In this document: positions 1 to 64,000 of the stretch, in pieces
Position numbering within the stretch: the stretch's first letter is position 1
How the letters are laid out: each line of letters begins with the position of its first letter
Source of the DNA: Saprospiraceae bacterium
Lineage (GTDB): Bacteria > Bacteroidota > Bacteroidia > Chitinophagales > Saprospiraceae
Length of the DNA stretch: 64,000 nucleotides
Direction of reading: 5' to 3'
Assembly: GCA_027080725.1 (NCBI GenBank)
Contig: JALWRC010000043.1
Span: forward strand, 1-64,000
Made by a program: the position numbers and the translations under genes
The notes under the pieces: generated by a model
What the model was told of the DNA's origin: nothing
Databases searched by the model: none
What the model saw: only the letters and a program-made list of their open reading frames with translations

Positions 1-88
1 ACGACGTTTCTTTGTCATTTTGGACAGTTTTAAATGTAAAAATAGTTAATCTTTTACACCTTAAACTCCTGTCCAAAAATTGGGGACA
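1..88 (-). mobile_element. End of an IS3-like insertion sequence (partial, runs off the window)
   Basis: Read on the minus strand, the KilA-N reading frame stops matching its family at about 89. It is followed by a TGTCCCC terminus, a leader of about 70 bases, and an ATG at 18 opening with M-T-K-K-R-R. That opening is typical of IS3-family orfA transposase subunits. The leader repeats the terminal motif (TTTGGACAG and CTGTCCAAA), consistent with an IS end plus internal promoter region. Only six codons of the transposase lie inside the window, so the family call is inference from the terminus and start. The element interrupts the KilA-N gene. Confidence 0.55.
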
Positions 89-538
89 ACCGCACCACTC
101 CAGTTTTAATCGGTCATTTTCCTCTTCTTTAAGTCTTTGGAACTCTTTGATTAAATAGAGTTTAAACTCTGCACTTATCCACGATGCAAACTCAAAAGCA
201 ATATCTTTTTGTACAAAAGTCCCCCCTCCTCTTCCTAGTTTATTTCTAACGCCTATAGCATTTGTAGTTTCAATCCATTTTGTTGGCGAAAGGGTAAAAC
301 TATTGCTCCCTGCCTCAAACAAAAGGGGGTCGAATTCGACCCCATTAAAATCCGGGTTGTTTATTTTCTCCCACAATCCAAGAAATTCTATAGTACTTCT
401 GTTTCTAAACCAATTTTTTACAACATCTTTTGGATCTTTTGGATTTTTAAACCGAGCAATATCCGTAATGCTGATAAAATCTTTATTATCAATTCGTAAT
501 ACTGAAACAACCTGTTCTTTTACATTGATGTTTTTCAT
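89..538 (-). pseudogene. KilA-N domain protein, 5' part, interrupted by an insertion sequence
   Basis: The minus-strand frame starts at ATG 538 and encodes about 150 residues before the IS-like end. It has the layout of Bacteroidota KilA-N proteins: an opening MKNINVKEQ, then SITDIARFKNP, then NWFRNRSTIEFLGLWE, then TKWIETTNAIGVRNK, then the FASWISAEFKLYLIKEFQRLKEEE signature near residues 115-140. Family members run to about 270 residues, so roughly the C-terminal half is displaced or lost. KilA-N is a DNA-binding domain typical of phages and mobile elements, so this locus was probably mobile cargo. Whether the rest of the gene lies beyond the IS cannot be seen here. Confidence 0.8.
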
Positions 539-810
539 AATCCGTTTCTTTTTGAGTAGTTTTCCCTTATTAATATTAAAGCATCAGGACTCGTCATTTC
601 TGAACCTACTATATTGCATAAAACGTATTTTATGCGACTTCAATTGCTAGAGAATATATTTTCAATAGAGCAACCAGCTTCAATGACTTTAACATAAAAT
701 TCTTATATAGCAAGTACCCCATTCCTCTTGAACGCATCCGAATCACCGAACAAATAAAGCCCTCGATTGTATTATTCTTATATTTTACAACAAAAAACAT
801 CTCAGTAATA

Positions 811-1305
811 ATGAAAGGATCCTTTCCCTCGATAGAACGTATTTGGGTATATGCAGCACCCAGGCCGTTGACTAAAGAAGAGCGGCATATGGTAGAAGCG
901 GAACTTCAGCGTTTTATTTCGGATTGGTCTGACCATGGGGTACGCCTCCAATCAGGGTACGACATCCTCTATGACCGTTTTATCATCCTGAGTAGCAAAA
1001 ATCCCCACGGGCGTGTAGATGGCTGTGCGATCGACACCTCACTTAACTTCATAAAACAGTTGGGAGCCAAGTTAAATATTGACTTCTTGGATCGAATGAC
1101 TTTTCATTATTTAAAAGACGGGGAAGTGCATACGGTCAAACGCCCTGAAGTAGCCAATCTCCTCGCTGAAGGGGAGATAAATGATGAAACGCTCTTCTTC
1201 AACACCTTGGTTCAAACACGGGAGGAATACGAAAAATCCTGGCTAATGCCCTTCAAATCGCATTGGGTTAAACGCTTGGTCGCACCTGCTGCAAGAATAA
1301 GTTAG
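811..1305 (+). CDS. Conserved Bacteroidota hypothetical protein, about 160 residues
   Basis: This soluble protein of 164 residues has no signal peptide and no membrane segment. It resembles a small conserved Bacteroidota family often mislabelled 'ABC transporter ATPase', but no Walker A or B motif is visible. The N-terminal pattern (RIWVYAAPRPLTKEE) followed by FISDWSDHG and a charged middle is what suggests this family. Function is unknown. The start is the first ATG of the frame, and the upstream region is AT-rich with no other frame-compatible start. It stands alone, 223 bases before tRNA-Leu. Confidence 0.75.
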   Translation: MKGSFPSIERIWVYAAPRPLTKEERHMVEAELQRFISDWSDHGVRLQSGYDILYDRFIILSSKNPHGRVDGCAIDTSLNFIKQLGAKLNIDFLDRMTFHYLKDGEVHTVKRPEVANLLAEGEINDETLFFNTLVQTREEYEKSWLMPFKSHWVKRLVAPAARIS

Positions 1306-1335
1306 GAATACTCCCTACAGCAAATTGTTTTTTTA

Positions 1336-1343
1336 TATTTTTG
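1336..1343 (+). promoter_or_regulatory. Bacteroidota-type -7 promoter element (TATTTTTG)
   Basis: The octamer fits TAnnTTTG. It lies 185 bases upstream of tRNA-Leu and immediately upstream of the candidate structured RNA. No open reading frame lies directly downstream, so a non-coding transcript is the simplest product. The -33 partner is not clear. Confidence 0.45.
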
Positions 1344-1349
1344 CACCCT

Positions 1350-1492
1350 TGCTTTGCGTCTGTTATTGCGACAAGGTGTTAAGGAGTTTGTAGCGTGCCA
1401 ATAGCCATCCGGAAGGAGGACGCTTTTGGAATCGTTGCAGGGATTGATTTCATTGGAGAGAAGCTGTTTTCAATACAGATATTTTTTTCATA
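1350..1492 (+). ncRNA. Candidate structured small RNA upstream of tRNA-Leu
   Basis: The stretch between the -7 box at 1336-1343 and a run of T at about 1485-1491 has no convincing protein frame. It contains several complementary arms. CACCCTTG pairs with CAAGGTG near 1345-1381. AGCGT pairs with ACGCT around a GGAA-capped CC/GG stem near 1392-1425. CTGT pairs with ACAG just before the T run, which looks like a weak intrinsic terminator. I do not recognise the family: it is not a canonical SRP RNA despite the CCGGAAGGA-like apex, and 6S RNA cannot be excluded. It could also be the leader of the tRNA-Leu transcript. Confidence 0.3.
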
Positions 1493-1528
1493 CCTTAACA
1501 ATAATAGATACACATAACAAAGCAATAT

Positions 1529-1612
1529 GCCGCAGTGGTGGAATTGGTAGACACGCACGTTTCAGGGGCGTGTGGCCGAAAGGCTGTGAGGGTTCGACTC
1601 CCTCCTGCGGCA
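1529..1612 (+). tRNA. tRNA-Leu (anticodon CAG)
   Basis: This is a class II tRNA of 84 bases. The acceptor arm GCCGCAG pairs with CTGCGGC, with discriminator A at 1612. The anticodon loop TTCAGGG sits on a CACGT/GCGTG stem and gives anticodon CAG. A long variable arm and a GGTTCGACTCC T arm follow. No CCA is encoded. Overlapping open frames in this region are artefacts of the tRNA. Confidence 0.95.
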
Positions 1613-1702
1613 CAAGACAATCACTTTATCCAAAAGGAGGATTACCCTCTTTTCCAACAGCAAACCCGCTCCGGCTCAGGAGCGCATCAAAGACCTTTCC
1701 CA

Positions 1703-2995
1703 ATGACGTTCAGACATTTACAAGCATCTTTCTATATATTAGTGGCCTTTGTTCTACTTCTTGGGTGCAGCACTTCCCCCGATGGCCAAAGCGCTCAAAG
1801 GGATACGGGATGGATTAAAAATGCACACTATTACGAATTGCCCTTAGATGAGCTGTCTTCCACTTCTCCTATGGCCCACCTCAAAAGTAAGTTGCTTCCA
1901 CACATCAGTTCGATAGGCGCCAATGTCCTCGTCTTTCCCCCGTTGATGCAGCACCTTCCTTTGGAAAGGGACACGACAGGGTACTACCGATACCCGATTT
2001 GTGAACCTACGAAACCCCATCCCACTTACGGCACATTGGACTCCATCCGGCACGTCCTCCGGGTATGCCATGAAAAAGGATTGAAAGTCGTGATGACCTA
2101 TCCGGTGTGGTATAGGGGCATCTGCGATACGAAAGCTGCCGGACCGCTGCTCACTCCACACACCAAAAAACGGGATTTAACCTCGGCAAAAGACCAAAAG
2201 GCGCTCTTAGACATCCTGCAATTTTGGGCGACCAACCTTCCGCTTGACGGGTTTGTCCTGGAGGGCTGGCAAATGGTTCCCAAGGATTTTAGACAAAAGA
2301 TTTACTCCACCTTACACCATGACGGGATCGGTCTTATTGCGGATTCTCAGGGGGCTCCCTACCCTACACCAATGGAAGCTGATGGTTATCTCAATTATGC
2401 CCTTTACAACACATTCGAAGGCATCTACAATGGAACCAAGAACGCCAATGATATGGAGACCTTCGTTTTGGATACCACCCCGTCTCCGGTTTCTATCGGT
2501 TTTACCTCCACATTGTCGCTCAATTATAAAGAGGGTACCGACATAAAACATTTCAAACTCGCAGCAAAGAGCTTTGCAGAATTTGCCCTGCTCACCCAGA
2601 GGGCTTCCTGGCTATTGGCAGGGCAAGAGATTCCGGCAAGCAGAGCCTATTCGCCATCCCAAAAAGCCAACTTAAACTATTACCGCGGTGGATTGGTGCA
2701 GGCCTATCGACGTATATGGAATGCCCCAAGGGATAACCCCGCATTGCAATATAACGCCAATACTTCCCTTAAGACGATAAATCTGCACAACCCCAACGCG
2801 GTGGGCCTCGAGCGAAAATGGCGCGGCTATCGCTGGATTAGTATTTTCAACTTTAGTGACAGTACCAGCGTCCTCCTGCCGGATATCGACATCACCAATA
2901 TCAATGCCTATATCACAGAAGTCAGTATCTCCATCCCCAAAATGGACACTTTGAAGATGATGCGATGGCAAAACCTGATGCTCACCAAACATTAG
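1703..2995 (+). CDS. GH13 alpha-amylase-like lipoprotein with degenerate catalytic motifs
   Basis: I place the start at ATG 1703 because the longer frame from 1535 runs through tRNA-Leu, and this start gives a clean lipoprotein signal ending VLLLGC with Cys22. The 430-residue protein follows GH13 order. A region I-like loop lies near SIGANVLVFPP, followed by YPICEPTKPHPTYG and GLKVVMTYPVW. The position of the catalytic Asp motif reads DGFVLEGW, where active enzymes have GFRxD. The late 'NHD' region reads FTSTLSLN. Arg and the nucleophile Asp are therefore missing, so hydrolysis is doubtful; glycan binding in the outer membrane is a plausible alternative role. The short C-terminal beta domain resembles the GH13 all-beta domain. 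It precedes rlmH by 65 bases. Confidence 0.7.
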   Translation: MTFRHLQASFYILVAFVLLLGCSTSPDGQSAQRDTGWIKNAHYYELPLDELSSTSPMAHLKSKLLPHISSIGANVLVFPPLMQHLPLERDTTGYYRYPICEPTKPHPTYGTLDSIRHVLRVCHEKGLKVVMTYPVWYRGICDTKAAGPLLTPHTKKRDLTSAKDQKALLDILQFWATNLPLDGFVLEGWQMVPKDFRQKIYSTLHHDGIGLIADSQGAPYPTPMEADGYLNYALYNTFEGIYNGTKNANDMETFVLDTTPSPVSIGFTSTLSLNYKEGTDIKHFKLAAKSFAEFALLTQRASWLLAGQEIPASRAYSPSQKANLNYYRGGLVQAYRRIWNAPRDNPALQYNANTSLKTINLHNPNAVGLERKWRGYRWISIFNFSDSTSVLLPDIDITNINAYITEVSISIPKMDTLKMMRWQNLMLTKH

Positions 2996-3060
2996 ATACA
3001 TTATGAATATCATTAATGTATAACTCTGGTTTTTTATTGATATTTATGAAATAATTAGAT

Positions 3061-3531
3061 ATGAAATTTGAGTTGTGGCAAATAGATAAAACCAAAGATA
3101 AAGGGCTCGAAGAAGCCATCCAAAAACTCACACGACGCATCCGTTCTTTCCATCCTTTCTCCATCAAGACCATCAAAAGTCCCGGAGCAAAAAAAAGGAC
3201 CGCGGGTATTGTAAAGAAAAAGGAAGGAGAGCTCCTCCTGTCCATGCTTACTCCCACGGATTATCTCATCCTACTGGACGAAGGGGGTACGATGATGCAT
3301 TCACGGGCTTTTGCCCGGCAAATCGAGCGCTGGAGCGATCTCCCTACGAAGCGGGGCATCTTTGTCATCGGAGGGGCCTACGGCTTTTCGGAAGAAGTGT
3401 ACGAACGCGCCAATTACAAGTTGAGTTTATCCCCCATGACCTTCACGCACCAACTGATACGAATCATTTTTATCGAGCAAATCTACCGGGCATTTACCAT
3501 CATTCACAACTTGCCGTACCACAACGACTAA
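3061..3531 (+). CDS. rlmH: 23S rRNA pseudouridine(1915)-N3 methyltransferase RlmH
   Basis: RlmH is a SPOUT methyltransferase that N3-methylates pseudouridine 1915 in helix 69 of 23S rRNA, using S-adenosylmethionine. The 156 residues match the usual family length. The trefoil-knot SAM-binding signature FVIGGAYGFSEEVYERA lies near residues 101-117. LILLDEGG lies near residue 70, and the C-terminal EQIYRAFTI...LPYHND tail carries the tyrosine and histidine typical of the active site. The start ATG is 65 bases after the preceding lipoprotein gene. Confidence 0.95.
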   Translation: MKFELWQIDKTKDKGLEEAIQKLTRRIRSFHPFSIKTIKSPGAKKRTAGIVKKKEGELLLSMLTPTDYLILLDEGGTMMHSRAFARQIERWSDLPTKRGIFVIGGAYGFSEEVYERANYKLSLSPMTFTHQLIRIIFIEQIYRAFTIIHNLPYHND

Positions 3532-4018
3532 GGGGGGGGGCGATTCTTCCACTTGTAGGTACGAATATAAAAGAGCCTCTAAAAACGCCCCGCCAATACT
3601 AAAGAAACTGCATGAAAAGGCCATGAAAATGGCTTTGAATGGAAGATTACTACAGTGCGCTCCATTGCCTAAAACCCGCAAAAAGCCCAAAAATCACCCC
3701 AAAACACCTCCCCACACAGACCACAGAAGAGACAGAAGGCAATTTCCCCCCTACAAGCCCTCCAAAATCACCCAAACCGCCGTATATTTATCCCCAAAAA
3801 CGACAATGGCGTTCAGGTAACATCGAAGCGTTTCCCTTACCGCCCACCATTGTCCAACTGCAATGTATGCGTCACAGGCCACGCCTATAGCATTTGTAGA
3901 TCGTCCGGAAGTTAGTGCCGCATGCACTCCTTAGAGTTAAACGCCAAGCAAAAACGGCATACTGCACACTAAAAAGTGCATTTATCAGCATAATTGTTAA
4001 ATTTGTTGTGCAATTTCA
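3532..4018. other. Gene-free spacer with homopolymer tracts
   Basis: No supported gene lies here. The spacer starts with a G tract after rlmH, and it has a C/A-rich low-complexity stretch at about 3660-3800. At 3881-3899 there is an exact 19-base match to bases 249-267 inside the broken KilA-N gene, in the same orientation. Small open frames in the stretch are low complexity and were not accepted. Confidence 0.5.
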
Positions 4019-4026
4019 TATCTTTG
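4019..4026 (+). promoter_or_regulatory. Bacteroidota -7 promoter element (TATCTTTG) of the AAA ATPase gene
   Basis: TATCTTTG fits TAnnTTTG exactly. An ATTG at 3993-3996 lies 22 bases upstream as a possible -33 element. The ATG at 4047 lies 20 bases downstream, which supports that start over the upstream in-frame ATG at 3915. Confidence 0.6.
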
Positions 4027-4046
4027 CAAATAATTTTATTAATGCA

Positions 4047-5216
4047 ATGAGAATACTTTATCAGAAATATGAAACACTTTTGCGAAATACGACGACAGAC
4101 TTTAAACGTTATTTGTACAATAAAGTCTCGTGGGGTAGTCGTATGATTGGAATTACCGGTGCTCGTGGTGTCGGTAAAACAACGATGATACTTCAATATA
4201 TCAAAGAAAACTTAGACAGCAAAAAAGCCTTATATGTGTCGGCTGATGATATCTATTTTAGTAAAAACAGACTTCTTGACTTAGCTGCTGACTTCTATAA
4301 AAATGCCGGAGAATATTTGTTTATTGATGAAATACATAAGTACATTGATTGGTCTCGTGAATTAAAAAATATTTACGATGCATTTCCCGAGCTAAAAGTT
4401 GTCTTTACCGGTTCTTCAATCCTTGATATACTTAAAGGTTCTGCCGATTTAAGCCGTCGTGCCATAATCTATAAATTACACGGACTATCATTTCGGGAAT
4501 ATTTGAATTTTTTTCACCATTACGAAGTAGATGTCTATTCGTTAAAACAGATAATAAATAACGAAGTAAAACTAAAAAACATAAAGCATCCACTTCCGTT
4601 ATTTAATGATTATCTGCATCGAGGATACTATCCCTTCGGGCTCGAAAGTGAATTGAATTTACGCTTAGGGCAAATCATCGTCCAAACACTAGAAACAGAT
4701 ATTCCGCAATATGCAAACCTAAATGTTGGAACAAGTCGCAAGCTGAAACGATTACTCTCCATTATTGCAGAAAGCGTACCTTTTAAACCGAATTTCTCGA
4801 AAATAGCACAAATAATTGGTGTCAGCAGAAACTCCTTAGACGACTATTTCTTATATATGGAAAGAGCAGGGCTTATCGGGCAATTACGCTCTGAAATAAG
4901 CGGCATTCGCGGATTAGGAAAAGTGGATAAAGTGTATTTAGATAATACCAATATTATTTTTAACTTGGTTGGAGACAAATCAAATGTAGGAAACATACGA
5001 GAAACGTTCTTTTTCAATCAAATGCGTGTCAAAAATGAGGTAATATCATCAAAAAAAGCCGATTTTGTCATTGATAGTTATACGTTTGAAATTGGTGGGA
5101 AAAATAAGCAGCAAAAACAAATTGAAAAAGGCGGTAAGTCATTTGTGGTAAAAGATGAGATTGAATTTGGTTACCGCAATGTGATACCACTTTGGGCTTT
5201 CGGAATAAATTACTAA
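4047..5216 (+). CDS. AAA ATPase of the AAA_14/DUF4143 type
   Basis: This 389-residue protein is predicted to be a soluble P-loop ATPase. The N-terminal AAA_14 core has Walker A GARGVGKTT near residues 37-45, a Walker B-like YLFIDEIHKY near 93-102, and sensor motif VVFTGSSILDI near 125. The C-terminal part fits DUF4143, with the REYLNFF motif, a predicted winged-helix region (IAQIIGVSRNSLDDYFLYMERAGLI) and a late FEIGGKNKQQKQI segment. The biological role of this family is unsettled; members are common in Bacteroidota accessory DNA. The gene is clearly AT-richer than its neighbours and is followed by repeats and a group II intron fragment, so horizontal acquisition is likely. Start 4047 is preferred because a -7 box precedes it. 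Confidence 0.85.
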   Translation: MRILYQKYETLLRNTTTDFKRYLYNKVSWGSRMIGITGARGVGKTTMILQYIKENLDSKKALYVSADDIYFSKNRLLDLAADFYKNAGEYLFIDEIHKYIDWSRELKNIYDAFPELKVVFTGSSILDILKGSADLSRRAIIYKLHGLSFREYLNFFHHYEVDVYSLKQIINNEVKLKNIKHPLPLFNDYLHRGYYPFGLESELNLRLGQIIVQTLETDIPQYANLNVGTSRKLKRLLSIIAESVPFKPNFSKIAQIIGVSRNSLDDYFLYMERAGLIGQLRSEISGIRGLGKVDKVYLDNTNIIFNLVGDKSNVGNIRETFFFNQMRVKNEVISSKKADFVIDSYTFEIGGKNKQQKQIEKGGKSFVVKDEIEFGYRNVIPLWAFGINY

Positions 5217-5241
5217 ATTAAATGAGACAAAAAACACCAGA

Positions 5242-5328
5242 CGTTAATCGAGTAGAGTGAGGCAACCTCCAAAAGAGCTCACCTCAGTCCTCTTACGACC
5301 TGTGACGCCAAAGGCGTTACCACCGTAC
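5242..5328 (-). repeat. Group II intron 3'-end fragment, inverted copy of 63576-63662
   Basis: Read on the minus strand, the 87 bases start with GTACGGTGGT, like the end of intron domain V. They contain a domain VI-like stem and finish with CTCTACTCGAT, like a bacterial group II intron 3' end. The plus-strand copy at 63576-63662 has the same length and roughly 80% identity by eye, and there it follows a maturase remnant. No maturase or domain I-IV sequence is visible next to this copy. A hairpin repeat starts six bases away. Confidence 0.5.
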
Positions 5329-5333
5329 ATCTA

Positions 5334-5486
5334 GTGCTCCACGCAGAAAATAACTACAGTATAAAGTGTACAGACGCAATGCATTGCGTCTTCTATCTTC
5401 TCCTGACCCTTCGTTGCTCAAACAGTCATTATGCTATGGCATAACTCCCGTTTGAGCGCCTCGTGCCCCACGCAAGAAATAAGTAG
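5334..5486. repeat. Palindromic repeat element, copy 1
   Basis: This is a copy of a roughly 150-base non-coding repeat. Its core is the hairpin GCTCAAACAG / C(C/T)GTTTGAGC at 5416-5457, with inner arms ATTATGCT and GGCATAA. The element is bounded by imperfect direct repeats (GTGCTCCACGCAGAAAATAA and GTGCCCCACGCAAGAAATAA). It contains an additional perfect 20-base palindrome at 5372-5391, not found in the other copies. Related copies lie at 5599-5770 and 62807-62970. Confidence 0.7.
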
Positions 5487-5514
5487 ATATAATAGGCGAA
5501 GTTATTTTTTATTT

Positions 5515-5843
5515 AGTGTCTGCCGGAAAACTATCAAATTTTATGAAATGAGAGATTTTGGATGAGCTTTTTCGTTTTTCGAAACGAAGTGATGTTAAGT
5601 GCTCCGCACAGAAAAAAACTACCCATATACCCTCGCTCTTTTCTCCTGACTCTTCGTTGCTCAAACAGTCATTATGCTACAGCATAACTCCTGTTTGAGC
5701 GCCTCGATTCAGCAAAAAAACTGCTTCGGTTGCTAAGGGTATCTATTTCATACACGGAGCACTTGGGTATCAGTGAGTTGAGAAAAATAAAAAGATCGCC
5801 AAAAGATACATTTCTAATTTTGAAGAGCTTTCTGGCAGGCACT
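5515..5843. repeat. MITE-like element with terminal inverted repeats, carrying a nested hairpin element
   Basis: The left end AGTGTCTGCCGGAAAACT and the right end, read inverted as AGTGCCTGCCAGAAAGCT, form imperfect terminal inverted repeats. The sequence matches the element at 54252-54412 almost throughout. The exception is a block of about 170 bases at 5599-5770 in the middle, absent from the other copy. That block is a second copy of the GCTCAAACAG hairpin repeat (hairpin at 5659-5700), bounded by AGTGCTCCG and CGGAGCACT. No protein is encoded. Confidence 0.7.
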
Positions 5844-6042
5844 AAGAACCTTCTCTGTGATCATATTACCCATTATTGAGCTACGATCCTCTACCCACAC
5901 AAAGGCAAACAGTAGAAATTGTCCGGCTTTGTGGCAGTAATGCGAGGGACATTAATGCTGTGATCACCATTGTCCTGTAGGAGATTAAACCATTTCAAAA
6001 AAGTGTAGTCAAAGCAAATTTAATCATAAAATATACAGTGTA

Positions 6043-7545
6043 ATGAGAAAAATGGAAATAGCTATTTTGGCAATGCTTTTGGTATCTTCTTTTTATGTAA
6101 AAGCTCAACATGGTGTTGATCCGAACTGGCTCTCAGAAGTTGAACTACCCCACCCGGCTACAAGTTCCAATTTGAGAGGTTTTTTATATAGCAATATGGC
6201 TGTATTTTCAAACAATAAAAGGGTTGTTTTTTTTAGAGAGAAAAACAATATCACCAAGATTTATTATACTTATAGTTATGACGGAATAAATTGGTCAAGT
6301 CCAACCCAATTTTTCCCGTTACCTGGTTTAAACTCATTGAAAGTCATATCTGACCAAAATGACAATTTACATTTGTTCTACAAACAAGGCCCTACAAAGC
6401 TTTATTACTCAAAGATGGACTCTTCATTCCGATATCTTATAGATCATGTACTTATTGCGGCTAATCCGGCAAACGGGAGTTTTGATGGGGTTTACCCGAC
6501 TGTAGATCTAAAAGGTAGAATACACGTGATGTGGCACGATGGAAACATTAAAACAGCAACAAACAGCGAGTGTTTTTATGCCCGATCCATTGATGGTGGA
6601 ATGTCATTTAGCACTCCTGTTCAAATAAGTAAAAATACAAGCAAAAAATCCGCTTTTCCCAGAGGGCAATACAATGCATATGCCGGTGACTCTTTGGCAA
6701 TTTTCTGGAGAGATAATGTGACATCAAACAACTGGAACATCCACATGGTGGTGAGTACAGACGGCGGTTTGAATTGGTCTGATCCGGTGACGATCAATTC
6801 TTCGGAAGATTATCAGGGAGACCCGGACCTGGTAATAGATCCCAAAGGAAGGTTTCACTTGTTTTACCACCAGGCGCCGGTAGGAGACGCCTACTGGGGG
6901 ATGAGGGTAGTATATGGTTATTCGGATGATCTTGGGCAAACCTGGTCGCCCGCTTCGGATTTTTATAACAATCCCGTTTCCCGTGCTCAAAGAAGCTATT
7001 TGGTAGAAGGTAGCAGATACGACATAATCAACAATACGTTATGGACATTTTGGAAAGAAGAAGATCTGTTTGGTTTAAAAGGAGGCGACATGATGGCGGC
7101 CTACTCTTTGGATAGAGGTCAAACATGGTCAACCCCTGAATATATATCAGACCACGATTCTGTCTCAATAGGATTTAAAACAGCAGCACTATTGCCAAAT
7201 GGTGGCGTATGCGTGAATTATGAATCCCCGAACTACTCCGGCTCAGGAGAAACGAGAATAGTTTATAGAGAAAGACAAATGCTCCCTTTAGGAACAGCTC
7301 GTTACAGAGGAGAAAATAATACCGTTATAATTTACCCCAATCCAATCCACGATGTCATTCACATCACGCCACCCGGCCATCAATCGATAAAATCTATTGA
7401 AATTGTTGATTTGTCAGGTAAGGTACTCCGCACCAAATACAATTCGAATTCAATATCTATTGGCCATTTTAAAAATGGGATATATCTTGTAAAAATAACC
7501 ACCGATAAAGGAAATTTAATATATCATAAAATAATAAAACAATAA
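6043..7545 (+). CDS. Secreted sialidase-like BNR/Asp-box beta-propeller with T9SS tail
   Basis: A signal peptide (MRKMEIAILAMLLVSSFYVKA) leads a 500-residue protein with five Asp-box motifs of form S-x-D-x-G-x-x-W/F. They lie near residues 77 (SYDGINW), 181 (SIDGGMSF), 236 (STDGGLNW), 293 (SDDLGQTW) and 354 (SLDRGQTW), as in six-bladed sialidase folds. The last 75 residues (IYPNP...IEIVDLSGKV...GIYLVKI) are a type A T9SS sorting domain. The product is therefore exported and attached to or released from the cell surface. The arginine triad of true sialidases was not identified, so activity on sialic acid is not claimed. Confidence 0.8.
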   Translation: MRKMEIAILAMLLVSSFYVKAQHGVDPNWLSEVELPHPATSSNLRGFLYSNMAVFSNNKRVVFFREKNNITKIYYTYSYDGINWSSPTQFFPLPGLNSLKVISDQNDNLHLFYKQGPTKLYYSKMDSSFRYLIDHVLIAANPANGSFDGVYPTVDLKGRIHVMWHDGNIKTATNSECFYARSIDGGMSFSTPVQISKNTSKKSAFPRGQYNAYAGDSLAIFWRDNVTSNNWNIHMVVSTDGGLNWSDPVTINSSEDYQGDPDLVIDPKGRFHLFYHQAPVGDAYWGMRVVYGYSDDLGQTWSPASDFYNNPVSRAQRSYLVEGSRYDIINNTLWTFWKEEDLFGLKGGDMMAAYSLDRGQTWSTPEYISDHDSVSIGFKTAALLPNGGVCVNYESPNYSGSGETRIVYRERQMLPLGTARYRGENNTVIIYPNPIHDVIHITPPGHQSIKSIEIVDLSGKVLRTKYNSNSISIGHFKNGIYLVKITTDKGNLIYHKIIKQ

Positions 7546-7642
7546 CATAGGCCGATGAACATGGTGTGTGTATTACCTATATTCTTTGTACTTTTACACA
7601 GAATTAATAATAGCCATTAAAGGCACACACAACAATCAAACC

Positions 7643-8248
7643 ATGTCGATTACCCTCATTATCACTGCTATTACCGGAATTGTTTCATTCTTGGGATTTA
7701 GCAACCCTCAATTGGTTAGCAAGCTCAAGCATTTTCCGGTCAGAGAATGGAGAAATGGCGAGTGGTATCGCCTTTTCACTTGTAGCCTTGTCCACGGTGG
7801 ATGGATGCACTTACTCGTCAATATGTTTGTGCTTTGGCAATTCGGTGGTCAGATAGAGCGCATTCTGGATTACTACTATCCTGCAACCGGAAAATTCGCC
7901 TATCTCGCCATTTATTTTGCAACGGTTATCCTCGCCAACATCCCGACCGCTTTGAAATATAAACACGAACCGTATTATTCGGCCATCGGCGCTTCGGGTG
8001 GTGTCTCCGGTATCGTATTTATGTTCATTTTGTTTTTTCCATGGGAGATGCTCTACATCTATGGGATTCTACCCATTCCGGGCATTGTAGCCGCTTTATT
8101 GTACTTGGGATATTCGATCTGGGCCTCTAAGAATTCCAGAGACAATATCGACCATTTGGCACATCTATACGGCGCTGTTGTCGGACCGCTTTTGCTTATC
8201 CTTTACATGCCGGAAGCATTGCGGATTTTCCTGAAAGCCCTGCTATAA
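7643..8248 (+). CDS. Rhomboid family intramembrane serine protease
   Basis: Rhomboids cleave transmembrane substrates within the bilayer. The 201-residue protein (start ATG 7643, chosen over an upstream extension because it opens directly into the first membrane helix) has about six hydrophobic segments. The conserved loop WYRLFTCSLVHGGWMHLLVNM lies near residues 35-55. The catalytic GASGG has Ser118, and HLAHLYGAVVG has His174 on the last helix. This is the compact prokaryotic form. The gene stands alone between two T9SS genes. Substrates are unknown. Confidence 0.9.
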   Translation: MSITLIITAITGIVSFLGFSNPQLVSKLKHFPVREWRNGEWYRLFTCSLVHGGWMHLLVNMFVLWQFGGQIERILDYYYPATGKFAYLAIYFATVILANIPTALKYKHEPYYSAIGASGGVSGIVFMFILFFPWEMLYIYGILPIPGIVAALLYLGYSIWASKNSRDNIDHLAHLYGAVVGPLLLILYMPEALRIFLKALL

Positions 8249-8322
8249 TCGCAAATGCCGGTTTATCTTTACAATTGGATGACTTGAAGGCTCTATTCGT
8301 TGTGTTTTTAAACATATCTGGT

Positions 8323-8334
8323 ACCATTTCATAC
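8323..8334 (+). repeat. Short dispersed intergenic motif ACCATTTCATAC
   Basis: This is one of six intergenic occurrences of (A)ACCATTTCATACC or a one-base variant. The others are at 31387-31398, 34225-34236 (inverted), 38429-38442, 57403-57416 and 59524-59536. This one lies 112 bases before a T9SS gene. Confidence 0.5.
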
Positions 8335-8446
8335 TAATAAGTCAAAAAAACTAATTTTCCCGGCTTTACAGGCAGCAGATTTGAGATTTGAGGGGTCTAA
8401 CCAATACAACATCACAAGATTATCTCATCTACACAAGACATTACCA

Positions 8447-10411
8447 ATGAAATTTACACGCATTTTATTAAGCCTGCTCGCCAGCCTCTTCCTGGCTACT
8501 GCCATTCATGCACAAAGTTGCACCCCTGCACCGTCCTTAACCTGTGAAGATAGCCACATCCAATGCGGTTTTCAAGCCCTAGACGGCTTATCTTGCCAAA
8601 ACTATGACTTTGACAATCCCACCGGCCCCTCCCCCAGCCTTTGTTTTGGTACCGGTGTCCCATTCAACACCCAATGGTGGGGATTTTATGGCGATGGTGA
8701 TCGACTGGACATTACTATCGAAGCAACACTTGCAGATTGTGCCCAATCCGGCACCGGGTGCACTGGTATCCAAGCTGGGATCGTTGCAGGTTGCGGACAA
8801 TCCCCGTTGGATTGTAATGCGAATTGTAACAGCAGCACCATAAAGTTATCCGGGGTCATAGAAGATTGCTACAACTACTACCTGTGGGTAGATGGTTGTT
8901 GTGGGGATGTCTGTCCATATACTATTACTCTAACGCATGGGGGAGGCGATGCGACCATTCCTGACCCTACACCCACCATTAATTTCACCCCGCATAATTG
9001 CCCCGGATTTTACACGGGGGCAACCATTGATGATCTCCCCGGATGTAACGCGAATTATCAATGGTCATTGGGGGGACAGGTAATCACAAAAGATTACGGC
9101 AAAAACTGGATTGAATTCAAAATGCCAATATACCCCACGCAATTGTGCTACACCTGGTATCTTGGAGATAGCCTTGGCGCCTGTGACTCTAAGCAAACCT
9201 GCATCACCGTAGAACCAAATGTGGAGGATAAACCTCTCCCTCCCAAATTCGTTTGCTATGAAGACCACCGGGGGGCCTACACCTATAGCACTAATCTTCA
9301 AGACACTACCATCTACAATTCCTGTATTAACCCGCCGTGTACTATCATCGGCAAGGACAAAAAAGGATGTTACATCCGATATATCCAGGAGATCACCCTA
9401 CTTCCCGAAAGAGCAGTTGGAGAACGCAACGTCTTTGTGTGTGACGGCACCTTTAGAGCAGAAAATGGGAGGGGTTATTCAGAAACCACTTGTGGCCAAA
9501 AAATCACCTGGCCGGCACCAATTAGCAATTCTACAATCGTATGTGACACCTCTTATGTCCTCAATCTCGAAGTCTATTATCCTGATTTGACCTTTACCGT
9601 AGATACCCTTCCCTGTTTTCCTCCTGCCATTCGATTGCATGCAGATTTCGATTATTTCCCTCAATGCATTGCAGGGGATATCATCGAACAAGGGTTCTGG
9701 TTAACTCCCACGGGGGATACCATTTGGGATCTTGACCTCACTCTTAATCCGGAGAATGACTCACTGGGAGGCACCTTTCGATTTATGATTAAAGTCGACT
9801 ACACTGATTTAACCACCCCTTTAGGTAATGTCTCTTGCCACTACAATACAGGGATAGTCTATGAGGCGGATAAAATTGCGCGTACTCCCATCCGGATGGA
9901 AGATATACTCTGCCTTTCGGAAGACACAGTTCAATTCAAGTTGCACTTCACCAACGACCTCTATGAGAATGACACCTTCGATATCATTCGCAAAGGCGAC
10001 ACACTCCACACTTTCATCGCCAACGACTCCTTCACCATCATCCAGCCCTATCCTCTCTCAGGCGATACGATTGACTCCCTTTTGATTTGCAAGAGAGGCA
10101 TAGACTCCTGTTGCACATGGGTCCCTTACCGCTTCGATCCCTGCATCGGCACGATAAGTAATACTCCTGAGGCTGATTCCAGATTTGTATTCTACAGACC
10201 CTCTTTTGGAGTATTGGACATTACTAATTCTGGTATGAAATGGTCGAATGTAGACCTATACGACATCAATGGCCGTCGCCTCTACTCCCGTTCTATCAGG
10301 GACGAAGAGACTACTACCCTTTCGCTCACAGGGATTCCCAATGCCGTCTATATCGCCGTTCTCACATCGAAGGACAACAAACGCCTCATATATAGATTTG
10401 TAAAACGTTAA
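8447..10411 (+). CDS. Secreted cysteine-rich surface protein with T9SS tail
   Basis: The ATG at 8447 opens a clear signal peptide (MKFTRILLSLLASLFLATAIHAQ); the upstream in-frame ATG would bury it. The 654-residue product is rich in cysteine and in aromatic and Asp/Thr residues, with many CxxxC-like pairs, suggesting disulphide-bonded beta domains. No catalytic motif was recognised. The last 75 residues (VLDITNSG..WSNVDLYDINGRRLYSRSI..AVYIAVLTSKD) form a T9SS sorting domain, so the protein should reach the cell surface. A strong terminator follows 26 bases after the stop. Confidence 0.75.
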   Translation: MKFTRILLSLLASLFLATAIHAQSCTPAPSLTCEDSHIQCGFQALDGLSCQNYDFDNPTGPSPSLCFGTGVPFNTQWWGFYGDGDRLDITIEATLADCAQSGTGCTGIQAGIVAGCGQSPLDCNANCNSSTIKLSGVIEDCYNYYLWVDGCCGDVCPYTITLTHGGGDATIPDPTPTINFTPHNCPGFYTGATIDDLPGCNANYQWSLGGQVITKDYGKNWIEFKMPIYPTQLCYTWYLGDSLGACDSKQTCITVEPNVEDKPLPPKFVCYEDHRGAYTYSTNLQDTTIYNSCINPPCTIIGKDKKGCYIRYIQEITLLPERAVGERNVFVCDGTFRAENGRGYSETTCGQKITWPAPISNSTIVCDTSYVLNLEVYYPDLTFTVDTLPCFPPAIRLHADFDYFPQCIAGDIIEQGFWLTPTGDTIWDLDLTLNPENDSLGGTFRFMIKVDYTDLTTPLGNVSCHYNTGIVYEADKIARTPIRMEDILCLSEDTVQFKLHFTNDLYENDTFDIIRKGDTLHTFIANDSFTIIQPYPLSGDTIDSLLICKRGIDSCCTWVPYRFDPCIGTISNTPEADSRFVFYRPSFGVLDITNSGMKWSNVDLYDINGRRLYSRSIRDEETTTLSLTGIPNAVYIAVLTSKDNKRLIYRFVKR

Positions 10412-10436
10412 GAGATTATTTAACACAGAACTTCTT

Positions 10437-10472
10437 GCCTGCTTCCCCCTTAATGGATGAAGCGGGCTTTTT
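10437..10472 (+). terminator. Rho-independent terminator
   Basis: GCCTGCTTC and GAAGCGGGC form a nine-pair stem (one G-T pair) followed by TTTTT. It ends the T9SS gene upstream. Confidence 0.85.
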
Positions 10473-10546
10473 GTTTGGGTACTTTCTATTTTTCCTTCGT
10501 GCTTTTAATCGATGTGAATTTCCAATTTTTAATCTATACTGAGGTA

Positions 10547-10579
10547 TTTGCTCATAAACACAAAAATCGTGTAATTTTG
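10547..10579 (+). promoter_or_regulatory. Promoter of the acyl-CoA dehydrogenase gene
   Basis: A -33 TTTG at 10547-10550 and a -7 TAATTTTG at 10572-10579 are separated by 21 bases, fitting the Bacteroidota sigma consensus. The ATG follows 18 bases later. Confidence 0.65.
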
Positions 10580-10597
10580 CACACTTAACCGTAGGAT

Positions 10598-11731
10598 ATG
10601 AAAAAAGAAGATTTGCACCTCATCGAGGAATCAGCCACCAACTTTGCACTGAAAGAGATTGCCCCGTACGTAATGGAGTGGGACGAAAGTCAACACTTCC
10701 CGGTAGATGTTTTCCGAAAATTGGGAGAACATGGATTTATGGGTGTGCTCGTACCGGAGCAATACGGGGGCTCCGCATTGGGGTATCAAGAATATGTGAG
10801 CATTATAGACCGCATCTCGCGGATAGATCCCTCTATCGGCCTGTCCCTTGCAGCGCACAATTCACTTTGCACCAATCACATATTAGAATTTGCAAACGAA
10901 GAGCAAAAGCAAAAGTATTTACCAAAATTAGCTTCCGGCCAATGGATCGGAGCATGGGGGCTTACCGAACCCGGTACCGGCAGCGATGCCATGCGAATGG
11001 CCTGTGTAGCAGAACGGGATGGAGATTACTTCGTTATCAACGGTATGAAAAATTTTATCACCCACGGGATATCCGGAGACGTATTGGTTCTTTTAGCCCG
11101 AACCGGTGAGTTGCTGGACAAACACGGCATTTCGGCCTTCATAATCGAGAAGGGCACTCCGGGATTTATCCCGGCAAAGAAGGAAAACAAGTTGGGTATG
11201 CGCGCCTCGGAAACGGCACAAATCATGTTTGAAAACTGCCGCATCCACAAGAGTCAAATGATTGGTGAGGAAGGGATGGGTTTTATTCAGGCCATGAAAA
11301 TATTGGATGGTGGTCGCATCTCCATCGCCGCTTTGTCGCTCGGTATCGCCAAAGGGGCTTACGAAGCAGCGGTAAAATACTCCCAAGAGCGAGAGCAATT
11401 TGGCAAGCCCATCGCCTCCTTTCAAGGGATTAGTTTCAAATTGGCCAAAATGGTCACACAGATAGAAGCTGCGGAATTATTGATCAGAAAATCTGCAGAC
11501 TTAAAAAACCGAGGTCAAAAAGTCACGACGGATTCTGCAATGGCAAAGTATTACGCCTCGGAAATTTGTGTTGAAATCGCCACCGAAGGAGTTCAAATCC
11601 ATGGCGGATACGGTTACACCAAGGACTATCCTGCCGAAAAATACTACCGCGACTCCAAGTTGTGTACCATCGGAGAAGGCACCACCGAAATCCAACAGCT
11701 CGTCATCTCCAGAAATATTTTAAAAGACTAA
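10598..11731 (+). CDS. Acyl-CoA dehydrogenase
   Basis: This FAD enzyme oxidises acyl-CoA to trans-2-enoyl-CoA, passing electrons to ETF. The 377-residue length is normal for short- or branched-chain members. Visible motifs are [11 protein letters not shown] near residue 50, the flavin-binding [12 protein letters not shown] near 120-131, and the C-terminal [27 protein letters not shown] follows, with the candidate catalytic base Glu near residue 360. Substrate chain length cannot be told from sequence. It is followed after only 11 bases by prfC, so the two are probably co-transcribed. Confidence 0.93.
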
Positions 11732-11742
11732 CCCTTACTACA

Positions 11743-13344
11743 TTGAGCCATTTAGACGAATTGCAAAAGAGGCGAACCTTTGGTATCGTCAGTCACCCTG
11801 ATGCCGGGAAGACTACCCTCACAGAAAAACTCCTGCTTTTCGGGGGCGCCATACAGGTAGCAGGAGCTGTGAAGTCCAATAAAATCAAAAAGCATGCGAC
11901 CTCTGACTTCATGGAGATCGAAAAGCAAAGAGGTATCTCCGTGGCGACCTCCGTGATGGCCTTTCACTACCGGGAAAAAAAGATCAACATTCTGGATACG
12001 CCGGGCCACAAAGACTTTGCTGAAGACACTTTCCGGACCCTCTCCGCTGTAGATAGCGCCATTGTCGTCATAGATGTCGCCAAAGGGGTCGAAGAACAAA
12101 CGGAGAAACTCGTAGAGGTCTGCCGTATGCGAGAGACACCCATGATTGTTTTTATTAACAAGCTGGACCGGGAGGGGAAGGATGGTTTTGACCTTTTGGA
12201 TGAAATAGAAGAGAAGTTAAAGCTCAAGGTCGTCCCTTTGAGTTGGCCTATCGGCATGGGACAGCGCTTCAAAGGGGTGTACAATATATACAAGGGGGAG
12301 TTGATTCTCTTTCAGCCACACGGCAAACAAGCAGATGAAGAGCTTATTCGTCTTACAGACATCGATCTCGAGCATCTTCAACCTCACATTGGAGAGGAAG
12401 CAGCAGAAGAACTCATCGAAGAATTGAATATCATACGAGAAGTGTATGACCGCTTTGATAAGGAAGCGTATCTATCCGGTCACGTTTCCCCCGTTTTCTT
12501 CGGTAGTGCGGTCAATAACTTCGGGGTCAAGGAGCTCTTGGATTGTTATGTCGAAATATCACCTTCTCCACTTCCCAGAAAAGCAGAAGAGCGCATCGTG
12601 TATCCGGAAGAACCAAAATTTACGGGATTCGTCTTTAAGATACACGCCAACATAGACCCAAAACACCGAGATAGAATCGCCTTTCTAAGGATTGTCTCCG
12701 GCACCTTCCAAAGAAATACGAATTACTTTCATGGCAGGTTAAATAAAAAACTCAAGTTCTCCAACCCGACCTCCTTTATGGCCGCCAAAAAAGAAATCAT
12801 CGACCATGCCTATCCGGGAGATATTGTAGGGCTCTATGATTCCGGCAATTTCAAAATAGGAGACACCCTTACCGAAGGAGAAGTACTTCACTTCACCGGT
12901 ATTCCAAGCTTTTCACCCGAGCTCTTCCGGTTTGTCAACAATGCCGACCCGATGAAGTACAAGCAGTTGGCAAAGGGCCTCGATCAATTGATGGACGAGG
13001 GGGTCGCCCAACTTTTTACTTTGAAGGACTCCGGGAGAAAGGTAATCGGTACGGTAGGCTCCCTACAATTTGATGTTATCCAATACCGGTTAGAACACGA
13101 ATACGGAGCGAAGTGCGCCTACGAACCTCACCGCATCTATAAGGCTTTATGGATCGAATGTGAAGACGAAGCCGCCCTCAAGGCTTTCATGGAGCGAAGA
13201 CGCCGGGATATCGCCTATGACAAAGACGGGCAACTGGTTTTCCTCGCCGAATCTAAATGGGCTTTGAAAATGGCGCAGGACAATCACCCCGAAGTCTCCT
13301 TTAGAACAACGAGTGAAGTAGTCCATAAAGCGATTGAGGAATAG
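11743..13344 (+). CDS. prfC: Peptide chain release factor 3 (TTG start)
   Basis: RF3 is the GTPase that removes RF1 or RF2 from the ribosome after termination. The 533-residue protein has G1 SHPDAGKTT near residue 17, the switch I region [14 protein letters not shown]3 DTPGH, G4 NKLD, and the RF3-type C-terminal domains. Alignment with the family start ([25 protein letters not shown]) points to TTG 11743. An upstream ATG at 11662 overlaps the acyl-CoA dehydrogenase and adds 27 residues not expected in the family. A bidirectional hairpin follows the stop. Confidence 0.95.
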
Positions 13345-13366
13345 AAAATGATATCGTTTTCATTCC
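13338..13366. terminator. Bidirectional terminator between convergent genes
   Basis: GGAATAGAAAA pairs with TTTTCATTCC around a short loop. It lies between prfC (+) and the secreted protein gene at 13374 (-). Confidence 0.6.
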
Positions 13367-13373
13367 CCTTGAC

Positions 13374-14567
13374 TCAAAGCTTAAGAAACTTGTGCGTTGA
13401 CAACGTCTGAGCGTGCGAGGTGATTTGGATATAATACATTCCCGGACAAAGGTCTTTTGTGTCAATGTAATGAGGGAGAGCCCCCACAAACTGCCGGATG
13501 ACATGCCCGTTCATATCATAAATACAGAAGCTTTTCACATTGGAATGTCCCTGAATTTTTAAAGCAGCGCGGCACGGATTAGGTGAAATCCGAATGTCCA
13601 TGTCAGAGGCATTGTTTACGCCAACGGGAATAGAGTCTGTCCAAAACTCGAAATCATCCCAAAAAACAGACAACTCGGCGTTGGCATTGGCCAAACGATC
13701 GATTAACACCCCGGAAGTATAGAGCTTCATAGGGTTAAAAGCGGTCACGCCATCGGGATGGGGATCGTCCGGATGATGCGTATAATCACTGATGTCGAAA
13801 AGCAAGTGCTTGACTCCCCTAGCATCTGTAACGGTTACTTTGTACCGGCCGGACAAGGCATCACCCTCTTGAAAATAACTCTCAAACAAGAGCCACTCCC
13901 CAACAGGTAAAGGATAACCCCTATTTACTTCTGCCCATACATTCTGCCATTTACCTTTAGATATCCTGGTTTGGCCATGCGCCCCAAAATACAATGGGCT
14001 ACCGACTTCTTCATCCGGTTTCTGAATATTCAAGGTGATACGGAAAGGAAAATCCTTATTGGCCTCATTGTTCCAGAATTCCATTAGGGTAAACCATGAG
14101 ATATCTTTAGCATATTGTCTAAACAAATCTATATCCGGACTGATAAACAACCGGATGCGAAAAGCAAATGCTTTAAGATTTTTATTCCCATTAATGGCCG
14201 CCTGCACCCGCCCTTTGGGCTTACCGGAATTAGGTACATTCGGGGCATTCAGTTGAAACTTTAGCACCCTGTTCCCGTGGTTAACCGGATCAGGAACGAT
14301 ACTAGCTTTCGACTTGGTAGTGTCTCCAAATTCATAATAAATTCGAAAATTGCCGATACGTTGATTATCATCCAAGTCCCTTTGCCAATCATATCCTGTA
14401 ATTTGGTCCATTCCGTATAAATCTGCATATTTTTGGTTACTTTTTCCATTCAACTCATATTGCCTTAGGACTGTAGTCCTTTCGAATCCCGATTTGAAGT
14501 GATAGGATTGAGCTGTCAAACTGTAGCTCGTAAATACCAATACCCACATTGCTATTGTTAACTTCAT
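13374..14567 (-). CDS. Secreted jelly-roll-like protein with T9SS tail, possible polysaccharide lyase fold
   Basis: The 397-residue protein starts with a signal peptide (MKLTIAMWVLVFTSYSLTAQ). The middle has features of concanavalin-like jelly-roll proteins acting on polysaccharides: KGRVQAAINGNKNLKAFAFRIRLFIS, WFTLMEFWNNEAN, WQNVWAEVNRGYP, FWDDFEFWTD. No catalytic residues were assigned, so a lyase or glycan-binding role is inference. The final 75 residues (DIRISPNPCRAALKIQ..FCIYDMNGHVIRQF..GMYYIQITSHAQTLSTHKFLKL) are a T9SS type A sorting domain. It is convergent with prfC. Confidence 0.6.
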   Translation of the reverse strand: MKLTIAMWVLVFTSYSLTAQSYHFKSGFERTTVLRQYELNGKSNQKYADLYGMDQITGYDWQRDLDDNQRIGNFRIYYEFGDTTKSKASIVPDPVNHGNRVLKFQLNAPNVPNSGKPKGRVQAAINGNKNLKAFAFRIRLFISPDIDLFRQYAKDISWFTLMEFWNNEANKDFPFRITLNIQKPDEEVGSPLYFGAHGQTRISKGKWQNVWAEVNRGYPLPVGEWLLFESYFQEGDALSGRYKVTVTDARGVKHLLFDISDYTHHPDDPHPDGVTAFNPMKLYTSGVLIDRLANANAELSVFWDDFEFWTDSIPVGVNNASDMDIRISPNPCRAALKIQGHSNVKSFCIYDMNGHVIRQFVGALPHYIDTKDLCPGMYYIQITSHAQTLSTHKFLKL

Positions 14568-14712
14568 ATTATTGAGACGATTTTATTATGATTAATTTTC
14601 TTGGAGACATACAAATAAGACAAAATGCACACCATAAAGTTTAAATCCATCAGCTGTGCACACGCTTGTACTTGTACCTTTTGGACCTTGAAACAATAGG
14701 GGGCGGGAACAT

Positions 14713-14953
14713 GTGTATTACAAAATGCACTAAAGGTGTGCACTATAAACTGCACATTTTTTACAACCACATACCGCCCCGGCGTTACAGGCTCCCCCTC
14801 TTCCTCTCCTGTATAGCCTGTGATACTACAACGTTATAGAACACATGAGGAAATATAAAAATCAAAAACCTTATGTGTCCTCTGTTCCTTATGTGGTTTA
14901 AAAAAGAGCTATTTACCACATTAGGCACATTAGGACACATAAGAATGTACTTA
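14713..14953 (+). repeat. Dispersed intergenic repeat, copy 1 (also at 40152-40415)
   Basis: The copy starts GTGTATTAC and ends with the exact block TTTACCACATTAGGCACATT continuing into AGGACACATAAGAA. The second copy at 40152-40415 is in the same orientation and carries an additional stretch of about 50 bases before that final block. Both contain TATAGCCTGTGA and GTTATAGAACAC. No protein frame is conserved between the copies. Confidence 0.75.
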
Positions 14954-15578
14954 TCAAAGTAAATTCTACCATAGGGCTATATCATCAGGATTTGGCTACC
15001 TCCTGGGAAGGTTCTTTTGAATATCTAATACCGATTAACCCAGTAGAACGTGTTTAACGGGGTAAAAGATTTGGGATTTGTGCCACTAAGCAGTATTAGG
15101 AAATGAGGTTGTACACACGGGGTTAGAAGTAAAATGCTGATTACTTTTCTTCAATTGTACCTTAGGTGAAGCGAGGCACAAACTCTAATACTATTTACAA
15201 GGTTCATTGGTGTAGTTTGTAATGCACACAACTAAAATGAGCCCGTGCATAGTTTTGTCACTATTTTTGCTTACGACCTTTCTCAATTATGAAGATATTG
15301 GACCGGGCAAAAATACCGCCAAAGCGGCTATGCGTGTTCTTATGTGCTCTGCACTCCGCTATCGCTTGTACAAGGCTGCAAAGATAACATCCCTACGGGA
15401 TTGTTATAGCTTTTCAAAAGAGAAGCACACAGTATCAAATACACAGGTGTGAGAACCTAACATAAGCGGTACTGTTGTACCTTTAATAACGTTGATAAAC
15501 CATAGGATTTCTTTCTTTTTCCAGATAGTATTAGTGACAATAATTATAGCGAATTCTTACTCACAATTATAAACCGGG
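14954..15578. other. Gene-free spacer with a small palindrome
   Basis: No supported gene is present. A 24-base imperfect palindrome (ATAACATCCC TAC GGGATTGTTAT) lies at 15384-15407. The only longer open frame (15222-15452, plus) runs through this palindrome and has no recognisable domain, so it was rejected. Confidence 0.4.
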
Positions 15579-16274
15579 ATGATTCCATTGACGCCAATAC
15601 CAAAGATCAAAATACCAAGAGAGCAAGCCCCTCTGCTGGAGGTATTCAAGCAGATGGATTATGGAGCTACCCGGCATTTCGCTCTTCCGATCGAGTTGAT
15701 GATGGAAAACGCAGGATTGCATTTGGCTACCTTAATCGCGCGAAGCGCCAATAAAAGAGACCGCATCAAAATCGGTGTAGGCAATGGCAATAACGGTGGA
15801 GGAGGCTTGGTGGCCGCCCGTCGATTGGTGGGATGGGGATTTGACGTAACACTGGACCTCTTTGCCGAAATTACCAAACCCCTACCCCTTCAACAACTTC
15901 AACGAGCGCTCAAATTTGGAGCCTCTTTAAAACACGATAACACTCCGGATATTTGGGTGGATGCTTACCTGGGCTTCTCACAGCGCCTTCCCTTGGGACA
16001 AGAGCTCCAAGAAAGGATTCATATAGCCAACGATTTCAATGGGTTTAAATTTTCTTTAGATATCCCCACCGGCTTTATGGGCAACACGGCGGCCAACTAT
16101 TTCAAGGCAGATAAAATCCTAACCCTCGCCGCTCCAAAACAATTGCTGTATACTCTACCAAAAGAGGTTGCCATTTTTGTAGCGGACTTAGGTATTCCGA
16201 AGGAATTGTACGAAAGATTGAATATCCGGCGACTCCCTTTTGAAGGGCATCCCATATTGGCCCTGGAGAGATAA
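15579..16274 (+). CDS. nnrE: NAD(P)H-hydrate epimerase (YjeF N-terminal domain only)
   Basis: This enzyme interconverts R and S epimers of damaged NAD(P)H hydrates for later repair by the dehydratase. The 231 residues cover one YjeF_N Rossmann-like domain. They include LMMENAG near residue 45, the loop GNGNNGGGGLVAARRL near 68-83, the catalytic-Asp motif VDAYLG near 128, and DIPTGF near 163. It lacks the ADP-dependent dehydratase domain often fused to it. The usual GNNGGDG loop reads GNNGGGG here, losing an Asp that helps bind K+. Some stand-alone epimerases share this form, so activity is still plausible. Confidence 0.85.
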   Translation: MIPLTPIPKIKIPREQAPLLEVFKQMDYGATRHFALPIELMMENAGLHLATLIARSANKRDRIKIGVGNGNNGGGGLVAARRLVGWGFDVTLDLFAEITKPLPLQQLQRALKFGASLKHDNTPDIWVDAYLGFSQRLPLGQELQERIHIANDFNGFKFSLDIPTGFMGNTAANYFKADKILTLAAPKQLLYTLPKEVAIFVADLGIPKELYERLNIRRLPFEGHPILALER

Positions 16275-16443
16275 ACGGCAAGAACTCCCCGCACCGAAGA
16301 AGACGCCTCCTTCGGTTTTATAACTTCATTCGCATCCACATTCAACTGTTTTGACCTCAGATCTGCGAAGTGACCCCACAATATCATATTAACATTTTTC
16401 GGCATATGTTTTGCATGTTAAACACATAAGAATAATTCTTAAT

Positions 16444-19400
16444 ATGAAACCATCAATCTTAGTCAAATCGTTTATTAAAAAACAGTCATTTTGCCGTAGT
16501 CACAAGCTATTGGCTCTTACACTCTTATGGGCGATATGGGGTCAAATCGCCCCCATCAACGGACAGGCGATAGAAAAAGGGATGGCGGTAGTAACACAGT
16601 ATGCAGACACCAACAACACCTCCAATCTGGTGGCAAAGTTGTATGACACAAGAAATAATTCGCTAGCCCCATTCGGTTATGACTGGTACACCCAAGATCA
16701 TTCGATAGATATTACTCCTTCCTCGTGGACATTGAGCAATTTAGGGGAGATATTCGGCATTGCGATCGACAGTATCGGAGATGTGTTTTTTGCCTCGAGC
16801 GACGTCTACCATCTGGACAGCACATTGGCCTCCGGCTATAATTCGTATAGGGGCCCGGCAGGGCCGGCAGGAATATACCGGGCGGATGCCGCAGTATTGT
16901 CCAATCTAAACATCCTGATTTCGACACATCCTGCAGCGACCCCACAGGCATCCCCATCGACGACCATTCCCAATACAGGAGGAATAGGAAACGGGCTGGG
17001 GAATATCGCCTACGACCAAAAACATCATCAACTATTTGCCTCCAACCTGGAAGATGGCAGAATATATCGTATCAGCCTAACCTCGACCCCGCCACAGGTG
17101 GTCAGTATTTACGACCCCCTTACTCCGGATGATGGCACAACTGGGATAGCACCACGGCAAGAGCAGATTTGGGGAATTGGCGTATTTACGGATACCGCAG
17201 GTATTACGCGGGTATATTTTGCACGCCGCGCCCTTCCGCCGACGATTTCAAGCGAGATACACTCCATCCCCTTGCAGTCCAGCGGCGAGTTTGGAGGAGC
17301 AAGCATATACCATAACGGCATATACGAGGGGGGGAGCACAAAGGAAATAACATTGAGCACGGCTACCTCTGACACTTCCCGGATAACAGACATTGCCTTC
17401 GCAGAGGATGGTCGTATGCTGTTGTCCGAGCGTGGTCATCCCCACCGTGCCTCTATATACGAATACCACTTTGACGGGAATTCATGGGTGCCGACCGCAA
17501 ACAGCTTTTACACCGGCAGCTACAACATACTCTTCGGGTTGGAGAGTCAGAATGCGGCAGGAGGAATCGATTACGGATACCGTCAGAGAGGAGGCAATGT
17601 CTATGGTCAATGCGATTCTATCGTATGGGCTTCGAGCAATTACATACTGAGTGCGGGTTCCGGATCCGGGCTTTATTACGGCATCCAGGGCATAAAGGCC
17701 TCGGGCAATTTACCGGTTCATTTCGGCACTTCAGGCAATGGTTTTACCGATTGGATTATTGATCTGGATGGGCAAAATACCGGCAATCCACAAATTGGCG
17801 ATGTCGAGATTTATCGATCGTCCTGTGCCACCTCCTGGTCCGGGCCTATCAATCACATCCTCGCGTGCAACGACTTACTACAAGTGTCTCTAGGGGTAGA
17901 TGGGACCATCCGGCTCAATGCGGACATTGTCACCCAAGGCCGTGGCACCAACCCGTGTTGGGTTTTCGAAATATTTACTCCACATGGTGATGTCATCCCC
18001 GGTGCGCTACTCACCTGCGAGTGGGTTGGAGAGACTCTGGATTATCAAGTCAAGGACACCTGCAACAACAATTCATGTTGGGGCAAAATCAAGTTGGAAG
18101 ACAAATACATCCCCCCGATTCTCTGTAAGAATGACACCATCCGGTGCCATCAAAGTACCTTGCCTGACAGTATAGGATTTCCGATACCGCCGACGGCCAA
18201 AGCATATCCTACTGCTGTCGACCAAAGATATACAATAGAACACTGGGACTCCTGCGGGATTGTCTCCCTTTGGTACACGGATGACCAACTGACGGATTTT
18301 GATTGCAGCTCCGATTACAAGGTCATCGTCCGGCGCTGGGACGCTGAGGATGCCTACGGCAATACCACACGGTGTTTTGACACGATACGCATCAAGCGTC
18401 CTACCGTAGCAGAGGATTTGCTGCCCGTCCCGGACACCGTCCTCTATTGTGGCGGCAATTGGGAGGAAACCGAAGGTGGTGCTCCCGCACCGGTGGTAAC
18501 CGGAAGCCCCATTCGCGAGGGATGCGATTGGATTACGACAAAATACACGGATGACATCACTTCTACTTGTGGCAATGCCTTCAGGGTCTTACGCAAGTGG
18601 ACGATTACGGATTGGTGTGCCAAAGGTGCGCTGAAGGTCAAGGAAGTGTACCAATCCATTGATGTAAGGGATACGACTGCCCCTACCCTCACTTGTCCAT
18701 CCCCTTCGGAAGTGGATACGGTCAGTACGGGGCGATACAGTTGTACTGCGGCCTATGAACTGCCCATCCCGAACCGTCCCAACAGTCCCATCCATGTTAC
18801 CGATCTCTGTTCCGGATGGAAATACCGCATCAAGCATATCCCACACCGCCGGTGGCAGCCCGGCGTACAAGACCCTGCCAATGCGGTTTGGCTTGGGGGA
18901 TTCAAACGCCCGGACGAAGCGCCTTTTTACGCGACAGGATTGGATTTGGGGAAGCATTGGTTTGAGTATGAAATCGTCGACGATTGCAATAACAAATCCA
19001 TCTGTACTGTCACCTGCATTGTTGCCGATCAAATTGCACCGGATATCGTGTGTGAAGGACATACCCAAATATCCCTGAATGACAATGGCACCCACCGCTT
19101 GTATGCTACTTCATTGGATGACGGCACGACGGACAACTGTCAAATGGACACTTTCGCTGTCCGTAGGTTGGACCATAAGAGACATTGTGGACAAGAAAAC
19201 ATCGCCTATCATCCCTTCATCTCCTTCTGCTGCGACGATGTCGGGAAGACCATCATGGTAGAGCTCTTGGCCGTAGACAAGGCCGGCAATGCCTCCACCT
19301 GTATGGTCGAGGTCGAGGTGGGAGAAAAAATCGCCCCTACTATAATTCCCCCGACGGATTTGACCATAGATTGCAGGTACGACTTCGACTTGGATGATTT

Positions 19401-21795
19401 GGACTCCTATTTTGGCAAAATCGCCACGGACGATGCATCGAGAAAAAACATCTACCTCAAAAACGACGGACACTACAGCCCGTCTAACAATTGGCTGGCC
19501 GGAAAAGACGGTCTGGCCTATGACAACTGCGGCCCCATCACCATTACTGACACTGCGGATATTGATCTCGAGTGCGGGAGCGGGACCATCGTGCGTACCT
19601 TTACGGTCACCGATGCCGCCCGATTGACGGCTTCAGCCACTCAAACCATTACCATCGAGGATTTGACCCCTTTCACGGAAAAGGACATTCACTGGCCGAA
19701 AGACGTATTGGACCCGCCATTTGAAACAGATTGTACAAAGGGGATAGACACCCGCCCCTCGACCAAAACCCGGGTAGATAGCGCCTATGGATTCAGGAAT
19801 TTGGATTGTGCCCATATCGCCGTAACCTATTCCGACAAAATATTCTACGAACAGACCGATGCCTGCTACAAGATTATTCGCACCTGGACAGTGGTCGACT
19901 GGTGTACCTACGAGAAAAATGGCCGGGAAGAATGGGAGCACACCCAATTGATAAAAGTCGCCAACCATATTCCTCCGGTCATCTCCTCCGCTACTTGCAG
20001 AGATACAATCATCTGCGATTCCTCCGCATTCATAAAAGACGGCATCTGTAGCGGTCGTGTGCAGTTTAGCCCGATGGCTACGGATGATTGTACCCCTTCC
20101 GGTGAGATCCAATGGAGTTATCGTTTGGACGAAGGCAATAGCGGCACATTTGGGCCCCTGGTCAAGAGTTCGATATTCAATCGCGTGCTCCCCATAGGAG
20201 TGCATCGCGTCAAGTGGTTTGCAGAAGATGGATGTGGCAATGTAAGCAGTTGCATCAAGACCTTCGAGATAAAAGAATGCAAGCCCCCCACCCCGTATTG
20301 CAGGGATGAGATTGTCACGGTGGTCATGCCCAACTCCGGTTCCATCGCGGTTACCGCCAAAAGATTTGATATCGGTGCATATGACAACTGTACCGCCGAT
20401 GAAGACATCGTAGTATCCTTCACTCCGGACGGACAGACATCACAACTCATTTTCACCTGTGCAGACCTGCGTGGAAGGAGTGTTTTGGACACCCTCCTCT
20501 CCGTGTATTTTATAGATGAGAGCGGCAATTCGGAATACTGCAATGTGCATGTCAAGATTCAGGCAAACGGGCATTGTGCCGGCAACAACCTGTCGATATC
20601 CGGCACCATTGAGACCTTCAATGGCTCCGCCATTGATGATGTCCACCTCACACTGTTTTCCAAAGGGGCTAATCAACCCATTGCCGAACAAGATGCCGAT
20701 GGAGCGTATCGCTTCGACCATCTCAGGGGGGGCAAGGATTACGAAATCCGTACCACAATGAGGACCGATTGGCGAAATAGTATCAATACCCGCGATCTGG
20801 TTGCCATTAAGAAGCACTTGCTGTCGGTAACGGATTTAGATGAGGCGTGGGAATATATCGCGGCGGATGTCAACAACTCGAAGACCATCAGCACAGCCGA
20901 TATTTTGCATTTGCGCAAACTCATTTTGGGAAAAACGCATGAGCTCTCTAAAAGCGATTCGTGGGTATTCTATGACAGCCAAATCGACTTGGATGACCTT
21001 AAGACACTACAGGACAACAAAGGCGTCCTCTACGTAAACGACCTTCAGAGTGACGATAAAAACGCGCATCTCGTAGGGATTAAAATCGGGGATGTCACCG
21101 GAGAAATCAACGGCGTTCGCGAAGATCCGTCGAATAATCCACTCCTCAATGTCCACCTATCCACACATACAATGGGCAATGGGCATATAGTCTACGATTT
21201 CATATCAGATAATAACATACTGCTGGAAGGAATCCAAGGGACGATTGAATTGCCCGGTAAAATTATCGCAATATATGGGGGCCGTCTCGCCCCTACGCCT
21301 GAGGAATACCATATTTTTGATTCTGGCATAGCGACATATGCCTGGTTTGATCCGGATGGGCGGAGCATCTCCGGAGGAGATACATTACTTCACATCGAAT
21401 CGGTGCCCTTGGCAGATGATCATACGGGAAGGCCGGCTACCATCTCCAGTAACATCACCTTAAACCGTGTATTTGCCGTCGATGGCCCCTCAGGAATACT
21501 ATCCATTACGTCGAGAGCAAATAGGTCCAATGAAGATTTGGTCCTCTATCCTAACCGTCCTAATCCCGCATCGACATACAGCGATATTTGCTTCGAAAAT
21601 CAACGTGGCGATAATGTGCAGATCAGGGTCTATGACATTAGAAGCAAACTCCTTTTTACGCATGAAATGGCAGGCAAGAAGGGGTACAGTGAATATCGCC
21701 TGCCGGTCGACCGGATTATGAAGGAGAAAGGCGTCATCTTGTACTCCGTAACGATCGGACAGCAAACGAAAACCGGAAAAATCATCATCCAATGA
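16444..21795 (+). CDS. Giant surface protein: beta-propeller, HYR-like repeats, dockerin-like pair, T9SS tail
   Basis: This is a 1783-residue exported protein. A long signal peptide ends near INGQA. Residues about 40-470 look like a beta-propeller, with recurrent GEIFGIAIDSIGDVFFAS, GNIAYDQKHHQLFAS and DIAFAEDGRMLLSERGH units. A long run of cysteine-containing HYR-like repeats follows, with TDNC and DxxGN motifs. A dockerin-like EF-hand pair lies near 1447-1500 (INTRDLVAIKKHLL and AADVNNSKTISTADILHLRK). A cohesin-like segment and a T9SS tail complete it. It is a full-length but diverged paralogue of the gene at 47230. The stop overlaps the next gene by four bases. Confidence 0.85.
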   Translation: MKPSILVKSFIKKQSFCRSHKLLALTLLWAIWGQIAPINGQAIEKGMAVVTQYADTNNTSNLVAKLYDTRNNSLAPFGYDWYTQDHSIDITPSSWTLSNLGEIFGIAIDSIGDVFFASSDVYHLDSTLASGYNSYRGPAGPAGIYRADAAVLSNLNILISTHPAATPQASPSTTIPNTGGIGNGLGNIAYDQKHHQLFASNLEDGRIYRISLTSTPPQVVSIYDPLTPDDGTTGIAPRQEQIWGIGVFTDTAGITRVYFARRALPPTISSEIHSIPLQSSGEFGGASIYHNGIYEGGSTKEITLSTATSDTSRITDIAFAEDGRMLLSERGHPHRASIYEYHFDGNSWVPTANSFYTGSYNILFGLESQNAAGGIDYGYRQRGGNVYGQCDSIVWASSNYILSAGSGSGLYYGIQGIKASGNLPVHFGTSGNGFTDWIIDLDGQNTGNPQIGDVEIYRSSCATSWSGPINHILACNDLLQVSLGVDGTIRLNADIVTQGRGTNPCWVFEIFTPHGDVIPGALLTCEWVGETLDYQVKDTCNNNSCWGKIKLEDKYIPPILCKNDTIRCHQSTLPDSIGFPIPPTAKAYPTAVDQRYTIEHWDSCGIVSLWYTDDQLTDFDCSSDYKVIVRRWDAEDAYGNTTRCFDTIRIKRPTVAEDLLPVPDTVLYCGGNWEETEGGAPAPVVTGSPIREGCDWITTKYTDDITSTCGNAFRVLRKWTITDWCAKGALKVKEVYQSIDVRDTTAPTLTCPSPSEVDTVSTGRYSCTAAYELPIPNRPNSPIHVTDLCSGWKYRIKHIPHRRWQPGVQDPANAVWLGGFKRPDEAPFYATGLDLGKHWFEYEIVDDCNNKSICTVTCIVADQIAPDIVCEGHTQISLNDNGTHRLYATSLDDGTTDNCQMDTFAVRRLDHKRHCGQENIAYHPFISFCCDDVGKTIMVELLAVDKAGNASTCMVEVEVGEKIAPTIIPPTDLTIDCRYDFDLDDLDSYFGKIATDDASRKNIYLKNDGHYSPSNNWLAGKDGLAYDNCGPITITDTADIDLECGSGTIVRTFTVTDAARLTASATQTITIEDLTPFTEKDIHWPKDVLDPPFETDCTKGIDTRPSTKTRVDSAYGFRNLDCAHIAVTYSDKIFYEQTDACYKIIRTWTVVDWCTYEKNGREEWEHTQLIKVANHIPPVISSATCRDTIICDSSAFIKDGICSGRVQFSPMATDDCTPSGEIQWSYRLDEGNSGTFGPLVKSSIFNRVLPIGVHRVKWFAEDGCGNVSSCIKTFEIKECKPPTPYCRDEIVTVVMPNSGSIAVTAKRFDIGAYDNCTADEDIVVSFTPDGQTSQLIFTCADLRGRSVLDTLLSVYFIDESGNSEYCNVHVKIQANGHCAGNNLSISGTIETFNGSAIDDVHLTLFSKGANQPIAEQDADGAYRFDHLRGGKDYEIRTTMRTDWRNSINTRDLVAIKKHLLSVTDLDEAWEYIAADVNNSKTISTADILHLRKLILGKTHELSKSDSWVFYDSQIDLDDLKTLQDNKGVLYVNDLQSDDKNAHLVGIKIGDVTGEINGVREDPSNNPLLNVHLSTHTMGNGHIVYDFISDNNILLEGIQGTIELPGKIIAIYGGRLAPTPEEYHIFDSGIATYAWFDPDGRSISGGDTLLHIESVPLADDHTGRPATISSNITLNRVFAVDGPSGILSITSRANRSNEDLVLYPNRPNPASTYSDICFENQRGDNVQIRVYDIRSKLLFTHEMAGKKGYSEYRLPVDRIMKEKGVILYSVTIGQQTKTGKIIIQ

Positions 21796-22421
21796 GAGCG
21801 GCGAGTCCCCTGCCTGACAAAAAGGCACTCATTGTCTTTGCGAAACAGCCAGAAGCGGGAAGCGTAAAGACGAGGATAGCCAAGACCACCGGAGACCAAC
21901 ATGCATTGGAAATCTACCAGGAGTTGCTCGGGATTTTGTTAAAAACACTTGAATCCTTACAGGTCCCCGTCTATCTATATGCGGACCGTCACCCGGTTTT
22001 TGACCGGGAGAAGACCGGATTCTACAATCGAATACAAAGAGGGGAGCATCTTGGAGAAAAAATGAAAGACGCATTTCGAGAGGTATTTGAAGAGGGGTAT
22101 GAAAAGGTCATAATAATAGGTTCAGACTGCCCTTATCTCACAGAAGGAACCTTATCGGACGCTTTTAAAACGTTAGAGCAGACAGATATTTGCATGGGCC
22201 CCAGCCTGGATGGCGGGTACTATCTCTTGGGAATGCGGGCATTTTACCCGGCCATCTTTGAAGATATACCATGGAGCACACCGGTCGTACTCCGGGAGAC
22301 ATTGGACAAAGCGACACAAAACTTTTTGTCAACGGCTATGTTGATTCCATTGGAAGATATAGATACCTTTGAGGCATGGAAGGCCTACAAAAGAAAAACA
22401 AATGGCAAAGAAAAAAAATAA
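21792..22421 (+). CDS. TIGR04282-type glycosyltransferase (DUF2064)
   Basis: The 209-residue protein matches the TIGR04282/DUF2064 family, GT-A-like nucleotidyl/glycosyl transferases related to CofC. Visible motifs are ALIVFAKQPEAGSVKTRIA near residues 13-31, the metal-binding-like IIGSDCPYLT near 113-122, and PSLDGGYYLLGM near 140-151. Substrate is unknown. The start ATG overlaps the TGA of the upstream giant surface gene (ATGA), suggesting translational coupling, and its 3' end overlaps the RNase H gene by 20 bases. Confidence 0.85.
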   Translation: MRAASPLPDKKALIVFAKQPEAGSVKTRIAKTTGDQHALEIYQELLGILLKTLESLQVPVYLYADRHPVFDREKTGFYNRIQRGEHLGEKMKDAFREVFEEGYEKVIIIGSDCPYLTEGTLSDAFKTLEQTDICMGPSLDGGYYLLGMRAFYPAIFEDIPWSTPVVLRETLDKATQNFLSTAMLIPLEDIDTFEAWKAYKRKTNGKEKK

Positions 22422-23049
22422 TTATTACGTTGTTTGGAACGGTGTACGCCCGGGCATTTATGAGAGCTGGGCTGATTGCCAAGTACAGATCAAGGGATAT
22501 CCGGGCGCTAAATATATGGGATTCAAAACGCTAAGAGCAGCGGAAGAAGCCTACCATAGCAGTCCTCAGGAATATTATAAACGCAAGGATTCTGAAGATT
22601 TATTTACCGCCGCCGGCCTCTCATCCAATCCCGTATCCAATATCATACAAGACAGTTGGTCGGTAGATGGCGCCTGCAGTGGCAACCCGGGCAAAATGGA
22701 GTACAGAGGGGTCCATACCCACTCCCGCGATGAAATATTCCGGGTGGGTCCCCTTCCCGGCGGGACCAATAACATCGGGGAAATACTCGCTATCGTACAC
22801 GCCCTCGCCCTCTTGGATAAAAAAGGAGACACCACTACTCCCATCTACACCGATAGCCTCACTGCGAAGGGCTGGTACAAAAAGAAAAAAATCAATACCA
22901 AGTTGGAACCCACTCCCCAGAATAAGAAAGTCATCGAACTCGTACAACGAGCAGAAAAATGGATGCAAACCCACAATCCACCCAACCAAGTGCTCAAATG
23001 GGATACAGAGAGTTGGGGAGAAATACCGGCAGATTATGGTAGAAAATAA
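22402..23049 (+). CDS. rnhA: Ribonuclease HI with N-terminal viroplasmin (RNA/DNA hybrid-binding) domain
   Basis: The enzyme degrades RNA in RNA-DNA hybrids. Start ATG 22402 opens MAKKKNNYYVVWNG, the conserved beginning of the Caulimovirus-VI-like domain (WNGVRPGIYESWADCQVQIKGYPGAKYMGF, residues 11-43). The RNase H domain has WSVDGACSGNPGK (catalytic Asp near 89), GGTNNIGEILAIVHAL (catalytic Glu near 128) and IYTDS (catalytic Asp near 150). This Bacteroidota subfamily usually ends much as seen here. It overlaps the glycosyltransferase by 20 bases and faces def. Confidence 0.92.
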   Translation: MAKKKNNYYVVWNGVRPGIYESWADCQVQIKGYPGAKYMGFKTLRAAEEAYHSSPQEYYKRKDSEDLFTAAGLSSNPVSNIIQDSWSVDGACSGNPGKMEYRGVHTHSRDEIFRVGPLPGGTNNIGEILAIVHALALLDKKGDTTTPIYTDSLTAKGWYKKKKINTKLEPTPQNKKVIELVQRAEKWMQTHNPPNQVLKWDTESWGEIPADYGRK

Positions 23050-23085
23050 TACTTTTCCTGTCATTCTCCCCTACCCCAAACAAAA

Positions 23086-23643
23086 TTAAAATCGCGCAAA
23101 CTCCATCGGATACTTCAGGTTAATCTTGGCCTGCTTAATTTTGTCCAACTTTTTTTGAACGCGCTTCTTTTTGAGTGGCTTTAGCAGGTCGGTAAACAGT
23201 ATCCCCTCAATGTGATCGTACTCGTGTTGGATGACACGCGCATCCATCCCCGTAAAGGTCTCTTCGTGCAACTGAAAGGCGGTATCGTAATACTTTATCC
23301 TAATATCAGGAGGACGAGTCACATCGCCATTGATATCCGGGATACTCAAACAGCCCTCCTCATAATCCCAAGGTTCTCCGGATTCATCCAGCATCTGCGG
23401 ATTGATAAAAGCTCTTTTTATCCCATCTTTTTCTTTGTCAATCTGTACGGTATCAACAATAAACAATCGCAGGGCTTTCCCGATTTGAGGCGCCGCAAGC
23501 CCGACCCCGGATGCATTGTACATCGTCTCAAACATGTCTTCGATCAACTTTAAGACAGCATCCGAAGGAGCCTCAATCTCCCGGGTCTTTTGTCGCAATA
23601 CCGGATGTCCAAAGGCGTAAATAGGTAAAATCATATTAAACAA
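23086..23643 (-). CDS. def: Peptide deformylase
   Basis: This metalloenzyme removes the formyl group from nascent N-terminal formyl-methionine. All three motifs are present: GVGLAAPQIG near residue 46, EEGCLSIP near 95 with the metal-binding Cys, and QHEYDHIEGILF near 138 with the HExxH metal ligands and catalytic Glu. The 185-residue length is typical. The start may be the second Met (23634, MILPIYAFGHPVLR), which matches the family better. The gene lies 12 bases after ruvX, so the two form an operon. Confidence 0.96.
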   Translation of the reverse strand: MFNMILPIYAFGHPVLRQKTREIEAPSDAVLKLIEDMFETMYNASGVGLAAPQIGKALRLFIVDTVQIDKEKDGIKRAFINPQMLDESGEPWDYEEGCLSIPDINGDVTRPPDIRIKYYDTAFQLHEETFTGMDARVIQHEYDHIEGILFTDLLKPLKKKRVQKKLDKIKQAKINLKYPMEFARF

Positions 23644-23655
23644 ATATTACATATA

Positions 23656-24066
23656 TCAAATGTGGCCTAAATAATCTTGCAAGATCAAGACAGCACTCAT
23701 TTTATCAACCAGCCCCTTTTGCCGCCGCTTCTTTTTGGTAGCCCCGGAAGCCAAAATGACCACTTTTGCCAAAGCGGAACTGAAGGACTCGTCATGAAAA
23801 ACAATGTCTGTACCCGGGAAACGCTTAGAGAGCGCACGTCCTAAATCCTCAACATCCTGCGCCAAATAAGAACTACCCGGATCTAACTGCCCGGGATGTC
23901 CTATCACAATTTCATCCACTGTCTCCACAGCCGTATATTCTTTCAAATAGGCCACCAACCGATTGGACTCCACCGTATCGAGACCACTCACTATTATCCG
24001 GTCCGGATCGGTAACTGCCAATCCCGTACGTTTGCGTCCATAATCTATACAAAGAATCCTAGCCAT
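23656..24066 (-). CDS. ruvX: Putative pre-16S rRNA nuclease / Holliday junction resolvase-like YqgF
   Basis: The 136-residue RNase H-fold protein begins MARILCIDYGRKRTGLAVTD, the diagnostic YqgF start with the first acidic residue. It continues with EIVIGHPGQLDPGS and ends with HDESFSSALAKVVI and the C-terminal VDKMSAVLILQDYL acidic motif. The family matures the 5' end of 16S rRNA. I take ATG 24066; six additional upstream residues in the open frame are not family-like. Co-transcribed with def. Confidence 0.93.
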   Translation of the reverse strand: MARILCIDYGRKRTGLAVTDPDRIIVSGLDTVESNRLVAYLKEYTAVETVDEIVIGHPGQLDPGSSYLAQDVEDLGRALSKRFPGTDIVFHDESFSSALAKVVILASGATKKKRRQKGLVDKMSAVLILQDYLGHI

Positions 24067-24148
24067 ATATAATAAGTGTAACACTTATAAATTAAAGCTG
24101 TTCTTGTATGTATGACAAACTGCAAATAGGATGGGTAATCCACCCACC

Positions 24149-24184
24149 AAAAAAAAGCCCTCCCTCGCACGTTGCGAAGGAGGG
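24149..24184 (-). terminator. Rho-independent terminator of the giant gene at 24231
   Basis: On the minus strand, CCCTCCTTCGCA pairs with TGCGAGGGAGGG, followed by a run of eight T. It lies 47 bases after the stop of the minus-strand surface gene. Confidence 0.85.
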
Positions 24185-24230
24185 ACCCATCCCAAAAACA
24201 GTAAACTTCTTAGAACAAAACGATATTAGC

Positions 24231-27200
24231 CTATTTGAAAATCACCATTTTCTTAGTTCCTGTGAATCCATCAGTATCCAACTGATAGTACATCACGCCA
24301 CTGGCATTCATTTCCTCTGTAGAAATGGTGATGGTGTTCATACCTTTCACCCCTTGTACTTTTCTCACCAAAGCGACTTTTCCTTCCATATTGTAAATAG
24401 TCAACACAGCCGGAGCATCTTTTGGCATTTCAAATGAGATAGTCGTCTCATCTACAAACGGGTTAGGTACATTCTGATACAATACAAATCTCGGAGTTGG
24501 AGCACTCTTATCTGTAAATCTCAATGAGAGATTGGACATTGTCAAATGGGCATCATACGCTTCAGGCGTAAGTTGATCTGCAGCAATTCGCAATGCATCG
24601 GAGAGCTTTGCACCCGAGTGAGTAGCTTTGAACTTTAATGTAAACAGTACATCACCTTTGTTTACATGGATGGTATTGGCGTTATTCCAACTCATCAATA
24701 AGGCTCCACGGCTCACATTTTTAATTCCAAAATTATCCACACTTAACGCAGCACTACCGGACTCATACCCGATAAATTTCATATTGTCAGCGTCAAAGTT
24801 GAATCCCATTTGGAATCCTGACAACACCGCGTCAGCATCCAATCTAAACGGTACTTCAACAATTTCTCCTTGTCTTAAAGCAACATCAGATGTCACCATA
24901 TCTATTGTAGTTATTCCTCTAGTCGTAGAGCCTGAATTCAATCCATTGGCACCGTTATCCAGGGTCAAATCACCCAATTTGACGCCAATGAAGTCAACAT
25001 GGTTCATATTTCGAACAAATGGATCCAGGTGATAGGACTCAGGGAATCCCCATGGATTTTTCGGATCCTGGAACTTGTGCGCCTTATCTACAAATCTCCA
25101 GGATTTGTTGTTTGGCAAGCTCTTAATTTTACCGAGAATCAATTTACGGAGTATTAAGATATCTGCAGTTGAGATACCGTCATTCTGATTGGCATCCGCA
25201 GCTATTAATAAATATGGATTTGTAATATCTTTCTTACCCAAGAGATACATTTGGATAGCTACCAGGTCTCTGGTGTTTACTCCTTTCAATGGGTTACTTG
25301 CACTTGCCGGAACCACCTCATAAGAACCACCGAATGGCATCTTAGGGAAGGTGAATTTACCATCCTTTCCTGTTTTAACTACAGGAAGGTTGCTCACTTG
25401 TACTTCGACATCTACTTGGTTCAATCCTGTATTGGATACGTTGGATATTAGTCCTTGGATCGTTCCCTTTTTCAACGGGCTGGTACAAACCCCATTGTTG
25501 TCTTGTACGATGATGGAAGTCTTACATCTCGATTGATTGCCTGTCAAGCGATCCGTTACCCAAAGGGTTACGCTGCGCTGTCCCAAACTATCACAAGTAT
25601 ATCGAATAGATTTTATCGAAGTATCTTGGTCAAATGACAGGGTTATAGGATTATTGCAGACTCCGGCAGAACCATTATCCACATCCGATGCCCAGACATC
25701 CAACATTCCCGCATCCGGCACTCCGTCATCGTCGGTATCCATAGGCATCAAGTTGATGACCACTCCCGACTTACAATAAGCTATAGGAGCTTTACAATTG
25801 ATAACTTTGAACGTACGGCTCTTCACAATTCTATTGCCACATCGGTCTTCAAAGATAAACTTGATACAATGGGACCCCAGAGGCAACTGCTTATCGAGGA
25901 CGATGGAGTCTCCCAGCCCACTCTTTGTCTCATCGTATATATTATCACAATCCAAATCCAAATGATACTCCCATCTCAATTCTGATCCAGGGGTACAGCT
26001 ATCACTACCCTTGGCAACCAACTTAACCGGGCCTTTCTTACAATCCGGATCGTAAGAACAGAATGATGTATCCGCAGGGGGCAACTTTGTAAAGGTAGGA
26101 TCGACATTGTCAATAATCTTGATTACCTGATCCCAAGTCCATTGTGGATATATATTATTTCCCGCATTATCCTTAGTAAACTGGCACCAATCAATCACTC
26201 TCCATTTACGCACCACTTTAAAGCATGCTACATTGGCATTGAAGAATTTATACACTTCATCTGTATAGTCAAACCCTACGAGATTGCATTCGTTCTCTGC
26301 AATGAACTTAGGCACACCACTAACTGCAGTATCAATATCCGCAGGATTCATACATCCTATCAATGTCTTATCCGTCGGCCACTTTATTTGATTTTTGTCA
26401 GCGTTAAAAGGCTTCGGATTAACAAAGTAAATATATTGGTAACACCATGCATCCGGATTTGATCCATCCGAAGCATGGAAGCCTCTTCTGATATATCCCA
26501 CCCCACATTGATTTCGGTGATCTTGATAATCGGAAGTGATAGTCACGTTGCAGTTATCATGCGCAACTCCATCCTTAAAGGAAGTAATATCCAAAGCTGC
26601 CCGGTCTTCATACAAATTAATCTTTGTTTTAGCACTACAATTAAGAGGGCCATCTATTGAAGAGTGGAACATATCTCCATTCTTATAAGTTGTCCATGCA
26701 CGAATACCGCAAGAGGAGATCGCCGCAGGATAAATCTGTGTAAATGGACCGTACAAACTATACTCCTTTCGCTTGTACTTATTGTCTACTACTTTACCAA
26801 AGTATTTGTCCATGGAATCAATTTCAAACTTATAAGTACAGGGTACAATTAGGTTGGGTGGACATGAAATAATTGGCCCTTGTTTGTCTTGTACTTCTAC
26901 AGAAACCATGCACGTGTTGGAGTTTTTGTTGCAGTCCCAAACTCTGAAGGCCACCATAACGGTATTTCCTACGTCTTCACAACAGAATTCAACATACTTT
27001 CTCCACCCTACATTTTGGTTGCACGCTGCACCGTTATCCATTCTTCTCACCTCAAAGCTGTCGATACAACAATCGTCATAACTTCCATTATCAAACACAT
27101 CCGCATATACATGAATCGTGGAGTCATAAGTCAAAGAAACCGTCGTATTGGTCAAGCAGACAGCTACAGGAGCAGTTTTATCCTCAACAGTAACCTTAAT

Positions 27201-28466
27201 TTTACAGGAATCCATATTGTAGCATCCTTTGGTGTTTATTGCATCATATACCCTATAGGTAACGGTATGAACACCGGCAGGCAATTGAACCAAAGTCGCA
27301 GCTTTCATATCATGGATAAATCCACCGGGATAGACCGCATCTATAGTAATATTATTACCTTGACAGCTGTCATAGGCCGCCGGTACAGGCAACCACACAT
27401 CTCCTTGGCATTTGTATCCTCCGGATGTAGTAACGGTTATATTATCAGGACAAGTAATTACAGGAGGGATAGTATCTGCCACTTCTATTCCTTGATTAAT
27501 GACTTTAACAGTAGTGGCTCCACCACACAACTCCTGTACTGTCCAGATTCGTATCCACTTCTCCGTACAACCTACCTTACCCAGGTATACGTCATTATAA
27601 AAAGCAGATACATTGCAATAGACATCTGAAGGGGGATAAAGCGCAAAGCCACCTACGGTAGGCACACCCGTGTATTTCCAATGCGGAGCACCGTTGGGAA
27701 GGGTAGGTACCTTACCTGTAAGAACATCCGTACAAGCGATAGCCGGACTATCCTTAGTCACAGGAGGAATTGGCGGAGGAGGAACAATGCTTCCCAACAA
27801 CCAATTGGCCGGAGGCACAACAGAATCCAATTTAATCCTCTTGAGCCAAATAACAGAAGTACAAACTGCAGATTTATTGCCATACTTGTCAGTAGCCTGA
27901 TAATCTCTTTCTATTTTCTTAATAAACACAGAATCAGGTGCACATGGCTGTGGGAAGATCCTCTCATCCAATAATGTCAATGTGACATCCGAAGCCGGAG
28001 AACAGTTGTCTGTCACCGTAGGGCCAGTCCATGTATACATATCATAACAATTGAATGTATCTGTCTTGCATTCAATCACAGGAGGTAATTTGTCTTCGAC
28101 ATGTTTTATTCCCCAACAGCTGTTGCCACTTTTAGTGTCTCTGACCGTTACTTCTACATCTTTTCCAATATAAGCTGATGTGACTTTAGGACTAGTGGGA
28201 ATAACTGCTCCGTTATACTTTACTATCACTTCATACACCGCTCCGGGACAAGAGGTTGCAGTATCATTCAGTATCATTCCGGGAGTAACAACAACTTCAC
28301 AATCCTCATTAACTGATAATTGTGTATTCTTGGTACAATCCATCGAACACTGACCATAGGAGTACTGTACGACTCCAACCTGAAATAGCAAGAATAGGGC
28401 TCCCAGCATATAACCGGAAAGCCATCTTAAGCTCTGTTTTTGAAACGTAAAATTCGTTTTCTTCAT
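24231..28466 (-). CDS. Giant surface protein: HYR-like repeats, dockerin-like pair, cohesin-like domain, T9SS tail
   Basis: This exported protein has 1411 residues from the preferred ATG 28466 (MKKTNFTFQKQ). A hydrophobic signal segment ends near YSYGQ. It lacks the propeller of its paralogues and starts directly in cysteine-rich HYR-like repeats, with recurring SCWGIKHVEDKLPPVIEC, TDNC and DKYGN units. A dockerin-like pair lies near residues 1060-1112 (VNTRDLVAIQMYLLGK and ADANQNDGISTADILILRK). Next is a cohesin-like stretch (VPFRLDADAVLSGFQMGFNFD), then a T9SS tail (NVPNPF...LTIYNMEGKVALVRKV...). A surface adhesin or scaffold role is inference. The codons are AT-richer than in the 16.4 kb paralogue. 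Confidence 0.85.
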   Translation of the reverse strand: MKKTNFTFQKQSLRWLSGYMLGALFLLFQVGVVQYSYGQCSMDCTKNTQLSVNEDCEVVVTPGMILNDTATSCPGAVYEVIVKYNGAVIPTSPKVTSAYIGKDVEVTVRDTKSGNSCWGIKHVEDKLPPVIECKTDTFNCYDMYTWTGPTVTDNCSPASDVTLTLLDERIFPQPCAPDSVFIKKIERDYQATDKYGNKSAVCTSVIWLKRIKLDSVVPPANWLLGSIVPPPPIPPVTKDSPAIACTDVLTGKVPTLPNGAPHWKYTGVPTVGGFALYPPSDVYCNVSAFYNDVYLGKVGCTEKWIRIWTVQELCGGATTVKVINQGIEVADTIPPVITCPDNITVTTSGGYKCQGDVWLPVPAAYDSCQGNNITIDAVYPGGFIHDMKAATLVQLPAGVHTVTYRVYDAINTKGCYNMDSCKIKVTVEDKTAPVAVCLTNTTVSLTYDSTIHVYADVFDNGSYDDCCIDSFEVRRMDNGAACNQNVGWRKYVEFCCEDVGNTVMVAFRVWDCNKNSNTCMVSVEVQDKQGPIISCPPNLIVPCTYKFEIDSMDKYFGKVVDNKYKRKEYSLYGPFTQIYPAAISSCGIRAWTTYKNGDMFHSSIDGPLNCSAKTKINLYEDRAALDITSFKDGVAHDNCNVTITSDYQDHRNQCGVGYIRRGFHASDGSNPDAWCYQYIYFVNPKPFNADKNQIKWPTDKTLIGCMNPADIDTAVSGVPKFIAENECNLVGFDYTDEVYKFFNANVACFKVVRKWRVIDWCQFTKDNAGNNIYPQWTWDQVIKIIDNVDPTFTKLPPADTSFCSYDPDCKKGPVKLVAKGSDSCTPGSELRWEYHLDLDCDNIYDETKSGLGDSIVLDKQLPLGSHCIKFIFEDRCGNRIVKSRTFKVINCKAPIAYCKSGVVINLMPMDTDDDGVPDAGMLDVWASDVDNGSAGVCNNPITLSFDQDTSIKSIRYTCDSLGQRSVTLWVTDRLTGNQSRCKTSIIVQDNNGVCTSPLKKGTIQGLISNVSNTGLNQVDVEVQVSNLPVVKTGKDGKFTFPKMPFGGSYEVVPASASNPLKGVNTRDLVAIQMYLLGKKDITNPYLLIAADANQNDGISTADILILRKLILGKIKSLPNNKSWRFVDKAHKFQDPKNPWGFPESYHLDPFVRNMNHVDFIGVKLGDLTLDNGANGLNSGSTTRGITTIDMVTSDVALRQGEIVEVPFRLDADAVLSGFQMGFNFDADNMKFIGYESGSAALSVDNFGIKNVSRGALLMSWNNANTIHVNKGDVLFTLKFKATHSGAKLSDALRIAADQLTPEAYDAHLTMSNLSLRFTDKSAPTPRFVLYQNVPNPFVDETTISFEMPKDAPAVLTIYNMEGKVALVRKVQGVKGMNTITISTEEMNASGVMYYQLDTDGFTGTKKMVIFK

Positions 28467-28475
28467 GAGATCCAA

Positions 28476-28827
28476 TATTTTAGGGGTTAATTAAATTACA
28501 ATTACAGTATCCCCCTGCTATCAGGGACATACGAGTATAGGCCGACACAGTATCGTACACACATTAAATGTGCACTAACCATATCCGCTTTGGATCTATT
28601 ATCTTATCAGGTGAGAAGTAGGTTATAAAAAGTCATGTATGTCTCATGGAACATACATTTTCAAGTGCAAATATATAAACAATATTTAATATGTAAATAA
28701 AATCTTTCTTATTTTTTTCATACATAGGACAAAACACATAATAATTAAGTCTAATGTATAAGAACAAATCAGGTAAAAAGAATATGACATTCAAATTAAT
28801 ACATATTTATTTTTTTCTATGTGTAGG
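28476..28827. other. Intergenic region upstream of the giant surface gene
   Basis: This AT-rich stretch should hold the promoter of the gene at 24231 on the minus strand. No conserved open frame or RNA gene was seen, and no TAnnTTTG box could be assigned confidently. Confidence 0.4.
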
Positions 28828-28867
28828 CAAAAAAAAATCCCAAAATAATTTGAAATTATTTTGGGAT
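28828..28867 (-). terminator. Rho-independent terminator
   Basis: A 14-pair perfect stem (ATCCCAAAATAATT and its complement) with a three-base loop is followed by a long T run on the minus strand. It ends the gene at 28905. Confidence 0.9.
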
Positions 28868-28904
28868 TTGTGTCTAAACCCTAACAATTACTCCATGAGT
28901 AGCC

Positions 28905-30626
28905 CTATTTCTTAGCATCTTGCAGGGCTTTTATCCTATCCAAATTGTCTTTTTGGAGTGCGTCTACATTGGTTGAAGCAGCATCTCTAACCACTTTGAA
29001 GTCTTCATACCCCTTGCGTACGGCTTTGACCTCCCAGTCAAAACTGTAATTACCCTTTCCGCCAAAAAGCTCGACCACTTCAAATCCATCTTTGGATTTG
29101 TTGACAACAGCCATTCCCTTAGACGAAGCAGAAAGAGGGGTAAGCATGACGGTGTAAGCACCTGCAGCCATCGCTTTAAAGTGTCCTCTAAAAGGAACAA
29201 AGGTCTTCCCGCCCTCTAGTTTAGCCGTCCCTCTATCGTACATAGCCGCTTCCGGACCTTCAATGGCCGTATACCAGATGCGCTTGGAGTGATCTCGTGG
29301 ATCGACTTCAACGAAATTTTTAGATTGAGCAAACATTGTGGGACGACCGCTGACATATGCAAATCCTGCAACGGCGGATGTGGGGTCCTGCGGATCAAGC
29401 AATAGCACCGAACCTGTCCCGCCCCCCCCAATGAACACGTTGGGAAGCATAGAAGTGGCGTCTAAACCGGTACTGAAAACAATTTGACTCGTTGAATAAC
29501 CATTTGTTTTTCCATTTTGATAGTGATATACCCTTAAATCCACCAATTTATTCTCATCGACCTGCCAGTAGTCCCCTTGATACCACTTGGGGTGTTCGTA
29601 CATATGGCGTCCTCTCTTGTAATAAGAAGTATTCGGGATAAAATCAAGGGTATTCCACTTTAAGTATTCTTGAACATTACTAGATCTGAATGAATTGACG
29701 TATTCGCTATTATTCCCCTGACGGAACTGAAGGCCGCCGGAACCAAACTGGATTCTTGTGTTCTTGGTGACATCATTCCACCACACGAGGTTGCCATTCT
29801 CTTTCCAAATGGTGTCGGGTTGCTTTTGGATAGATTTGAGGTCTACTGTATTTCCATTGGAGAGGCTAAGTTCTGTCCCGCTAAAAGACAATTCCTGAAA
29901 TTCGTTGGTCGGGTCTGCGTCATCATCCTTAAATTTATCCGTAACAGAGCCTCCTTTAGGTACCAGCAATATCTTATCTCCATCCCGCCTCAAAGCTTGA
30001 AGTTCGTTGGTGGGGTCAAAATCTGCATCTTGGGAGGATTTCGGAATTCTGACAGTGTTACCATTTGAAATGGTTAACAAATTCCCTTTAATGGATAGCA
30101 TTTGCAACTCATTAGAAGTATCGGGATCCATCGTCACCTCTCCCCCCTGCTTTGAAAGCACCAGCTTGTCTCCATCTTTGACCGAAATGGATTGAATCTC
30201 ATTGGTCGGATCAGCATCCGCATCATTCACCTTGTCGTTAAGGGCGAAACTGGCCATAAAAGTTCCCCCCAATGGAGCTGTCCCAAAATCCTTATAGGCA
30301 CTTCCTCCCGCGGGATCAATTTCCACTTTCAGCATTGTCGGACCTCCCGAGGGATTGTTTCCGATATTAGCGCAGCTACCTGAAACTCTCGTCCCACCGC
30401 ATACTTTGAGATTAATGAGACCTAAACCCGTCGTTTTGGTCATATGGGTCTCTTGATAAAGAGTCGTACCGCCTTGGGTAATGGTAAACCGCACAGAGAC
30501 ATTGGCATCTTTGACCGGTTTATTGTCTGCTCCTCTTAATACCCCTTGCCAGTTGGGTTGAACTTGCGCCCCTGCAAAAGTCATAGCGACAAACATAAAC
30601 AATAAGGAGTAAAAAACTTTCTTCAT
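28905..30626 (-). CDS. Secreted tail-fibre-like repeat protein
   Basis: The 573-residue protein (start ATG 30626, MKKVFYSLL) has a signal peptide ending GAQ. An N-terminal beta domain follows (NWQGVLRGADNKPVKDANVSVRFTI). Residues about 135-265 hold four repeats built as DADxDPTNExQxLS..GxxLxLSxGxxV, near 137, 167, 195 and 228, a pattern common in Bacteroidota fibre-like proteins. The C-terminal region (KNFVEVDPRDHSKRIWY...EGPEAAMYDRGTAKL) resembles a domain seen at the ends of other extracellular fibre proteins, and a short helical tail follows. No T9SS domain was found. It lies 150 bases after a small T9SS gene and probably forms a pair with it. Confidence 0.6.
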   Translation of the reverse strand: MKKVFYSLLFMFVAMTFAGAQVQPNWQGVLRGADNKPVKDANVSVRFTITQGGTTLYQETHMTKTTGLGLINLKVCGGTRVSGSCANIGNNPSGGPTMLKVEIDPAGGSAYKDFGTAPLGGTFMASFALNDKVNDADADPTNEIQSISVKDGDKLVLSKQGGEVTMDPDTSNELQMLSIKGNLLTISNGNTVRIPKSSQDADFDPTNELQALRRDGDKILLVPKGGSVTDKFKDDDADPTNEFQELSFSGTELSLSNGNTVDLKSIQKQPDTIWKENGNLVWWNDVTKNTRIQFGSGGLQFRQGNNSEYVNSFRSSNVQEYLKWNTLDFIPNTSYYKRGRHMYEHPKWYQGDYWQVDENKLVDLRVYHYQNGKTNGYSTSQIVFSTGLDATSMLPNVFIGGGGTGSVLLLDPQDPTSAVAGFAYVSGRPTMFAQSKNFVEVDPRDHSKRIWYTAIEGPEAAMYDRGTAKLEGGKTFVPFRGHFKAMAAGAYTVMLTPLSASSKGMAVVNKSKDGFEVVELFGGKGNYSFDWEVKAVRKGYEDFKVVRDAASTNVDALQKDNLDRIKALQDAKK

Positions 30627-30775
30627 GATATGCAATATTTAAGTGTTGTAATCAAATTTATCCAAAATAGTATCAAACTTCGTCCTTCGTTTCCCCTGGT
30701 TGTTTCTTTAAGAATCTATCCTTGTTGTATCAGGCAATAATAAATCATAGCCCCACTCGCTTGTTCTATAAAGCG

Positions 30776-31252
30776 CTATAATTTCTCCACCTTAATCACC
30801 TTAATCATTCTATCCTTACGCCAAACATGGATAAACAGCATTCCCTTTGGAGCAAGAGTTAAATCAATAAATTGCCCACCGGCAGACAACGGTTTAACTC
30901 CCATATATCTTTGGCCCTTTTCATCTATCACGCTATATCCAAGACCGGTCTCTTCGGTAGAGATGTTTATACCGGAGAGCACCGGATTGGGAAAGGCCCG
31001 TACCTCTACATCCAAATCCACATCAATACTACCAATAATAACCAATAATTCAGGTTGGTGAAATCCTTGGGTAAGGATAAAATCTCCTGACCGGCTAGTT
31101 GAGACGGCGGCTTCGCCCAGTGTCCAATCCAAAGAATAGTTGCCGGCTTGCCCGTGACTGCCTGATGAGGCGAGAACGAAAGGAGCAAGTTGTTGGGCAC
31201 TCAATCCCCAGCCTGTCAACACGAAGAGCAAAACGATAAAAGTACATTTCAT
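30776..31252 (-). CDS. Small secreted protein with T9SS sorting domain
   Basis: The 158-residue product (preferred start ATG 31252, MKCTFIVLLFVLTG) has a signal peptide ending SAQ. A short conserved module follows (FVLASSGSHGQAGNYSLDWTLGEAAVST..FILTQGFHQPEL) and then a T9SS type A domain (VRAFPNPVLSGINIS...). This minimal architecture recurs in Bacteroidota next to fibre-like genes, as here with the gene at 28905. Function is unknown. Confidence 0.7.
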   Translation of the reverse strand: MKCTFIVLLFVLTGWGLSAQQLAPFVLASSGSHGQAGNYSLDWTLGEAAVSTSRSGDFILTQGFHQPELLVIIGSIDVDLDVEVRAFPNPVLSGINISTEETGLGYSVIDEKGQRYMGVKPLSAGGQFIDLTLAPKGMLFIHVWRKDRMIKVIKVEKL

Positions 31253-31443
31253 AAAACTCAAATAATTAATTAGTACATAAATGAATTACAATGACATATA
31301 TATATACATATATCTTAATATGGCAGGGTCAAAGCCATTTCACTTGCTAATATATGACAATATTATGGATTGCAGGTTATTTGTCGACCATTTCATACAT
31401 CAAGTCCCCTACAATCCGCCAAAAACGAGTAAAAAGTCAAAAA

Positions 31444-32436
31444 TTAATAGTCCAGCAGTCTCCAGATGCGGTCTTTGAGTTCGGAGAGACCTTCTCCGGA
31501 TACACCGGAGACCAAAAGCACTTCAAAGTTCTCCGGCAGCTCCGACAAAATCATCTCCTTCAATTCTTCGTCAAGCAAATCCGACTTTGAAAGGACAAAT
31601 AGGGCAGGTTTATCCACCAACTCAGGACTGTACTGGCGGAGTTCATTCTGAAGAATCTCAAATTGCTCATTTATTTTCTCGGCATCGGCCGGCACCATAT
31701 AAAGGAGTACACTATTGCGTTCGATATGGCGAAGGAAGCGGGATCCTAGTCCTTTGCCTTCATGAGCTCCTTCGATAATGCCCGGGATATCCGCCATAAT
31801 AAAAGAGCGGTTATCCCGGTAACTGACAATTCCCAAATTGGGAACCAATGTAGTAAAGGCATAATCGGCGATTTTGGGTTTTGCAGCAGACATTGCCGCC
31901 AGCAGGGTCGATTTTCCGGCATTGGGGAAGCCCACAAGACCCACATCAGCCAGCACCTTCAATTCCAGCACCACCCAGGCCTCCTTTCCTTCCTTGCCCG
32001 GTTGTGCGTATTGAGGTGCCTGGTTAACGGGCGATTTGAAGTGCACATTACCACGCCCCCCCATACCCCCTTCCAATAATATGAGCTCCTCTCCTGCATT
32101 TAGAATTTCACCAAGGACCTCCCCTGTTTCTGCGTCCTTGGCAACGGTCCCCAAGGGAACATCGACATAAATATCGCGGCCGTTGGCGCCGGTACTTTGG
32201 CTGGCCCCTCCCGGGCCTCCATCGTCCGCATAAATATGCTTCGAATAACGGAGAGACAAAAGGGTCCATAGCTGAGGATTACCGCGCAAAATAATATGGC
32301 CTCCTCGTCCACCATCTCCTCCATCCGGTCCTCCTCTAGGATTTCGACGGTCTCGATAATAATGACGCGAACCCGCTCCCCCTTTTCCGGAGCGGAACAA
32401 TATCTTCACGTGGTCTATAAAATTCTGATTCGCCAC
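31444..32436 (-). CDS. obg: GTPase Obg/CgtA
   Basis: Obg is an essential GTPase involved in 50S ribosome assembly. The 330-residue protein has the glycine-rich Obg fold (residues 1-158, with [10 protein letters not shown] and GGMGGRGN). The G domain follows, with G1 GFPNAGKST near 168, G3 DIPG near 215, and a G4 motif of the SKSD form near 284. The C-terminal OCT domain of some members is absent, as in other Bacteroidota. It lies downstream of adk on the same strand with a 284-base gap. Confidence 0.96.
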
Positions 32437-32720
32437 TTTCTTTTCGTTTTCTTAGGAAAATGTATCCTTTTCTTCAATATCGATGAGTTGTCTGGGGTAA
32501 GGGACACAAAATGCCAACTCCTTTGGAGAAGATTTACTCAAAAAACTCCACATCCATTTAAGGTACTAAGACGACAACCTTCTCCCCATATTATTCTCTA
32601 TAGAAGGTTAGTACAACCCAGCAGTAGAGTTCGGATGGGGCAAACGACATGTACAGCTGAAGGTCGAAAAACATCTTAGATGACATTTCTGAATGTCACA
32701 CATAATCTCTTCATAGGGCA

Positions 32721-33299
32721 CTACGCTAACACCTCCTCAAACAAGGTATTCAACCTACCGAATATCTCATCAATAGAGCCCAATCCCAACACTGTATGAG
32801 CACGGCATTGGTCATCATAATAATCGTAAACAGGTTGTGTTTGCGACTTGTACACCTCAATCCGGTTACGGATAATGCTTTCGTCATTATCGTCCGGTCG
32901 GCCGGAGGTTTTACCGCGCAACAAGATCCGGTTGACTATTTCTTCGTCGGGTACATCGAGGGCAATCAAGGCGTTTATCTTTTGCCCTTTTTGCGCCAAC
33001 ATTTGGTCGAGGGCTTCTGCCTGTGCTACGGTGCGCGGAAATCCGTCAAAGATAAATCCCTTCGCCTCCGGATGGGCTTCCACTTTGTTGTTGAGCATAC
33101 CGATGGTCACTTCATCCGGCACCAATTGGCCCTTCTCCATATAATCCTTGGCCTTTTGCCCCAGCGGAGTGTTGTTTTTCATTTCATGGCGAAACAAATC
33201 CCCTGTAGAGATGTGTACGAGCCCGAAAGCCTCCGCCAATTTTACCGCTTGTGTCCCCTTGCCGGAACCCGGAGGGCCAAAAAGTATAACATTATTCAT
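32721..33299 (-). CDS. adk: Adenylate kinase
   Basis: Adenylate kinase interconverts AMP, ADP and ATP. The 192-residue protein has the P-loop GPPGSGKGTQ at residues 7-16, the AMP-binding STGDLFRHE near 31 and the GFPRT motif near 85. The short LID (LLRGKTSGRPDDNDE) lacks a zinc site. It is part of the minus-strand block from prs to obg. Confidence 0.97.
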   Translation of the reverse strand: MNNVILFGPPGSGKGTQAVKLAEAFGLVHISTGDLFRHEMKNNTPLGQKAKDYMEKGQLVPDEVTIGMLNNKVEAHPEAKGFIFDGFPRTVAQAEALDQMLAQKGQKINALIALDVPDEEIVNRILLRGKTSGRPDDNDESIIRNRIEVYKSQTQPVYDYYDDQCRAHTVLGLGSIDEIFGRLNTLFEEVLA

Positions 33300-33403
33300 T
33301 TCCTATAGATTAATTTACAGTTGGTCATGTACTTATATCACCTCTCCGGACAGTGAAACCAAGATAGGCTCGATAATTATACACACTTACTTGAAAACTG
33401 TTC

Positions 33404-34207
33404 TCATTCACTCAAGATATCTTTTGCAAAAAGAAACCGATCCATCCAATAGTCACTTTGACGTAAGTCTTCCTCTATCACTCCGGCCCCTGTGGTACTG
33501 TGAATGATATAGATGTGCTGCCCATCATTGGAGGTCACGATGGCCACGTGACTAACCTTGTTATCCTCACCAAAAAAGACTAAATCTCCTTCTACCACAT
33601 CGTCCAAAGCCACTTTTTTACCTATGCCGGATTGTGACCTGGCCGTAGCGGGAAGATACACTTCGTCTTTCTCAAAAACATAGGTAACAAAGCCCGAGCA
33701 ATCAAAACCGAAAGGATTCTTTCCTCCATATTTATATTTTGCCCCCTTGAGCTTGCGAGCTATCTTGGCGATTTCGTCCCGCTCCTCTATCTCCTCCTTG
33801 CTCAAATACCTTTTGGTCCTTTTCTTTGTTTTTCGCTTTTTGAAAACGATATCCTCCTGTGTCACACGATCCGGCTTCCCCGGAGCGACTTTATCGGAAA
33901 CCTTAATCTGTTCCTTTTGTGTATTGGATGGCCCCGTCTTTTCCTGAGTATTCTTAGTGGGATTCGATCCGGTAGTAGTCCTAATTCTACTTTCCGAAGC
34001 ACCCTGACTATCTCGTTTCACGACTTCCCTTTTGGCCGGCTTATGCGTATGATACATGCGCCGCTCCTTCTCTGACATCCGGCTTGTATTGGCGGTGAAA
34101 TCCCTTTCGGAAGGTTGGAAAACGGCACAGGACGAAGCCATACACATGACGACAAATCCAAGTATTAATGGATGGGTCGAATATTTTTTTATTTCAGTTA
34201 TTAACAT
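33404..34207 (-). CDS. NlpC/P60 family cell-wall peptidase lipoprotein
   Basis: The 267-residue protein (start ATG 34207, chosen to avoid overlap with the upstream gene and to give a lipobox near MASSC, Cys27) has a charged, low-complexity linker (residues 30-150) rich in Lys/Thr. The C-terminal NlpC/P60 domain has catalytic Cys in GFDCSGFV, a first His in SHVAIVTS and a second His in IIHSTTG. Such enzymes cut gamma-D-Glu-diaminopimelate or related peptide bonds in murein. The Lys-rich segment before the domain may bind the wall. Confidence 0.9.
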   Translation of the reverse strand: MLITEIKKYSTHPLILGFVVMCMASSCAVFQPSERDFTANTSRMSEKERRMYHTHKPAKREVVKRDSQGASESRIRTTTGSNPTKNTQEKTGPSNTQKEQIKVSDKVAPGKPDRVTQEDIVFKKRKTKKRTKRYLSKEEIEERDEIAKIARKLKGAKYKYGGKNPFGFDCSGFVTYVFEKDEVYLPATARSQSGIGKKVALDDVVEGDLVFFGEDNKVSHVAIVTSNDGQHIYIIHSTTGAGVIEEDLRQSDYWMDRFLFAKDILSE

Positions 34208-34247
34208 GGCATTTGAATCTTTATGGTATGAAATGGCAGAACGCAGA

Positions 34248-35027
34248 CTACAGACGAATACCGAATGCATCTTTATCATCCAAAAAACGATACCGCGCCC
34301 TATAATCCAATAACGCTTGGCGAGAGGCTTTTGCGTATAAAATTACTTCATTATTTGAAGCACTCACCAAGCTATCTCCCTGAAAATCCAACACTGCAGA
34401 ATGGCCATCGTATATGAGTCCATTGCCATCCTTTCCAACGCGGTTTACCCCGATGACATAGGATTGGTTCTCAATAGCCCGCGCCACCAATAGTCTTCGC
34501 CAGGCATCTACCCGGACTTTCGGCCAGTTGGCTACATAAATCAACAGGTCATATCCCAGATCATTTCTACTCCACACCGGAAATCTCAAATCATAGCACA
34601 CCGCACAAAAAAGGGTCCAACCTCTCCACTCGAATACCTTACGGGTCTTGGCCGGGGTAAAAACTTTTTCTTCACCGGCATAACTAAAGAGATGTCTTTT
34701 GTCTTGATATGAAATAGTACCATCCGGATAAGCCAGTACACACCGATTAAAATATTGCCCATCTTCCCTTACAATCAATGAACCCAATACCAGGGCGTCG
34801 TATTTTGCTGCTTTTGCTCGCATCCAATCTATCTCAGGCCCCCTCATTTCTACCGCCAATCCTTGAGGTTTCATCGTAAAGCCGGTCAAAAACATTTCAG
34901 GTAAGACAATAAGGTCAACAGGACAAGAGAGGGTATTAAAAAAAACGTCCAACTTACGTAAGTTGGACGCTATATCTTGCCATTCAATGTCGTATTGAAC
35001 TAAAGCTATGTTCAAGTCGCGTTGCAT
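34248..35027 (-). CDS. Nitrilase-family amidohydrolase, omega-amidase-like (YafV type)
   Basis: The 259-residue protein has the Glu-Lys-Cys triad of the carbon-nitrogen hydrolase fold: LPEMF near residue 44, QDKRHLF near 109 and AVCYDLRFP near 144. The sequence DLRFPVWSRN after the Cys is characteristic of the omega-amidase/YafV branch, which hydrolyses alpha-ketoglutaramate or ketosuccinamate. ATG 35027 is chosen because the longer frame adds an Arg-rich segment overlapping rplY. Substrate is inferred from the family. Confidence 0.9.
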   Translation of the reverse strand: MQRDLNIALVQYDIEWQDIASNLRKLDVFFNTLSCPVDLIVLPEMFLTGFTMKPQGLAVEMRGPEIDWMRAKAAKYDALVLGSLIVREDGQYFNRCVLAYPDGTISYQDKRHLFSYAGEEKVFTPAKTRKVFEWRGWTLFCAVCYDLRFPVWSRNDLGYDLLIYVANWPKVRVDAWRRLLVARAIENQSYVIGVNRVGKDGNGLIYDGHSAVLDFQGDSLVSASNNEVILYAKASRQALLDYRARYRFLDDKDAFGIRL

Positions 35028-35046
35028 GAAAATTATATTTTTTGAC

Positions 35047-35646
35047 CTATGCCTCTGCCGCTGCTGCCTCCTTGGCCTCTGCGGAAGCGGCAGACTTAAG
35101 GGCACGTGGCACCTCTACCGTCGCCAATGGGATATTGGGGTGCATCATGATCTCCATACCTTCCACGACAGGGATGTCCTTGACCCGGGGCGATTCTCCA
35201 AGCCCTACATCGTGGATATCCACCACCAACGTGCTAACCAATTTGTCCGGAGTCGTCTTCACTTTGACTTTACGCACAGACTGAATCAGCTTCCCTCCCA
35301 ATTTTTCTCCCTTGGAAGGTCCTTTAAAACTAACGGGAATCTCCACCTTTACCGGTACTCCCTCCTTCAATCGAAGAAAGTCAACATGCAGCACCTCATC
35401 CGTTACAGGGTGCAGTTCGTAACTCTTCAAAATACAACGGTGCTTCTCCCCTTCCACCTCGATATCAACAAAGGTAAACTCCGGGGTATAAATCACCTCT
35501 CTCAAGTCCAACTTGGGAACGACGAAGTGAAACAATGTATCCGGACCATATACCACACAAGGCACTACCCCTTTCTTACGGGCAGCACGGGCGTATTTTG
35601 TCCCTAGATTTTCTCTTTTTTCACCTTTAACATTGACAACTCTCAT
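35047..35646 (-). CDS. rplY: 50S ribosomal protein L25/Ctc
   Basis: L25 binds 5S rRNA. The 199-residue protein is the long CTC form: the N-terminal L25 beta-barrel (residues 1-95, with ENLGTKYARAARKKGVVPCVVYG and DFLRLKEGVPVKVEIPV) is followed by the C-terminal beta domain. The tail is Ala/Glu rich. It lies downstream of prs with a 612-base gap. Confidence 0.95.
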   Translation of the reverse strand: MRVVNVKGEKRENLGTKYARAARKKGVVPCVVYGPDTLFHFVVPKLDLREVIYTPEFTFVDIEVEGEKHRCILKSYELHPVTDEVLHVDFLRLKEGVPVKVEIPVSFKGPSKGEKLGGKLIQSVRKVKVKTTPDKLVSTLVVDIHDVGLGESPRVKDIPVVEGMEIMMHPNIPLATVEVPRALKSAASAEAKEAAAAEA

Positions 35647-36258
35647 GTCTGTTTATATTTAATTTTAAACGAATACGGAAAGTCCACTTTCCCCATTATT
35701 TACAAAAGGAGTGCAAAGATATCACATTTTACGGATATCTCCCCTCTTCCCCTTATGATATTTATCAAAAAAACAATTCGCGACACATCAAATTTATCTT
35801 GCAAAAGATGAAAATAATCAATAATAATGCATTAAATTCTATATTTCACATATTTATACATTATTTTAATTATTAATATATATAACACCCTTTAAATTTT
35901 TCACCTGAATTTCAATGCGTTAGTTAGCGCGAAGGAACAAATAAGCGGAACAATGCTAAAAAAATGTATTTCTTCTCCCAAAATGAGCCCTTTACCTTTG
36001 CGATATCAATGGGATGAAGCCTTATTTCCCATGGTCATGCGGCCGGTTGACTGGTTGTCAACTGGCCGCTTCTTATACTTCCTCCTCAATTTGCTTTTGG
36101 AGAGAGTAAGGGAAAACAGCACACGAATGACATAAATGAATTTCCGGCTCTTAAACGCCTTTCCTCGTGTAGGAGATGGCAAACAGCACTCATGGCCTAC
36201 TTATCCTAAAACAAAAACACAAATTCCGGCTAATTAGAAAGACATTCCCCTATTAAAA
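35647..36258. other. Intergenic region between prs and rplY
   Basis: An AT-rich half (35700-35900) probably carries the rplY promoter on the minus strand. A strong hairpin lies at 36039-36069. The 60-residue open frame at 35953-36135 has no recognisable features and was not accepted. Confidence 0.5.
36039..36069. terminator. Strong hairpin, probable prs terminator
   Basis: GCGGCCGGTTGAC and GTCAACTGGCCGC form a 13-pair stem with a five-base loop. It lies 190 bases after the prs stop on the minus strand. The T run is weak, so a regulatory role is also possible. Confidence 0.5.
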
Positions 36259-37239
36259 TCACTTATGTCTTTGAAAAAGATCTGAGATAGATTGAAAGGA
36301 GTGCGTCACTTGAATGGCCTCTGCGAAGAGTTCCGCAATAGAGAGTACCAGGATCTTATCCTTGGGTTGATCACGCTTCAGCGGGATGGTATCTGTGACA
36401 ATGAGCTGCGTCAGATTAGAAGCGGCAATCCGTTCGTACGCCGGACCGGACAAGACGGGATGGGTACAAATAGCACGGACGCTATTCGCGCCTTTCTTCA
36501 ATAGTTCGTCCGCAGCCTTGCATAGTGTACCCGCCGTATCCACCAAATCATCTATCAGTATAACATCTTTGCCTTCCACATCTCCAATAACTGTAATGCC
36601 GGCCACTTGATTGGCTCTTTCTCGGTATTTGTCGCAAATGACCAGATCGCGCTGAAAGTATTTGGCGTACGAACGGGCACGCTTGACTCCGCCCACATCG
36701 GGAGAAGCAAAAACCACGTTTTCCAAAGGCTGTGTCTTACACCATGGGATAAATATCGCCTCACTCATCAAATGATCCACTGGAAAATCAAAAAATCCCT
36801 GAATCTGATCTGCATGAAGGTCCATCGTGACAATGCGGTCCACTCCTGAAGCCATCAACAGATCCGCCACCAACTTGGCACTGATAGGGACTCTTGGCTT
36901 GTCTTTTCGATCCTGCCGGGCATAACCATAATATGGTATGACTGCAGTGATGTAACCCGCCGAGGCGCGCTTTGCAGCATCAATACTGAGCAATAACTCC
37001 ATGAGATTATCCGACGACCCAAAAGTGGATTGGATAAAAAAGACAAATGCACCCCGGACAGACTCTTCGATGACCGGCTGCATCTCCCCATCACTAAAAC
37101 GATGCAATGTGAGTTTTCCCAATTCTTGTCCATAATACTTGGCTATTTTCTCTGCCAGATACTTGGATTGTTCGCCGGAGAACAGTTTGACATCATGGGC
37201 TTGATACGGCTGGGAATGTTTGATACCGGAGCGATTCAT
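36259..37239 (-). CDS. prs: Ribose-phosphate pyrophosphokinase
   Basis: PRPP synthetase transfers pyrophosphate from ATP to ribose-5-phosphate for nucleotide, His and Trp synthesis. The 326-residue protein has FSDGEMQPVIEESVRG near residue 48, the ATP-binding YGYARQDRKDKPR near 104, the metal-binding DLHADQIQGFF near 141, and the ribose-phosphate loop DVILIDDLVDTAGTL near 228. It is divergent from paaA and the start of the minus-strand housekeeping block. Confidence 0.97.
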   Translation of the reverse strand: MNRSGIKHSQPYQAHDVKLFSGEQSKYLAEKIAKYYGQELGKLTLHRFSDGEMQPVIEESVRGAFVFFIQSTFGSSDNLMELLLSIDAAKRASAGYITAVIPYYGYARQDRKDKPRVPISAKLVADLLMASGVDRIVTMDLHADQIQGFFDFPVDHLMSEAIFIPWCKTQPLENVVFASPDVGGVKRARSYAKYFQRDLVICDKYRERANQVAGITVIGDVEGKDVILIDDLVDTAGTLCKAADELLKKGANSVRAICTHPVLSGPAYERIAASNLTQLIVTDTIPLKRDQPKDKILVLSIAELFAEAIQVTHSFQSISDLFQRHK

Positions 37240-37428
37240 ATCTTAGTTGGTTGATTTGACCGCGAAGGTAAGTATATTCCTCAACTCCATTCGAGTACAT
37301 ATTCATTATTTTATGCGTCCAAACAGGAAATCGCCCTTGCAGGAGGGACTATTTCCAATGTAAAGAACGCGCAACCGGTTGCACAGTAAATTTATGAATC
37401 ATCTTCAAAACAATGAAAAAATGAGCTT

Positions 37429-37473
37429 ACGAACGACTGTTCGTTTGGGTATTCAAATTATTGTGTATATTTG
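37429..37473 (+). promoter_or_regulatory. paaA promoter with overlapping palindromic operator
   Basis: A -33 TTTG at 37444-37447 and a -7 TATATTTG at 37466-37473 are 18 bases apart, close to the Bacteroidota consensus. A perfect inverted repeat ACGAAC-GACT-GTTCGT at 37429-37444 abuts the -33 element, the expected place for a repressor. Its size and symmetry resemble TetR-family operators (as for PaaR-type regulators). No such regulator gene is in the window. The paaA ATG is 20 bases after the -7 box. Confidence 0.6.
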
Positions 37474-37493
37474 GGGCATAAAAGTATACCATT

Positions 37494-38426
37494 ATGCAAG
37501 ATATAGACGTAAAGAGCCTCGAAACTGCCTTTCAAGATCGTATCGACCAAGAAATAAAAATCGAACCGCGTGACTGGATGCCGGAGGATTATCGCAAGAA
37601 CCTGATTCGTCAAATTTCCCAACATGCGCACTCGGAAGTAGTAGGGATGCTTCCCGAGAAAAACTGGTTGACCCGAGCCCCTACCCTCAAGCGAAAAATG
37701 GCACTTTTGGCCAAAATACAAGACGAAGGGGGACACGGATTGTATTTATACAGTGCTGCAGAGACGCTTGGGGTAAGCCGCGAAGAAATGGTCAGGGATT
37801 TGTTGTCCGGCAAAGCCAAGTATGCCAGCATCTTCAATTACCCGGCACTCAATTGGGCGGATATGGGAGTGATTGGGTGGTTGGTGGATGGAGCAGCCAT
37901 CGTCAACCAAGTGGCCCTCCAACGCACTTCCTATGGTCCATATAGCCGGGCGATGATCCGGATATGCAAAGAAGAGAGCTTTCATCAGCGCCAGGGATAT
38001 GACATCTGCTTACAGCTGGCAAGGGGCTCTGATGAGCAAAAACGCATGCTCCAAGATGCGATTAATCGCTGGTGGTGGCCGGTGCTCATGATGTTTGGTC
38101 CGCACGATAGTGCGTCCGCCCACTCTGCCCAAAGCATGAAGTGGAAAATCAAACGCGTATCCAACGACGGTCTGCGCCAAAAATTTGTAGATCAGACGGT
38201 TCCCCAGCTCGAGTTCCTCAAAATGACTGCTCCCGACCCCCAATTGAAGTGGAATGAGGAACGGGGACACTATGACTTTGGTGAAATTGACTGGGACGAG
38301 TTCTGGAACGTCGTAAAAGGGGTCGGCCCCTGCAACAAAAGACGGCTTGCCGTACGCAATAAAGCCCATGATGACGGCGCCTGGGTGAGAGAGGCCGCCA
38401 ACGCTTATGCACAAAAAAACAACTAA
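37494..38426 (+). CDS. paaA: 1,2-phenylacetyl-CoA epoxidase, catalytic subunit PaaA
   Basis: PaaA is the di-iron subunit that epoxidises the ring of phenylacetyl-CoA. The 310-residue protein has the di-iron ligands in [13 protein letters not shown] near residues 70-82 and [12 protein letters not shown] near 158-169. The conserved [21 protein letters not shown] is near 113 and [11 protein letters not shown] near 191. It heads the cluster paaABCD, with a promoter directly upstream. Confidence 0.97.
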
Positions 38427-38563
38427 TCAACCATTTCATACCAAAAAATTAAGACACCATGAAATCGACATAAAAAATAATCTGACGAGATTTTTTACCA
38501 ATCGGCATGATTATTTTTTATCAAAGATTCCATCTGACATTAATAAATAAAAAAAATAAACAG

Positions 38564-38845
38564 ATGAAAGACTGGCCTTTATGGGAAGTTTTTATCAGAA
38601 GTAAAAACGGCCTTCACCACAAACACGCGGGCAGCCTGCACGCTGCAGATGCCCAAATGGCAATCGAAAATGCAAGGGATGTGTATACCCGGCGAAATGA
38701 GGGAAACAGTATCTGGGTGGTCAAATCCACCGATATCGTCGCCTCTGACCCGGAAGATGGAGATATGCTCTTCGAAGCCGCCAAGTCCAAGATTTACCGG
38801 CATCCCACCTTTTATCAACTGCCGGACGAAGTTAACAATATGTAA
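38564..38845 (+). CDS. paaB: 1,2-phenylacetyl-CoA epoxidase subunit PaaB
   Basis: The 93-residue protein starts at ATG 38564 (MKDWPLWEVFIRSKNGLHHK), the conserved PaaB beginning; the longer frame adds a Lys/Asn-rich leader. Motifs GSLHAADAQMAIENARDVYTRR and SIWVVKS are family hallmarks. PaaB bridges PaaAC subcomplexes. It follows paaA after 137 bases and precedes paaC by 11 bases. Confidence 0.95.
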   Translation: MKDWPLWEVFIRSKNGLHHKHAGSLHAADAQMAIENARDVYTRRNEGNSIWVVKSTDIVASDPEDGDMLFEAAKSKIYRHPTFYQLPDEVNNM

Positions 38846-38856
38846 CTCTGATTATT

Positions 38857-39612
38857 ATGAATAACAACTTATACCAATATTTACTCCAACTCGGGGACAA
38901 TGCTCTCATCCTCGGACAGCGCTTATGCGAATGGACCGGAGTGGCGCCGGAGCTTGAAATCGACCTTGCACTATCCAACATCGGCCTTGACCTTCTGGGA
39001 CAAGCCAACCAATGGTACGAATATGCCGCGGAGTTAAAGGGGGGCGATGCCACACCGGACACGATCGCTTTTCTGAGAGATGCGCACGAATATCGCAATG
39101 TTCAACTGGTCGAGCTACCCAACGGCAATTTCGCTGACACCATCCTTCGAGCGGTCATCTTTGACACCTTCAATCTATTACTACATGAAGCCTTAACCCA
39201 AAGCAGTGACCAACGCATTGGAGCCATCGCCGCCCGCGCAGTCAAGGAGATCGGCTATCATGCGCGCTATTGCAAAAACTGGACTTTAAGACTGGGGGGA
39301 GGTACGGAGGAAAGCCACCAAAAAGCCCAAAAAGCGCTGAATGATATCTGGGATTATGCCTTTGAAGCTTTGACGCCGGGTCCGGTCGACCATTGGGCAA
39401 AAGAAGCAGGTATCGGCCCGGATCTCGAGCAAGTCAAATCCAAATGGGAAGCCACGTTGCAACAGGTCTTCCACCAAGCTTCTTTGCAAATTCCAAAACC
39501 CGGGTTTGTCGACCGAAAAGCGAAATCTGAGGGAATCCACACAGAACATTTGGGATATATTCTGGCGGAAATGCAATTCCTTCAACGAGCGTACCCCAAT
39601 CTTCAATGGTGA
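38857..39612 (+). CDS. paaC: 1,2-phenylacetyl-CoA epoxidase structural subunit PaaC
   Basis: PaaC is a ferritin-like partner of PaaA without its own iron site. The 251-residue protein has YLLQLGDNALILGQRLCEWTG at the start, DLALSNIGLDLLGQA near residue 31 and ELPNGNFADTILR near 86. KEIGYHARYCKNW near 130 and the C-terminal HTEHLGYILAEMQFLQRAYP complete the match. It overlaps paaD by seven bases. Confidence 0.96.
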   Translation: MNNNLYQYLLQLGDNALILGQRLCEWTGVAPELEIDLALSNIGLDLLGQANQWYEYAAELKGGDATPDTIAFLRDAHEYRNVQLVELPNGNFADTILRAVIFDTFNLLLHEALTQSSDQRIGAIAARAVKEIGYHARYCKNWTLRLGGGTEESHQKAQKALNDIWDYAFEALTPGPVDHWAKEAGIGPDLEQVKSKWEATLQQVFHQASLQIPKPGFVDRKAKSEGIHTEHLGYILAEMQFLQRAYPNLQW

Positions 39613-40106
39613 TGTCCCTACCGACAAAAAAAAAGATATTCGAGGTATTGGAATCCGTCCGGGATCCGGAGATTCCCGCCCTGACGGTCCGGGAGATGGG
39701 CATGTTGCGGGATATCGAGATAGACGAAGACGGCAAGATAATCATCCATTTCACCCCTAGCTATTCGGGTTGCCCTGCCACCGATCTAATAAAGGTGGAC
39801 ATCATGGCGGCTCTGCAGGAAGCGGGCTATAAAAATATCGAAATCCGGGACGTCCTTTCGCCCCCCTGGACGACGGATGTCTTCACCCCTGAAACCCGCG
39901 CCAAACTCAAGGCCTCCGGGATAACCCCTCCTGTAGAAACGACTTCTGATAAGCGACTTCTCCTATCTCCCGGCAAGACCGTACCTTGCCCTTACTGTGA
40001 CAGTAATAAGACGGAGCTGTTGAGTTCCTTTGGCACCACTGCCTGCAAGTCCCTTTATCGTTGTCTCGAATGCCTGCAGCCCTTTGATTATTTTAAGTGT
40101 CATTAG
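39606..40106 (+). CDS. paaD: Phenylacetate degradation assembly protein PaaD
   Basis: PaaD is a DUF59/MIP18-type maturation factor thought to help assemble the PaaE Fe-S cluster. The 166-residue protein has ESVRDPEIPALTVREMGML near residue 15, FTPSYSGCPATDLI near 48, a conserved LSPPWTTD near 84, and the C-terminal zinc-ribbon CPYC...CLECLQPFDYFKCH. No paaE reductase gene follows; the next stretch is a dispersed repeat. Confidence 0.95.
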   Translation: MVMSLPTKKKIFEVLESVRDPEIPALTVREMGMLRDIEIDEDGKIIIHFTPSYSGCPATDLIKVDIMAALQEAGYKNIEIRDVLSPPWTTDVFTPETRAKLKASGITPPVETTSDKRLLLSPGKTVPCPYCDSNKTELLSSFGTTACKSLYRCLECLQPFDYFKCH

Positions 40107-40151
40107 ATGATTGTTTCGAATGTCTATGTATGGGCGTTATGAAAAACCCGT

Positions 40152-40415
40152 GTGTATTACGTAATGCACTTTTTTACAACCTCATTCCGCCACGGCGACA
40201 CAGGCTTACCCTCCTCCTCTCCTTTATAGCCTGTGACATTACAACTACAAGGTTATAGAACACTTGAGGGAATATTAAATCAAACAGCCTGATGTGTCCT
40301 CTAAATCTGTAACGTCACAGGTAGTATCTTATAACGCCACGGTGTCACAGGTTGTAGTTCAAAAAGGTAGGGCATTTACCACATTAGGCACATTAGGACA
40401 CATAAGAATACACTT
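40152..40415 (+). repeat. Dispersed intergenic repeat, copy 2 (also at 14713-14953)
   Basis: It has the same orientation and boundaries as copy 1. It shares GTGTATTAC, the TATAGCCTGTGA block, GTTATAGAACAC, GATGTGTCCTCT/TATGTGTCCTCT, and an exact closing block ending AGGACACATAAGAA. This copy carries about 50 additional bases containing CACAGG...CCTGTG-type half sites. It occupies the space where paaE might have been expected. Confidence 0.75.
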
Positions 40416-40460
40416 AGTGCTTGCAAGAAAACTCCTATGAGCCGTCCGACACTTATTTTG

Positions 40461-40468
40461 TATTTTTG
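40461..40468 (+). promoter_or_regulatory. -7 promoter element (TATTTTTG)
   Basis: TATTTTTG fits TAnnTTTG. It lies 32 bases before the ATG of the secreted protein gene at 40501 and directly after the dispersed repeat. Confidence 0.5.
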
Positions 40469-40500
40469 CAGCCTATTGACAAAAAACAATCTCTTATCTT

Positions 40501-41097
40501 ATGAAGTGGATGCTCATTATTGCTTATTTAAGTTTATCGCCTTTGATGAAAAATTCAATTCCTACGGGAGGGCAAGGTATTATTCATTTAAACAACCCTT
40601 CTTTCGAAGAAGATCCGGAGGAAGCGATTCTGCCTTCGGGTTGGAACCGGTGCAGCAGCAGAAGCACGCCGGACATCCTTCCCGGCCCCTTTGGGGTCGA
40701 GCTCGAACCATATGACGGGGAGTCTTATGTGGGGCTTATCACCCGGGCAGATGGTTCCCATGAACACGTATTGCAACGCCTTCATCCCCGCATGAAAAAG
40801 AATACCTGTTACCGGACCTCCCTTTACCTTGCCCACTCCAATGCTTATGCCGGGTACCGAAAGCCGGGGAAATTGCGCGTGTGGTTGGGGAACAGAAAAT
40901 GCAAAAAAGCACAATTAATCTTCGAGAGCCCTTTTATTAAGGAAGATGAATGGAAGCGCTTTGACATCGAGTTTACCTCCGGGAAGCGTTACAAATATAT
41001 CTACCTGGAAGCATGGCATCAGGACGACTCCCACGGTTATAAGAGCAATATATTGATAGATGCCATCGCCCCCATCGTCCCATGCCCAAGGGCGTAA
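40501..41097 (+). CDS. Secreted carbohydrate-binding-module-like protein
   Basis: The 198-residue protein has a short hydrophobic leader (MKWMLIIAYLSLSPL) and one jelly-roll-like domain. NPSFEEDPEEAILPSGWNRC near residue 32, YDGESYVGLITR near 70, and a CYRTSLYLAHS beta strand followed by DEWKRFDIEFTSGKRYKYIYLEAWHQDD fit the galactose-binding/CBM fold. In Bacteroidota this fold is found in surface proteins such as OmpA-like N-terminal modules. No enzymatic motif or T9SS tail was seen. The specific ligand is unknown. Confidence 0.6.
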   Translation: MKWMLIIAYLSLSPLMKNSIPTGGQGIIHLNNPSFEEDPEEAILPSGWNRCSSRSTPDILPGPFGVELEPYDGESYVGLITRADGSHEHVLQRLHPRMKKNTCYRTSLYLAHSNAYAGYRKPGKLRVWLGNRKCKKAQLIFESPFIKEDEWKRFDIEFTSGKRYKYIYLEAWHQDDSHGYKSNILIDAIAPIVPCPRA

Positions 41098-41121
41098 AAG
41101 TCACCAAAAACATCTTAAAAC

Positions 41122-41155
41122 AAAAACCCGGAAAGTGACTTCTTCCCGGGTTTTT
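41122..41155. terminator. Bidirectional terminator
   Basis: AAAAACCCGG and CCGGGTTTTT form a ten-pair stem with a 14-base loop. The A and T tracts flank it on both sides, serving convergent genes at 40501 and 41178. Confidence 0.9.
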
Positions 41156-41177
41156 GATTTATCAAATCACCGCTGCA

Positions 41178-44100
41178 CTACTGCCTAAACAACATCATTT
41201 TCTTCACAACATTAAATGCATTGGCTCTCATCTCATAGATAACGACCCCTTTGTTAAGACCCAATTCCCTATCAGAGACTTCGAGTGTATTGTAGCCCTT
41301 CTGCCCACTTAGCGTTCTACGGAAAAGCACTTTGCCGCTAATGTCCCGAAAAGTAAACTGCACTTCTTGTGCCCGGGGCAAGGTAAAGGGGATAATCGTC
41401 GTCCCTTTAAACGGGTTGGGGATGTTTTGCAGAAGCTGATAGCCCTCCTGCGCTTCGTCCCGGGTCGCCGTCACCTCCGTGGATAAGTCCAGCTTGGCTA
41501 CACCCGTCACTCCACTCTCCGTCAAGACTTCATTGGCCGTAATCTCTGAGCCCAATTGCACTTCCGCTCTATCCCCTTCCGATATGGTCCCTTCAAACAC
41601 AAACCGAATCAGTTCGCCTTCAACGGTGGGCTCGGTACTATACCACGACACCGTCGTACGGCCTTCGTATATCGCATACTCCATCTCTACTCCTTGTAAC
41701 GCTCCTTGGCTTACCTTCTTTAAGGTCATATTCTCCGGGTATGAAATCGTAAATTGCAGGGCGGTGAGTGCCTCTTGTCCATCTCCACGAACACTCAATA
41801 CCCGGGTATCATCTGCTCCTTCGGTCCACTCCCCCTTTAGTGTAATCTCTCCACCTTTGACCAAATTGCCACCCGTCTGCATATTCTCTTCTCCCGTCAC
41901 ATCTCCTATCTTTATTCCGTAGAAATTCATTTGGTCCATGTCCGTATTGACTACCGGGATACGCATATGGTCTTCCTTACCAGGCATCGCTGCCAATTCA
42001 CTCATGTCCATCCCCACAGGATAATAGCGCCACGAACCGCTCTTCTTCAGCTTTTGACTCTTACCCAATATAATCTTACGCAAGGCCAATATATCCGCCG
42101 TACTGATACTTCCACTGTTATTGGCGTCTGCTGCTATGCGTTGCCAGGGAGCCGGCAAGTCGCCCTTGCCCAACAAGTACTTTTGTATCGCTACCAGGTC
42201 TCGCGTCGATACCCCTTTACCATAATCCTTTTCGTACCGTACTTTTAGTTCATAACCCTCATTGCGCTTCACATCTTCAATTTTGTATGTCCCTTGCACT
42301 CCTTCGAGTGCTTTCACCTCTTCTCCGGTCTCCCGATACAACGTCACATCTCCTATGGCTGTTGGTGTATCTGTCACCTTCATCAAGGCCCCTGAGATTC
42401 TTGCCAGTTGGCCGCCACTCTTGCAGTCTCCATTGTCCTGCAATTTCAACAATACGGAACAGCCCTCTGCATTGCCCGCCTCATCCAATACCCACATCGT
42501 CAACGGAATCTCTTTGCTCGCATTGCCTTCGAGATCCGAACAGTAGAATGTCTTATTCGGGGTCTTTCCATCTTCGGTAAAGCTATAGCGCAAATCCTCT
42601 TTGACCGTACAGTTATCCGACGATCCGATATTAAAGTCACTGGCCCATATCTCTATCTCTCCGCTCGTAGGCATAATCACCGTTACTATTTCATCCCGGC
42701 AATAGGGTGTCGGTTTCTTACAATCTTTTACTTCAAACTCGTACGAGCATCGCGTCTCATTCCCACAGCCGTCCGTTACGCTCCACTCTATCTTATGCAC
42801 TCCCGTCTCGTAGGTCCCGCTCGCGTCTTCGCTGTTACGCCATGGTCCGTAGGTCCCCGTTACCCCCAAGTCCAATCTATAGCGCCATTGCAACTCGTCG
42901 TCAGGGGTACAGTCATCGTGTGCCTCCGGCTTCAACTTGGCATGCCCTATACATCTGCCTTTGTAATCATAGGCGCTACTGTCACAAAACACTTTATCTT
43001 CACAGCTCTCTGCTGCAAACTCCGGTGCTGTATAATTGGATACTTTGATGTATTGCTTGTGCTCCCATATCGGGTCACCCGCTTTTGCATATTGGCACCA
43101 GTCTATCACCGTCCACGTACGCTCTATCTTGTAGCACGCATCCTTGACCGAATGATATATCTTATCCGTGTACGTCTCCGTCACATGTGCGCAATCTGTG
43201 TTGCTATATCTCGGCTTGCCCGTTACGGCAGGATCCGTATTGACACCTTTCTTACAGTTGGTTACCAGTGGGCGGTCGAGAATATCACGAGGCCATCTTA
43301 TATCACGGCCTTTGCTATTGAATGGAACCGGATCTACTAGCGATATATGCTGTTTGCTTATCGTCAACAGTCCTTGCTTGTCATATATCTTAAACGTCCG
43401 TTCTATCCATCCTTTGTGGCAATGCAAATTAATCTTGGCCGTCTCTTCTATTCGTGTCACCTCGCAGTTGTCCGTCGCCAGACCATCCCGGCCTACCACT
43501 CGACCCCCTATCTCTATTTCCTCTCTCAATCCTGCTTCTTTGACTATTTTCCCAAAGTAGCTCGACAAATCACTCGTGTCGTATTTATACCTACAATTCA
43601 CTGTTAAGTCCGGCAGTGGTATCACTTTTGGGGCTTCTTTGTCCACAACTTCCACTTCCACCATACACACGGAGGCATTGCCCATTTTGTCGATTACTTT
43701 AAACTCTACCATGATGCGCTGCCCTGCATCTGCACAGCAAAACTCCACATACGATTTGAACGTCTTATCCGGGGTTTGGCAAGGGGCGCCGTAGTCCATC
43801 CGCCGGACCAGCATGGTGTCTATCATACAGTTGTCTATTGACCCATCGTCCAGACTTCTTGCATAAACCTTTGCTCGTCCGTCCAGGTTTAACGTCACTA
43901 CTGTATGGCCTTCACACACGGCTATCGGCAATTGGTCATCTTTGACGTATATGTCAAACGCACAGCTCGACGTGTTGCCACAGGCATCCGTTATCTCGTA
44001 GTAAAACCAATTGCAACCCGCAGGTAGACCGCTCTTTACAAAGCCCGGATCATCCTTCGTCCTCGCTGCTCCCAAATACGTTCCGTAGCTATCCGAGGGG

Positions 44101-47051
44101 GTACAATCCTGTGGACTCTTCGATGCTACGTGCCGTACCCGGTACGTCCACTCCGAACACTCCCCTATCACATATACACCGTACGGATCAGGGATTGTCA
44201 AGGCGTCCTCCAGGTCTTCCGGCACAGGTAGGTGGTACGTACCGCTGCATTTGTAGTAATCCATCCCTATCGTATCTACCATATTACTCGTCGATGCACA
44301 ATACACACTCGGTGGATCGTGATCCACCACTTTTATCACTTGATAAAAATCCAATATCTTAGGGTAATTATCATTAATCACTCCATTACCTACACACCAG
44401 TCCACCACTTTCCAATGGCGCAACACCTTATAGGTCGCCCCGCACACATCCAATCTTTGGTCGCTGTAGGTCGCCACCAAGGTCGTGCAACCCGCTGGTA
44501 CAGGCCATCCTGTAGCATCCGGAGATGGATATCCATTTGGCAACTTAGACCAGGTCCCATTGCAGGAAAACGTAAGGTCATGAAGACCTATCGTGTCTTG
44601 TCTCAAATTGGGCAAATGAATCCGTATCGTATCGACACACATCGACCTATTGCCGGAGCCATCCTCCGCTGTCCACTTGCGCACCATCACCTTGTAGGCC
44701 AGGTCACAGTCGAAATCTTGTAGTAACTCATCATTATACCACAATTTCACATCTCCACAAGAATCAAAGCCGTGCACCACATACTCCCGCTCCCGGACCG
44801 TAGCCTCTACTGTCGCAGTCCCCGGCACAGGGTAACCCAAACTGTCCGGCGAAATACTCCGCGCACAACGCAAGGTATCCGTATGACATTTTAATGCGGG
44901 GATGAACTTGTCTTCCACCTTTATCTTCCCCCAACAGGAATTTCCGGTAAAAACATTAACAATCTTAACCACTAACGTATCACCAATGTAATTTCCATTG
45001 ACATAAGGACTCTCCGGAATAAGATTCTCGTTCTTAAGCTCGTGTACAAACAATTCTATTTTAAATACGTTATTGCAGGTCGTCACATCTCCTTCCAAAA
45101 TAATGTCAGGAGTGATTTGGGCGGAACATGTAGAATCCAATGAGACCTGCACCAAATCATTGCATGCGAGGTTGGGCACGGTGTCCGAAGCCGGATGGAT
45201 CTCAATATTAAATTGGCAATCCGTATAGTTATTGTGGCAATCCCAAAACCGGTATTTTATGGTAGTAATACCAACCGGGAAAGTATCTCCGGTATTCAAT
45301 CCGGTAAGGTCCATTCGAACAGTATCGAATAGGCAACAGTTGTCTGACACCCTTGGCACATTAAAAGTTACAGGTACTGCACATGTGTTAAATACTTTCA
45401 ATACAGTATCAGAACAGATGACAATGGGAGGAATCGTATCGAGAATAGTTACATGAGCTATGCAAGTATCCCGATTTAAACAACTATCTACAGCAATTAA
45501 AGTATCATTCACCACCCCAACATCGCCACAGGTGAAAGCGGTTCGGCTAATTGACAAGGAAGACAAGGAAGTACAAGCATCATAGCTTCCGTTATCTAAG
45601 TCATTGGCTGACAATCCGGGAACAATTCCATTAGCGTCAACATACAATGTGGTATCCTTGCAAATCGAAACCGGTGAAAGGGTATCAATCACCCTAATAA
45701 TTTGTTGACGGTTAGAAGCGTTGCCGCAACCATCAATGACTGTCCAGGTCCTCTCAATTTCATACAAATAAGGACATCCACCGCCTAAAATGATGGAATC
45801 TTTATGTTCTACTCGAATACTGTCATCACAGAGCATTGAAACATCAGGAACACCAATATTAACAACACCGGTATCTGTCAAACAATTAACAATGGTATCC
45901 TTAGGTACTATAAAACCAGGAGGTAAGGTATCCAGTAGAGTAATCTTTTGGCTATCAATCTTCTCATTTGAACAAGAATCCTTCAAACTCCATAATCGAG
46001 TAATAAAACCTGTTCCATTACATCCAGCCGGATGGAAGATGTCTTTATAAGTCGCCTCCAAATTGGTATTGCAATTATCTCTTTCATCCACGACATCACC
46101 TGTATTGTTCAGTGAAGTATCATACATGCATTGGGCATCAGCATATATGGTGACATCCGCTGGAGGCGTAAACTCCGGAGAGATGGTATCAATGATTGTA
46201 ATAATTTGTGTGTGCTGAGTGCTCAAGCCACATAGATCTGTCAATGTCCAAAGTCTTTGAATTATAGTATTGACCCCATTAACTCCATCGATACAACCTG
46301 ATATCTTTGTATCAGAAAAAACAGCCTGTAAAGAGTCAGGAGGACTACAGTTGTCTGCTTCGTCAGTGACATCTCCGGTAAAGACCGTGGATATATCATA
46401 ATGACACATTCCGTCCACATACAATGTTATATCAGCTGGTGTTGTAAATGTCGGTGGAGAATTATCATTGAAAATAAATTTTTGATTGGCAGAAGCTGTG
46501 TTTCCACAAGAATCTGAAATTGCATAGATTCGAAGAAGAGTATGAGGGCAATACTGTACTACTATAGAATCTTTTACATAATGGAAGGTAGAGGTATCTA
46601 GTGCACAATTATCAGAAACTTGAACCGCAACCTGTAAGAGTTGATTATAAGTTTGGATGACTGGAGGTAATGGATCTCCACAATTTAAGAACGTAAAATC
46701 AAATTGTAATACTGGACTTGAAAGATCCCCAATGGAAATATTCTGCGAACAGGTATCGGAATTTCCCAGAATGTCACTAAGTTGAAACATTCGAGTGTAC
46801 CATTGGGAACAAAGAGGGCCTGAAAGGGTCTCTGAGACTACTGAGAAGCTATTCGAATCGATAGCACTCATGGAACTAACCGAGCCTCCTTCTGCGAGAA
46901 ATTCATCTAAAGTCAATATAGGTGTCACGTCATTTACAGAACACATTTGACCAGTTGTTGGAGGACAATTTAAAGTCACTTGACTATGCAATGAAATAAT
47001 AAAAAATGCGCTTACAACTAATAGCCATAGGAATTTTAAATATGCTGTCAT
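41178..47051 (-). CDS. Giant surface protein (1957 residues), chimeric with its neighbour
   Basis: A signal peptide (MTAYLKFLWLLVVSAFFIISLHS) precedes about 700 residues of HYR-like repeats. Recurring units include PPADITLYVDGMCHYDIS, PPADVTIYADAQCMYDTS, DERDNC and IDTISP. From about residue 705 to 1897 the protein is encoded by DNA apparently identical to the next gene. That part includes further HYR-like repeats and a dockerin-like pair near 1610-1665 (VSTRDLVAIQKYLLGK and ADANNSGSISTADILALRK). It also has a cohesin-like segment and the start of the sorting tail. The last 60 residues differ (FRDISGKVLFRRTLSGQKG). The N-terminal part is visibly AT-richer than the shared core. Confidence 0.85.
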   Translation of the reverse strand: MTAYLKFLWLLVVSAFFIISLHSQVTLNCPPTTGQMCSVNDVTPILTLDEFLAEGGSVSSMSAIDSNSFSVVSETLSGPLCSQWYTRMFQLSDILGNSDTCSQNISIGDLSSPVLQFDFTFLNCGDPLPPVIQTYNQLLQVAVQVSDNCALDTSTFHYVKDSIVVQYCPHTLLRIYAISDSCGNTASANQKFIFNDNSPPTFTTPADITLYVDGMCHYDISTVFTGDVTDEADNCSPPDSLQAVFSDTKISGCIDGVNGVNTIIQRLWTLTDLCGLSTQHTQIITIIDTISPEFTPPADVTIYADAQCMYDTSLNNTGDVVDERDNCNTNLEATYKDIFHPAGCNGTGFITRLWSLKDSCSNEKIDSQKITLLDTLPPGFIVPKDTIVNCLTDTGVVNIGVPDVSMLCDDSIRVEHKDSIILGGGCPYLYEIERTWTVIDGCGNASNRQQIIRVIDTLSPVSICKDTTLYVDANGIVPGLSANDLDNGSYDACTSLSSLSISRTAFTCGDVGVVNDTLIAVDSCLNRDTCIAHVTILDTIPPIVICSDTVLKVFNTCAVPVTFNVPRVSDNCCLFDTVRMDLTGLNTGDTFPVGITTIKYRFWDCHNNYTDCQFNIEIHPASDTVPNLACNDLVQVSLDSTCSAQITPDIILEGDVTTCNNVFKIELFVHELKNENLIPESPYVNGNYIGDTLVVKIVNVFTGNSCWGKIKVEDKFIPALKCHTDTLRCARSISPDSLGYPVPGTATVEATVREREYVVHGFDSCGDVKLWYNDELLQDFDCDLAYKVMVRKWTAEDGSGNRSMCVDTIRIHLPNLRQDTIGLHDLTFSCNGTWSKLPNGYPSPDATGWPVPAGCTTLVATYSDQRLDVCGATYKVLRHWKVVDWCVGNGVINDNYPKILDFYQVIKVVDHDPPSVYCASTSNMVDTIGMDYYKCSGTYHLPVPEDLEDALTIPDPYGVYVIGECSEWTYRVRHVASKSPQDCTPSDSYGTYLGAARTKDDPGFVKSGLPAGCNWFYYEITDACGNTSSCAFDIYVKDDQLPIAVCEGHTVVTLNLDGRAKVYARSLDDGSIDNCMIDTMLVRRMDYGAPCQTPDKTFKSYVEFCCADAGQRIMVEFKVIDKMGNASVCMVEVEVVDKEAPKVIPLPDLTVNCRYKYDTSDLSSYFGKIVKEAGLREEIEIGGRVVGRDGLATDNCEVTRIEETAKINLHCHKGWIERTFKIYDKQGLLTISKQHISLVDPVPFNSKGRDIRWPRDILDRPLVTNCKKGVNTDPAVTGKPRYSNTDCAHVTETYTDKIYHSVKDACYKIERTWTVIDWCQYAKAGDPIWEHKQYIKVSNYTAPEFAAESCEDKVFCDSSAYDYKGRCIGHAKLKPEAHDDCTPDDELQWRYRLDLGVTGTYGPWRNSEDASGTYETGVHKIEWSVTDGCGNETRCSYEFEVKDCKKPTPYCRDEIVTVIMPTSGEIEIWASDFNIGSSDNCTVKEDLRYSFTEDGKTPNKTFYCSDLEGNASKEIPLTMWVLDEAGNAEGCSVLLKLQDNGDCKSGGQLARISGALMKVTDTPTAIGDVTLYRETGEEVKALEGVQGTYKIEDVKRNEGYELKVRYEKDYGKGVSTRDLVAIQKYLLGKGDLPAPWQRIAADANNSGSISTADILALRKIILGKSQKLKKSGSWRYYPVGMDMSELAAMPGKEDHMRIPVVNTDMDQMNFYGIKIGDVTGEENMQTGGNLVKGGEITLKGEWTEGADDTRVLSVRGDGQEALTALQFTISYPENMTLKKVSQGALQGVEMEYAIYEGRTTVSWYSTEPTVEGELIRFVFEGTISEGDRAEVQLGSEITANEVLTESGVTGVAKLDLSTEVTATRDEAQEGYQLLQNIPNPFKGTTIIPFTLPRAQEVQFTFRDISGKVLFRRTLSGQKGYNTLEVSDRELGLNKGVVIYEMRANAFNVVKKMMLFRQ
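41361..44940 (-). repeat. 3.58 kb duplicated segment, copy 1
   Basis: This matches 47404-50983 at a constant offset of 6043 bases. Reading both copies side by side, I found a mismatch at 41382/47425 near one edge and none elsewhere in the lines compared. Identity stops sharply at 44940/50983, after CCCCCAACAGGAA. Both copies lie inside genes in the same orientation and frame. Confidence 0.93.
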
Positions 47052-47171
47052 ATTATCCCAATTTACAATTTAAAAAATGCCCTAATATATATAATACAGT
47101 TAGCAAGTTTCATAAATCGTGCCAAAACTCAATGTTTACATAGGGCCCGAAAAATCTCACCCAATTCAAAT

Positions 47172-47199
47172 AAAAAGCCCTCGGAGAATTCCGAGGGCT
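47172..47199 (-). terminator. Rho-independent terminator of the gene at 47230
   Basis: AGCCCTCGG and CCGAGGGCT form a nine-pair stem; on the minus strand it is followed by a short T run. Confidence 0.8.
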
Positions 47200-47229
47200 A
47201 TATACTACAAACACATTAATTAATCTCTT

Positions 47230-50200
47230 TTAAAGCAAAACCATCTTTCGAACAATATTCTTGTTATTGCATTTCATTTGGTAATAAATCACCCCTTCAG
47301 CATTTAATTCCTTATTACTAATGGTGAAAGAATTCCTTCCTTTCTTTCCATCCATACTAAGAGCCTTTAAAACTCGACCTTGGGCATTCCTAAAAATAAA
47401 TTGCACTTCTTGTGCCCGGGGCAATGTAAAGGGGATAATCGTCGTCCCTTTAAACGGGTTGGGGATGTTTTGCAGAAGCTGATAGCCCTCCTGCGCTTCG
47501 TCCCGGGTCGCCGTCACCTCCGTGGATAAGTCCAGCTTGGCTACACCCGTCACTCCACTCTCCGTCAAGACTTCATTGGCCGTAATCTCTGAGCCCAATT
47601 GCACTTCCGCTCTATCCCCTTCCGATATGGTCCCTTCAAACACAAACCGAATCAGTTCGCCTTCAACGGTGGGCTCGGTACTATACCACGACACCGTCGT
47701 ACGGCCTTCGTATATCGCATACTCCATCTCTACTCCTTGTAACGCTCCTTGGCTTACCTTCTTTAAGGTCATATTCTCCGGGTATGAAATCGTAAATTGC
47801 AGGGCGGTGAGTGCCTCTTGTCCATCTCCACGAACACTCAATACCCGGGTATCATCTGCTCCTTCGGTCCACTCCCCCTTTAGTGTAATCTCTCCACCTT
47901 TGACCAAATTGCCACCCGTCTGCATATTCTCTTCTCCCGTCACATCTCCTATCTTTATTCCGTAGAAATTCATTTGGTCCATGTCCGTATTGACTACCGG
48001 GATACGCATATGGTCTTCCTTACCAGGCATCGCTGCCAATTCACTCATGTCCATCCCCACAGGATAATAGCGCCACGAACCGCTCTTCTTCAGCTTTTGA
48101 CTCTTACCCAATATAATCTTACGCAAGGCCAATATATCCGCCGTACTGATACTTCCACTGTTATTGGCGTCTGCTGCTATGCGTTGCCAGGGAGCCGGCA
48201 AGTCGCCCTTGCCCAACAAGTACTTTTGTATCGCTACCAGGTCTCGCGTCGATACCCCTTTACCATAATCCTTTTCGTACCGTACTTTTAGTTCATAACC
48301 CTCATTGCGCTTCACATCTTCAATTTTGTATGTCCCTTGCACTCCTTCGAGTGCTTTCACCTCTTCTCCGGTCTCCCGATACAACGTCACATCTCCTATG
48401 GCTGTTGGTGTATCTGTCACCTTCATCAAGGCCCCTGAGATTCTTGCCAGTTGGCCGCCACTCTTGCAGTCTCCATTGTCCTGCAATTTCAACAATACGG
48501 AACAGCCCTCTGCATTGCCCGCCTCATCCAATACCCACATCGTCAACGGAATCTCTTTGCTCGCATTGCCTTCGAGATCCGAACAGTAGAATGTCTTATT
48601 CGGGGTCTTTCCATCTTCGGTAAAGCTATAGCGCAAATCCTCTTTGACCGTACAGTTATCCGACGATCCGATATTAAAGTCACTGGCCCATATCTCTATC
48701 TCTCCGCTCGTAGGCATAATCACCGTTACTATTTCATCCCGGCAATAGGGTGTCGGTTTCTTACAATCTTTTACTTCAAACTCGTACGAGCATCGCGTCT
48801 CATTCCCACAGCCGTCCGTTACGCTCCACTCTATCTTATGCACTCCCGTCTCGTAGGTCCCGCTCGCGTCTTCGCTGTTACGCCATGGTCCGTAGGTCCC
48901 CGTTACCCCCAAGTCCAATCTATAGCGCCATTGCAACTCGTCGTCAGGGGTACAGTCATCGTGTGCCTCCGGCTTCAACTTGGCATGCCCTATACATCTG
49001 CCTTTGTAATCATAGGCGCTACTGTCACAAAACACTTTATCTTCACAGCTCTCTGCTGCAAACTCCGGTGCTGTATAATTGGATACTTTGATGTATTGCT
49101 TGTGCTCCCATATCGGGTCACCCGCTTTTGCATATTGGCACCAGTCTATCACCGTCCACGTACGCTCTATCTTGTAGCACGCATCCTTGACCGAATGATA
49201 TATCTTATCCGTGTACGTCTCCGTCACATGTGCGCAATCTGTGTTGCTATATCTCGGCTTGCCCGTTACGGCAGGATCCGTATTGACACCTTTCTTACAG
49301 TTGGTTACCAGTGGGCGGTCGAGAATATCACGAGGCCATCTTATATCACGGCCTTTGCTATTGAATGGAACCGGATCTACTAGCGATATATGCTGTTTGC
49401 TTATCGTCAACAGTCCTTGCTTGTCATATATCTTAAACGTCCGTTCTATCCATCCTTTGTGGCAATGCAAATTAATCTTGGCCGTCTCTTCTATTCGTGT
49501 CACCTCGCAGTTGTCCGTCGCCAGACCATCCCGGCCTACCACTCGACCCCCTATCTCTATTTCCTCTCTCAATCCTGCTTCTTTGACTATTTTCCCAAAG
49601 TAGCTCGACAAATCACTCGTGTCGTATTTATACCTACAATTCACTGTTAAGTCCGGCAGTGGTATCACTTTTGGGGCTTCTTTGTCCACAACTTCCACTT
49701 CCACCATACACACGGAGGCATTGCCCATTTTGTCGATTACTTTAAACTCTACCATGATGCGCTGCCCTGCATCTGCACAGCAAAACTCCACATACGATTT
49801 GAACGTCTTATCCGGGGTTTGGCAAGGGGCGCCGTAGTCCATCCGCCGGACCAGCATGGTGTCTATCATACAGTTGTCTATTGACCCATCGTCCAGACTT
49901 CTTGCATAAACCTTTGCTCGTCCGTCCAGGTTTAACGTCACTACTGTATGGCCTTCACACACGGCTATCGGCAATTGGTCATCTTTGACGTATATGTCAA
50001 ACGCACAGCTCGACGTGTTGCCACAGGCATCCGTTATCTCGTAGTAAAACCAATTGCAACCCGCAGGTAGACCGCTCTTTACAAAGCCCGGATCATCCTT
50101 CGTCCTCGCTGCTCCCAAATACGTTCCGTAGCTATCCGAGGGGGTACAATCCTGTGGACTCTTCGATGCTACGTGCCGTACCCGGTACGTCCACTCCGAA

Positions 50201-52659
50201 CACTCCCCTATCACATATACACCGTACGGATCAGGGATTGTCAAGGCGTCCTCCAGGTCTTCCGGCACAGGTAGGTGGTACGTACCGCTGCATTTGTAGT
50301 AATCCATCCCTATCGTATCTACCATATTACTCGTCGATGCACAATACACACTCGGTGGATCGTGATCCACCACTTTTATCACTTGATAAAAATCCAATAT
50401 CTTAGGGTAATTATCATTAATCACTCCATTACCTACACACCAGTCCACCACTTTCCAATGGCGCAACACCTTATAGGTCGCCCCGCACACATCCAATCTT
50501 TGGTCGCTGTAGGTCGCCACCAAGGTCGTGCAACCCGCTGGTACAGGCCATCCTGTAGCATCCGGAGATGGATATCCATTTGGCAACTTAGACCAGGTCC
50601 CATTGCAGGAAAACGTAAGGTCATGAAGACCTATCGTGTCTTGTCTCAAATTGGGCAAATGAATCCGTATCGTATCGACACACATCGACCTATTGCCGGA
50701 GCCATCCTCCGCTGTCCACTTGCGCACCATCACCTTGTAGGCCAGGTCACAGTCGAAATCTTGTAGTAACTCATCATTATACCACAATTTCACATCTCCA
50801 CAAGAATCAAAGCCGTGCACCACATACTCCCGCTCCCGGACCGTAGCCTCTACTGTCGCAGTCCCCGGCACAGGGTAACCCAAACTGTCCGGCGAAATAC
50901 TCCGCGCACAACGCAAGGTATCCGTATGACATTTTAATGCGGGGATGAACTTGTCTTCCACCTTTATCTTCCCCCAACAGGAAACATCCTGGCAGGTATC
51001 CTTAATCGAATAATCCACGATGGTTCCTACGTGTTCACATCTCAAGGTGTCACCAGAGATAACATTGCCGTTAATATCTTTTAATTCGACCTCCCAACAA
51101 GCCGGATTTATATCTCCCTCTGCCACCATATCAAGGGTAACATGTGCTATTCCTGTTGAATCCAGGGAGATTTGTACCAGATCATTGCAAGCTAACGTCG
51201 GATTTCCATTGGTTCCGGTCGCAGATTGATCGCAATTAGTTCGATAAACTTCAACATCACCTATAAGCAACTTATCTGCAATAGAATTGGTACCATTAAA
51301 GTCTATCACGATATCGGTAAAGGCATTACCCGAAGACCCTGCGGTCACACTTTTATTTCCCTGAGTGCTAACACCCTCTAATCCATAATAATAGCCACTA
51401 CCGGAAGATGCATTACTCATATATCCGGTGGTCGCCCAAACCATCGAATCGCACTCAGCAAGGGCACTACCGTTATTATCCCTATATCCATAGCTCACAC
51501 CTCCTGCCGCGTTGCGACCATCCAAGCCGGTAGTAAAAGACCAAGCTCCCACAAAGTAATTTGGACCTGTAGAATAGCTATTTCCACTTTTAATAAATTC
51601 ATACACTCCGGCACGGTGGGGATGCCCTCTTTCTCCGACGAGCATATCCCCTTTGTCAGAAAACGATATGTCTGTAATCCTCGACGTATCTGAAGTCAAT
51701 GTGTTCATAACAATCTCTACAGATTGTCCACTGGTAAATATTTGGTTACCATTATCAAATGTTGCATCAAACTCTCCTCCGGCTGTTAGTGGTACTGAAT
51801 ACACTGTACTTGACTGACCCGGACTAACGGCCTGTCGCGCAAAATACACTTTTGTAGTTTGTGTAGAGGTATCCGTATAAACACCAATGCCCCAAAGCCG
51901 TTCCGTTGCCGGCGCTAAGCCTGCTGTCCCATCATCCAATGTAAATGGGTCATAAACACTCACAATAGAAGGTGTCGGCATCTTAAGGTCTACACGGTAT
52001 ATGCGTCCGTCCTCCAGATTGGTTATAAATAGTTGATGATGCTTTTTGTCGTAGGCCAAATTCCCAATGCCATTTCCTTCCCCTCCTGTATTGGGCACCT
52101 GTGTTGTGGGCAGGGCTCCAATGGTAGCGGAATTGGCTGTAGTCAAAAGATTAGAAAGGTTGGCCAGATTTGCATGGTCTGCCATATATACCCCGCCCGT
52201 ACCGGCCGGACCGGTAAAGTGGCCTGCATGAATGGTATAAAGCGTATCTAAACGGTAAACATCAGAAGCTCCAAAATAAACATTCCCTACAGAGTCTAAA
52301 GCAATGCCAAATATCTCCCCCATATTGGATACTGTCCAACTTGAAGGAGTTTGGACGATACCTGGATTTACGGCCGCCCAATCCACATTTCTAGGTGCAT
52401 TCCGGTTTTGTCTGACATCGTATACATTGGCTACTATACTATTGGGATTGGATGTATCTCCATAACAGGTAATCACGGCCATCCCCAACTCTAGCGACTG
52501 ACTATAAGATGAGAATCCCATCATCAATAATCCCACCAACAGCACTGCTGAGCGCATCACTGATGTGTCAAACAGCCTCTGTAAAAAGAATGACATGCTC
52601 CCTCGTCCCAAGTTTATGGTGACGTCAGTGCTATGTTTCGGAGTAATTGAGTAATTCAT
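47230..52659 (-). CDS. Giant surface protein (1809 residues): beta-propeller, HYR-like repeats, dockerin-like pair, T9SS tail
   Basis: This is a full-length paralogue of the gene at 16444, with the same order of domains. A signal segment (MRSAVLLVGLLMMGFSSYSQ) may start from internal Met22 or Met35. The propeller spans about 55-490 (TVSNMGEIFGIALDSVGNVYFGAS, LAYDKKHHQLFITNLEDGRIYRVDL, LVGERGHPHRAG). HYR-like repeats follow, then a dockerin-like pair near 1465-1520, a cohesin-like segment, and a T9SS tail (FIFRNAQGRVLKALSMDGKKG). Residues about 559-1752 are encoded by the DNA shared with the neighbouring gene. Probably cell-surface attached; ligand unknown. Confidence 0.87.
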   Translation of the reverse strand: MNYSITPKHSTDVTINLGRGSMSFFLQRLFDTSVMRSAVLLVGLLMMGFSSYSQSLELGMAVITCYGDTSNPNSIVANVYDVRQNRNAPRNVDWAAVNPGIVQTPSSWTVSNMGEIFGIALDSVGNVYFGASDVYRLDTLYTIHAGHFTGPAGTGGVYMADHANLANLSNLLTTANSATIGALPTTQVPNTGGEGNGIGNLAYDKKHHQLFITNLEDGRIYRVDLKMPTPSIVSVYDPFTLDDGTAGLAPATERLWGIGVYTDTSTQTTKVYFARQAVSPGQSSTVYSVPLTAGGEFDATFDNGNQIFTSGQSVEIVMNTLTSDTSRITDISFSDKGDMLVGERGHPHRAGVYEFIKSGNSYSTGPNYFVGAWSFTTGLDGRNAAGGVSYGYRDNNGSALAECDSMVWATTGYMSNASSGSGYYYGLEGVSTQGNKSVTAGSSGNAFTDIVIDFNGTNSIADKLLIGDVEVYRTNCDQSATGTNGNPTLACNDLVQISLDSTGIAHVTLDMVAEGDINPACWEVELKDINGNVISGDTLRCEHVGTIVDYSIKDTCQDVSCWGKIKVEDKFIPALKCHTDTLRCARSISPDSLGYPVPGTATVEATVREREYVVHGFDSCGDVKLWYNDELLQDFDCDLAYKVMVRKWTAEDGSGNRSMCVDTIRIHLPNLRQDTIGLHDLTFSCNGTWSKLPNGYPSPDATGWPVPAGCTTLVATYSDQRLDVCGATYKVLRHWKVVDWCVGNGVINDNYPKILDFYQVIKVVDHDPPSVYCASTSNMVDTIGMDYYKCSGTYHLPVPEDLEDALTIPDPYGVYVIGECSEWTYRVRHVASKSPQDCTPSDSYGTYLGAARTKDDPGFVKSGLPAGCNWFYYEITDACGNTSSCAFDIYVKDDQLPIAVCEGHTVVTLNLDGRAKVYARSLDDGSIDNCMIDTMLVRRMDYGAPCQTPDKTFKSYVEFCCADAGQRIMVEFKVIDKMGNASVCMVEVEVVDKEAPKVIPLPDLTVNCRYKYDTSDLSSYFGKIVKEAGLREEIEIGGRVVGRDGLATDNCEVTRIEETAKINLHCHKGWIERTFKIYDKQGLLTISKQHISLVDPVPFNSKGRDIRWPRDILDRPLVTNCKKGVNTDPAVTGKPRYSNTDCAHVTETYTDKIYHSVKDACYKIERTWTVIDWCQYAKAGDPIWEHKQYIKVSNYTAPEFAAESCEDKVFCDSSAYDYKGRCIGHAKLKPEAHDDCTPDDELQWRYRLDLGVTGTYGPWRNSEDASGTYETGVHKIEWSVTDGCGNETRCSYEFEVKDCKKPTPYCRDEIVTVIMPTSGEIEIWASDFNIGSSDNCTVKEDLRYSFTEDGKTPNKTFYCSDLEGNASKEIPLTMWVLDEAGNAEGCSVLLKLQDNGDCKSGGQLARISGALMKVTDTPTAIGDVTLYRETGEEVKALEGVQGTYKIEDVKRNEGYELKVRYEKDYGKGVSTRDLVAIQKYLLGKGDLPAPWQRIAADANNSGSISTADILALRKIILGKSQKLKKSGSWRYYPVGMDMSELAAMPGKEDHMRIPVVNTDMDQMNFYGIKIGDVTGEENMQTGGNLVKGGEITLKGEWTEGADDTRVLSVRGDGQEALTALQFTISYPENMTLKKVSQGALQGVEMEYAIYEGRTTVSWYSTEPTVEGELIRFVFEGTISEGDRAEVQLGSEITANEVLTESGVTGVAKLDLSTEVTATRDEAQEGYQLLQNIPNPFKGTTIIPFTLPRAQEVQFIFRNAQGRVLKALSMDGKKGRNSFTISNKELNAEGVIYYQMKCNNKNIVRKMVLL
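47404..50983 (-). repeat. 3.58 kb duplicated segment, copy 2
   Basis: Partner of 41361-44940. In this gene the segment continues naturally from a propeller, as in the diverged paralogue at 16444. This copy may therefore be the donor and the 41178 gene the recipient of a conversion; that direction is inference. Confidence 0.93.
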
Positions 52660-53164
52660 ACGTTGTAGATTAATTATAAATTATTGTTCACCGTTCTTAC
52701 TCAAAACACATACCAAAAAATCTTAAATTATTACTGCAAAACATATATAGCCCGGAGTATGCCCCACCTAACGAACTCTTACATTTTAACTTTCAAACAG
52801 AAACATATTAGAAATAATAATCATGTTAATTGTTGTAAAAACATTATATTTCTTTACTATTTGTAAATATTTTTGTTTCAGCAGCTGTTCACCTACTGAT
52901 CAAAACTTTTATTGATTTACATTTAAACTTTGGAGACAATATTACCTTTCAAAACGATATTTAACCCAAGAATCTCCCAACAGGAAACGGGCCAATCTAA
53001 TTTTTTCTTTTTATGAATTGTTATATACAATTTTATGTGTTTACGCCTTAAGTTTCACCACTCACCGTGCGCAATAGCAACCATGGGGCTATGCTATCCT
53101 TTCCACCTTAAATAACAGCAAGGCAGTTCCCAGAATTCAACATGATGTAACAACTAAGAAGTTG
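52660..53164. other. Intergenic region upstream of the giant gene
   Basis: This AT-rich stretch probably carries the promoter of the gene at 47230 on the minus strand. The 60-residue open frame at 52684-52866 is low complexity. Nothing else was recognised. Confidence 0.4.
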
Positions 53165-53788
53165 TCAACAAAGAGCTTTGATATAGGCTTCAAGAACGGC
53201 AAGTCCTTTAAGGTAAGAGTCATTATTATTAACTATAATATCCGCCTTTTCTTTATAGGGTGCTATAAATTGTTGAAAAGAGGGATTAACATGTTCTACA
53301 TACCGGTAAAGGACATCATCCAAGGGATAGTTGCGTTCGATGCGGTCCCGTTTTACACGTCTAACCACCATATGCGCAGGATGGGCATGGATAAAAACCG
53401 AAAGATCGCAGAGGCCCTTTGGCAATAAGAAGTGTAAGGCAAACAACCCCTCAATCAAAATGACCGGTGCCGGCTTAAGGACAATCCTTTGGCCCAATTT
53501 ATCGCGGTTATTAAAGGTGTACTCCCTTAGTTCGACTTCTTCGCCATTGATAAGGTGCTCCAAATCAGACATAAAGTCTTCTTCTCTAAATGAGTAGGGC
53601 AGGTCAAAATTATGTATGCCTTCCTTGTCTACCTTTTGTTCTTCCTTAGGCTTATAATAATCATCCAAGGATACGACACACAAATGCCGTTCGCTAATTC
53701 TGTCTCTCAAGTCCCTGATGAAAGAGGTCTTACCTGACCCCGAACCACCGGAAATCGCGATTATAAACGGTCTTTTATTCTCCTTCAT
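53165..53788 (-). CDS. udk: Uridine kinase
   Basis: Udk phosphorylates uridine and cytidine in pyrimidine salvage. The 207-residue protein has the P-loop ISGGSGSGKTS near residues 12-22, VVSLDDYYKP near 38 and HNFDLPYSF near 58. VILIEGLFALH near 110 and RRVKRDRIERNY near 142 are also typical. The gene stands alone upstream of the divergent tRNA cluster. Confidence 0.94.
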   Translation of the reverse strand: MKENKRPFIIAISGGSGSGKTSFIRDLRDRISERHLCVVSLDDYYKPKEEQKVDKEGIHNFDLPYSFREEDFMSDLEHLINGEEVELREYTFNNRDKLGQRIVLKPAPVILIEGLFALHFLLPKGLCDLSVFIHAHPAHMVVRRVKRDRIERNYPLDDVLYRYVEHVNPSFQQFIAPYKEKADIIVNNNDSYLKGLAVLEAYIKALC

Positions 53789-53862
53789 CGGATAATCTTT
53801 ATTTCATTCGCAGGGCAAATATAAAAAGATAATAAATGGAGAGTAAAAAATCAAAAAGTTAA

Positions 53863-53870
53863 TATCTTTG
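53863..53870 (+). promoter_or_regulatory. -7 promoter element of the tRNA cluster (TATCTTTG)
   Basis: TATCTTTG fits TAnnTTTG and lies 40 bases before tRNA-Val, suggesting a short 5' leader. The -33 element is not clear. Confidence 0.5.
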
Positions 53871-53910
53871 CACTCCTGTTTGAAAAGCTCATACGGGAGA
53901 TTTCACTCTT

Positions 53911-53985
53911 GGGTAATTAGCTCAGTTGGTTTAGAGCGCTGCCTTGACAGGGCAGAGGTCACAGGTTCGAATCCTGTATTACCCA
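53911..53985 (+). tRNA. tRNA-Val (anticodon GAC)
   Basis: The acceptor GGGTAAT pairs with ATTACCC, discriminator A at 53985. The anticodon loop TTGACAG on a CTGCC/GGCAG stem gives GAC. The T arm is ACAGGTTCGAATCCTGT. CCA is not encoded. Confidence 0.95.
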
Positions 53986-53990
53986 CTTTT

Positions 53991-54064
53991 CGGGATGTAG
54001 CTCAGTCCGGTAGAGTACTCGTCTGGGGGGCGAGTGGTCGCAAGTTCAAATCTTGTCATCCCGA
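53991..54064 (+). tRNA. tRNA-Pro (anticodon GGG)
   Basis: The acceptor CGGGATG pairs with CATCCCG, discriminator A. The anticodon loop CTGGGGG on a CTCGT/GCGAG stem gives GGG. It lies five bases after tRNA-Val, so they share a transcript. Confidence 0.95.
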
Positions 54065-54085
54065 CTTTTTCTTTTTATTTTTTTT

Positions 54086-54159
<74 letters not shown>

Positions 54160-54251
54160 CTTTTTTATCATACCAAGGACAAACGAGATAGCCCTCTCTC
54201 TTCCCCTTTCACTTTGATTGACATTTACCGCTCTTCTATCACACCCTACTT

Positions 54252-54412
54252 AGTTTCTGCCAGAAAACTATCAATTTTATGAAATGAGAGATTTTGGATG
54301 AGCTTTTTCGTTTTTCGAAACGAAGTGATGCCTGGGCATCGGTGAGTTGAGAAAAATAAAAAGATCGCCAAAAGATACATTTCTAATTTTGAAAAGTTTT
54401 CTTGCATACACT
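54252..54412. repeat. MITE-like element, simple copy
   Basis: This 161-base element has imperfect terminal inverted repeats (AGTTTCTGCCAGAAAACT at the left and, inverted, AGTGTATGCAAGAAAACT at the right). ACTT lies on both outer sides and may be a target duplication. The centre is the palindrome GATGCC-TG-GGCATC. The copy at 5515-5843 is the same element with a second repeat inserted in that central loop. It lies next to the tRNA cluster. Confidence 0.7.
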
Positions 54413-54417
54413 ACTTA

Positions 54418-54454
54418 TAAAAAGAGGGAAGACAAACCTGCCTTCCCTCTTTTC
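54418..54454. terminator. Bidirectional terminator
   Basis: AAAAGAGGGAAG and CTTCCCTCTTTT form a 12-pair stem with a ten-base loop. It can serve the minus-strand gene at 54511 and transcripts from the tRNA side. Confidence 0.85.
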
Positions 54455-54510
54455 TTTCCTTAGCAGAAAGAGCGCCATCGTCAACAACTCATTCCTGCAT
54501 TCGCCTAACT

Positions 54511-55242
54511 CTATTGTTTGACAAATTGCTTTATAATAGATAAATCTTCTTTGTCTGCATTCAAGCGCATAAAATAGTTACCCGCCTTTAACTTTCGCAC
54601 ATCAATATCCACCGCACTACCATTTTCCGGAAGGGTTTGTACTACTTCATGGAGAATCTTTCCATTCATCGAGAATATCTCTACTCGAAAGGTCTTGTGC
54701 AGCAGGCCCTTGGGTAACTGGATATGTAATATTTGACCAACCGGGTTGGGCAAATCATTAACCTTACTATAAGTGGCATCCACATTGTCTACTGCATTGG
54801 TGCAGTCATTGACATAAAGGAGCATACTATCAAGAGTCTCCTCCTTTTTTCCATCAATCCAACCGCGAAATCGATAAACACCTCCTCCTTTGACTCCGTT
54901 GTCATGAACATCAAACCGGATCAAAATCATGCCAGAGGGGAGAATGCGATTAGGCGCGTCATCAGGACACGCTTTTACGAAAGGAGAATAACAGGTATTT
55001 GCATCACAAATACTATATTCCCACAGCTCCCCACAACTCACGAGCGATATGTCCCAATAAAAGAGAAGCGTATCTGACGTAAGATTCTTCACGTTGAATA
55101 AAGATTCTTTTAACGATTGGGGGTCACTGACTTCAAACTTCAAAGTATCCACCTGTTTAGGTTGATATTCAAAAATGCTTTTTTGTCCGTGAAGAAGCGC
55201 CACGACAAAGATGTTAATTACTAAAAAGCCTAAAAATCTCAT
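54511..55242 (-). CDS. Secreted protein with T9SS tail
   Basis: The 243-residue protein has a signal peptide (MRFLGFLVINIFVVALLHG). A beta-rich domain follows with paired cysteines (CGELWEYSICDANTCYSPFVKAC). The T9SS domain (NDLPNPVGQILHIQLPKG...VEIFSMNGKILHEV...GNYFMRL) covers the last 75 residues. The role is unknown. It follows the Omp28-like gene by 21 bases on the same strand, so the two are probably co-transcribed and may be partners. Confidence 0.65.
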   Translation of the reverse strand: MRFLGFLVINIFVVALLHGQKSIFEYQPKQVDTLKFEVSDPQSLKESLFNVKNLTSDTLLFYWDISLVSCGELWEYSICDANTCYSPFVKACPDDAPNRILPSGMILIRFDVHDNGVKGGGVYRFRGWIDGKKEETLDSMLLYVNDCTNAVDNVDATYSKVNDLPNPVGQILHIQLPKGLLHKTFRVEIFSMNGKILHEVVQTLPENGSAVDIDVRKLKAGNYFMRLNADKEDLSIIKQFVKQ

Positions 55243-55263
55243 TTTGAGCTGTTTTATTTAGTC

Positions 55264-57249
55264 TTAATCCACTATCATTAGCTTCTTGGCAATCACCGTT
55301 TCATTGGTCTGAACATGAAGCAAATAACTTCCGGGCAAAGTTCCATTTCTATTCCACCTGATTTCATGATGTCCTTTTTCTAAGGATTGCACGGCGTTAG
55401 GGAAGGGCACTTGTTTCCCTGTCGCATCATAAAGTGATAACCGGACATCTGAATGCGTACCCAAATCGAAAGATATATCCATATACTCATGGACAAGATT
55501 AGGCTTGATCGTAAAATTGCTCAACTCTGGAGTGACGGAGGGCTGCCCTGTCGCTACAGTTTGAGTTCGCTTAATCTTGACATTATCCATGTATCCGATG
55601 GCCGCACCATCTCCAGCTGAGATCATATTGAAACGAATGAGTGCCTCTTCTTCACCTGCGACACTACTCAAATCGACAGTCATATTCGTCCATTTGCTTG
55701 CATCAGGAAGGAAAAATGGATCTCTGGCACATACTGTTGTTCTCAAATCATCTCCTGACTTCTTCCAAATGGACTGCCAAGTCTCTCCACAATCTGTCGA
55801 AGTCAACACTTCTAGGGTATTGGGGCTTGAATTAGGCGATCCCATGCACCAATCGAAAGACATTTCCGCATGCACTGCCCGAGAGAAATCCATTTTTTGG
55901 ATGGTTGCATAATTCTCTACACCTTGAGGAAAGAGTCGGTAAAAAAAGATCATGCATTGCTTCGAGCGACCATATGCCCCGACGTTGGTAGCCACGCCGA
56001 AATTGGCCGGACCGGCCATCGATATACCCAATCGGTGCTTAGTTTCTTGGATAATATGCTCTGGCATCGTGGGGAGTCGCGGAATCTGGCCTTCAAAATC
56101 AAATGAGGCCTCTTCTGCAAAGGTTTCCGTCTCATACAAAACGAAGTCCGGAGCAATAAAAAAGTTATCCAAATCATATTTGTCTCTTTTATTTAGAGCG
56201 GCTGGCGGCTGCGTCGCGTAAACAAGCGTCACATGACCGGCTGGGGCCTCTATTGGGTCAAACTCTATTTCAATTTGTCCAAATGCAGCAACTGTATCCT
56301 GAATCTCCTTAGTAGTGAAGTTTTGACCTCCATCAATACTATACCCTACTAATATACCCGATAACGCTTCATCTCCATCGTTGTAAACCGTACATTTGGG
56401 AACCACCATATGGTCACATTTTCCATCCGGCTCGAATGCTTCTGCTTCCAATGAAATATCCGTAACATCAAATCGGCTGGCATCAATCGGATCACTCTCT
56501 CCGGCCTGTACAATCTTCATGCTATTGACATCTTGAACCCAAGCAACAATGGCTAGTTCTCCCACATCATGGATGTATGATGGAATATCAACAGTGAAAC
56601 TATATTCCTCGGACTTACCAGCCGACATTGTCTTAATTCGGGTTCCATTGGCATCAGGTAGCATCTTACGCATAACACTATAAAACTCCGTCTCTCCATT
56701 AGAACCAGGAGAAAATGGCCACGAAATTGTTTTTTCAACTATTGCGACAAAAAGATGTTTTGCACCTGAGGTGAAACTGCTGCGCGTCTCATTCTTAAGT
56801 ATGACAGAAACATCGAGAGTCTTAAACGCACTATCGATATCATGACTCACTGTAACAGAAATCGGAGAAGTCTTAGAGGTAAAGGTATTGATGTTACTCT
56901 GTTGTAAATTGTATGGGGCCCCCTTATAAGCCCGGCCTGTTGGCCAAAAAGTACCATCCATTATGGTGGTCGGAACACCATTCACTCCATAATATAACCT
57001 TCTTGTGCTCACTTCTCCCGGATTATCGAGGTTCATTGGATCATAACCGGGGAAAGAAGTTTGATACTTGATGGCAACTACAGCACCTGAATTCTGAGCT
57101 AATAATGCGTTGAATGCCGGATTTTGAGACGCACAAGGGCCACAGGAGGCCTGCGTCCATTCTTCTATAAGTGGCACGTGCTTTACCTGTGCCTCAGCAG
57201 TCAAATATGCCACAAATAGTGTTAACAGAAGGAGTAATTTTTTTTGCAT
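55264..57249 (-). CDS. Omp28-like surface protein with thioredoxin-type fold and T9SS tail
   Basis: The 661-residue protein has a signal peptide (MQKKLLLLLTLFVAYLTAEA), then a thioredoxin-like domain of the Omp28 type. WTQASCGPCASQNPAFN near residues 31-47 carries a CxxC pair, and YGVNGVPTTIMDG near 88 carries the cis-Pro motif. A CARDB-like beta domain (CTVYNDGDEALSGILVGYSIDGG) lies in the middle, followed by a MAM/jelly-roll-like domain around 410-560 and a T9SS tail. It may act in disulphide chemistry or redox sensing at the cell surface; that is inference. Confidence 0.75.
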   Translation of the reverse strand: MQKKLLLLLTLFVAYLTAEAQVKHVPLIEEWTQASCGPCASQNPAFNALLAQNSGAVVAIKYQTSFPGYDPMNLDNPGEVSTRRLYYGVNGVPTTIMDGTFWPTGRAYKGAPYNLQQSNINTFTSKTSPISVTVSHDIDSAFKTLDVSVILKNETRSSFTSGAKHLFVAIVEKTISWPFSPGSNGETEFYSVMRKMLPDANGTRIKTMSAGKSEEYSFTVDIPSYIHDVGELAIVAWVQDVNSMKIVQAGESDPIDASRFDVTDISLEAEAFEPDGKCDHMVVPKCTVYNDGDEALSGILVGYSIDGGQNFTTKEIQDTVAAFGQIEIEFDPIEAPAGHVTLVYATQPPAALNKRDKYDLDNFFIAPDFVLYETETFAEEASFDFEGQIPRLPTMPEHIIQETKHRLGISMAGPANFGVATNVGAYGRSKQCMIFFYRLFPQGVENYATIQKMDFSRAVHAEMSFDWCMGSPNSSPNTLEVLTSTDCGETWQSIWKKSGDDLRTTVCARDPFFLPDASKWTNMTVDLSSVAGEEEALIRFNMISAGDGAAIGYMDNVKIKRTQTVATGQPSVTPELSNFTIKPNLVHEYMDISFDLGTHSDVRLSLYDATGKQVPFPNAVQSLEKGHHEIRWNRNGTLPGSYLLHVQTNETVIAKKLMIVD

Positions 57250-57505
57250 AGCTTAAATGATTTTAATAATTAGATAATGCGAGTTATGAAATTGTAAAGT
57301 ATCGGCAAAGCTATAAAAAAACCTTCCATTCAAAACAAAAAAGCCAAACATTTAACATATTATTAGTCTTTCACATATGTATTGTTACTGTATCTTTTAT
57401 TCAACCATTTCATACCTCTAATAACAACAACCTAGGCATCACTATAAAAGTATTACTGCTAAGATTTGTCCAGGTGAAAAAAAATACGGATTTTCGCGTC
57501 CTGTT

Positions 57506-58501
57506 ATGAATCAAAACACTCAAATAAAAATACTACTCTCTCAGCCTAAGGATGTTATCATCACCACCCATCGCAATCCGGACGGTGATGCACTAGGGGC
57601 TTCTTTGGCATTGGCTCAATACCTTCAAAAAAAATTGCACAAGGTAACGGTCATCACTCCCAGCGAATATCCCTACAACTTCGGGTGGATGACAGGCATT
57701 AATGATATTATCATTCACGATGATGATCCCGGTCTAGCCTATGACAAAATTGCTGAAGCGGATGTAATTTTTGCATTGGACTACAACGCATTGGACCGGG
57801 TAGATAAAATGGGGGCCCATATCATGCAATCTACTGCAGACAAAATTATGATCGATCATCACATCGATCCGGAACCTTTCGCCGATTTTGCCATCTCCCA
57901 ATGCGAAGCCAGCTCGACCTGTGAACTCGTGTACCAATTTATCGTCGACCAGGATGGGAAGTCGGATATCGACAAAGACATGGCGGACAAGCTTTATGCC
58001 GGAATATTAACGGATACCGGACGGTTCAGACATAGTACCAGCGCAAAGCTCTATCGCATTGTCGCAGATTTGAAAGAGCTGGGCATGGATGACTTGGAAG
58101 TGCATGATGCCATTTATAATAGCATGTATGAAAAACACCTCCGGCTAATCGGTCATTGTCTTAACAACCGGTTTGAAGTATTTCCGGAAGCCAAGGCAGG
58201 ATTAATCTATCTTACAAAAGAGGATTACAAAAACTTTAATATCAAGCGAGGGGACACCGAAGGATTGGTCAATTACCCCATGATGATGAAAGACATCCGG
58301 CTTTCGGCTTTAATCATGGAACAGCCTACAATAGTTAAGCTTTCTTTGCGTTCTAAGGGGGATCTCTCTGTTCAGGAAATTGCACGTAAACACTTTCACG
58401 GCGGGGGACATAAGAATGCTTCCGGAGGTTATATGCACGGCTCCTTAGAAAAAACCATACAAAAGTTCAAGGAAGTGTTACCTTTGCTTTCCACAAAATG
58501 A
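57506..58501 (+). CDS. nrnA: DHH-family bifunctional oligoribonuclease/PAP phosphatase NrnA
   Basis: NrnA degrades short RNA oligomers and dephosphorylates pAp. The 331-residue protein has HRNPDGDALGAS (residues 22-33, the DHH metal site), ALDYNALDRV near 95, MIDHHIDP near 117, TDTGRFRHSTS near 171, and the DHHA1 signature FHGGGHKNASGGY near 300. It is followed after 34 bases by the FKBP lipoprotein gene. Confidence 0.93.
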   Translation: MNQNTQIKILLSQPKDVIITTHRNPDGDALGASLALAQYLQKKLHKVTVITPSEYPYNFGWMTGINDIIIHDDDPGLAYDKIAEADVIFALDYNALDRVDKMGAHIMQSTADKIMIDHHIDPEPFADFAISQCEASSTCELVYQFIVDQDGKSDIDKDMADKLYAGILTDTGRFRHSTSAKLYRIVADLKELGMDDLEVHDAIYNSMYEKHLRLIGHCLNNRFEVFPEAKAGLIYLTKEDYKNFNIKRGDTEGLVNYPMMMKDIRLSALIMEQPTIVKLSLRSKGDLSVQEIARKHFHGGGHKNASGGYMHGSLEKTIQKFKEVLPLLSTK

Positions 58502-58535
58502 CAATCAATTTATTTACACTAAAGTTAATATTATA

Positions 58536-59420
58536 ATGAAAATCTTCCAATTAGCGCTGTTGAGCGTATTACTTCTAAGCATCACCTCTTGCAAAAATAA
58601 TGGTGCCGGGGCTTCGGATTCTTCCGGTGCCACCAAAACACCGGCAGGGTATGAATATACCCACGTTGTAAAAAACGAAGGAGCTACCCCCAAACAAGGG
58701 GATTTGGTGCGATTTCATTTTAAAGTCGTCGATGACAAAGGTAAAATGAGATTTAACAGTTGGGATGCCGGTCAGCCTACCGAATTCAAAATGCCCGCCC
58801 AAAACGACAAATTGGCCAAAGATCCTGTCATTTCGACGCTCTTTCTGATGGCAAAAGGAGACAGCCTGGTGGTCAATTACCCCGTGGATTCGATGCCGAC
58901 AAAACCTGCTGATTTGGATGGTGTCAAGAGCTTCGCGTATCACCTAAAAATGATCGACATCATATCCCCCGAAGAGCAGGCCAAAGCCAAGGAGGTCAAC
59001 GACAAAGTTGCCGCAGAGAAAAAAGCACAGGTCGACCAAATCCTCAAAGACTACAAATCGGGCAAGCTCAAATCCAAAATCAAAAAACAGCCCTCCGGCC
59101 TAGAAATTTACACCGTCGAAGAGGGAAATGGCCCTACCCCACAAGCAGGACAAAAGGTAAAAGTCAACTATTACGGTGTACTCAAAGAGAACGGCGTCAT
59201 GTTTGACAATTCTTTTTCAAGAGGACAGCCATTTGAATTTACATTGGGAAGAGGGCAGGTTATCCCCGGATGGGATCAGGGATTGGCCCTTCTGAAAAAA
59301 GGCAGCAAAGCTGTATTGTTTATACCATATGCGATGGCATATGGCGAAGCGGGAAGCCCTCCGGTTATTCCTGCCAAGGCGGACCTTGTTTTTTATGTCG
59401 AGTTGCTTGACGTAAAATAA
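58536..59420 (+). CDS. FKBP-type peptidyl-prolyl isomerase lipoprotein with two FKBP-like domains
   Basis: The 294-residue protein has a lipobox (LLLSITSC, Cys19). Two FKBP-like domains follow. The first (residues about 40-145) is degenerate, lacking the VIPGW and YG motifs. The second (about 185-294) is complete, with VKVNYYGVLKENGVMFDNSF, FTLGRGQVIPGWDQGLALLKKG and AYGEAGSPPVIPAKADLVFYVELLDVK. A Lys/Ala-rich helix links them. It probably folds outer-membrane or periplasmic proteins and may be needed for the many secreted proteins here. A strong terminator follows. Confidence 0.9.
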   Translation: MKIFQLALLSVLLLSITSCKNNGAGASDSSGATKTPAGYEYTHVVKNEGATPKQGDLVRFHFKVVDDKGKMRFNSWDAGQPTEFKMPAQNDKLAKDPVISTLFLMAKGDSLVVNYPVDSMPTKPADLDGVKSFAYHLKMIDIISPEEQAKAKEVNDKVAAEKKAQVDQILKDYKSGKLKSKIKKQPSGLEIYTVEEGNGPTPQAGQKVKVNYYGVLKENGVMFDNSFSRGQPFEFTLGRGQVIPGWDQGLALLKKGSKAVLFIPYAMAYGEAGSPPVIPAKADLVFYVELLDVK

Positions 59421-59464
59421 TCTTGCCGCATTTCTTCTTTTGAAGATAAAACATATTCCACTTA

Positions 59465-59513
59465 GGCAACTATTTGGGTGTCGTCCTACCGGTTGCACTC
59501 CCGAATAGTTGCC
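59465..59513 (+). terminator. Rho-independent terminator of the FKBP gene
   Basis: GGCAACTATTTGGG and CCCGAATAGTTGCC form a 14-pair stem (one G-T pair) with a 21-base loop, followed by a T-rich run. Confidence 0.85.
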
Positions 59514-59543
59514 GTTATTTTTCAACCATTTCATAACAGATCC

Positions 59544-60627
59544 ATGACACAAGATCAACTAAAAGAAGTCCGGTCCCGACTGGAGATGCTCAGGAGGTAT
59601 CTTTGACGTCGATAACCGCACCATCCAATTAGAAGAAAACGAGGCCCTCACGTTGGACCCGGAATTTTGGGACGACAAACAACGGGCCGAGACCATCCTC
59701 AAAAACATCAAACGGCATAAGCATTGGCTGAAGGGATACCAATCGGTCAAGAGCAAGGTAGAGGACCTGCAAGTCCTCTACGAATTCCAACAGGAAGGGG
59801 AAGCGACAGAAGAAGAGGTAAACGAGCAATACAACGCCGCACTTCAGGCGCTTGATGACCTCGAGTTTCACTCCACCCTCGACCGGCCGGAAGACGAACT
59901 GGATTGTATCCTGGAAATCAATGCGGGAGCAGGAGGAACAGAGAGCTGCGACTGGGCGGATATGCTCTACCGCATGTATCAAATGTGGGGAGAAAAAAGT
60001 GGATTTAAGGTGTCCGTCATCAATGGTGTCCCCGGAGATATAGCGGGGATTAAGTCGGTGGAACTCGAAATCAAAGGCGACTACGCTTATGGTTTGCTCA
60101 AAGGGGAAACCGGAGTGCATCGTCTCGTGCGCATCAGCCCCTACAATGCTCAGGGGAAACGCATGACTTCTTTTGCTTCCGTATTTGTACACCCCATGAT
60201 TGATGACACCATCCAAATCGATGTCAATCCGGCGGACCTCGAATGGGATACCTTCCGGGCCAGCGGCGCCGGTGGTCAGCACGTCAATAAAACGGAAAGT
60301 GCAGTCCGGGTACGACACTTGCCTTCCGGAGTCGTCGTCGAATGTCAAAAAGAGCGCTCCCAACACATGAACAGGGAGCACGCCCTAAAGATGCTAAAGT
60401 CCCGGCTTTACGAATTGGAACTCGAAAAGCAACGCGCCGAAAAAGACATGGTAGAATCCCAAAAACAAAAGAACGAATGGGGTTCTCAAATCAGAAGCTA
60501 TGTCCTCGACGACAGACGGGTAAAAGACCACCGTACCGGCCATCAAACGGGCAATACGGATGCCGTCTTGAATGGAGATTTGGATGGCTTCATCAAAGCG
60601 TGGTTGATGCACCAGGGACGTAATTAA
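59544..60627 (+). CDS. prfB: Peptide chain release factor 2, expressed by programmed +1 frameshift
   Basis: RF2 reads UAA and UGA. The ATG at 59544 opens 20 codons (MTQDQLKEVRSRLEMLRRYL), and an in-frame TGA lies at 59604-59606. Shifting +1 at CTT-T restores the frame at GAC 59605 and gives a 360-residue protein of normal length. The GGQ motif (peptidyl hydrolysis) is at about 243-245. The tripeptide anticodon that reads SPF in most RF2 is SPY at about 198-200 here. An open frame starting at 59653 lacks the N-terminus and should not be used as the gene. It is tail-to-tail with the WG-repeat lipoprotein. Confidence 0.96.
59592..59606 (+). promoter_or_regulatory. RF2 programmed +1 frameshift site
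   Basis: AGGAGG (Shine-Dalgarno-like stimulator), then TAT, then the slippery CTT followed by TGA and C. This is the classic autoregulatory arrangement: low RF2 lets ribosomes pause at UGA and shift. The stimulator is present although Bacteroidota mRNAs generally do not depend on Shine-Dalgarno sequences. Confidence 0.96.
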
Positions 60628-60690
60628 TACGTCAAAGTAGCACGGACGAGTGAACTCCGGAAAGTCGGTTTCCCCAATCTCTCTTTACTT

Positions 60691-61884
60691 CTACTCCGGA
60701 TAGGCTTGAAAACGGGCCAACCCCTCCTTAAAATCGCGCAATTCATTATAGCCCGGAGGGATGACGGTATGACCGTTTTTGTCGATAACGCCAATTCCCT
60801 GCGAGGTGATAATCCGTGCCTTGCCCTCGTAGAAGTCCCATGAAAGAGGGAAATCCACTTTCCAAAACAAGGTGCCGTCCGGCCGGATCCAGTTCCACAA
60901 ATCTCCACCCGGCCTGGCACATAGAGCCAGTCCGTCATGAAACCCGTTTATCTGCACAAAAGACGGGGATACCACCACACTTCCTGTGGTGTCCATCAAG
61001 CCCATCAAGGTGTCCTTGGCAAACCGGATTCGACCGGCCCCAATATATTTCAACGAACGGATATCCGCAGGGCGCGTAAAGGTGTGCCCTCCGGGAAAAA
61101 TCGACACTTCGTCCCCTTTGATTAGGAGATATTTCCCCTGTGAAGAAGGAGTGATCCTGTCATAAATAGCAGGGCGCACGATCTTACCGGACGTGTCTAA
61201 AAGTCCATATTTGCCCTTCTTTTTGAAGCGGAAAGCCCCTCCAGAATAAGCATATATCCGGTCTATCTTATCTTTATTCAAATGGCGTCCTTGTTCATCA
61301 ATCAAAGCGAAAGCTTTGCCCTCCTTAACCCTGGCACAATTCTTTGTCACAAAAGGCCATGTCCGTTGGAACTGTGGCTTTAGGACTTGTTTGCCCCGTA
61401 CATCGACATAGCCCCACCCCGTTTCCGTTTGTACCTGAGCTAATCCGTTGCGATAATCCCCCAGGTTGATAAATTTCATCGGGACAATGGTGTCACCCGT
61501 GGCAGAGATAAATCCCATATGGCCTTCGAAGTCTTTGACCGCTGCTTTTTGCTCATGAAAAGACCGCGCTTCCATAAATTGTGGCTCGATACGCATTGCT
61601 CCTTTGGTGTCCACATAGCCCCACCGGCCTTTGTAATTGACCGCAGCAAGGCCTTCGCTAAAGTCGCGTGCGTCATCAAACTTTGCCGGGATAACGGGGT
61701 GGTTATGGGTATCAATCCACCCCCATTTGGCAGGGTCCGGTGTATAATCTTCCCAATATGCCGTAGCGATATCGACATCTTTCGAGGTATCCTCCTCCGC
61801 ATTATCGGAAGCACAAGAAAATAATAACGTCGAAAGAGTAATAAACGAGAAGAAGATTATGTTCTTAAATCGTATCCATTCCAT
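60691..61884 (-). CDS. WG-repeat (KWG) lipoprotein
   Basis: The 397-residue protein has a lipobox (TLLFSC, Cys24) followed by about ten WG-type repeats. Each holds a W/YG(Y/W)(V/I)D core, as in KWGWIDTHNHPVIPAKFDDARDF, RWGYVDTKGAMRIEPQF, GWGYVDVRGKQVLKPQF and KYGLLDTSGKIVRPAIYD. These repeats fold as beta-structure and are common in Bacteroidota envelope proteins. Function is unknown. It is divergent from the gene at 61902, 17 bases away, so both share a promoter region. Confidence 0.85.
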   Translation of the reverse strand: MEWIRFKNIIFFSFITLSTLLFSCASDNAEEDTSKDVDIATAYWEDYTPDPAKWGWIDTHNHPVIPAKFDDARDFSEGLAAVNYKGRWGYVDTKGAMRIEPQFMEARSFHEQKAAVKDFEGHMGFISATGDTIVPMKFINLGDYRNGLAQVQTETGWGYVDVRGKQVLKPQFQRTWPFVTKNCARVKEGKAFALIDEQGRHLNKDKIDRIYAYSGGAFRFKKKGKYGLLDTSGKIVRPAIYDRITPSSQGKYLLIKGDEVSIFPGGHTFTRPADIRSLKYIGAGRIRFAKDTLMGLMDTTGSVVVSPSFVQINGFHDGLALCARPGGDLWNWIRPDGTLFWKVDFPLSWDFYEGKARIITSQGIGVIDKNGHTVIPPGYNELRDFKEGLARFQAYPE

Positions 61885-61901
61885 AGTATATCATATTATC
61901 G

Positions 61902-62423
61902 ATGCAAAAGTATTTATCTTTCCCTATTCTCACAATATTCGCCCTTGTAAATTGGGTACTTTTTACGGATGACGCAGGAGCGTTCCGGATTTTAACTCCG
62001 GCAAAATTTACACATGTTGAGAAAGAGATCCGGTCCGGTGCTATCAAAACGACCACACATACCTTCTTCACTTTTCCCACACCGGATAGCAGCCGGTATT
62101 TCTCGGTGAGTTACTACGATATCGACACATCGGGTATAGAGGTGAACGACACTTTTTCGATACAGTTACTTCAGTCGATTGAGGAGGGCCTGTTGGCTTC
62201 TTTTGATGCGGATAAGGCCTATTCTGCGCCGTTGGAACTCCGGCGAGGTACAGGGATCATGTTTCGGGCAGGTTATAACGAATCCCGCAATGTCATGAAA
62301 GCACAAATTCGCTTTTATCCCCCAAGAGTATTCGTACTCCAGGTACTTTTGCCGCATAGGGAAGCGATGAGCAGGGATGCAGAGCGCTTTTTTCATTCAT
62401 TTGAATATTTGGGAGTCCGGTAA
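61902..62423 (+). CDS. Exported PsbP-like/DUF1795-like hypothetical protein
   Basis: The 173-residue protein has an N-terminal hydrophobic segment (YLSFPILTIFALVNWVLF). Its single mixed alpha-beta domain pattern (FRILTPAKFTHVEKEI..THTFFTFPTPDSSRYFSVSYYDID..LLASF..MFRAGYNESRNVMKAQIRFYPPRVFVLQVLLP..ERFFHSFEYL) resembles Bacteroidota exported proteins of the PsbP-like group. The role is unknown. It shares a 17-base divergent promoter region with the WG-repeat lipoprotein and lies just upstream of tRNA-Arg. Confidence 0.6.
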   Translation: MQKYLSFPILTIFALVNWVLFTDDAGAFRILTPAKFTHVEKEIRSGAIKTTTHTFFTFPTPDSSRYFSVSYYDIDTSGIEVNDTFSIQLLQSIEEGLLASFDADKAYSAPLELRRGTGIMFRAGYNESRNVMKAQIRFYPPRVFVLQVLLPHREAMSRDAERFFHSFEYLGVR

Positions 62424-62454
62424 GCCATTCGTCTTACAAAAAACGGCGGTAATG

Positions 62455-62485
62455 ATTGTTCAATTCAACACTATTGCTATCTTTG
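62455..62485 (+). promoter_or_regulatory. Promoter of tRNA-Arg
   Basis: ATTG at 62455-62458 and TATCTTTG at 62478-62485 are 19 bases apart, a close fit to the Bacteroidota consensus. tRNA-Arg begins 16 bases after the -7 box. Confidence 0.65.
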
Positions 62486-62501
62486 CGTTCCGTTTAAAAA
62501 T

Positions 62502-62578
62502 GGCTCCGTAGCTCAGCTGGATAGAGCAACTGACTTCTAATCAGTAGGTCGCAGGTTCGAATCCTGCCGGAGTCACCA
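62502..62578 (+). tRNA. tRNA-Arg (anticodon TCT), CCA encoded
   Basis: The acceptor GGCTCCG pairs with CGGAGTC (one G-T pair), discriminator A, and CCA is encoded at 62576-62578. The anticodon loop CTTCTAA on an ACTGA/TCAGT stem gives TCT. The other tRNAs in this window do not encode CCA. The 3' end of this gene is repeated twice downstream. Confidence 0.95.
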
Positions 62579-62750
62579 GAGAATGCGCATAAGAGATTCG
62601 ATAGAATCGTTTGAAAGGGAACGAGCTAAAAATGCAAATCCCATTTGCATTTTGGTGAGTGACATTTCAAACGCCGACGAAGGAGGCTTATGCGCATTTT
62701 GACCTTGGACTACAATAGGATCATCAAAGATAATCCTGCCGGAGTCACCA
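62579..62750. repeat. tRNA-end-bounded palindromic unit 1 (172 bases)
   Basis: The unit follows tRNA-Arg and ends with a copy of the tRNA 3' end (AATCCTGCCGGAGTCACCA, 62732-62750). It holds three nested inverted arms: ATGCGCATAAG/CTTATGCGCAT (62583 and 62687), GTTTGAAA/TTTCAAAC, and AAAATGCAAAT/ATTTGCATTTT around a CCC loop. No protein is encoded. The repeat unit length is 172 bases, tRNA end to tRNA end. Confidence 0.8.
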
Positions 62751-63081
62751 GAGAATGCGCATAAGAGATTCGTAAGAATCGTTTGAAAGGGAACGAAGCG
62801 AAGAGCTCCGGAAAAAAAAATAACGCTCCATATAATCTCGCTCTTTCTCCCTGACTCTTCGTTGCTCAAACAGTCATTATACTACGGCATAACTCCTGTT
62901 TGAGCGCCTCGATTCAGAGAAAAATAGCTTCGGTTGCTATGGCCGTTACTTCATTCCCGGAGCTCTGAGCAAATCCCATTTGCTCTTCGGTGAGTGACAC
63001 TTCAAACGCCGACGAAGGAGGATTATGCGCATTTTGACCTTGGACTACAATAGGATCATCAAAGATAATCCTGCCGGAGTC
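62751..63081. repeat. tRNA-end-bounded palindromic unit 2, with nested insert
   Basis: This is a second copy of the unit in the same orientation, again ending with a tRNA-Arg 3' fragment (AATCCTGCCGGAGTCA at 63067-63081). The outer arms are conserved (62755 and 63022). The innermost arm is GAAGAGC/GCTCTTC in place of AAAATGC, keeping its pairing by compensatory change. A block of 164 bases is inserted in this innermost arm. Confidence 0.8.
62807..62970. repeat. Palindromic repeat element, copy 3, nested in unit 2
   Basis: This is homologous to the blocks at 5334-5486 and 5599-5770, with the same GCTCAAACAG / CTGTTTGAGC hairpin (62864-62905) and the same flanking TGACTCTTCGTT and GCGCCTCGATTCAG. 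The ends read GAGCTCCGG and CCGGAGCTC. GAGC lies at both junctions and may be a target duplication. Confidence 0.75.
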
Positions 63082-63084
63082 ATA

Positions 63085-63250
63085 TGCGGCCTGCCAAGCT
63101 TCAATTGCCGGACATCTTCGGCGTCTTTTGCCCCTGAGCTTCGTTAAAAATACTCGCCGTAGCTACGGCTACACCTGCGTTTTTTGCCTCGCTCAGACAC
63201 AAAATACGCTCCAATCTTCTCCGGCATTCAAACGTTGGTAGGCCACGAGA
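63085..63250. repeat. Long imperfect inverted repeat (third hairpin type)
   Basis: GCGGCCTGCCAAGCTTCAAT at the left pairs imperfectly with the end of the stretch (inverted: GTGGCCTACCAACGTTTGAAT), giving a stem spanning about 165 bases. The centre contains a further stem, CCGTAGCTACGG. The layout (CTTCGTT before the stem, GCCTCG after) parallels the GCTCAAACAG element although the sequence differs. Confidence 0.65.
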
Positions 63251-63325
63251 AAGCGCATAAGAGATTCGTAAGAATCGTTTGAAAGGGAACGAGCTAAAAG
63301 AGCTCCGGAAAAAAAATAACGACAT
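63251..63325. repeat. Truncated third copy of the tRNA-associated unit plus element end
   Basis: GCGCATAAGAGATTCGTAAG through GGGAACGAGC repeats the left half of units 1 and 2. It is followed directly by GAGCTCCGGAAAAAAAATAA, the left end of the nested hairpin element. The rest of both elements is missing. Confidence 0.7.
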
Positions 63326-63354
63326 TAGCATGTGTAGTAATTCGGCGCGGAGCA

Positions 63355-63610
63355 CTAAGAACAGGGTCTGAGAATGGCAAGTACCTCGACAGTTGGATAC
63401 GATGTCGATTGCGATATTGCATCCGGAAAGGATGGAAGAAACCAAAACGAAGCTACCGCGCCTTTAGATAATTAGGCCTTAACCAAACCATAGCCAGGCA
63501 ATTCAGCTACTCGCGTTTGAGCGATTGGCGAACCTGTTACAGCCTGTCCCGCCTTCAAAGCGCGAAGGCCCGTAGGTACAGTGGTACTCCCTTTGGCGTC
63601 ACAGGTCGTG
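63355..63610 (+). pseudogene. Group II intron reverse transcriptase/maturase, C-terminal remnant
   Basis: In the frame of GGC 63376, translation gives ENGKYLDSWIRCRLRYCIRK, continuing GWKKPKRSYRAFR, a stop (TAA at 63469), then LGLNQTIARQFSYSRLSDWR, TCYSLSRLQSAK. This matches the X/thumb-type maturase (GIIM) domain at the C-terminus of group II intron-encoded proteins. A stop codon interrupts it and the RT domain is absent, so it is a remnant. An intron 3'-end-like sequence follows at 63576-63662. Confidence 0.7.
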
Positions 63611-63662
63611 AAAGGGCTGAGGTAAACTCCGTGTGAGGTTACCTCACTTTACTCGATTAGCG
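63576..63662 (+). repeat. Group II intron 3'-end fragment, plus-strand copy
   Basis: This is the 87-base partner of 5242-5328 (inverted). It contains the hairpin GTGAGGT-T-ACCTCAC, as in domain VI, followed by TTTACTCGATT, as at bacterial group II intron 3' ends. It lies directly after the maturase remnant, which supports the identification. Confidence 0.55.
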
Positions 63663-63762
63663 TTTTTTTTTATTTCTTCTTCTTTGTCAAAAAGTATAGT
63701 ATTGATAATCAATTAATTAAAATTCAAATCACGCTTTCCATCAAATAACCATCAAATAAGAA

Positions 63763-64000
63763 TCAAGCCCAAAATGGAATATATTTTTTGTATTTTCTTG
63801 ATTTACTTTCCGGTGCATCTTCTTTAATCACTTGTGCCATCAAAGTCTCCTTGATTATTCGTGATGCAATTGCCGCATTTTTCCTTTCAATCTTGAATCT
63901 TTCTCTTAATGATTGATTTGTCATCTTATCATTGGAAACATACTTCAAACAACAATGCTGATAGCATGCTCGAATTTTATCTGCCTTATCCATTTGCCTT
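63763..64000 (-). CDS. AlbA_2-type putative ATP-/DNA-binding protein, C-terminal part (partial)
   Basis: The frame is open to the window edge, so only the last 79 or so residues are present. The sequence (DKADKIRACYQHCCLKYVSND, MTNQSLRERFKIERKNAAIASRIIKE, and the end RKYKKYIPFWA) matches the C-terminal winged-helix part of AlbA_2 domain proteins. These are often annotated as putative transcriptional regulators or ATP-dependent DNA helicase-like proteins, and many end in a K-Y-x-P-x-W-A motif. The N-terminal AlbA_2 domain lies outside. Confidence 0.75.
   Translation of the reverse strand, partial: RQMDKADKIRACYQHCCLKYVSNDKMTNQSLRERFKIERKNAAIASRIIKETLMAQVIKEDAPESKSRKYKKYIPFWA

Follow-up and report, generated by a model that had tools for sequence, protein, structure and literature searches.

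Repeats that trail a tRNA gene are known from Escherichia coli, where the tyrT distal repeats, associated with rtT RNA, form tandem units of about 175 nt behind the tRNA in two to three copies, each of which opens with some 19 nt from the 3' end of that tRNA, and where the release of an RNA from the tRNA transcript is the defining trait of rtT. To our knowledge, tandem repeats with tRNA ends are known from this one E. coli operon only. In the Islander work, mobile DNA is described as commonly docking at the 3' ends of tRNA and tmRNA genes, the typical mark of tDNA islands being a displaced piece of the RNA gene. The trailer of a tRNA transcript can also act as an RNA of its own, as outlined for 3'ETS-leuZ (PMC7154689).

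Here we consider a locus in a stretch of 64,000 nt of contig C43 of genome G000, a Saprospiraceae bacterium (this whole stretch is called the window below). By computation we find there, and behind other tRNA and tmRNA genes, a family of units with a preferred position behind the RNA gene, a fold that is kept with covariation and a strand bias, copies of the gene end and a tandem arrangement. The likeness to the tyrT repeats is direct, as tandem units follow a tRNA gene and each carries the tRNA 3' end; unlike in E. coli, the fold and the tail are here conserved across a family that follows tRNA-Arg, tRNA-Ser, tRNA-Ala and tmRNA genes in many species. Going by layout, the units may be a variant of such tRNA-trailing repeats, with a putative transcript. 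3'ETS-leuZ presumably differs from them in being single copy, without a repeat of the tRNA end and of unrelated sequence; the likeness is the role of a tRNA trailer as an RNA of its own, which the units would share if they are transcribed (PMC7154689). With tDNA islands, as characterised in the Islander work, the units share the target genes, an intact RNA gene, a displaced 3' fragment at the far end (in the window and, at 12 nt or more, in 19 of 48 arrays) and occasional tandem arrays, but they differ in that they hold neither integrase nor genes, measure about 80-170 nt instead of kilobases and keep a fold. REP/RAYT palindromes and MITEs are likewise short non-coding palindromes (see PMC3733652), whereas the unit is bound to the ends of RNA genes and is not scattered through the genome.

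Rfam release 15 gave no match at gathering score over the units, either in the window (cmscan of 62400-64000, E up to 5) or at the loci of five other members (E up to 1), the best match below threshold being lactis-plasmid with 41.5 of 70 bits in locus L150. We found no description of such units in the literature, judged from titles and the openings of abstracts, and a structured element at tRNA and tmRNA ends is apparently undescribed so far.

The array behind tRNA-Arg(TCT)

The gene for tRNA-Arg(TCT) with encoded CCA (62502-62578 by tRNA call; forward strand, as are all array features below unless stated) anchors a tandem array in which the opening 16-19 nt of each unit correspond to the 3' end of the tRNA. 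The repeat start AATCCTGCCGGAGTCACCA is found at 62560 and 62732, and AATCCTGCCGGAGTCA at 63067. An earlier note on this DNA had proposed two full copies and one partial copy of a 172-nt unit behind the tRNA, and these three coordinates agree with it, with the correction that the true start lies inside tRNA-Arg(TCT) and not downstream of it. Sequence and repeat comparison place unit 1 at 62560-62731; it is 172 nt long, and its first 19 nt are the 3' end of the tRNA itself. Its core is predicted to fold from 62579 to 62700, with an outer stem P1 (62579-62593 paired with 62687-62700), a side hairpin H1 with the tip GATA (62595-62608), a central hairpin H2 (62609-62672) and a weak third arm (62673-62686). 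The conserved tail of unit 1, of the form TTTTGACCTNNG N8 AGGATCA..TAATCCT, lies at 62697-62737 (58.1 bits with a tail model that includes this sequence) and contains a T-arm-like hairpin at 62717-62737 according to the tail alignment and model; this tail and that of unit 2 (63032-63072, 58.1 bits with the tail model) had been overlooked.

By repeat comparison, unit 2 (62732-63066) is of the same 172-nt type and owes its length of 335 nt to a GCTCAAACAG-type palindrome, P, inserted in its left inner arm at 62803-62966 (repeat search, flanks by eye). The flanks of P join as GAA plus GAGCAAATCCC, without target duplication, and so rejoined they are the arm that pairs with its partner in unit 2 (both by eye). 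Unit 3 is partial, its 3' half and tail being missing: a third copy of the tRNA 3' end at 63067-63082 (sequence and repeat comparison) is followed by a second palindrome of a dispersed family, H (63083-63246, repeat search), which stands between this copy and the unit body, then by the 5' half of the unit (63247-63299, 94% over 53 nt) and by a shortened P (63300-63357), the 5' end of which is as in the P of unit 2 and the 3' end of which, GCGCGGAGCACTA, is as in dispersed P. A dispersed S element outside the unit family, the short form of which is found behind accessory genes, occupies 63354-63660 (strand unassigned).

Units 1 and 2 fold much better than shuffled sequences (z -6.1 for 62579-62731, with none of 200 shuffles as good; z -5.7 for 62751-63066, with none of 100), so that the concentric arms described in the earlier note are present beyond chance, but as a junction with side hairpins and not as simple palindromes. 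The innermost arms had been said to differ between the two units and yet to stay self-complementary, and indeed three pairs have changed on both sides, from T-A to A-T and twice from A-T to G-C (by eye). Exchange of whole hairpins, one of two reasons then offered, is unnecessary to explain these differences; the other, selection for the fold, is borne out across the family by the pairing of arms with their own partner, by covariation across genomes and by the excess of G·T over A·C mismatches.

The unit, P in unit 2 and H in unit 3 make up the three nested classes of palindrome that had been recognised as anchored at the tRNA. Judged by their sequence matches, P and H are dispersed repeats separate from the 172-nt unit, and in this stack they look like MITEs: P, with the ends TAGTGCTCC...GGAGCACTA, has at least 45 matches in G000, this one included (E up to 1; 40 of 123 candidates scored), and H has 7 near-complete ones, likewise counting this one. 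The proposal that all three classes are one element moved in trans thus finds no support, the unit belonging to another family, bound to tRNA and tmRNA genes. On contig C105, which carries a second array of G000, H is again found at the junction of tRNA copy and unit. Unrelated palindromes occupy this junction between tRNA 3' end and unit start at 63083 of the window and at loci L149 and L090, H in two cases and another palindrome in genome G041, and the junction may be an insertion hot spot.

Targeting of hairpin tips by P was considered and rejected, as only 2 of 28 flanks exceed the 95th percentile of swapped flanks as inverted repeats; P nonetheless lies within unit 2, within an S element (L065, C43 65851-66019) and within another palindrome (window 5540-5830). 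In the region 5331-5830 of the window, P forms the centre of a palindrome from a further family, E (by eye), which adjoins an S element; the composite of E and P is seen again on contigs C7 and C74. Head-to-tail pairs of P sharing CTAG occur at L087 (C28) and L086 (C11), which hints at CTAG as the junction of P. S elements were located at 63529-63660, at 66020-66106 and 67326-67450 of C43, and on C22, C13 and C18 (L065-L068). By eye, they lie at ten sites 0-250 nt past the stop codon of an accessory gene and in the same orientation, the preceding genes being Fic-like (below the NCBIfam cut-off) or, by eye, DNA-binding, SRPBCC-like, zeta-like and toxin-antitoxin-like. This layout resembles that of gene cassettes, but the genome holds no integron integrase above cut-off; the S pattern had 0 matches in viral contigs.

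Distribution and host genes

By BLAST-type search, the sequence of the 172-nt unit is restricted to this locus within G000 and has no match in 297 other genomes of the family. The sister species G041 carries two tandem units of other letters and the same build at the matching tRNA-Arg(TCT), which is 100% identical to that of the window over 75 of 77 nt; the tail of the first reads TTTTGACCTNGG..AGGATCATC....ATAATCC, followed by the tRNA 3' end, and the tail of the second is decayed. Uniqueness to this locus, a point raised in the earlier note, therefore holds for the letters, which in G000 occur only here, and fails for the fold, which returns in G041 and, by tail matches, in further genomes of the family.

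Across 396 genomes from the order, a tail pattern was found at 41 sites and its backward control at 7; among the 41 is the C105 array of G000, the repeated end of which equals the end of tRNA-Arg(ACG) in G041. A covariance model of the tail (41 positions, built from 18 sequences) gave a best match with E under 1e-7 in 44 of the 398 genomes of the family (hand count from the table), 10 of which supplied model sequences and match by construction, while 34 did not. At a loose E of 0.01 the model lists 306 of the 398 genomes, which we treat mostly as chance because, in a sample of 395 genomes of the phylum, only 3 pass 1e-7 (all in the family and all in the model; next best 5.4e-7) and the weak loci are without tRNA or tmRNA (0 of 11 weak phylum matches had one near). 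Genome G305, from another family of the same order, also has the unit, and no strong members were seen in the sampled genomes outside the family and G305.

Searches of other collections were mostly negative. A 20-base pattern had one alphaproteobacterial match in genome contigs and 0 in viral contigs; when plasmids were searched with tRNA plus units, the best 20 of 676 records matched the tRNA end of the query alone; and the exact tail pattern had 4 matches in a viral collection, none with a tRNA within the fetched 5.5-11.5 kb.

From 123 model matches in 70 fetched sources we kept 112 units in 68 arrays, after removal of six duplicates of places already counted and of the five weakest matches; the strong match in G273 was left out. 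An array contains six units at most, spaced at almost constant periods, for example about 84, 117 or 160-162 nt. ARAGORN places an RNA gene upstream on the same strand in 44 of the 68 arrays, namely tRNA-Arg in 31 (anticodons TCT, TCG and ACG), tRNA-Ser in 6 (TGA and GGA), tRNA-Ala in 3 (GGC) and tmRNA in 4; such host genes are classic docking genes for islands. The tail lies 102-133 nt behind the RNA gene in 38 of the 44, and at 66, 252, 254, 279, 403 and 547 nt in the other six. Ten further arrays have a T-arm at 127-139 nt, which by eye belongs to a tmRNA end, to a tRNA-Arg with an intron remnant or to a tRNA cut by the contig end. Of four such loci tested, one has Rfam support for a group I intron, below the gathering score: a weak match to RF00028 (35.7 bits, gathering score 50) lies inside a unit-followed tRNA-Arg at L128 1099-1306 (G023, contig C113), and the similar-looking remnants of L193, L194 and L212 had no Rfam match. 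The remaining 14 arrays, sorted by eye, comprise four that open with a copy of an RNA-gene 3' end (L127, L199, L209, L211), four cut by the contig end (L149, L187, L189, L204) and six with neither an RNA gene nor an end copy upstream (L123, L160, L213, L216, L218, L228).

Behind the tail of first units, the 3' end of their own gene is repeated exactly over at least 12 nt in 19 of 48 cases and is shorter or missing in 29. Several different RNA genes carry units in one genome, partly with their own gene end repeated. In G305, a half unit made up of the third hairpin, outer arm and tail (L154 2557-2625, C9:64056) closes a 1.9-kb stretch behind the full unit at tRNA-Arg(TCT), and this stretch holds the gene of a leucine-rich-repeat-like surface protein (by eye).

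Fold and strand

Fold statistics were computed on the 47 non-redundant first units with a usable distance. All 47 have z below -3 against shuffles (median -6.5), and the outer stem is present in the lowest-energy fold of 43 and absent in 4. It closes a junction of at least two branches in 33 of the 47, with three branches (a four-way junction) in 24, and a single arm in 10; this is the systematic count, an earlier folding of 20 segments having given several without a junction, partly from badly chosen starts. The outer stem scores 26.0 with its own partner and 13.3 with swapped ones, 28 of 47 reaching at least the 99th percentile, and unit length is near-constant, with a median of 118 nt.

The tail hairpin tracks the T-stem of its host: AGGAT/ATCCT is found mostly behind tRNA-Arg, and GGGAT/ATCCC mostly behind tRNA-Ser, tRNA-Ala and tmRNA. 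It is paired in 94.6% of cells, with 136 cells changed on both sides, and its covariation is 0.389, against 0.141 when shuffled (0 of 500 as high) and 0.010-0.078 when slid. The covariation alignment, A2, was fitted to the model structure, and the same pairs are visible in a MAFFT alignment. Two of five covariation measures fail to beat shuffles, namely double-change pairs (5 versus 4.1; 60 of 500) and pair types (15 versus 14.9; 312 of 500).

Single mismatches in the helices, read on the tRNA strand, are G·T in 36 cases and A·C in 5 (p 8e-7; 77 non-redundant units, symmetric rule), whereas flanking DNA gives 25 and 37. The G·T mismatches are spread over 28 loci and the A·C ones over 4, none of the 36 G·T falls within the six conserved bases that end the outer stem, and an earlier energy-based count gave 27 and 4; the tail hairpin alone has a weak strand bias (G·U 11, A·C 6). 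This excess indicates that the tRNA-carrying strand is the one whose pairing is kept, be it as RNA or as one strand of DNA. A terminator-like hairpin stands at the start of 29 of 49 first units, and of 13 of 49 when these are read from the opposite end. Three-base loops are GNA in 16 of 50 cases, versus 13 of 179 in a control with a different stem length that also contains the units; GNA and GNNA loops were rejected as proof of folded DNA, being suggestive only, and the G·T excess fits RNA at least equally. A tRNA-like minihelix cut by RNase P was likewise rejected as a general rule, since many members lack the acceptor copy or have it in decayed form, so that it cannot be required.

Origin of the units

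No reading frame, recombinase or transposase belonging to the units was found in a search that covered tyrosine recombinases, Y1 transposases, integron integrases and GIY-YIG nucleases, and the reading frames behind the array of the window include no integrase. The two kinds of enzyme named in the earlier note do occur in G000, but the one Y1 transposase is of IS200 type (140.2 bits, cut-off 55; 35.4 bits as RAYT, cut-off 80) and the tyrosine recombinases, two PF00589 matches, are both XerC/XerD-like, only Xer-type enzymes of this class being found in the genome. With the Y1 protein below the RAYT cut-off and the units at one locus by sequence, the array does not fall among REP/RAYT or IS200/IS605 elements. 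We also rejected a simple dispersed MITE, as the BLAST-type search finds only this locus and none in the 297 other family genomes, and an integron array with attC cassettes, as the best TIGR02249 score in G000 is 76.8 bits (on the Xer proteins) against a cut-off of 265.

A neighbouring GIY-YIG nuclease was rejected as a general mover, relatives of the G305 protein being present in only 7 of 68 array loci (L118, L150, L151, L186, L197, L214 and L217); such a nuclease might act on units in trans. Small GIY-YIG genes were observed beside tRNA or tmRNA genes at L091 (G014), L095 (G002), L118/L154, L150, L151 (G305), L186 (G133), L197 (G158), L217 (G101), L214 (G272) and L158 (G000, contig C40), the last being the one short GIY-YIG reading frame of G000, which adjoins two tRNAs. 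In G014 the gene stands between the broken 5' half of a tRNA-Arg and a whole copy, and in G272 a decayed gene stands between tRNA-Ser and a unit tail.

No pair of empty and filled sites was seen within one species. Between genomes, the closest unit pairs are same-gene pairs (0.96, 0.86 and 0.82 identity). Within-genome pairs at different genes have a mean of 0.60 (n=15), versus 0.56 for the same gene and 0.55 for different genes between genomes, the gene labels of eight loci being given by eye; the best within-genome pair, at 0.76, joins two Ser genes of G087.

We read the units, with a probability of roughly one half, as a structured, non-coding element that enters at the 3' ends of tRNA and tmRNA genes, multiplies behind them and acts as a single strand. 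The element lies directly behind the RNA gene, which it leaves whole; its strand is predicted to form an outer stem that spans about 118 nt and in most cases closes a three-way or four-way junction. It ends in the conserved tail, that is TTTTGACC and then a hairpin copying the host T-stem, followed in part of the cases by the displaced copy of the gene's own 3' end. Entry would take place by site-specific insertion at the T-arm or 3' end of the gene, helped in trans, and multiplication in place by tandem duplication would follow, because the tRNA-end copies can serve as direct repeats. The presence of the 3' end copy in 19 of 48 first units and its decay in 29 fit insertion at the gene end and decay of the displaced copy. 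The working form would be a single strand of the sense of the tRNA, most simply an RNA made by read-through transcription that starts at the promoter of the tRNA, and the first hairpin would in many cases serve as the tRNA terminator as well. We infer insertion in trans and transcription, and likewise any benefit or cost to the cell, from this pattern. For insertion in trans the odds are about even, with vertical inheritance of a trailer as the main rival, because same-gene pairs are the closest and the enzyme was not found. That the units are a self-spreading satellite without protein seems rather doubtful; it would use a folded single strand (RNA or DNA) that mimics the host T-stem to home to the T-arm in tRNA and tmRNA genes, and its arrays would grow while the genes stay unbroken.

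According to the main rival, the units are a structured sRNA or trailer that is inherited vertically, co-transcribed with certain tRNAs or with tmRNA and cut out by the tRNA-processing enzymes; it would have no mobility, and copies would arise solely where the tRNA-end repeats lead to tandem duplication, as they do in tyrT/rtT of E. coli. In its favour are the strand-specific acceptance of G·T, a length that hardly varies (median 118 nt), the terminator-like first hairpin (29 of 49, against 13 of 49 from the other end), the tandem arrays and the closeness of same-gene units between related genomes. It accounts less well for strong matches that are patchy within one genus (for example g77 and g83, where assemblies are incomplete), for units at several RNA genes of one genome, partly with their own gene end repeated, and for the small set of hosts (Arg, Ser, Ala and tmRNA), so that we regard it as possible, with the balance against it.

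Larger islands or phages that integrate into tDNA could also have left the units behind, or use them as a landing pad, the palindrome then being part of the attachment region. The displaced RNA-gene fragment, a hallmark of tDNA islands in the Islander work, would suit this origin, as would tmRNA among the hosts and the half unit of G305, which closes a gene-bearing stretch 1.9 kb downstream; but no integrase lies beside the array of the window and its genome yielded Xer-type ones only, the units conserve their fold and length, and the 4 viral matches to the tail pattern come without a tRNA in the fetched 5.5-11.5 kb, which makes it improbable. Functionless DNA palindromes, symmetrical through template switching (quasi-palindrome correction) and multiplied by slippage, appear very unlikely: P and H in the stack are indeed dispersed palindromes and the paired changes between units 1 and 2 could arise by template switching, but this process predicts no strand preference where 36 G·T stand against 5 A·C, and the tail motif and its distance to the RNA gene are conserved.

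The family has apparently been overlooked because its letters change while its fold stays, and BLAST-type searches of intergenic DNA can miss structured families of this kind (0 of 297 genomes by sequence, versus 43 other genomes of 398 by tail model). Such a family of structured units would offer a natural system for studying the effects of trailers on tRNA and tmRNA maturation, and for asking whether an element without genes can home to tRNA genes.
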